A stretch of 23,741 nucleotides of DNA from positions 1 to 23,741 of IMG/VR virus record IMGVR_UViG_3300043409_001378. One strand, written 5' to 3'. The DNA comes from a virus. Positions within the stretch are counted from its first letter, which is position 1. The number at the start of each line of letters is the position of its first letter. Of the stretch, positions 1 through 23,741 are shown in pieces. The notes beneath the pieces are model-generated. The model was not told the origin of the DNA and searched no databases. It saw nothing but the letters and a program-made list of their open reading frames with translations. A program made the position numbers and the translations under genes.

Positions 1-2553
1 AATTGATAGATTATCAATCGCCCTTTGTAAGGCCGTCGCTTCGATATCAGCGGGGGCAATGGTTTCCGCGCCATTGACTTCTGTAATGCCGCCAAACTGC
101 ACACCGTCTTGAAATGTCGCGCCCAACGCCTCATTGAGCGCTGCTTGATATTCGCGCCGCGCTGGGCTGCCAGCCGTGTCAAAGTCTTTAATCGACAAGC
201 CCTTCTTGGCCATGCGCCGCTCGAATGCGGCTGTGGCCGCTGATAGCGCTGCCGATTGCAGTTCGGGATTGCGAGACAGCGCCGCGCCAAAGGTTTCTGC
301 TGCCGCGTCGGCTAACGCCTTATCGGTTGGCAAGGCGCTTTTATAGCCGTCCATTTTGCGCATAGACAAACCATCCGCCAAATCGACGGCAAATTTTTGA
401 TTGCCATTGGCGAGGAGTAAGCCACCAACATGCGCCAGCACGGGCGCATCTTTCGATAGTTCTGCCAAGGCTTTCGGTGCATCTTTGCCAAGGCCGGACG
501 CAATCCCCATGGCCAATTGTGGCAAGCTTGCCGGATTGTCTTCAAATAATTTGGTGATACCGTCGCGCTCTGTTTGCGTGAAAAATTGAGGCTTGATGCC
601 ATAGCGTTGTGACACCGCCGCCGCGTCGGACGCCCGCTCTGCCAAAGTCACTTGTAGCTTTGCACCATCGGAAAAATCCAAAGGCTCAACCGTATGAACG
701 CCGCTGGCCTGCGCAAAGGTCAGCGGGTCGTTTTTAAGCGCTGCACCCATTTCTTTTTGCAAGCCCTCCATCACGTCCAGCGTGGTCACTGCGGCCTCGG
801 TTGCCCCTTGTTCTGACATTTGGCGGCGCAAGGCTGTAATCTGCCCGTCCAGCGCCGCAACAGGCATTCCAACTGCCGCTCGCTGCCAATTGGCAAGACC
901 AGACATGAAAGCAAGATTGTCCGATAGTTCGGTTGATCCGGTGCGCTCAACCTCGGAACGGATTGCCGAAATCGCACCATTGGAAACCGGCAAGCCTTTT
1001 TTCAAAAATCCAATCTGTCCGTCAATGGTTTTTTGCAACGCGGTCCCGCGCTTAATGGCGTCGGCCTCATCGGCCTGAATGCCCCGCGCCATGGTCGTGC
1101 GCAGCTTGTCGCGGGTATTCAAATCCACGCGCCCTGAAAAGCCCTCGCTGGCCTTCCACTCGTCCTCAAATCGCGCGGCATAGGTGGCGCGTTTGGCAGG
1201 GTCTTTCTCGTTTTCAAAGCCGGAAAGCACCCGCTGCTCAATGACGCCATTTTCAAGATCGCGCTTTAATCGCAGCTTTTCCGCAGGCGCTAAATTTGAT
1301 GTGTCAATGCGTCCGCCCACGTCTGACAATTCTTGTGACAGCGCGGCATCGCCCTCTGGCGTGGGCGGCAAAGTCACGGCCCGTTTCAACACAGCATCAG
1401 CACGCGCCGTGATATTGGCTTCAAACGATGCCAGCGCTTCCTTTTCCAGCTTGGAATTAAAGTTCTCGATTGAAGCTGAAACCAGACTGGTGCGCCCGCG
1501 TTGGAAGGTCTGTTCCAAGGCGGGGCGCACTTCGTTGGGCAGTTCCGATGCGTGACCTTGCCACAGTGCGTCGAGTGCGCCCGATAGCGCTTGCGGATCG
1601 TCTTGATGGTTGATCGCCAGCGCGTCCATTTCAGCCCGCAATGCCGTGTCAGCGCGGTTGCTGTGAATTTGCAAGGCGGCTTGATTGTAAGCATCACCCC
1701 GCAAAGTGCCTGCCTGCATACGCGGCAATGCGCCAATCTGCCCCGCAATCACCGCTGTTGCACGAACCATCGGCGCTTGCGGCGCACCTTGAATTGGCGG
1801 GGAAAGGCTAGGGGCATCCCCTGCTTTTTGCGTCCACAATGCTGCAAAGTTCGCAGCGGTCATAGAAATGTTGCCGCCATTTAATTTGATAGCATCGTGG
1901 CCAACTATATCAACGGCAAGGGACGATGGGTTGGAAAGTAGTTTTTCAGCGCCACCCGGACCTTGTTGGTGGGCAAGATACAGCTCTCCAATTGATGGCT
2001 GTCTTCCAAGTTTACCTTGCAGATAAGAGGTGTTTTCCTTCATAAAACGAGCCGCACCATCTGCGGACTGATAAGGATCAAACCTATTAGAAACGCCGTA
2101 TTGAGCCGCATTGCTATCTATTTGCTGAAACAAACCTCCAGCACTGCTATTTGGGTTTTTAGCGCTTGGATCAAGCCCACTTTCAATCTTTGCAATACGC
2201 ATAAGCGCATCGGCGCTAACTCCGTATTTTTGCGCGGCTTTGTTGATAGCATCTGCAACAACAGGAGATACATTCCCTATTTTTTTAGCTGGATAAGGCG
2301 TCCCGTCCGGCGCTTTAACAGTCTCAAATGCAAAATTGACCGAAGGCATTTCAACAGAGCTTGCCACAGCTCTCCCCGCTTCCGCGCCTTCGCGAATTGC
2401 GGCCCTGTCAGCCATTTGCCCAAGCCGTCCGGCAATCTGCGAAGCGCTGCGTGCAAGCGCATCCCAGCTTTCGCTTGCGCCCGTGCCAACGCTCGAAACA
2501 TCAAGTGTTCCACGGCGCGGGGCTTTCGCATCAAATGTATCTATGGCAGGCAT
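1..2553 (-). CDS. Phage ejection protein with N-terminal lytic transglycosylase (SLT) domain, 3' end outside window
   Basis: The reading frame starts with ATG at 2553, with AGAGGA about 7 nt upstream, and stays open to base 1, giving at least 851 codons. Residues about 97-215 look like an SLT lytic transglycosylase: VSADALMRIAKIESGLDPSA carries the expected catalytic Glu (E124), followed by SAGGLFQQ and a GELYLAHQQGPGGA segment typical of the fold. The remaining 630+ residues are Ala/Asp/Glu-rich, mostly predicted helical, and match no domain I recognise. In T7-like phages the internal virion protein gp16 has the same plan: a transglycosylase at the N-terminus of a very long protein that is ejected to bridge the periplasm. 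It follows the gp14-like gene by 31 nt, which supports a DNA-ejection role. The domain call is strong; the ejectosome role is inferred from length and position. Confidence 0.85.
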   Translation of the reverse strand, partial: MPAIDTFDAKAPRRGTLDVSSVGTGASESWDALARSASQIAGRLGQMADRAAIREGAEAGRAVASSVEMPSVNFAFETVKAPDGTPYPAKKIGNVSPVVADAINKAAQKYGVSADALMRIAKIESGLDPSAKNPNSSAGGLFQQIDSNAAQYGVSNRFDPYQSADGAARFMKENTSYLQGKLGRQPSIGELYLAHQQGPGGAEKLLSNPSSLAVDIVGHDAIKLNGGNISMTAANFAALWTQKAGDAPSLSPPIQGAPQAPMVRATAVIAGQIGALPRMQAGTLRGDAYNQAALQIHSNRADTALRAEMDALAINHQDDPQALSGALDALWQGHASELPNEVRPALEQTFQRGRTSLVSASIENFNSKLEKEALASFEANITARADAVLKRAVTLPPTPEGDAALSQELSDVGGRIDTSNLAPAEKLRLKRDLENGVIEQRVLSGFENEKDPAKRATYAARFEDEWKASEGFSGRVDLNTRDKLRTTMARGIQADEADAIKRGTALQKTIDGQIGFLKKGLPVSNGAISAIRSEVERTGSTELSDNLAFMSGLANWQRAAVGMPVAALDGQITALRRQMSEQGATEAAVTTLDVMEGLQKEMGAALKNDPLTFAQASGVHTVEPLDFSDGAKLQVTLAERASDAAAVSQRYGIKPQFFTQTERDGITKLFEDNPASLPQLAMGIASGLGKDAPKALAELSKDAPVLAHVGGLLLANGNQKFAVDLADGLSMRKMDGYKSALPTDKALADAAAETFGAALSRNPELQSAALSAATAAFERRMAKKGLSIKDFDTAGSPARREYQAALNEALGATFQDGVQFGGITEVNGAETIAPADIEATALQRAIDNLSI

Positions 2554-2584
2554 ACTATATTCCTCTGCGATTAAGCTGCGACGG

Positions 2585-3127
2585 CTATCCGCGTTCCATT
2601 TGGTCTATGCCAAAATTGACGCCAGTTTGTACGGCGCCCATAATACCCTGCCCAATCGCGGCGCTGCCTTGGCTGCGCAAGTTTGCAGCGGCGCGGCGGC
2701 GGGCAAGCGAGCGTGACAAAGCCTCATTGCTTCCAATCGACAACTCGCTTTCGGCATCTTTGATTGCCTGCGCTTTTGCGGCCTGCGCGGAAACCGATGA
2801 TAAATCAACACCGCCCGAGGCAAAGGCGACCGCCTGATTGCCAATGGTTTTGGCAAGCTCAAGCTTCAGTGCGCCGCTGGTTTCCTTGCCTGCGATATAC
2901 TCATTTTTGGCCTCAAAGGATTGCTGTTCGGCCTGCACTTTCAATTCACGGCTTTTCGCAATACCGCCGCCAATCTGAGATATGGCGGCGAATGCAGATC
3001 CTACGCCCTGCAACAATGTTAATGCGCTAGACGTTCCCGCCACCGCTGCTCCCGCGCCTGCCGCTGCCGCGCTAGCGCCAGCGCTGCCCATCATTGTTGT
3101 AAAAAGAGTGACCACCATTTCAGCCAT
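2585..3127 (-). CDS. T7 gp14-like internal virion protein
   Basis: A 180-residue protein. The N-terminus (residues about 3-55) is a hydrophobic Ala/Gly-rich stretch that could span or insert into a membrane. It is followed by a charged helical segment (KSRELKVQAEQQSFEAKNEY) and a Gly/Ala-rich C-terminus with RSLARRRAAANLRSQGSAA. This layout and size fit the phage internal virion protein family typified by T7 gp14, which forms the outer-membrane part of the DNA ejection channel. It starts 7 nt after the tail tubular B-like gene and precedes the transglycosylase gene, the usual T7-like order. The assignment rests on layout plus context, with no catalytic motif to anchor it. Confidence 0.7.
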   Translation of the reverse strand: MAEMVVTLFTTMMGSAGASAAAAGAGAAVAGTSSALTLLQGVGSAFAAISQIGGGIAKSRELKVQAEQQSFEAKNEYIAGKETSGALKLELAKTIGNQAVAFASGGVDLSSVSAQAAKAQAIKDAESELSIGSNEALSRSLARRRAAANLRSQGSAAIGQGIMGAVQTGVNFGIDQMERG

Positions 3128-3134
3128 TGTTCAC

Positions 3135-5618
3135 CTATGCTACTATGTCTTTGATCACGGCGCGGCATGTCAGCTTGCCCGGTCGCAATTGTGTCACTGT
3201 CACTTGTGCGCCAGCGGTAAACCCGTGCATACCCTCGCACTCGACGCGCCCCGTAAAAGGTCGCGCCAATTCGCCCTGGTCAAATGTCATGTCATCATTA
3301 TTGGTCAACGCAACTTCAAAAGCCGCGCCGCTGTTGACTTCCAACGCAACATGACTTGTGTCGATCAAACTCAACTGCACACGATTGACGCGCTTCAATC
3401 GCGCCATGCGCCGCTGTTGTTCGGACTCGGCTTGGAAGGCATGGTCGGTCGCTCGCACTGATGTCCATGTACCGATGAGAACTTTACCGGATATCATTTC
3501 AGGCAATGTCACTTGTCCGCCGTTAACCAGCAACGGGCCATATACAGTGTCATTGGCGATCACATAAACCAAACGCGCTTCAAATCGCGAAAGCCCTGTT
3601 AATGCGTCGAGACCATAGTCGATTACGCGGGTTTCGGCTTCATCCAACAAGCCATCAGGATCAGCCATTTCCAAGCGCAAAGTTTGATTGCCTGCACACC
3701 CGCGCTTTACCAAAAGCCATAAGTTGTTGATGTTATCCACCACAGCATTGCGAAAAAATCCATCCGTCGCCCATGGTGCAAAGCCGGAAACTTCCTGCGT
3801 GCGCATCATCGTCAATGCGGTGATTGTACCATCGCCATTGACCATGATGATCAAATCGCTATCTATAGCGCCAACGGCACGGCGGCGCGTCACTGAAACA
3901 ATGTCGCGCACGATATGCGCTGACAAGAGAGAGGCATTGTCGCCAACATAATTTTGCTCAAGCTCGGTATAGTTCAATTGGCGCAATGTATTGCCGCCCT
4001 CTTGAATGTAGAATAGCGCATTGTCTGATGAAACAATCGGGCAAATTGGTGAAATTCCCGGCGCATCTGATGTGCCAAATTGTGGAGCCTCTGTCGCTGA
4101 TAACACCGCAGCACGCAAATAAACGACCTGCTGGTCACCTGAAAACAGCAAAGTCCGGCCAATGGCGATGTCGCGAATTTCAGTGTTGGCCGACGCATCA
4201 ACCTCATACGATATCGCGCCAGTGGCTATTCCAAGCTCAGTATTCAAATCTGAAACGGAACCAGAAACAGTTGCGAGTATATCAAGAGGACGGCTTTTTA
4301 AGCCAGCCATGACCAGTCGCTGTTGTGCAAAACGGCCAACAGCCGGATATCCGCGCTCAAGCGAAATGATTGGCTCTCCGCCTGCTTTGCCACGCTGCAA
4401 TGTGCGCACCCGCACATAACCATTCACGCCGGAAAGAGGGTTGGCGCTCATAACAATCCAGTCACGATTGGCGTTCGCCCCGCCTGTAAACTCGATATTG
4501 ACTGTATAAACACCGGGGATTGTCTCGTCTGTTACGGTCAAGCCAACATCAACGATAGAGAGGTCTTCAAGTGCCGCCTGAATATTTGCAACGGTCGTGG
4601 CCATCGTTGTGCTAAATTCAATCGCACTGGTCACCAAGCCTTCCAAAGTAAGATCAAAAAGATCGCCATTTGAAAAACTATAAAAGGCAACACTTTGGAT
4701 TGCGGTTATACCATTTATGTACACCGCGCCATAATCAACATTAGGGATGTTTTCAAAGTCGATGGGTGCAGACGACCATTCAACCACAGAACCAAGCATG
4801 GTTGCTTTTTCCGGCTGTATATCCTCATGAAAAATCAATAGGCTTTCTGAACGCGCTTCTGGCTTTGCCACTGAAAGCTGCGAAGAGTTTAATTTGGTTG
4901 CAAAGCTTGCCCGCCAAATTCCCAGTTCATATACATCTACATTGCCAGCGGTAGCAACAAACACACAGTTTAAATCCTTGGCAGGGGCATGACGCCAAGC
5001 CACGCCATCTGCCAGTTCGTTTGTTTCCCCCCAAAATTTGAGACCGGCAAAGCGGATTGCGCCGCTCGCCAGCGTACCGTTGATCGCGACGCGAAAGCGA
5101 TTAGCCGTCACGCCAGCATGGCCCGGCGCACCAATGGCAAGACGGCGGCTTCGCTTGGAAGCGGTCAAGAGAAGCGGCGCACCAAAAGCCGCCCATGTGC
5201 TGCCTGTCCAATATTCGGCAATCAAAGCACCATCCGCGCCAGCGGTGTCAGCGGCAACACTGCCGATGTCGATAAAATGCACTTTGGTCGCCGCGCCAAA
5301 ATCAATATCTGCCAACACAAAGCGTGCGCCGGATGCTGCCCCCGTCACAATTTCAACGCCTGCCAATAAATTTGCCGCCGTCCCGCCATTGGGCAAGGTC
5401 ACCATGGGTGCAGTGTAAGCACGCGGCTCAAGGACTTGGCGTACGCGGCCAAAATCGTTTGTGCCGCCTCGGTCGGTATATCCGCCCTGTGGCAACATGA
5501 TGATGTTGCGGCCCTCGCTTAAAGAGCCGTTGATGAATTTGGTATCATACCGCTCGGCAAGATGCGGGTCTAACACCCCGTAAGTGTGCGCCGCTTGGCC
5601 TTTGGTTACACGGACCAT
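3135..5618 (-). CDS. Tail tubular protein B-like (tail nozzle) protein
   Basis: An 827-residue protein. The N-terminus has the pattern of the podovirus tail nozzle/stabilisation family: a Pro-containing turn, LAERYDTKFINGS, then EGRNIIMLPQGGYTDRGGT, the 'gene-wide set of values with a Gly-rich, Arg-containing' motif seen at the start of T7 gp12-like proteins. The rest is beta-rich, consistent with a propeller-type nozzle subunit. The ATG at 5618 shares one base with the stop of the tail tubular A-like gene (TAATG), so the two are probably translationally coupled. Length is close to that of T7 gp12 (about 790 residues). The role at the distal end of a short tail is inferred from family and gene order. 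Confidence 0.75.
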   Translation of the reverse strand: MVRVTKGQAAHTYGVLDPHLAERYDTKFINGSLSEGRNIIMLPQGGYTDRGGTNDFGRVRQVLEPRAYTAPMVTLPNGGTAANLLAGVEIVTGAASGARFVLADIDFGAATKVHFIDIGSVAADTAGADGALIAEYWTGSTWAAFGAPLLLTASKRSRRLAIGAPGHAGVTANRFRVAINGTLASGAIRFAGLKFWGETNELADGVAWRHAPAKDLNCVFVATAGNVDVYELGIWRASFATKLNSSQLSVAKPEARSESLLIFHEDIQPEKATMLGSVVEWSSAPIDFENIPNVDYGAVYINGITAIQSVAFYSFSNGDLFDLTLEGLVTSAIEFSTTMATTVANIQAALEDLSIVDVGLTVTDETIPGVYTVNIEFTGGANANRDWIVMSANPLSGVNGYVRVRTLQRGKAGGEPIISLERGYPAVGRFAQQRLVMAGLKSRPLDILATVSGSVSDLNTELGIATGAISYEVDASANTEIRDIAIGRTLLFSGDQQVVYLRAAVLSATEAPQFGTSDAPGISPICPIVSSDNALFYIQEGGNTLRQLNYTELEQNYVGDNASLLSAHIVRDIVSVTRRRAVGAIDSDLIIMVNGDGTITALTMMRTQEVSGFAPWATDGFFRNAVVDNINNLWLLVKRGCAGNQTLRLEMADPDGLLDEAETRVIDYGLDALTGLSRFEARLVYVIANDTVYGPLLVNGGQVTLPEMISGKVLIGTWTSVRATDHAFQAESEQQRRMARLKRVNRVQLSLIDTSHVALEVNSGAAFEVALTNNDDMTFDQGELARPFTGRVECEGMHGFTAGAQVTVTQLRPGKLTCRAVIKDIVA

Positions 5619-6256
5619 TACCAGCCCCCGCGCAAGTCATCATTGCCATAATCACTGCGAATATCAGTGAGCGGATTGGTTCCGCCTGCCACCTGTTTTG
5701 AGGCTTCGGCCTGCGCATCCAAATCTTGCGCAATTTTGATCTGCCCGCCGTCTCCCATATATTCTGGCGGGCCGTACACGTCACGCCGCAAGGCCGTTCG
5801 CAATTGCTGGTCTTCGCGAATTTCGAGCGCATATTCCGCTGCCAGTGCCAGCGTTGCGGTTTCCGTGAAATATTTAGGCCAATAAGCCGGATCCCAATTG
5901 CGCTGATACTCCGCAAACAATTCGTCTGTATTGGTCAAAACATGATTGCCCAAGATTTGGAAGCGCGGCAAAGGCCGCTCGTCGGCGCTAGAAGCATAAT
6001 AGGCACGGGGCATTGCAAGCCGGTCTGGTGGCAATAAAAATGCTGATGTCCAGCCCATGCCGGGTGTAGCCGTCAAACGCGACAGTGCTGCAAAGGTTTT
6101 AGTAAAATGCCAGGGATAATGTGAAAGTAAAAACTCGATCACCGATGTGTAGGTCAGCAAAACACCGTGACCCTGCGGCCCCGGTTGCAGAACGGATGTG
6201 ATTGTCAAACAGCCAATGCGAGACAGCGCAGCATTGATAATTGTAGCCTTATCCAT
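5618..6256 (-). CDS. Tail tubular protein A-like (tail adaptor) protein
   Basis: A 212-residue protein. The N-terminal NAALSRIGCLTI, then Y-x-x-V-I-E-F-L-L-S-HYPWHF and W-x-S-A-F-L-L-P-x-D-R-L, follow the signature of the T7 gp11-like tail tubular protein A/gateway family (NxALxxIG, then LLxxxPWxFA, then LPxDxLR). The family joins the portal to the nozzle in short-tailed phages. The size matches (T7 gp11 is about 196 residues). The ATG at 6256 has GGAAAG 5-10 nt upstream. It lies just downstream of an intrinsic terminator and overlaps the next tail gene by one base. Confidence 0.85.
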   Translation of the reverse strand: MDKATIINAALSRIGCLTITSVLQPGPQGHGVLLTYTSVIEFLLSHYPWHFTKTFAALSRLTATPGMGWTSAFLLPPDRLAMPRAYYASSADERPLPRFQILGNHVLTNTDELFAEYQRNWDPAYWPKYFTETATLALAAEYALEIREDQQLRTALRRDVYGPPEYMGDGGQIKIAQDLDAQAEASKQVAGGTNPLTDIRSDYGNDDLRGGW

Positions 6257-6270
6257 CGTTCTTTCCAGTC

Positions 6271-6302
6271 AAAAAGGCGCGGCATGATCATCACACCGCG
6301 CC
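6271..6302 (-). terminator. Intrinsic terminator after the capsid cassette
   Basis: Read on the minus strand, a perfect 7-bp GC stem (GGCGCGG, 6302-6296, and CCGCGCC, 6282-6276) with a 13-nt loop is followed at once by TTTTT (6275-6271). It sits 15 nt past the stop of the small head gene and 15 nt before the tail adaptor start. Transcription of the tail genes must therefore come from read-through or antitermination, since there is no space for an obvious promoter. Confidence 0.8.
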
Positions 6303-6317
6303 AGTTATTGTTAAGTG

Positions 6318-6593
6318 TTAGGACATTGGCGCGATGGTAACGACAGCGCCCGTGTTGGCGGTCACGATATATTCACGCCCCTGCACTGTGCCGTCCAAAT
6401 CGACCGATGCATAAATAAATTCACCCACTTGCATCACGCTTGCCAGTGGGTTGAAATACCCTGCGGCAATGATGGTGGCATTGTCGTCGTTGGTGGCCAA
6501 ACGCCAGTCGGTCAACTGTTTTGCAGTTGCGCCGGTTCCGTAGGATACACCCTCGCCGATACGGCGGATGGTTCCGTTTCCGATGGTACGCAT
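6318..6593 (-). CDS. Small head-associated protein downstream of the capsid (putative decoration/head fibre protein)
   Basis: A 91-residue protein starting MRTIGNGTIRRI. I chose the ATG at 6593 because AAGGA lies 7 nt upstream; an in-frame ATG at 6629 would add 12 residues but lies inside a hairpin. The sequence is beta-rich, with GYFNPLASVMQVGEFIYAS and a C-terminal YIVTANTGAVVTIAPM. That style is common in small proteins encoded right after the major capsid gene in short-tailed phages, several of which decorate the head or form head fibres. It is cotranscribed with the capsid and followed by a terminator, which suggests high expression. The structural role is inferred; I recognise no named family. 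Confidence 0.65.
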   Translation of the reverse strand: MRTIGNGTIRRIGEGVSYGTGATAKQLTDWRLATNDDNATIIAAGYFNPLASVMQVGEFIYASVDLDGTVQGREYIVTANTGAVVTIAPMS

Positions 6594-6608
6594 TGTAGTT
6601 TCCTTATC

Positions 6609-6640
6609 AAAAAGAGGAGACCTCGCCACGATTGGCGAAG
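6609..6640 (-). terminator. Possible attenuator hairpin between capsid and small head gene
   Basis: On the minus strand an 8-bp stem (CTTCGCCA with TGGCGAGG, one G-U pair) closes a 4-nt loop at 6640-6621. A T-rich run (TCTCCTCTTTTT, 6620-6609) follows, before the downstream ribosome binding site. It resembles a weak terminator or an mRNA-stabilising 3' hairpin for the capsid message. The tract is interrupted, so it would terminate only partly. Confidence 0.4.
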
Positions 6641-6657
6641 CCTGATGTCAAGAAGCC

Positions 6658-7521
6658 TTATGCGGCCGTAAGCACAATTGCGGCTGGGTCATACAGCGCT
6701 GGCATTTTGACAACGCCTTCTGGCAACAGCAATTTTGAGCCGATGCGCATACGCATATTGTGGGTCCAGCAATCCTTGCGGTTGTCCCATTCCACATTGC
6801 CAGTCAGCTCGCGCACGAAACCAAAGCCGACTGCAGAACGATGCCACATCAAGCACGTCACCTGTGTTGCACCCGCGCCCGTGCGCAATATCTTATCGGA
6901 AAGGGAGAAGATGTGCATACCGTTCCATGTCTTTGCCAAATTGCCTTTTGTAAAAGGCAAGTCAGGCCCAACATAGTCGGCATTTGCAATGCGCTTATCG
7001 CCAATAAGCATCGACCATGAAACGCTATCAACAGCGACAAACACGTTGCCGTCTTGCACTTCAACGTCATCAGCCATCAGCTTTTGCTTGGCGCGTACCA
7101 ATTGCTGCACCGACATGACCGTGCCGAATGAACCTTCGCTTTTTGTCGCGGCCTGTAGCGATGTGACAATGGTGCGATCATGCACGCGGCCAAGCGCCTT
7201 GGCAGAACGCATCGCAACAGCCTGTTTGCGATCCACTGTCATTTGGTCAAGATCGTCTTCATAGACCTCTTCAAAGGCCCGTGATTTCTTCGTATCGACC
7301 GAAACAATTGTATCGTTGGCATTGCTTGGCTTGGCGGTATCGCCGCGCTTCACATCTTCTTCCGCTTCGACCGCGCCGAAAACAGGGAAGTGCATTTTTT
7401 CACCGGTAATCTTTTCCGGTGCGGTTGTGGTATTTTTGAGCGCAAAGCCGCCCGATTGGTAAACATGCAACGCCTGTGTGCGCCATGCTTGGGTGTAATG
7501 ATTGGGTGCCGATGTGGACAT
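6658..7521 (-). CDS. Major capsid protein
   Basis: A 287-residue protein. It has the features of HK97-fold capsids of the P22-like/podovirus group: FPVFGAVEAEEDVKRGDTAKP near the N-terminus, then a conserved acidic DLDQMTVDRKQAVAMRSAKALGR helix, VFVAVDSVSWSMLI, a loop with KGNLAKTWNGMHIFSLSDK, and a C-terminal strand region ending in VLTAA. It is encoded directly after the scaffold-like gene. A GGGGAT ribosome binding site lies 5-8 nt before the ATG. The gene has its own candidate late promoter at 7642-7676 and a leader of about 120 nt, fitting a protein needed in hundreds of copies. Function is confident from family style and position. Confidence 0.88.
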   Translation of the reverse strand: MSTSAPNHYTQAWRTQALHVYQSGGFALKNTTTAPEKITGEKMHFPVFGAVEAEEDVKRGDTAKPSNANDTIVSVDTKKSRAFEEVYEDDLDQMTVDRKQAVAMRSAKALGRVHDRTIVTSLQAATKSEGSFGTVMSVQQLVRAKQKLMADDVEVQDGNVFVAVDSVSWSMLIGDKRIANADYVGPDLPFTKGNLAKTWNGMHIFSLSDKILRTGAGATQVTCLMWHRSAVGFGFVRELTGNVEWDNRKDCWTHNMRMRIGSKLLLPEGVVKMPALYDPAAIVLTAA

Positions 7522-7641
7522 GTTAATCCCCGTTGAATGGTTGACTTGTGAAGCCGGGGCCGATTGCCAAGAATTTTTGCGGGCCTGTCTCTAAAGCCGG
7601 TTGCCGCGTCATTCTCGGGTCCATTCTCCCGAATGGGGGGC

Positions 7642-7676
7642 AGATTATGCGCCCTCTAGGGCGTGTTGCTTATTGA
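7642..7676 (-). promoter_or_regulatory. Candidate phage late promoter, copy 1 (capsid)
   Basis: On the minus strand the box TCAATAAGCAACACGC (7676-7661) is followed after 11 nt by CATAATCT (7649-7642), which resembles a -10 element. The identical 16-bp box recurs at 10935-10950 and 14081-14096, each with a similar -10-like element. This copy lies about 120 nt before the capsid start and just downstream of the scaffold terminator. Confidence 0.6.
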
Positions 7677-7703
7677 CGGCGCGGGCTTTTGACAAAATCA
7701 TCC

Positions 7704-7732
7704 AAAAACGAAAAAGCCCCCTGTGAGGGGGC
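7704..7732 (-). terminator. Intrinsic terminator after the scaffold gene
   Basis: On the minus strand a perfect 6-bp stem (GCCCCC/GGGGGC, 7732-7716) with a 5-nt loop is followed by TTTTTCGTTTTT (7715-7704). It lies 24 nt past the scaffold stop and separates the portal-scaffold transcript from the capsid transcript. The rest of the 234-nt gap 7522-7755 holds the candidate promoter and the capsid leader, with small inverted repeats near 7615-7636. Confidence 0.9.
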
Positions 7733-7755
7733 CTAAATCGGGAATTTGCGGAGTT

Positions 7756-8634
7756 CTAAGTGCCGAAAACTTTCTTGGCCATTTCCGCCGTTTCTTTGGC
7801 AAAGTTTTCATCATAAGCCGGGTTATGGCTCCAATAGCGCGGGTCTGCAACGCGGCGCTCATAATCTTGTTTAGTCACGTCTGGCGTTTGCTGACCAGCG
7901 CCAGCGGAGAAGCTCGCATTCATGCCGCCCTTCATCATGATTTCCAATGCGCGAACGCCGTCAACGGAAGTTGTCAGCAAACGCAGTTCGTTCTTCACGG
8001 CGTCATCATAGCCGCTTTGCAAGGGCAATTGCTTGATCCAATTTTCGGCCTGCACCAATCGCTCGCCGCCGCGCAATTGCCGCTCTTGCGGTGTGCCACG
8101 AAAGTCAGCGGGCGCAAGCCCCTCAAGCACCTTGGCTTGGCTGTAAGGCGGCTCGATCAAACCAGCGTCAATTGCCGCGTCAAAGAAGGCCGGAATGGCA
8201 GCAAGCTGTTGTTGATCAAATTTATGTTTAACGGCAATCTCACTAAACAGCGAAAGCGCCTTGTCATCGCTGGCTATGCCGCCTTGGCCCTTCACCTTGT
8301 CAGACCAATCAAATTTTACATCTTCAACCTTGGAAACCAGTGTTGCGCCCTTGGTCGCTTGCGACTGGCGAAAGCCAGCATTTTCTTTGAACAACCGGTC
8401 GATTGTTTCTTCGTTGGTCTGGCCAATCAAATGATCGCCAATGCCGTCCGGCTTATACAGCGAAACGGCGGAACCATCAGCCCCGCCAATCGGCAATGTT
8501 TTTCCGCCCTGTGTCGGGTCGGCAACGTTTGTTGTTGGCGCGGGTGTTGCAGCGGGTGTTCCGGCTGCTGGCCCGGGTGTTGCAGCCGGTGACCCTGCTG
8601 TTTGTGTTTGGGTGCCTGAAACCTGTCCGTTCAT
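7756..8634 (-). CDS. Capsid assembly scaffolding protein
   Basis: A 292-residue protein. Residues about 13-35 are a low-complexity Pro/Ala/Thr linker with repeated PAATP/PAAGTP units. Then comes YKPDGIGDHLIGQTNEETIDRLFKENAGFR, a motif I associate with podovirus scaffolding proteins (PDxLPDHLxGxxxxETIDxL). The middle is charged and helical, and the C-terminus is acidic/helical ending in KKVFGT. It is encoded immediately upstream of the capsid, the normal scaffold position. The ATG overlaps the upstream stop (TGATG), with AGGAG 6 nt before it. An intrinsic terminator follows. The scaffold role is inferred from motif plus position. Confidence 0.75.
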   Translation of the reverse strand: MNGQVSGTQTQTAGSPAATPGPAAGTPAATPAPTTNVADPTQGGKTLPIGGADGSAVSLYKPDGIGDHLIGQTNEETIDRLFKENAGFRQSQATKGATLVSKVEDVKFDWSDKVKGQGGIASDDKALSLFSEIAVKHKFDQQQLAAIPAFFDAAIDAGLIEPPYSQAKVLEGLAPADFRGTPQERQLRGGERLVQAENWIKQLPLQSGYDDAVKNELRLLTTSVDGVRALEIMMKGGMNASFSAGAGQQTPDVTKQDYERRVADPRYWSHNPAYDENFAKETAEMAKKVFGT

Positions 8635-9098
8635 CAGAAGCTCCTATTTGGCAAAGGTTGGTTGATTGCAGCGGCAATGCTTGCCATGATTGTCCGCACA
8701 AAATTGTTTTCCGCTTCGCGCTGCAAAAGGATCACGCTGATTTGATCCATCGTCATACCAGCGATATTTTCCGGCAAATTCGGCCGGCGCAAAGTTTGGT
8801 CCAAAAACAAGTTGAGCACCTTGCGCCCATTGTCACTGGTAAACACATCGTGGATCAATCGCGCCTCGGCGCGGAATGCGGCATTGCCAGCATCGCGCTG
8901 GCGTTGCATTGCAGAACCAACGCCATTGATGCCATCCCAGCCCTCGCTGCGTGCGCCGTCCATCATGTCGCTAAGGGATTTGACAAGCCTATCAATCGAA
9001 GGCTCGTCGGCGTCTATCTCACGCAAATCATCGTCTGGCTCTAGGCCATGTCTGTCTTGTTCACTCATTTGGCCTGTCCGCCTGTTTTGACCGCTCAC
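8634..9098 (-). CDS. Phage protein of unknown function between portal and scaffold
   Basis: A 154-residue protein. The N-terminal 60 residues are polar and acidic. The C-terminal half, starting RLIHDVFTSDNGRKVLNLFLDQ and including ILLQREAENNFVRTIMASI, is helical. That half vaguely resembles small Bordetella-phage Bbp19-type proteins (a 'F-T-x-x-G-x-x-V-L' motif then an 'R-E-x-x-N/G-x-x-R' helix), but I cannot confirm it. ATG at 9098 overlaps the portal stop by 4 nt (ATGA); an in-frame ATG at 9068 is an alternative. It overlaps the scaffold start by one base, so it belongs to the portal-to-scaffold operon. Confidence 0.75.
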   Translation of the reverse strand: MSGQNRRTGQMSEQDRHGLEPDDDLREIDADEPSIDRLVKSLSDMMDGARSEGWDGINGVGSAMQRQRDAGNAAFRAEARLIHDVFTSDNGRKVLNLFLDQTLRRPNLPENIAGMTMDQISVILLQREAENNFVRTIMASIAAAINQPLPNRSF

Positions 9099-10687
9099 GC
9101 GGCCTGTTGCAATTGCCCTTGTTGTTGCGCCGCAATCATCGTCGCAATTTGTTTTTGGATTTCTTTCTTCTCCGTCTCACTGCGCATCAGGTTTTCAGGA
9201 ATGCCGAGCTTGCGCCCGATTTCCGTAAACACTTGCTCAACGCGCACGGAAAGCATGGTCATTTCCTGCCCGCCCAAAGATTGGGTGATTTGCAGCCATT
9301 CGACAATGCCGGATACATCTTGCGCCATGTTCAACTTGGCAATAGGCGAAACCACCTCGACCTTGGAAAGCAACTGGTCAATCTTGATTGGCGTTTTGAT
9401 CAATTGGCGGCGGTGCAACAGGTCAATCATGCGCTGTATCAGCGGAATGATGATTTCAAGCACCATGCGCGAATAGGCTCCGGCCAAATCAGCCGAAAGC
9501 CGCTTCATGCGCTCTACGATTTCAGTGGCCGAACGCACAGCGCCAGCATCGCTGGGCAACGTGTCATCAAGCATCACTTGCTTCACTTGCTCGCGCAAAT
9601 CCTGCAAGATGATGTTGGAAATATCAAAGCGGGCTGGCACATCAAGCCGTTGAACCGATGCGCCCATGCTGCCACCCGTCGCACCCACAGCCCACATCGC
9701 ACCCGGCTTCATCACCGCCGTTTTTGGATTGAACACACGGTCGTTGCGATAGGTCCAAAGGCCCATGATAGCGAAAGCCGCCGCCTTGATGGTCAGCTCC
9801 GTCACCTTGTTCAAGGTCTTGGCAGTCGGCAAGCCCATAAGCCCCGGACCGCGCCCCATCGCCTCGCCCGGAACCTTGTAAAAACGCGGCGTCAACCAAG
9901 GGCAAGTATTTTCTGTCGTTTCATAGATCGCGCCTTCCTCGGATTTACCAGCGCGGATCACATAAAAATTCCAAACGCCCTTGGCTTCATTCCATTCACA
10001 AGCCTGAATGATGGTCACATCGTCTTTTGGCTTTTTCTCGATGATTTCCTGAAGGTCGCGCGAAATTTTCATTTTGCCGACTGGCCACATGCCCGGCAAT
10101 GTGCGGGCCTTATAGGCCTTCTTCCAATAAATGCCGTCCACGCGCCCTGTGCCATCTTCCCGAAGCGCGATTTCACCCACGGGGACCGCGACAAAGCGCA
10201 CTATGTCGCGCTCATGTTCAAGCATGAGCATTGCGCCCGTGCCGCCAAACAGGTCCAAATACATTTCATGGCTGGCGGTCGCAAAATTTGCCCCCTCAAT
10301 GGAAGCGGCAATTTTCTTTGTAATGAGCGCCAGCTCTTCTTCGAGCTGCTTTTTGGTGTCGTTGTCTACTTCCAAATAAGGCCCGATTTTAAGCTCGAAA
10401 AACCGTTGGAATGGCGGGGTCACATCGCCTTGCATTCGCCCTGCAAAGCGGAAAGCCGCCTTAGTCGCCGTGCTGTCAAAAATGCGGTCCATACGACTTT
10501 TGCCGCGTGCGGCATTGGTGCCGGACGGGGCGCGGTATGGCATCACATATTCGTAAAGTTCGTTCAAATGCTCTTTGTGCGGGGCGCAATCTTCATAAGC
10601 GCTATCGCACGCCTCCTCGACCAGCTTAAGCCGGGCGGCATTTGTGGTATTCGTCGGATTGGTCTGGTCGGCTGTTGGTCCGCTCAC
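9095..10687 (-). CDS. Portal (head-tail connector) protein, T7 gp8-like family
   Basis: A 530-residue protein of the podovirus head-tail connector family. Diagnostic stretches are YVMPYRAPS and the following RIFDSTATKAAFRFAGRM near residues 45-85 (family pattern 'P...I/DSTAxxAxxxLAxxm'), DLFGGTGAMLML, and APVGEI-like VPVGEIALREDG. ETTENTCPWLTPRFYKVPGEAMGRGPG follows (family pattern 'PWIxxRWxxxxGExYGRGP'), then LPSDAGAVRSATEIVERM. The C-terminus is Gln-rich. The dodecameric portal is the DNA entry/exit pore and docks terminase. ATG overlaps the stop of the 64-residue gene by 4 nt, and the stop overlaps the next start, so it is tightly operonic. Confidence 0.95.
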   Translation of the reverse strand: MSGPTADQTNPTNTTNAARLKLVEEACDSAYEDCAPHKEHLNELYEYVMPYRAPSGTNAARGKSRMDRIFDSTATKAAFRFAGRMQGDVTPPFQRFFELKIGPYLEVDNDTKKQLEEELALITKKIAASIEGANFATASHEMYLDLFGGTGAMLMLEHERDIVRFVAVPVGEIALREDGTGRVDGIYWKKAYKARTLPGMWPVGKMKISRDLQEIIEKKPKDDVTIIQACEWNEAKGVWNFYVIRAGKSEEGAIYETTENTCPWLTPRFYKVPGEAMGRGPGLMGLPTAKTLNKVTELTIKAAAFAIMGLWTYRNDRVFNPKTAVMKPGAMWAVGATGGSMGASVQRLDVPARFDISNIILQDLREQVKQVMLDDTLPSDAGAVRSATEIVERMKRLSADLAGAYSRMVLEIIIPLIQRMIDLLHRRQLIKTPIKIDQLLSKVEVVSPIAKLNMAQDVSGIVEWLQITQSLGGQEMTMLSVRVEQVFTEIGRKLGIPENLMRSETEKKEIQKQIATMIAAQQQGQLQQAA

Positions 10688-10878
10688 GCGCCTGTCACTC
10701 CGCGTTTTTCACGATCATTGTAGGCCAGCGATTTGCGCAACGAAACGGCACGTGATGCCAGCGCGGCTTTTTGACTACCTTCAGCGTCAGCTTTATTGGC
10801 TTCGATCAAGCGATCTTGCTGCATGGCTTTTTCGCCTGCGGAAGGCCCTTGTGGTTTTTTGCCAAATAATGCGTCCAT
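10684..10878 (-). CDS. Small unknown phage protein upstream of the portal
   Basis: A 64-residue charged protein (MDALFGKKPQGPSAGEKAMQ at the N-terminus) with a helical, coiled-coil-prone middle rich in Lys, Glu and Ala. ATG at 10878 has GGAGTGA upstream; an in-frame GTG four codons earlier is possible but badly placed for the ribosome binding site. It overlaps the portal ATG by 4 nt and is the first gene after candidate late promoter copy 2. Small genes in this position are common in podoviruses, but I cannot assign a function. Confidence 0.7.
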   Translation of the reverse strand: MDALFGKKPQGPSAGEKAMQQDRLIEANKADAEGSQKAALASRAVSLRKSLAYNDREKRGVTGA

Positions 10879-10882
10879 CGCG

Positions 10883-11341
10883 TCAATCACTCCGAGAAAT
10901 ATTCTGATTTTGCGAAAGACTAGGCGTGAGTTTTGCGTGTTGCTTATTGAAAGCCAAGCGCAGCCATGTGCGGTGATGATTGCTAACCATTTCGCTCGTC
11001 GGCTCAAACCCTGCCAACACAGCCATATGCCGCCCCGCCTTATTGTCGTCGCGTATACGCACCACCAAATCCTTGTCTGGCTCATACATTGCCACACACA
11101 TCAGCAATTCGCGCCAAAGACCAACGCGGCGGGGAAGGTCTTTGATTTGCGGATTAAGCGACAACCAGCATTCAATCATGTCGCCAGCGGGGGCCGCGCC
11201 GCATAGCAGCACCGCCTTGCCATCCACCTCTAGCACCCACGATGGTGCCATGAGAATTTGGATTGCCACCGCGCGGCCTGATCGCCATGGCACATCGCCA
11301 AAGGCCACAAGGTCAACAGGGGTAGCAGCTCGCCACAGCAT
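10883..11341 (-). CDS. GNAT-like phage protein downstream of large terminase
   Basis: A 152-residue protein starting MLWRAATPVDLVAFGDVPW. The order of elements resembles a small GNAT-type acetyltransferase fold: an N-terminal 'R-x-A-T-P-x-D' strand-helix, a central AVLLCGAAPAGDMIECWL strand pair, and a helix containing RRVGLWRELLMCVAMYEPDKDLVVRIRDDN. Similar small proteins with this N-terminus are often encoded next to terminase or portal genes of podoviruses. A substrate is unknown and I cannot point to an intact acetyl-CoA-binding loop. The start overlaps the terminase stop (TGATG). The C-terminal 25 residues coincide with the late-promoter box and may not be functionally constrained. Confidence 0.6.
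   Translation of the reverse strand: MLWRAATPVDLVAFGDVPWRSGRAVAIQILMAPSWVLEVDGKAVLLCGAAPAGDMIECWLSLNPQIKDLPRRVGLWRELLMCVAMYEPDKDLVVRIRDDNKAGRHMAVLAGFEPTSEMVSNHHRTWLRLAFNKQHAKLTPSLSQNQNISRSD
10917..10950 (-). promoter_or_regulatory. Candidate phage late promoter, copy 2 (portal operon)
   Basis: Minus strand: TCAATAAGCAACACGC (10950-10935), 10 nt spacer, CCTAGTCT (10924-10917). It lies inside the last 70 bases of the GNAT-like gene, 40-70 nt before the small gene that opens the portal operon. It shares 20 bp (GCTTTCAATAAGCAACACGC) with copy 3. Because it is within a coding frame (encoding AFNKQHA), the gene's C-terminus may be shaped by the promoter. Confidence 0.6.
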
Positions 11342-12873
11342 CAGCTTGCCATCACGTCAAAATCAGTTTTGACAAACACAGTGCCGTGCGCGGCATCGTC
11401 TTCATCACCATCTTGATAAATCCGGTCACCGCGCCCCCCCATAAGCAGGCCGCGCTTGACGCCTTCAATCCCCATGAGGTCCATCACCCCATATTGCAGG
11501 GCGTCATGCGGGTTAGAAAACTCGTTCTTTTCCGGTGTTGGATCTGTTCCGACTTCACTGCCGCGCCGTTTTTTATAACGGTAATGCGAATTGAAGCCCT
11601 TGCGCAGCATCTTGCACACGGGTGAAATCAAGATCGCTGGCGTCTTGCCATCAATGCGATGTCGCAACAATTGGCGCACGCCGTCTTGGCGAATATCCAG
11701 CTCTTGGCTTTCGGCGGGGAAAATAGGCGCACCGATTATCCCCTCAACCGTTTGAAACATGCTTTTGTCGCCATTTTCGGTATCACCACCGGAAAAGCCT
11801 GCCGGATCGCCAGCCGCTCTCTCTATGGCAAAGCCACGATACTCGCTTTCCAGCATCCGTTTACAGCCCATTCCAAAGCCCGTTGGCCCGATACGTCCTG
11901 GTATATATTCATTCAAAACCCGCAACTGGCCGGAAGGCGTCCATTGCTTGACCAGCATGGCAGGCCCGCGAATGCCCTGGTCAAACGACAAGCGCAACTT
12001 CAAGCCAGCCAATGGCTGCAACGCGCTCTCTGCGCAATGTGTTGCGTCGTCATATTCTGGATAGACCGGCTCGCCCTCGCGGCTAAAGCCATATTGCCCG
12101 TCAACCATGCGGCGCACCCACCATGGCCTATGGGCGTTTTCCCGCGCCATGCGCTCGTAAATCTCACGGCCGATCGCACTGCGGTTTTCACCCAATGGGC
12201 CGCGACCGCTTGGCTGTTTGAATATTTTATGCCCCTCTGGCCGGATTTCTTCAAAAATATTGTAAATCCAACTGTCCACATCAGGCGGGTTTAAGTCGCC
12301 CGTCACGGACGTGTAATATTGCTGACCTTCATCAAACCAATCTTTGCGGGGATAGCGCTGTTGCAGCACGCGGCCTGAAGCGTAAGTCAGAATATCGCCT
12401 GCCATCAAATCGGCTTCGCCTAAGTTAACACTAGTCGGCTCAATACCGCGCAACGCGCTTTCAATGTCTTGATCCTGCATGGCTTGGAAGATGATCTCAA
12501 AATAGAGCTTACCACCATCAGGCATATCGAAAATCAATTCATGCGTTGCCCGCCGCCCGTCGCCGCCCGACCACTTGCCGACTTCCTTGCTGAACCATCC
12601 GACATTCCAGCTCTTAATCGTCGTGCCCCAAAGGTTCTGATAGGTATCGCGCAACTCGACATGGCGATAATAGCGGTTCCCCACGCGCTCCGGCCCGCCG
12701 CGCGTGCACTTTGGCATTTCCATCGCGCATTTGAGCTTGTCGAAAAAATTGACGTTGGTCTTACCAGACCCGAACGGCCCCATCATGAACCGAACCGTAT
12801 TGGTACGGTCCATCAGGTACGCACTGGCAACAGGCCCGGGCGATTGATACGAGCGAACGCTGAAATCACTCAT
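11341..12873 (-). CDS. terL: Terminase large subunit (packaging ATPase/nuclease)
   Basis: A 510-residue protein. The Walker A motif is GPFGSGKT at residues 32-39; the Walker B-like segment is SVNLGEADL near 148-156. The nuclease half begins at LRLSFDQGIRGPA (Asp298), followed by AGDPAGFSGG (354-363) and PHDALQYGV (455-463), the usual order of metal-binding acidic residues in phage terminases. ATG at 12873 is preferred: GAGGGG lies just upstream and it overlaps the preceding stop (ATGA), while a start 16 codons earlier would run into the upstream gene. The enzyme docks on the portal and pumps DNA into the prohead, cutting the concatemer. Confident. Confidence 0.95.
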   Translation of the reverse strand: MSDFSVRSYQSPGPVASAYLMDRTNTVRFMMGPFGSGKTNVNFFDKLKCAMEMPKCTRGGPERVGNRYYRHVELRDTYQNLWGTTIKSWNVGWFSKEVGKWSGGDGRRATHELIFDMPDGGKLYFEIIFQAMQDQDIESALRGIEPTSVNLGEADLMAGDILTYASGRVLQQRYPRKDWFDEGQQYYTSVTGDLNPPDVDSWIYNIFEEIRPEGHKIFKQPSGRGPLGENRSAIGREIYERMARENAHRPWWVRRMVDGQYGFSREGEPVYPEYDDATHCAESALQPLAGLKLRLSFDQGIRGPAMLVKQWTPSGQLRVLNEYIPGRIGPTGFGMGCKRMLESEYRGFAIERAAGDPAGFSGGDTENGDKSMFQTVEGIIGAPIFPAESQELDIRQDGVRQLLRHRIDGKTPAILISPVCKMLRKGFNSHYRYKKRRGSEVGTDPTPEKNEFSNPHDALQYGVMDLMGIEGVKRGLLMGGRGDRIYQDGDEDDAAHGTVFVKTDFDVMAS

Positions 12874-13154
12874 GACCCCTCCCCCGCACCCCAAGAGGCT
12901 TGGTTGAAAGTTCCCACCCATTCCCCTTGCTCGGCGCTAGCCGGAACCATTTGACCACGGAAAACCGCACGGCGCCTACCCAGACTATCTTGGGAAGTTG
13001 GTTTCGGGGATGGGTCGACCATGGCGCGGCGCGGAAATGAGGCCACCCCCCGTCGCATCATCTGCCCTGCTGCCCTGCCTCTTGTCGCCGTGCATGGCTT
13101 GGCCCGCTGTTTTTCAATCATCAGGTCAATGTCAACATTGTTAAACGTTTTCAA
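12870..13154 (-). CDS. Small basic unknown protein between the two terminase genes
   Basis: A 94-residue, Arg/Lys-rich protein. The frame begins with TTG at 13154 (AGGG 7 nt upstream), 9 nt after the small-terminase stop; an ATG at 13121 is the alternative. It ends in ATGA overlap with the large terminase. The middle (GRAAGQMMRRGVASFPRRAM) is strongly basic, as in small nucleic-acid-binding proteins. I recognise no family. The coupling to both neighbours argues it is translated, but composition is unusual and it could be a poorly conserved spacer gene. A packaging accessory role would be a guess from position only. Confidence 0.5.
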   Translation of the reverse strand: MKTFNNVDIDLMIEKQRAKPCTATRGRAAGQMMRRGVASFPRRAMVDPSPKPTSQDSLGRRRAVFRGQMVPASAEQGEWVGTFNQASWGAGEGS

Positions 13155-13163
13155 TGGCTTACC

Positions 13164-13757
13164 CTATTCGTTGGACGATTGATCATTGGACGCGGCGCTA
13201 TCGGCATTGCTAAGTCCTTGATTTTGTTCATTTTCTATTGTGACCGGCTCACTCTGCGCCGATAGCGTCAAATCCAGCCCAAACCCGCCAACTTCCCCGC
13301 CCGTTGCCGCCATGCCAACAATGAGCTGCAACATTCCAGCGTTTGCGCCTTCGATTTGCAGGGCTTGCGGCTGGCGCTGGGCGACGTAGGGCGCAAGATC
13401 GGACATGACTTTGCGGTGATATTCCGCCGCTTCCAGCTTTTTGCAGCCAAGCGTTTGCGCAATAACGTCTATCGGCGTCGCCACAATCTCCGCCATTGCG
13501 AGCAATGGATGCCGTCCGGTGGCCTGAATAAGTTTCACAAGGTCCGCAGTCGTCCGGTTTGGGCTACCCTTTGGCCGTCCCTTGCCGTTCGGGATCACCT
13601 TCGTGGTCCCCATGGTCAAAGTCCCGAACACGCTCGAACCTTCAAACAAGCCAAGCTGGTCAACCTCTGGATTGGCCGCAGCATTTTGAAGCGCCAACGC
13701 CCGCGCCGCATCATCCAGTTTCAGCGCTCCACGGACCCCACTTTCATCAACAGACAT
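13164..13757 (-). CDS. Terminase small subunit (probable)
   Basis: A 197-residue protein. The central GKGRPKGSPNRTTADLVKLI is a basic DNA-binding entry typical of phage small-terminase/HTH proteins. A helical region follows (HPLLAMAEIVATP, then AAEYHRKVMSDLAPYVAQRQPQALQI), which I recall from small terminase subunits of alphaproteobacterial and P22-like phages. The acidic, Asn/Ser-rich tail is probably disordered. ATG at 13757 has GGGGT about 6 nt upstream. It lies upstream of the large terminase and directly downstream of the symmetric repeat array, which would be a natural binding site for this protein. The function is inferred from motif and position. Confidence 0.75.
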   Translation of the reverse strand: MSVDESGVRGALKLDDAARALALQNAAANPEVDQLGLFEGSSVFGTLTMGTTKVIPNGKGRPKGSPNRTTADLVKLIQATGRHPLLAMAEIVATPIDVIAQTLGCKKLEAAEYHRKVMSDLAPYVAQRQPQALQIEGANAGMLQLIVGMAATGGEVGGFGLDLTLSAQSEPVTIENEQNQGLSNADSAASNDQSSNE

Positions 13758-13779
13758 TATTTACCCCATTGTTTATTGT

Positions 13780-14015
13780 TGGAACCGTGGAACTTAAGCA
13801 CCGTTCCAACTTTTTGAGAGTTAACCCCTTGATTATATTCCTCTTTCCTCTCTCTGGAACTGTGGAACTATGGAACATGAATATTTTGCGCGTGCACGCG
13901 CGAGTGTGTAGCGTGAGGTTTTTGTGGTTCCACGGTTCCAGTCGTCGTTTATCGAAAGATTTCAGCGGCTTACCTATGGAACCGGTGCGGGTTCCAGTCG
14001 GTTCCACGGTTCCAC
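13780..14015. repeat. Symmetric array of 12 GGAAC/GTTCC half-sites around a 14-bp palindrome (candidate cos/pac or operator)
   Basis: The gap 13758-14141 has no convincing gene. Left of centre, GGAAC starts at 13781, 13789, 13856, 13864 and 13872, plus one inverted GTTCC at 13803. Right of centre, GTTCC starts at 13927, 13935, 13991, 14001 and 14009, plus one inverted GGAAC at 13978. Neighbouring half-sites are mostly 8 bp apart, with core unit TGGAACCGTGGAAC. Between the halves lies the perfect palindrome GCGCGTGCACGCGC (13888-13901), whose centre is within about 3 bp of the centre of the array. The array starts 23 nt before the small-terminase start codon, so a packaging site bound by that protein is the leading idea. 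An operator or replication origin is the alternative. Confidence 0.8.
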
Positions 14016-14059
14016 CCTGCCCCCAAGTACAGGCAAAATCGGCCGGAAATCTTCCTCGA

Positions 14060-14096
14060 AGACTATGGGTCGGGGTGGGTGCGTGTTGCTTATTGA
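14060..14096 (-). promoter_or_regulatory. Candidate phage late promoter, copy 3 (terminase operon)
   Basis: Minus strand: TCAATAAGCAACACGC (14096-14081), 13 nt spacer, CATAGTCT (14067-14060). Transcription starting here would run through the GGAAC/GTTCC array as a leader of about 300 nt and then into the terminase genes. Confidence 0.6.
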
Positions 14097-14141
14097 AAGC
14101 GATGCCCTTGGATTGCAGGAAATGAGCCGCTTGACCTGTCA

Positions 14142-14543
14142 TCAGTTGGCCTTTGCTGCTGTATTCAATATCTGCCGCGCCTCGCTGGCCGTGCGCAGCG
14201 TCGTGCGACTAAGCAATCCACCATTTTGATCTTCATCGCGGTCAATTGCAGTCAATACGCACCGCAACGCCTGCTCTAGCGACGCTTCTTTCATGCCTAT
14301 GGCGGGGGCTGGGGCAATGACACCCTGAATTTTGTCGGGCGCGAGCAGGCTAATATATTCTAGTATCTTATCAGCCGTCTCTGTTCGTCCGCCACAATGA
14401 ATAACATTGGCAATCGTCACCCCGTGAACGCCGTCAACATTGCCCTGCGCAGAAACGAGCCCTGCACAAAAGTTTTTATGTCTAAACCACGGTCCGGCAG
14501 GCAGTTCTGCGGCAAGCTTTAAAATACGCGCAATGTCACTCAT
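14142..14543 (-). CDS. Unknown phage protein, weak resemblance to Ead/Ea22-like proteins
   Basis: A 133-residue protein beginning MSDIARILKLAAELPAGPW. The segment TADKILEYISLLAPDKIQGV resembles the 'yIaaanPexvxxLl' motif of Ead/Ea22-like phage early proteins. ASLEQALRCVLTAIDRDEDQ and the C-terminal helix are also compatible, but this is a weak call. I chose ATG at 14543 (AAGGGATGCAGAGGT directly upstream) over an in-frame ATG at 14669, which would run through the neighbouring 54-residue gene. It is the last gene of the leftward replication operon before the array. Function unknown. Confidence 0.65.
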   Translation of the reverse strand: MSDIARILKLAAELPAGPWFRHKNFCAGLVSAQGNVDGVHGVTIANVIHCGGRTETADKILEYISLLAPDKIQGVIAPAPAIGMKEASLEQALRCVLTAIDRDEDQNGGLLSRTTLRTASEARQILNTAAKAN

Positions 14544-14564
14544 ACCTCTGCATCCCTTCGTTTC
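14541..14564 (-). repeat. Duplicated translation-initiation sequence, copy A
   Basis: These 24 bases match 14755-14778 at 22 of 24 positions. On the minus strand both read GAAACGAA, then A/G, then GGATGCAGAGG and a start ATG. In the other copy the sequence also encodes the last residues of the helicase (KRKDAEA and stop). Confidence 0.8.
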
Positions 14565-14592
14565 TCGCTCTCTGATGGGGCTAGGGGGACGG

Positions 14593-14757
14593 CTAAACTG
14601 TCCATTCATCCGCCCCGCCAAAGATTTCGTCATGCTCGCGCCATTTGGCGCATACCGCGCATGTTTCATCGTAGTCGTTGTGGCGCTTACCCCAAATGCG
14701 GCGGATATAAATCCACGAAATCAGTCGGTTGATGTGGTGGTTCACTGCGTGTCTCAT
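14593..14757 (-). CDS. 54-residue unknown protein with CxxC motif
   Basis: A short gene starting with ATG at 14757, overlapping the helicase stop as ATGA and using the ribosome binding site GAAAGGATGCAGAGG. The product is highly charged, with many His and Arg residues (RHAVNHHINR), an aromatic WIYIRRIW segment and DETCAVCAKWREHDEIF, where CAVC could bind zinc with nearby His. It ends with TAG at 14593, 49 nt before the next gene. The coupled start and ribosome binding site support translation. Function unknown. Confidence 0.65.
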   Translation of the reverse strand: MRHAVNHHINRLISWIYIRRIWGKRHNDYDETCAVCAKWREHDEIFGGADEWTV

Positions 14758-16682
14758 GCCTCTGCATCCTTTCGTTTCACAATGATCTTGCCCAGCCTGA
14801 ATGCGCTGCCCTTGGCCTTGTCGCCCGCAATGCGCCCGCTGGCGTCGCGCCGCGTGTCCAGCGGCGCATCTTTAAGCGAGCCCCCCCAAACACCGGCGCT
14901 CATTTCGCCTGCCCATTTGGTCCCTTTGAATAGCGCGTGAACCAGCGGGTTCTGGTTGGGCACAAACAGCTCATATTCGGGGTTGTCCGCGTTGGGCTGC
15001 AATATCGATAGCCCGGTCTGTTCCAAAAGCTTGCGGGCGCGGGCAAAGCCAAAGCCATCGTCCTCGGTCGGTCGCCCGGCAAGCGTCGCCATAAAGTCGA
15101 TCAGCACTTCCGAAACCGTGTGGCGTGATCCGCCGCGCCATGCGTCCACGCGCTGTGCCATCAAGTGGGTCAGGCACAATCGCCAATTGTCGGTACTGTC
15201 TTCAAATTCCGCCATTTGCGCCGCTTCCAAAACGCCGCGCCAGCCCTCAAAATCAACCGCCGCCGCCGCCATGTCCAGCCCCAGCGCCTCGGCGTCATGG
15301 TCGATGATCATGTCCGCCGCTGCCAGCAGTGTTCCGAATGTGTCCTGCCCGCGTCCGGTGTGGCCGCAAGAGGCGAGAAACTGCCGCCATGCGGCAAGCG
15401 TGGCTGGCCAGCGATGCCAATTGTCCATCAGGCGGCGCATGATCTGCCGCCCAAGCCGCATCATTTCATCTTCTTCAATGATCGGGCGCACCGCCTCGCT
15501 GTCCAGCTCGCGCAAGCGCAGCATCGCCATGCGGCTAAGGTCTTGTGGGTCCATGGCAGGCGCATTGATCATAGAAAAGATAAACGCGGAACGGCCATAA
15601 AATTGACTGCCCGTCCCCTTATCGCCGCCGCGCATGATCTTGCCGCCTGATGCCGAGCGCCGCGCCAGTTCGATCACTGCTTTCTGCTTGCGGTTGTCTT
15701 CCGTCGCCTCAAATTCGTCCAGCGAAAGCGGCAAGCAATCAAACTTCAAATCTTGATAAATGCCGGCCGCCGTCGCGTCGGTTGATTGTACTAAGAATGA
15801 ACCCATCAGCGATTTTAAGTCTTCTTGCAAAGCCGATTTGCCGCGTGCCTTGTCGCCAAGCATGAATATTTCCGGTCGCCAGCGCAGCGCCCCGCCCATA
15901 TAGGCCACGCCAATCCAGCCCATCAGCAACACAGGGTCGAGTTGGGGTCGGCTCCAATTCCATGTCTTGAAATGCGGAAAAAGTTTAAGTGCTGGCCCCG
16001 CTTGCGCACGCAGTGTTTTGGGCCATGGGCGTGGCAGTGGCGGGCGGGTCGGATAGACCATCCCTTCAAATTCGCCCAATCCCTCTTTAGCCTTGATGTC
16101 GTGTGATGAAATAATCCGGTCGCCCGCATGCAGCAAAAGCCGCCCGTCGCGCCCTTTCCAAAAGCCGCGCCCGCGCACCTTTTCCATCGCGTTCCATGCG
16201 CCTTTTTTGGCGCACGCAGCCATCAGCACCTCGCGCACTTTTTCTGGTCGCCAACTCGCCACGGCTCCGTCCTTGTCCTTTTTGGGAAAGGCCCAATAGA
16301 GCCAAAGGTGACGGCCCATGAATAGCGCGTTGATGCCAGCTTGGTTCATTTCGCCAGCGGCCAAAACGCGCATTTGGCCAATGGTGTCGAGAAATATAAA
16401 AGCCCCGTCATCGGTGCCCAGCGGCAAAACCGGACAGCCGGGCGGCAATCCGTCTTCGTCCGCTTCCCATTCGCCAGGCTTTATGCCGTCCAGCGTTTGG
16501 TTGGGCTTGGGGTCACCAAGACCGATGCGGTGCAGCGCCTCGCGGTCGTCGTCTTCCTTTTCAGCCTCGGCAATCATGGCCGCAACAGCCGCCTTTCCCG
16601 CACTCGGGTTGGCCGAATGGATGCGCTCAAATGCGCCAGCCTTGCCAACGGCATAGGGATTATACTCGTCTGCTGCGGTCAT
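14754..16682 (-). CDS. Phage replicative helicase/ATPase (SF3, D5/VapE-like type)
   Basis: A 642-residue protein. Walker A is GDKARGKS (residues 276-283); Walker B is LPLSLDEF (D322, E323). A sensor-like FIFSMINAP lies at 367-375 and a possible arginine finger in DLSRMAMLRLRE (381-392). This spacing fits the superfamily-3/D5-type ATPases that phages and mobile islands use with a Toprim primase. The N-terminal 260 residues include FLDTIGQMRVLAAGEMNQAG and GAWNAMEKVRGRGFWKGRDG, stretches seen in related phage ATPases without a defined domain name. It is encoded two genes after the primase in the same operon, so the pair probably forms the phage replisome core. Confidence 0.85.
   Translation of the reverse strand: MTAADEYNPYAVGKAGAFERIHSANPSAGKAAVAAMIAEAEKEDDDREALHRIGLGDPKPNQTLDGIKPGEWEADEDGLPPGCPVLPLGTDDGAFIFLDTIGQMRVLAAGEMNQAGINALFMGRHLWLYWAFPKKDKDGAVASWRPEKVREVLMAACAKKGAWNAMEKVRGRGFWKGRDGRLLLHAGDRIISSHDIKAKEGLGEFEGMVYPTRPPLPRPWPKTLRAQAGPALKLFPHFKTWNWSRPQLDPVLLMGWIGVAYMGGALRWRPEIFMLGDKARGKSALQEDLKSLMGSFLVQSTDATAAGIYQDLKFDCLPLSLDEFEATEDNRKQKAVIELARRSASGGKIMRGGDKGTGSQFYGRSAFIFSMINAPAMDPQDLSRMAMLRLRELDSEAVRPIIEEDEMMRLGRQIMRRLMDNWHRWPATLAAWRQFLASCGHTGRGQDTFGTLLAAADMIIDHDAEALGLDMAAAAVDFEGWRGVLEAAQMAEFEDSTDNWRLCLTHLMAQRVDAWRGGSRHTVSEVLIDFMATLAGRPTEDDGFGFARARKLLEQTGLSILQPNADNPEYELFVPNQNPLVHALFKGTKWAGEMSAGVWGGSLKDAPLDTRRDASGRIAGDKAKGSAFRLGKIIVKRKDAEA
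14755..14778 (-). repeat. Duplicated translation-initiation sequence, copy B
   Basis: Second copy of the element at 14541-14564. Here it carries both the 3' end of the helicase and the ribosome binding site/start of the 54-residue gene. Confidence 0.8.
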
Positions 16683-16696
16683 GCTGCTCTGCTGAA

Positions 16697-17164
16697 TTAT
16701 TTTTTGCGGGGATTGCCGCTGCGTAGTTCGGCATCACCATCAATGCCGTGACAATCAGGCTGCGTCAGCGTCGTGCCATCGCTCGTATCGACAGCAATAG
16801 GCGTCGGGGCACCCACTGCAGCGCCGCCCGTCAAATCGGCATCCGGTTGCGTATCGGTAGCAGGCTTTCCCAGGCTGCCCTCGCCGGCCATTTGCAACGC
16901 CTCAATCGGCTCGTCCGCAAATGGTTCCAACAATTCCGCAACACCACGAAAAATGGTCAAGGTCACTTTTGTGGCCTCGGTCAGCTCCTCAAATTTTGGC
17001 GTAGGTGGCAAGTCTTGGCCGTGCATTTCTGATAGCTTGTTGTAAATCACCTCGGTCGACGGAAACTTGCGTTTAACCGCATAGGCATATAGTTGGCGGT
17101 GCATCTCACCTTCTGGTGCATCGGTGCATCGGCATATCGCTTGAAATATCTCTTCGCGTTTCAT
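16697..17164 (-). CDS. Unknown protein between primase and helicase
   Basis: A 155-residue protein. ATG at 17164 is chosen for AAGGA 9 nt upstream; a longer frame from 17194 would overlap the primase. The N-terminal 95 residues are helical and charged (MKREEIFQAICRCTDAPEGE, then VIYNKLSEMHGQDLPPTPKFEELTEATKV), and could form a small globular domain. The C-terminal 60 residues are low-complexity Gly/Asp/Thr/Pro, probably disordered, ending RSGNPRKK. It starts 4 nt after the primase stop. Location suggests a replication accessory such as a loader or adaptor, but no motif supports this. Confidence 0.75.
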   Translation of the reverse strand: MKREEIFQAICRCTDAPEGEMHRQLYAYAVKRKFPSTEVIYNKLSEMHGQDLPPTPKFEELTEATKVTLTIFRGVAELLEPFADEPIEALQMAGEGSLGKPATDTQPDADLTGGAAVGAPTPIAVDTSDGTTLTQPDCHGIDGDAELRSGNPRKK

Positions 17165-17168
17165 GGGC

Positions 17169-18293
17169 TTAGTCCTTTCCTGCCAAAAGATCATTCACAT
17201 CTTTCCCGCGCCAGCTTCTGGCCACAAACACGGGAATGTTTTGCCGCTTCAATGCAGCAATAGCGGTGTCGAGCTGGGCAATCGCCTGCGGCTTATCCCA
17301 GTCATTGTCGGCACAAACGGTGATGGATGAAACGCACGGCAACACCGGCACATGCGCTAAATTGGAAAGACTGGTCGCCGCCCAAACGCGATGATCGGGG
17401 CACGCAATCATCACCGACAGCGCATCTTCAATGCCCTCGGTGATCACCAGCTTGGTCCGTGCGCCCTGCCGTGCGGCTTCCTCTGGCGAATAATTGCCAG
17501 CGCCCTTGGCCACGCGCACCACGGCTTGCGTTCCGGCAAAGCTTGGCCACATTTTGCGCGGCTTGTTCAAATCAGCCTGCGGAAATTCCGCTTTGCCAAG
17601 TCCGTCTTTTGCCAGCCATGTGCGATGCACCGCCGCTGGCTTGCCATCCGCGCCAGACATGAGCGAAATCAAGCAAGGGTGTCCGCTCACCTTGCTGCCA
17701 TCCGCCATGCGGTAATCGTGCGCCTCAAAAAATGCGATAGCGCCCGGCAACGCCCGCCCATAATCCAGCCACTCGGTCTGCAAGTTGATGCCGCGTGAAA
17801 GAAAGTATCGCTCGGCCAATGAACCAGAAAAATTCTTGGCGTCCAGCTTGGTCGCGCTCTGCCACAGCTTGAATGCGCTCCACCGGTTGTTGTGGTTTTC
17901 GCGCTCGGCTTCGATTTGACGCTGGCTTTGCCTTTTGGCCAGCTCTGCCATGCGCTGTTTGCGTGCCGCCTCGTCTTCGTCCACGCCGTCTGTTGGCCAG
18001 CCCAAAAAGCGGCAAGCCTCTTGGCGAATGGTTTTCAAATCTTGCGTGCCAATGCCAAGGCCAATCAGCTTGATGATATCGCCCTGTTCGCCGCTGCTGG
18101 CGTCTTTCCACGCGCCAACGGGATGGCGCAAATGGATCCAAAATGATCCTGCATGTGTATCTTTGCGTGCCGGATTGCGGGCAATCCAATAGCCGCCATT
18201 CTTGCGTCCATCGCCAAAATAAGCGAGACACACATCATCAATGCGTGAAATCAGCGCCGCGCGAATGTCTTTAAAGTCCGGCCCTTTGCCCAT
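17169..18293 (-). CDS. Toprim-domain DNA primase
   Basis: A 374-residue protein. N-terminal residues about 30-80 (GYWIARNPARKDTHAGSFWI, then WKDASSGEQGDIIKLIG) look like the CHC2/primase zinc-ribbon fold with the cysteines replaced. A charged helical linker (about 105-140) follows. The C-terminal Toprim domain shows LVITEGIEDALSV (catalytic Glu286) and ITVCADNDWDKP (Asp329, Asp331), and the end has WRGKDVNDLLAG, typical of Toprim primases. ATG at 18293 is chosen because it starts 2 nt past the previous stop; a start at 18410 would overlap that gene by over 100 nt. It should make RNA primers at the phage fork with the downstream helicase. Confidence 0.9.
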   Translation of the reverse strand: MGKGPDFKDIRAALISRIDDVCLAYFGDGRKNGGYWIARNPARKDTHAGSFWIHLRHPVGAWKDASSGEQGDIIKLIGLGIGTQDLKTIRQEACRFLGWPTDGVDEDEAARKQRMAELAKRQSQRQIEAERENHNNRWSAFKLWQSATKLDAKNFSGSLAERYFLSRGINLQTEWLDYGRALPGAIAFFEAHDYRMADGSKVSGHPCLISLMSGADGKPAAVHRTWLAKDGLGKAEFPQADLNKPRKMWPSFAGTQAVVRVAKGAGNYSPEEAARQGARTKLVITEGIEDALSVMIACPDHRVWAATSLSNLAHVPVLPCVSSITVCADNDWDKPQAIAQLDTAIAALKRQNIPVFVARSWRGKDVNDLLAGKD

Positions 18294-18295
18294 GC

Positions 18296-18652
18296 TCAAA
18301 CAGCCCCAGGCGATGGGTTGGTCAATTGATATGTCAGCCGGTCGTAAAACTGATCCAGCACGGGATCGTCGCGCCGGTCTTCGCACTTGCGGCAAATCCG
18401 CGTGATGCAAGCGCGGTTGAGGCCAATCGTGCGTGAAAGCCGAATAGCCGAAACGCCCTTGGCCACCACAGTCAAGTAAATCACGCTCATGTGCATCACG
18501 CGCCGCTTATTGTGTGCCCCGCAATTGATACGGCCTTGCTGTGTCAGGTCTGCCAGCGGCAACCCGCTCACGCCCGCCACCACTTGTGCCACTTGCAAGT
18601 AAGCCGCTAAATCCAACGGTGATTGATAAGAGCGCACCCATTGCCGTTTCAT
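18296..18652 (-). CDS. DnaA C-terminal-domain-like HTH protein
   Basis: A 118-residue protein. VAQVVAGVSGLPLADLTQQGR, then NKRRVMHMSVIYLTVVAKGVS and the HTH-like AIRLSRTIGLNRACITRICRK follow the order of the DnaA domain IV (DnaA-box binding) fold: a helix, an 'R...R..amYL' helix and a recognition helix. There is no AAA+ ATPase part; the whole protein is the DNA-binding unit plus short tails. Alphaproteobacterial phages commonly encode such stand-alone domains. It overlaps the upstream gene by 4 nt and precedes the primase, so an origin-recognition or regulatory role is plausible. That role is inferred. Confidence 0.7.
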   Translation of the reverse strand: MKRQWVRSYQSPLDLAAYLQVAQVVAGVSGLPLADLTQQGRINCGAHNKRRVMHMSVIYLTVVAKGVSAIRLSRTIGLNRACITRICRKCEDRRDDPVLDQFYDRLTYQLTNPSPGAV

Positions 18653-19038
18653 GCGTTGACACCTCGCGCAAAGCGCCGGTTGCTGCGTCCTTTTTCGGAC
18701 TTAAATTCAGCACGGGTTAGAATTTTGGTTTTCTGGCTCGAGCGCCCATGCTGCATTTCTTTGATGGTCACAACCTGTGCGCCCCGAATAATCAAGGTGA
18801 GCCCATTGTAGCGGATATGATCCAGCATACCGGACTGGATATTCGCCCAAAGGGCAGGCGGCGCGATGGTCAGTTGAATGTCTTCAACCGTCATATTCAG
18901 CCGCGCTGCCGCCGCTTTCGCCATATCCCAGCTTGAACCATCACGGCCAAATCGCTTGATTTCCGGCCGCAGATTGTAGCCTAACACCCGCGTGATATAG
19001 CGCAGCACGGCGTGCGCAGTGACAGGCGGCTTCATCAT
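18649..19038 (-). CDS. Unknown early phage protein
   Basis: A 129-residue protein. The N-terminus PPVTAHAVLRYITRVLGYNL is a motif I recall from uncharacterised proteins of alphaproteobacterial phages ('xxHxxxRYxxRVLG'). LDHIRYNGLTLIIRGAQVVTIKEM forms a beta-rich end with a basic tail. The frame can start at GTG 19041, ATG 19038 or ATG 19035; 19038 forms a TGATG junction with the upstream stop and has AGGGG 5-8 nt before it. It belongs to the leftward early operon. No function assigned. Confidence 0.75.
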   Translation of the reverse strand: MMKPPVTAHAVLRYITRVLGYNLRPEIKRFGRDGSSWDMAKAAAARLNMTVEDIQLTIAPPALWANIQSGMLDHIRYNGLTLIIRGAQVVTIKEMQHGRSSQKTKILTRAEFKSEKGRSNRRFARGVNA

Positions 19039-19280
19039 CACTGCCCCTTTTTGAAAAAGCGGCGCACATCGTCCAGCGTGGCAGGCTTGGTGTCCGGCTT
19101 GGCCGCCAGCGTGATCACCTTGCCATTGCCCCCGTCAAAAATATCCACGTCGGTGATTTGACAACCCTTATGGCCCGCCATTTTGAACGCAATGTTAAGC
19201 GCACTCAAAAGCGCCAGCGCCAAAGGCTTGCGCTTGGCTTCGTCTGCGGGGTAAATATCGGAGACCGTGGCAAGGATCAT
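19038..19280 (-). CDS. Small unknown early phage protein
   Basis: An 80-residue protein (MILATVSDIYPADEAKRKPL at the N-terminus). The Ala/Leu-rich helix PLALALLSALNIAFKMAG is followed by a beta-rich DVDIFDGGNGKVITLAAKP and a TLDDVRRFFKKGQ tail. The tail resembles that of the neighbouring HTH protein (LEDVRLEMRKIM), perhaps a common helix. It overlaps both neighbours (4 nt upstream, 1 nt downstream), so it is cotranslated in the early leftward operon. No family recognised. Confidence 0.7.
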   Translation of the reverse strand: MILATVSDIYPADEAKRKPLALALLSALNIAFKMAGHKGCQITDVDIFDGGNGKVITLAAKPDTKPATLDDVRRFFKKGQ

Positions 19281-19528
19281 GACAAATGCCCCCCACGCAT
19301 AATTTTGCGCATTTCCAAGCGCACATCTTCCAACGTCACAAGCTTGGCAGCATCGCCGTCACCATTGCCAGAGATCGCCCGCTCTAACTTGCCTAAGATA
19401 CGGCGCGTTGCGCTGCCGCGACGAAGTGCGAGCGTATAAGTGCTCGGATTAATGTCCGCCCGTTTGCAAAGCTCATACTGCGATACTTGAAGTGCTTTGC
19501 GGGCGGCTTCGATTTGGTGAATATCCAT
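19277..19528 (-). CDS. Cro-like HTH regulator, first gene of leftward operon
   Basis: An 83-residue protein. IEAARKALQVSQYELCKRADINPSTYT followed by LRRGSATRRILGKLERAI matches an XRE/Cro-type helix-turn-helix: a first helix, 'S-x-x-E-L-C-x-x-A' second helix, 'N-x-S-T-Y' recognition helix, and a closing 'R-x-L-x-K-L-E-x-A' helix. It is transcribed away from the repressor gene, the layout of a cI/cro switch, so it probably represses the repressor promoter to commit to lytic growth. Its start is 95 nt from the likely repressor start, with operator-like palindromes between. Ribosome binding site is weak. Confidence 0.75.
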   Translation of the reverse strand: MDIHQIEAARKALQVSQYELCKRADINPSTYTLALRRGSATRRILGKLERAISGNGDGDAAKLVTLEDVRLEMRKIMRGGHLS

Positions 19529-19547
19529 GTCGATTGCCCGCGTTTGA

Positions 19548-19587
19548 TTTTCATGTGATTTTCTGATTTGCTGTCACTTGTCAAGTG
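19548..19587. promoter_or_regulatory. Switch region: leftward promoter and operator-like elements
   Basis: A 13-bp inverted repeat CACTTGTCAAGTG (19575-19587) contains, on the minus strand, TTGACA (19584-19579), a consensus -35. After 17 nt comes a weak -10-like AAATCA (19561-19556). TTTTCATGTGA (19548-19558) overlaps that -10 and recurs exactly at 20331-20341. Both elements would let a bound regulator block the cro-like operon. A rightward repressor promoter must also lie here but I cannot fix it. Confidence 0.5.
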
Positions 19588-19623
19588 CCGAGTATCAAAA
19601 TGACAATCATCCACAAGGGTTTC

Positions 19624-20268
19624 ATGGTGAAAGCTATGATGGACCCAGCTAAAGACCAACGCGAGTGGCTTTCCGGCCTACTAGATCAGACAGGCATCAC
19701 TGCCACTGAACTGGCGCGGCGGGCCGACCTCAATCCTTCGACGTTAACGCGCTTTTTACAGCCGGACGGGCGTGATGGTCACGTGCTATCCATGCGCACC
19801 GTGCGTAAAATTGAAGAGGTGGCAGGCAATATTCGCATTGGCCGCAATGCCTTTCGCGGCGGCATATCCGAAGCCGAGGCCACCCCATTTGACATAGGCT
19901 CAAACAGTCTTTCCCCGCTCAAAAGCGCCATTTTAGCCATAAAATCAGGGCGAAACGGCGTGGATGCGTGGCAAGTCGAGACAGATATTCTAGCAACCTT
20001 GCGCATTTATAGAGGCGATGTCCTCATGGTCGACCTCAATGCAACGGCACAGTCCGGCGATATTGTTTGCGCACAAGTTTACAACTGGCCCGCAAGCCGT
20101 GCCGACACTGTGTTCCGGCTTTACGAGCCGCCATTCTTGCTATCCGGCGTCATCACAGGCGATGCCCGCAAACCCTTGGCTGTCGATGGTCAAAATGTGA
20201 TTATCCGGGGCGTGGTTATCGCCCGCCTGTCGTCACGCGACCTATTGCGCGACATTTCAGCCGCTTAA
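19624..20268 (+). CDS. CI/LexA-like lysogeny repressor (HTH + S24-like fold)
   Basis: A 214-residue protein. N-terminal HTH: WLSGLLDQTGITATELARRA then DLNPSTLTRFL (recognition helix). The C-terminal half has the S24/LexA-like beta fold: IYRGDVLMVDLNATAQSGDI, VCAQVYNW, TVFRLYEPPFLLSG and VIIRGVVIARL. Where self-cleaving members have Ser (in 'DSM') and Lys (in 'VKR'), this protein seems to have DIL and VFR, so the catalytic pair looks absent. Start is ambiguous: ATG 19624 (AAGGG 5 nt upstream) is used, with 19636 and 19639 (GGTGAAAG upstream) as alternatives; the frame extends to 19585. It faces the cro-like gene and probably maintains lysogeny. Confidence 0.85.
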   Translation: MVKAMMDPAKDQREWLSGLLDQTGITATELARRADLNPSTLTRFLQPDGRDGHVLSMRTVRKIEEVAGNIRIGRNAFRGGISEAEATPFDIGSNSLSPLKSAILAIKSGRNGVDAWQVETDILATLRIYRGDVLMVDLNATAQSGDIVCAQVYNWPASRADTVFRLYEPPFLLSGVITGDARKPLAVDGQNVIIRGVVIARLSSRDLLRDISAA

Positions 20269-20315
20269 CTCCACTTTTTTAACACAATATTTTCAAACGC
20301 TTAGGTTGCTTGTTG

Positions 20316-20353
20316 TTTCACGTGTGACTTTTTTCATGTGAAAATAGTTGACA
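20316..20353 (+). promoter_or_regulatory. Operator-like repeats and -35-like element upstream of rightward operon
   Basis: TTTCACGTGTGA (20316-20327) and TTTTCATGTGAAAA (20331-20344) are two related near-palindromes side by side, followed by TTGACA (20348-20353). I see no good -10 at 16-18 nt from this TTGACA, so the promoter is tentative. The second repeat shares TTTTCATGTGA with the switch region. The 139-nt gap 20269-20407 holds nothing else apart from A/T-rich tracts. Confidence 0.45.
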
Positions 20354-20407
20354 AATGATTTTTTATCATGTTTTTCATGGCTAATCCCGCCTATTCTAGG
20401 AAAAGCC

Positions 20408-20647
20408 ATGAACGATCAAGCAACTCAAATTCCAACGGCCTTTAGTTCGCCTCCGCCAGTCACCTTGTCCATCGAGCAAGTTGCCGAGCTCATGCAATAT
20501 AATTACGAGCACTTTCGCTCCATCGTTTTGCCCAAGCTGTTCAAGCAGGGTTTTCCGGATCGCTTGCCAGGCACGGCCCGCTGGTCGCGCCGCGCGGTCA
20601 TCGCGTGGATTGATCAGCAAGTAGATCAGCAAGGTATCGCATCATGA
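20408..20647 (+). CDS. Excisionase/AlpA-like small DNA-binding protein
   Basis: A 79-residue protein. After a Pro-rich N-terminus, TLSIEQVAELMQYNYEHFRS and FPDRLPGTARWSRRAVIAWID match the small winged-helix pattern of AlpA/excisionase-type regulators: an 'S-x-x-x-x-A-x-x-x' first helix, a 'FP' turn, then 'R-W-x-x-x-x-V-x-x-W-I-D'. ATG at 20408 is chosen for AGGA 6 nt upstream; a TTG 20 codons earlier overlaps the presumed -35 region. First gene of the rightward operon, ATGA-overlapped with the next. It could be the excision directionality factor for the integrase or a transcription regulator. Confidence 0.75.
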   Translation: MNDQATQIPTAFSSPPPVTLSIEQVAELMQYNYEHFRSIVLPKLFKQGFPDRLPGTARWSRRAVIAWIDQQVDQQGIAS

Positions 20648-20940
20648 CCGCGCCTGAAACACAAGGCGGCATGGTCCCGCCGGAAAAGCTGACAGTCTCG
20701 CAGCGCGAATGCCTGCGCTTTTGCGCCACCTATTCCAATGTGCGCCGCGTCGCCCGCGGCTGGGGCCTCAAGGGCTTTGCCAGCTCGTTCAAAAACGAAA
20801 CCGTCAACGCATTGATAAAATGCAAGCTGGTGCAAAAGCGCTCAGGCCGCTTTGGCCAGCAACACTTGGAAATCACCGGCATGGGCCGCTGGACCATCGC
20901 CATCATGGATCAACGACAACGCACAAGGAGTGTGTCATGA
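20644..20940 (+). CDS. Winged-helix-like small phage protein
   Basis: A 98-residue protein. LTVSQRECLRFCATYSNVRRVAR is a first helical pair. NETVNALIKCKLVQKRSGRFGQQHLEITGMGRWTIA follows the 'helix - K-x-L-V - beta hairpin - L-T-x-x-G-R' order of winged-helix (MarR-like) folds. It overlaps the previous gene by 4 nt and the next by 4 nt. Likely nucleic-acid-binding, but a target cannot be named. No further family recognised. Confidence 0.7.
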   Translation: MTAPETQGGMVPPEKLTVSQRECLRFCATYSNVRRVARGWGLKGFASSFKNETVNALIKCKLVQKRSGRFGQQHLEITGMGRWTIAIMDQRQRTRSVS

Positions 20941-21143
20941 GCAGGAGAGTACATAGCGTCATTCTAACGGTTTCCGCGCCAAGCGGTCTGGCAAAAGCCC
21001 AGCTTATGCGAGAAATCAAATGTCGCATAAACGAAGTGGCCGGATATTTTAACGAAGGTCATTTGGACCTGCCGGAAAATGCATATGATAAACATGGGCA
21101 GATACGACTAAAGGCGACAGGCAATAGAAGGGCAACGCTATGA
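20937..21143 (+). CDS. Small unknown phage protein
   Basis: A 68-residue protein starting MSRRVHSVILTVSAPSGLAK. ATG at 20937 has a strong AAGGAG 7 nt upstream and overlaps the previous stop (ATGA). The fold prediction by eye is strand - helix (AKAQLMREIKCRINEV) - strand/turn with a basic tail (GQIRLKATGNRRATL). Overlaps the next gene ATG by 4 nt. Function unknown. Confidence 0.7.
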   Translation: MSRRVHSVILTVSAPSGLAKAQLMREIKCRINEVAGYFNEGHLDLPENAYDKHGQIRLKATGNRRATL

Positions 21144-21325
21144 ACCCCTTCACGCCCGATTTCAGCGCGATAGACAAAAGCCGCCGCCACGAGAAACACT
21201 TGTTTCTTATCGCCGTCGCCCTTGTCGTCAGCGTGCTACTCACCATCGCCCTCGTCGGCCCGCTGATAGCCAAAGACAGCACCCGCATTTTGAATGCCAT
21301 GTGCGACGTGGAGACAGTGGTATGA
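21140..21325 (+). CDS. Single-span membrane peptide 1
   Basis: A 61-residue protein. A charged N-terminal 20 residues (ending SRRHEKH) are followed by a clear transmembrane helix, residues about 21-43 (LFLIAVALVVSVLLTIALVG). A short polar tail with one Cys (AMCDVETVV) follows. The Arg/Lys/His cluster before the helix predicts N-terminus in, C-terminus in the periplasm. AGAAGG lies 8 nt before the ATG. Overlaps the next gene by 4 nt. Small prophage membrane proteins often act in superinfection exclusion, but nothing here proves that. Confidence 0.7.
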   Translation: MNPFTPDFSAIDKSRRHEKHLFLIAVALVVSVLLTIALVGPLIAKDSTRILNAMCDVETVV

Positions 21326-21441
21326 CCACTCTCGCTTGGCTCTGTGCCATTTCCGTTTTGTTGGCGCTGGCTTTGATTGCTGGCGCAATTAGCGGCGCAA
21401 GGCAGGCTATGCGGGACAATGAAAAGGATCACGAACTATGA
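21322..21441 (+). CDS. Single-span membrane peptide 2
   Basis: A 39-residue product (MTTLAWLCAISVLLALALIA at the N-terminus), one transmembrane helix of about 20 residues, then a charged cytoplasmic-type tail ending NEKDHEL. The ATG overlaps the stop of membrane peptide 1, and its stop overlaps the next ATG. GGAG lies about 9 nt upstream. Topology predicted from charges is N-terminus out, opposite to its neighbour. The pair may act together; function unknown. Confidence 0.6.
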   Translation: MTTLAWLCAISVLLALALIAGAISGARQAMRDNEKDHEL

Positions 21442-21749
21442 CCAAAAAATCAAATAACCAGCCGCGCACCCCTCGCGAGAATAAAGCGCAGGCTGGAACC
21501 CCGTCCGGCGCGGTCCCTCCCGCCGCACCGGACGGGAAAACTTGTAAAGAGGCTCACGAAGAAACCTACACCATGTTTGCCATTGGCGATGTGGTGCGGC
21601 TCAAATCTGAAAGACGCTGGATGACTGTCACCGGCATGAATTGCGTAGACGTTTATTGTCGCTGGTTCAATGGCGACACCTTGGAAGAGGATGAATTCCA
21701 TCGGCTTACAGTTACAAAAGAAACTGTAGATTACGAAGTACCATTTTGA
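21438..21749 (+). CDS. DUF2158 (YodC-like) protein with disordered N-terminal extension
   Basis: A 103-residue protein. Residues 46-103 match the DUF2158/YodC pattern: FAIGDVVRLKSERRWMTVTG, then V-Y-C-R-W-F and E-D-E-F-H. These are small SH3-like beta-barrel proteins of unknown role, frequent in phages. Residues 1-45 are a polar Pro/Lys-rich extension. An in-frame ATG at 21573 would give the bare 58-residue domain, as in YodC. The DNA encoding the extension contains a 9-bp perfect inverted repeat (21500-21508 and 21528-21536). ATGA overlap at 21438 favours the long form. Confidence 0.8.
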   Translation: MTKKSNNQPRTPRENKAQAGTPSGAVPPAAPDGKTCKEAHEETYTMFAIGDVVRLKSERRWMTVTGMNCVDVYCRWFNGDTLEEDEFHRLTVTKETVDYEVPF

Positions 21750-21765
21750 CCGCGCCACCCCCGAA

Positions 21766-21824
21766 ATTTGGCGAATGAGAGTTGCGCCAAATCCGCACAA
21801 TGCCCCTTGCATGTTCGTGTGCGG
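21766..21824 (+). ncRNA. Two abutting hairpins upstream of a terminator; possible small RNA or structured leader
   Basis: First hairpin: ATTTGGCG (21766-21773) and CGCCAAAT (21785-21792), a perfect 8-bp stem with an 11-nt loop. The second starts at the next base: CCGCACA (21793-21799) with TGTGCGG (21818-21824), continued inside by ATGC/GCAT (21800-21803/21809-21812) with a 5-nt bulge. The terminator hairpin follows 8 nt later. The three together fill the 136-nt gap between two genes. I recognise no known riboswitch consensus. Confidence 0.45.
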
Positions 21825-21831
21825 TTCACTT

Positions 21832-21871
21832 CCCCGTCAAGCATTCCCCCGAGCGCTTGACGGGGCTTTTT
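21832..21871 (+). terminator. Strong intrinsic terminator within the rightward operon
   Basis: Perfect 11-bp stem, CCCCGTCAAGC (21832-21842) and GCTTGACGGGG (21855-21865), with a 12-nt loop and CTTTTT (21866-21871). It ends 14 nt before the ASCH gene start, so genes downstream need read-through or an unseen promoter. Confidence 0.92.
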
Positions 21872-21885
21872 GAGAGAGAACCACC

Positions 21886-22230
21886 ATGAGACACATCAGC
21901 TTCGCACTCACAACCACTCAATTTCTTGACGGCACAAAAACCGTCACGCGGCGCAATGGCTGGCAAAACGTTAAGGCTGGCGACAGACTCATGGCCGTTG
22001 AAAAAGGCATGGGCCTTAAGAAGGGCGAAAAGATCAACCGCCTTGGCGAAATTGAAATCATAGACGCCCGCCGCGAACCGCTAGACGCTATTTATGACGA
22101 GCCTAACGGATGCGCAAAGGAAGGCTTTCCAAATTGGGAGCCGCAACAATTCATCGACTTCTATTGCGAACACAACGGCAACGACAGCCGCGACGATATC
22201 ACCCGCATTGAATTTAGGAGAGTGCCATGA
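21886..22230 (+). CDS. ASCH-domain phage protein
   Basis: A 114-residue protein. ISFALTTTQFLDGTKTVTRRNGW, then VKAGDRLMAVEKGMGLKKGEKI and LGEIEIIDARREPLDAI follow the ASCH (PUA-like beta-barrel) pattern of phage-encoded members: 'K-T-V-T-R-R', 'L-K-x-G-D-x-L', 'KGMG', 'R-x-E-P-L'. EGFPNWEPQQFIDFYCEHN closes the domain, as in ASCH proteins with 'EGF...F...F'. ASCH proteins are thought to bind RNA or modified bases, and some hydrolyse modified nucleosides; the phage role is unknown. AGAGAG lies 7-12 nt before the ATG. It is the first gene after the terminator. Confidence 0.85.
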   Translation: MRHISFALTTTQFLDGTKTVTRRNGWQNVKAGDRLMAVEKGMGLKKGEKINRLGEIEIIDARREPLDAIYDEPNGCAKEGFPNWEPQQFIDFYCEHNGNDSRDDITRIEFRRVP

Positions 22231-22529
22231 GTGACGCACCACAAGACCTGCCCGAATGGGCAATGGAACAAGCGCAGATCGCCGTTAGCGTATCCGTCGC
22301 AACGGTTGCCCAAATCCATTCAGTAGCCCGCGCACTCGTAGCCGCTGACAAGGCGGCTACTGAGCGGGAACGGGAACATTCAACCAAACTCTTTTGGGCG
22401 GCGAAAGAATTTATAGATGACTGGAAAAAAGGTGATTTCAGTTTGTCAACATTGGCCGCACTTGATGCGCAGTCTTTAGATGATGCGCTGGCTACATTTT
22501 CCGCCGCAATCCGCAAGGGAGAACAGTGA
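22227..22529 (+). CDS. Unknown helical phage protein
   Basis: A 100-residue acidic, almost wholly helical protein. It includes MEQAQIAVSVSVATVAQIHS, a VAADKAATEREREHSTKLFW helix with heptad-like charge, and DDALATFSAAIRKGEQ. It overlaps the ASCH gene by 4 nt (ATGA) with AGGAG about 6 nt upstream, and the next start by one base. Probably a small coiled-coil or helical-bundle protein. No family recognised. Confidence 0.75.
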   Translation: MSDAPQDLPEWAMEQAQIAVSVSVATVAQIHSVARALVAADKAATEREREHSTKLFWAAKEFIDDWKKGDFSLSTLAALDAQSLDDALATFSAAIRKGEQ

Positions 22530-22690
22530 TGGACAGAAACAGCGACGATCACGAAGGTGGCATTTCGAAAGGGCAATTGCTTTTCTTTTCCGGCGTCAAA
22601 CGCGAACCAGCACCAAACACCTGCGCTATGGGCTGCAAACGCCGCCCGAAATGCAAGAATGACAGCAGCAAAGGAGCCACCCATGACTAA
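22529..22690 (+). CDS. 53-residue unknown protein with clustered cysteines
   Basis: ATG at 22529 shares a base with the previous stop (TGATG), with AAGGGAG 7-8 nt upstream. Near the C-terminus NTCAMGCKRRPKCKND has three Cys (CxxxC then five residues to C) among basic residues, which might bind a metal or nucleic acid. It overlaps the next gene by 8 nt. Function unknown. Confidence 0.6.
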   Translation: MDRNSDDHEGGISKGQLLFFSGVKREPAPNTCAMGCKRRPKCKNDSSKGATHD

Positions 22691-22871
22691 GCCAGCCAGT
22701 AAGCCATATCCGGTGAAGGCGTGGGGCGCCACAGACTTCGCTGGCAACCTTATGCCAATCGCGTGTTTCTCACAAAACGATGCCGAGATTGAAAGTCTTA
22801 AGCGTTGGCCGATGCCAGCCAGAGGTCAATCCCGCGTCATCCCCGTCACCATCACACCAGAGGGAGAGTAG
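22683..22871 (+). CDS. 62-residue unknown phage protein
   Basis: Starts with ATG at 22683 with AAAGGAG 6 nt upstream, inside the end of the previous gene. The sequence (MTKPASKPYPVKAWGATDFA, then MPIACFSQNDAEIESLKRW, VIPVTITPEGE) looks like a small beta-alpha-beta protein. Its C-terminal 'V-I-P-V-T-I-T' resembles short phage proteins of the 'xVxPVxI' type seen among early genes. No function assigned. Confidence 0.65.
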   Translation: MTKPASKPYPVKAWGATDFAGNLMPIACFSQNDAEIESLKRWPMPARGQSRVIPVTITPEGE

Positions 22872-22874
22872 AGC

Positions 22875-23117
22875 ATGGCAAGGCGAAATGCAGGCGGACT
22901 TGATATCGAGATTGCATGTGAAGTTCGATCAACGGGTCGTATGAAGCCAAGACACATGACGGATTGGAGCGTTGTTTCAAGCGCTGCGTCACGGATATTG
23001 TTTAACGCAAGCGCCCGAGGCTTTTCTGAGACTTTCAATCCTGCATTGGAATGCCATGAACCCTTGAAAAATCTTGCAAAAGAATTTGGGTATAAACTCG
23101 TAAAGGTCAATAAATGA
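22875..23117 (+). CDS. 80-residue unknown protein
   Basis: ATG at 22875 has GGGAGAG 7-8 nt upstream and lies 3 nt past the previous stop. Content: basic N-terminus (MARRNAGGLDIEIACEVRST), a middle with TDWSVVSSAASRILFNASAR, and a C-terminal helix LKNLAKEFGYKLVKVNK. No recognised family. Last gene before the integrase. The following 83 nt (23118-23200) contain a GC-rich inverted repeat (AGCGGG...CCCGCT near 23151-23174) and TTGACA at 23173-23178, possibly a weak terminator and an integrase promoter. Confidence 0.65.
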   Translation: MARRNAGGLDIEIACEVRSTGRMKPRHMTDWSVVSSAASRILFNASARGFSETFNPALECHEPLKNLAKEFGYKLVKVNK

Positions 23118-23200
23118 CCACCCCCGCCGCCATACGACAATCCGACATAGAGCGGGCTCTCCCCGCCCCGCTTTGACAAACCTCTGAAAGTTGCGCAACA

Positions 23201-23741
23201 ATGACCCCTATGGGCAAAGTCATCATTCAAATTCCACTGGTCACATGGCGTGATGGTCAGCCGCGTTATTGGCCGTCCGCTGCGCAACGCGCTATTGGCT
23301 TTCGCTTTGAAGATTTGCGCCATCACAACGGCGTTTGGTTCACCCTGCCGGAAGCGCAAAGCTGGTCTGAAAAACGCCAGGTCGAAATCGCCGCCGCCAA
23401 ACAAGCTGCAAAACTCAAGCCCGCCAAAAAGCCAGCGCAAGCCCGCGCCGTCGCATGGGTCACGCTCTCTCAAGTCTGCGATGTGTTTCTCGCCTCGCCG
23501 CGTATGCGCGGGGCAGAAGTGCGTGAAGGCCGCAAGGTCCGCCAAGGCTTGGCGGCAAACACCGTGCGCTATTACAAGCAAGGCCAACGCCTGCTAGAGC
23601 AAGATGCCATCTGGCATGAATGCCTGCGCGATTGCAGCACGCATGGTGTCGAAAGCGCCCTGCATCGCATCGAAGTCGGTCATGGGCTGGCGCAAGCCCG
23701 CTGCGCTCGAGCGCTCTTGGTGCAAGTGTTCAAGTCCGCGC
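23201..23741 (+). CDS. int: Tyrosine-family phage integrase, N-terminal part (3' end outside window)
   Basis: 180 residues are visible before the window ends. The N-terminus (KVIIQIPLVTWRDGQPRYWP, SAAQRAIGFRFEDLRHHNGVWFTLPEAQSW) is one I know from alphaproteobacterial phage integrases. A Lys/Ala linker (about 60-82) follows, then the SAM-like core-binding domain from about residue 84 (VAWVTLSQVCDVFLASPRM, TVRYYKQGQRLLEQDA). The catalytic domain with R-H-R-Y residues lies beyond the window. Start is ATG 23201 or 23210; neither has a strong ribosome binding site. The enzyme recombines attP with the host attB; the partner excisionase may be the gene at 20408. Confidence 0.85.
   Translation, partial: MTPMGKVIIQIPLVTWRDGQPRYWPSAAQRAIGFRFEDLRHHNGVWFTLPEAQSWSEKRQVEIAAAKQAAKLKPAKKPAQARAVAWVTLSQVCDVFLASPRMRGAEVREGRKVRQGLAANTVRYYKQGQRLLEQDAIWHECLRDCSTHGVESALHRIEVGHGLAQARCARALLVQVFKSA

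Follow-up and report, generated by a model that had tools for sequence, protein, structure and literature searches.

In this study, we analysed a 23,741-nucleotide stretch of viral DNA (the window) computationally and concluded that its array of 12 TGGAAC hexamers is probably a phage replication origin, a mirrored and doubled relative of the SaPI/PICI type. This reading was favoured because the repeat word follows the neighbouring helicase and not the small terminase (TerS), the large terminase (TerL) or the Toprim primase, because the array also exists beside other terminases and on the terminase-free plasmid L296, because a TerS relative without this helicase (L224) has no array, and because the helicase is predicted to fold like SF3 initiators, including the SaPI5 primase-helicase. 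An earlier note on this DNA had listed a replication origin as one alternative, and it is now the best-supported explanation. Since the closeness of the helicase gene varies and autonomous replication is only proposed, the array is best filed with sites that function in the manner of a PICI-type rep-ori, and not yet as an established member of that type.

The genes of the window run leftward in the order Toprim primase, helicase, a 175-aa ORF (14142-14669), array, probable small terminase and large terminase, followed by a head-tail connector, the major head protein and tail genes. The features are as follows.

11341-12921, minus strand: large terminase, 526 aa, about 31% identical to TerL of BcepC6B
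13164-13757, minus strand: probable small terminase, 197 aa, assigned by position and a GRPxG motif
13780-14014, no strand: whole array of 12 TGGAAC hexamers, proposed replication origin
13780-13808: left outer iteron group, with members at 13780 (plus), 13788 (plus) and 13803 (minus)
13809-13854, no strand: left AT-rich stretch, 63% A+T, candidate melting region
13822-13834, minus strand: IHF-like site AATCAAGGGGTTA, a perfect match to WATCAANNNNTTR, by sequence match only
13855-13876, plus strand: left inner iteron triplet (13855, 13863 and 13871), 8-bp spacing, invariant in nine relatives
13877-13926, no strand: centre with alternating GC tract
13888-13901, no strand: palindrome GCGCGTGCACGCGC, replaced in relatives by an alternating purine/pyrimidine tract
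13927-13940, minus strand: right inner iteron pair (13927 and 13935), 8-bp spacing
13941-13976, no strand: right AT-rich stretch, 56% A+T, with an IHF-like site that is weak here and good in most close relatives
13977-14014: right outer iteron group, with members at 13977 (plus), 13991 (minus), 14001 (minus) and 14009 (minus)
14754-16682, minus strand: helicase, 642 aa, predicted SF3-type fold, proposed iteron-binding initiator (from PHROG 'DNA primase' hits, AlphaFold, Foldseek and the motif association)
17169-18410, minus strand: Toprim/DUF7146 primase, of the same replication module as the helicase

The twelve half-sites described in the earlier note match at every position, and each is part of a full TGGAAC hexamer. 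A count of 12 within 235 bp is far above chance: in 40 first-order Markov sequences, each of the length of the window, the highest count reached by any hexamer was 4-7 per 240 bp. The array ends 22 nt before the start codon of the small terminase, at 13757. As to the symmetric layout claimed before, a mirror partner was found for 11 of the 12 sites at a tolerance of 6 bp, but for only 8 of the 12 at 3 bp, at which the symmetry of the window array alone was not significant; it is the mirror-partner counts across the whole family, given below, that make the symmetry decisive. The palindrome, which had been taken as the centre of the layout, does lie near it (2.5 bp from the array centre), but the palindrome itself is not kept, and relatives show an alternating, mostly CG tract in its place.

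The close relatives comprised nine IMG/VR contigs whose small terminases are 46-60% identical, and the TGGAAC array lies directly upstream of the small-terminase start in all nine, with inner triplets that are near-invariant in the alignment. The array is thus kept in relatives that share the terminase genes, where the earlier note had proposed to look for it, and this conservation means that it is functional. The same comparison could not separate replication from packaging, because the array is flanked by one gene of each kind. For two of the group's IMG/VR contigs the ends join into a circle, fully or nearly, which says nothing for or against packaging at the array. Prophages of the group were found in Jiella, Nitratireductor and Oricola. 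The Jiella prophage (38.4 kb) and the Oricola prophage (36.5 kb) are bounded by att repeats of 66 bp and 54 bp, respectively, at tRNA-Lys (CTT), and the array lies at least 12 kb inside both. In these two host genomes, the tandem motif TGGAACNNTGGAAC is nearly restricted to the prophage array; therefore, the protein that binds the array is probably phage-encoded, and a site for a host protein was rejected. No such array was found in BcepC6B and MEP301, which have a related TerL. Within INPHARED, tandem TGGAAC occurred only in Providencia phage Kokobel2, where intergenic tandem GGTTCCAC repeats are present in two places in the record (L158:8001-8024), about 4 kb from the large terminase gene.

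The comparison was extended to 57 loci by scanning for the helicase family. About 45 of them, some near-identical to one another, have an array of 230-285 bp, built from a single hexamer, between the helicase and the large terminase. The repeat words differ between groups, with the cores GGAAC, GTAAC, CTAAC, ATAAC, TGAAC, AGAAC, AGACA, GTGAC, TGTAC and CAAC when sorted by our own grouping into five-base cores, and the word in L209 is GGTAAC. The half-layout is constant: an outer group whose sites are 11-13 or 20-22 bp apart, a gap of 40-57 bp and an inner group with 8-bp spacing, after which come a centre of 46-95 bp between the inner groups and the mirror image of the first half. In 37 arrays taken together, a mirror partner was found for 340 of the 403 sites; shuffling the strands left 261 ± 8.5 such sites, and shuffling the gaps left 230 ± 8. 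A clear array was not found in the distant helicase relatives L210-L215.

The composition of the arrays is also shared across the family. The mean AT fraction rises from 0.31 at the centre to 0.58-0.61 at a distance of 55-75 bp on both sides, and the longest alternating purine/pyrimidine run has a median of 22 nt (null median 10). In the alignment of the close relatives, most have near-IHF-consensus sequences about 70 bp to either side of the centre.

Both neighbours of the array were compared with the repeat word, and the word follows the helicase. Given TerS and TerL, the partial Mantel correlation between word and helicase was 0.32 (p = 0.0005), while the Mantel analysis for TerS gave r = -0.06, which was not significant. 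When the word was predicted from the nearest neighbour with close genomes left out, the helicase was correct in 23/36 cases, TerS in 7-11/36 and TerL in 8-10/36; with the Toprim primase as a control, the helicase was correct in 24/34, the Toprim primase in 10/34 and TerS in 7/34. No part of TerS predicted the word above chance (AUC 0.47-0.60). As a limit on these comparisons, sequence identity is a crude measure for such a fast-evolving protein. The association of the word with the replication module is firm, and that with the helicase itself is a little less firm because the Toprim primase (AUC 0.76) equals the helicase (0.75) by pairwise AUC, which is a cruder measure.

The helicase has no Pfam match. 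Its AlphaFold model (pLDDT 83) matched AsfvPrimPol, poxvirus D5/E5 and the SaPI5 primase-helicase in Foldseek, a result consistent with an SF3-type fold, and the weak sequence matches seen around Walker A point the same way. For SaPI Rep helicases, the iterons that they bind lie immediately downstream of the rep gene (PMC7581432). In PICI origins, two iteron sets surround an AT-rich region 3' of rep, and one such origin was able to drive plasmid maintenance (PMC6092414).

The array is not tied to one set of terminase genes. In L208, a helicase relative and a GGAAC-core array lie beside a lambda-type terminase, as judged by reading the ORFs, and in the phage-plasmids L297 and L298 (Leisingera, Phaeobacter) a GTAAC-type array directly follows the helicase gene in the company of other terminases. 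On L296, an Arsenophonus nasoniae linear plasmid of 8,190 bp with five annotated genes, one of them a telomere resolvase, the helicase gene is followed at 63 bp by a mirrored ATTACA array, and no terminase was found by annotation or by terminase profiles. A second linear plasmid of this host, L300 (about 8 kb), has a symmetric GTAACA array 52 bp after the helicase gene. Both Arsenophonus plasmids are natural replicons with both helicase and array. L300 (plasmid paPv15) also encodes, at 6797-7381, a Terminase_2 small terminase with no recognised large terminase, which recalls a phage satellite.

Considering these results, we propose a model in which the hexamers would be iterons for the phage SF3-type helicase. 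Each arm would form one unit, consisting of an iteron set, an AT-rich stretch that IHF could bend and a second iteron set, and the two units would stand head to head around the alternating GC core. Helicase protomers would bind the inner and outer groups while IHF bends the stretch between them, and two helicase hexamers would then load symmetrically. The AT-rich stretches would melt and two forks would leave in opposite directions, with the Toprim primase priming and host enzymes extending. It is somewhat probable, in our judgement, that this represents an undescribed class of phage and plasmid origin, in which two mirrored PICI-type units flank a GC-rich, possibly Z-DNA-forming core and two SF3 rings load head to head with the help of IHF. 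Part of the same reading, and favoured to a similarly modest degree, is that over dozens of phages a change of helicase brings a change of word with it, and that the natural pairs would amount to an initiator-specificity code.

Several observations count against an origin. GC skew showed no sign change at the array within the window, and the GC-rich centre differs from a usual unwinding element. In L206, the array lies before TerS while the helicase is displaced. In L170, an intact mirrored GCGAAC array (L170:901-1175) lies 3.6 kb upstream of the helicase, adjoining likely capsid genes, on an 11-kb contig in which no terminase gene was found; we regard this as a rearranged genome or assembly. 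L206 and L170 do not exclude an origin, because an origin need not touch the gene of its initiator. The distance from helicase to array is 52-63 bp on the Arsenophonus plasmids, has a median of about 320 bp in phages, and is 740 bp for the window array and as much as 3.5 kb elsewhere.

The proposed origin shares much with the SaPI/PICI rep-ori sites of SaPIbov1, SaPI5 and EcCICFT073, which also have short iterons beside the initiator helicase gene and iteron words that differ between elements (PMC6092414, PMC7581432). Two iteron sets around an AT-rich stretch are found here in each arm (AT 0.58-0.61), the matching of iteron word to initiator appears here as a statistical association, and an AAA+/SF3-type helicase initiator is indicated by the predicted fold, which the window helicase would share with SaPI5 Rep. 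In contrast to those sites, two units are mirrored here around a GC-rich alternating core, IHF-like sites lie within the AT-rich stretches, the distance between site and helicase gene can reach 3.5 kb, and the site is hosted by temperate phages, phage-plasmids and a linear plasmid. The alpha protein of P4, with ori/crr, is likewise a phage-encoded helicase initiator acting on iterons, but there a single polypeptide carries the Toprim primase, the helicase and the winged-helix origin-binding domain (PMC4234260), whereas the Toprim primase is a separate ORF here (17169-18410). In pRN1 and in Bordetella phage BIP-1/BPP-1, too, the origin lies immediately 3' of the gene for an SF3 helicase, and for pRN1 symmetry was taken to mean two forks; these origins differ in having large stem-loops and, according to the authors, no iteron structure (PMC4234260), in contrast to the many-site iteron array described here. 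SV40 large T-antigen and papilloma E1 have been named as SF3 helicases (PMC7581432, PMC4234260). Their origins differ from the present array in that the site cluster is much smaller, the DNA-binding domains are other ones and the viruses are eukaryotic. As in the model proposed here, the helicases of these origins recognise short sites and load as two hexamers.

The strongest rival, although an unlikely one, is a packaging initiation site (cos or pac), at which TerS would bind the hexamers on both sides, IHF would bend the arms and TerL would cut the GC core, as in P1 pac or a symmetric lambda cos. The position before the small-terminase start is close and conserved, and a packaging role is still conceivable because the distance from the end of the array to that start is in most cases no more than about 160 bp (at most 162 bp in 43 of 47 genomes); in 17 of these, inserted genes place the helicase 0.74-3.5 kb from the array, while the array is still near TerS. 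Hexamer clusters on both sides of the cut together with an IHF site make up P1 pac (PMC10028697). In lambda cosB, an IHF site separates repeated TerS sites, and in SPP1 there are TerS oligomers on either side of the cut (PMC4856287). P1 pac and lambda cosB thus share with the array repeated short sites and an IHF site at or near the small-terminase gene (PMC10028697, PMC4856287). However, P1 pac lies inside pacA and its hexamers contain Dam GATC, whereas TGGAAC contains no GATC and the array lies 22 nt upstream of the gene; the R sites of lambda cos are on one side of the cut, whereas the sites here are mirrored on both sides.

What sets the array apart from cos and pac in general is that it persists without a terminase and that its word follows neither TerS nor TerL. 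It is found on the terminase-free L296 and beside the lambda-type terminase of L208, and is absent from L224, whose TerS is related. No match to a curated family or to a PDB sequence was found for the window TerS (13164-13757), and its predicted fold, of low confidence (pLDDT 56), was left out of the argument. A search of INPHARED with it gave no match, and it showed no profile similarity to the TerS of another array-bearing phage group. The small terminase is probably not the binder of the array. We had first favoured cos or pac on the basis of position and the symmetric IHF-like sites, and dropped it after the association tests, L208 and the plasmids; the suggestion of the earlier note that the half-sites bind terminase around a cos cut is not supported on the same evidence. 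A repeat array adjoining a small-terminase gene should not by itself be read as a packaging site.

An operator array, through which a phage regulator would control read-through into the late (packaging) genes, is less probable still. Intergenic repeated sites before a late operon would suit such a role, but no regulator gene was found to track the array, the array persists on an 8-kb plasmid that has no late genes, and 12 mirrored sites over 235 bp with long spacers would be unusual for a simple operator. An attP with arm-type integrase and IHF sites, which tandem repeats, IHF-like sites and the TGGAAC triplets near a tyrosine integrase in some unrelated contigs might suggest, is extremely improbable and was ruled out for the group by the position of the att repeats at tRNA-Lys in two prophages, with the array at least 12 kb inside.

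The proposed origin would be a mirrored relative of a known origin type, spread over a large group of temperate phages, phage-plasmids and linear plasmids with at least 10 recognition words. Confirmation would give origins to an entire group of phages that are so far uncharacterised and would tie a family of helicases that has no Pfam model to origin firing, and many natural pairs would be available for learning how an initiator reads its DNA word.

Further arrays were observed outside this family. In unrelated phages with a Prim-Pol/D5 primase-helicase (L016, L049, L060, L061, L065, L083, L098 and L127), a TGGAAC array follows that gene at a median of 46 bp, which suggests that other SF3 helicases use the same origin plan. 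L241 carries a GTTACC array (L241:5715-5886) with an alternating purine/pyrimidine centre at the end of a primase gene, and both its primase and its small terminase are different. In L047, L048, L088 and L094, TGGAAC triplets lie close to a tyrosine integrase gene and might represent arm sites of an attP instead of origins. A large phage group with a TerL of phrog_38 (L066, L077, L111 and about 35 other loci) has outward-facing TGGAAC arrays whose centre measures 98-124 bp; they lie between divergent gene blocks, 1.3 kb from the small terminase. An 83-bp TGGAAC cluster 46 bp after an exonuclease gene lies within a conserved gene block in L026, L027, L034, L035, L045, L067, L090 and L133.
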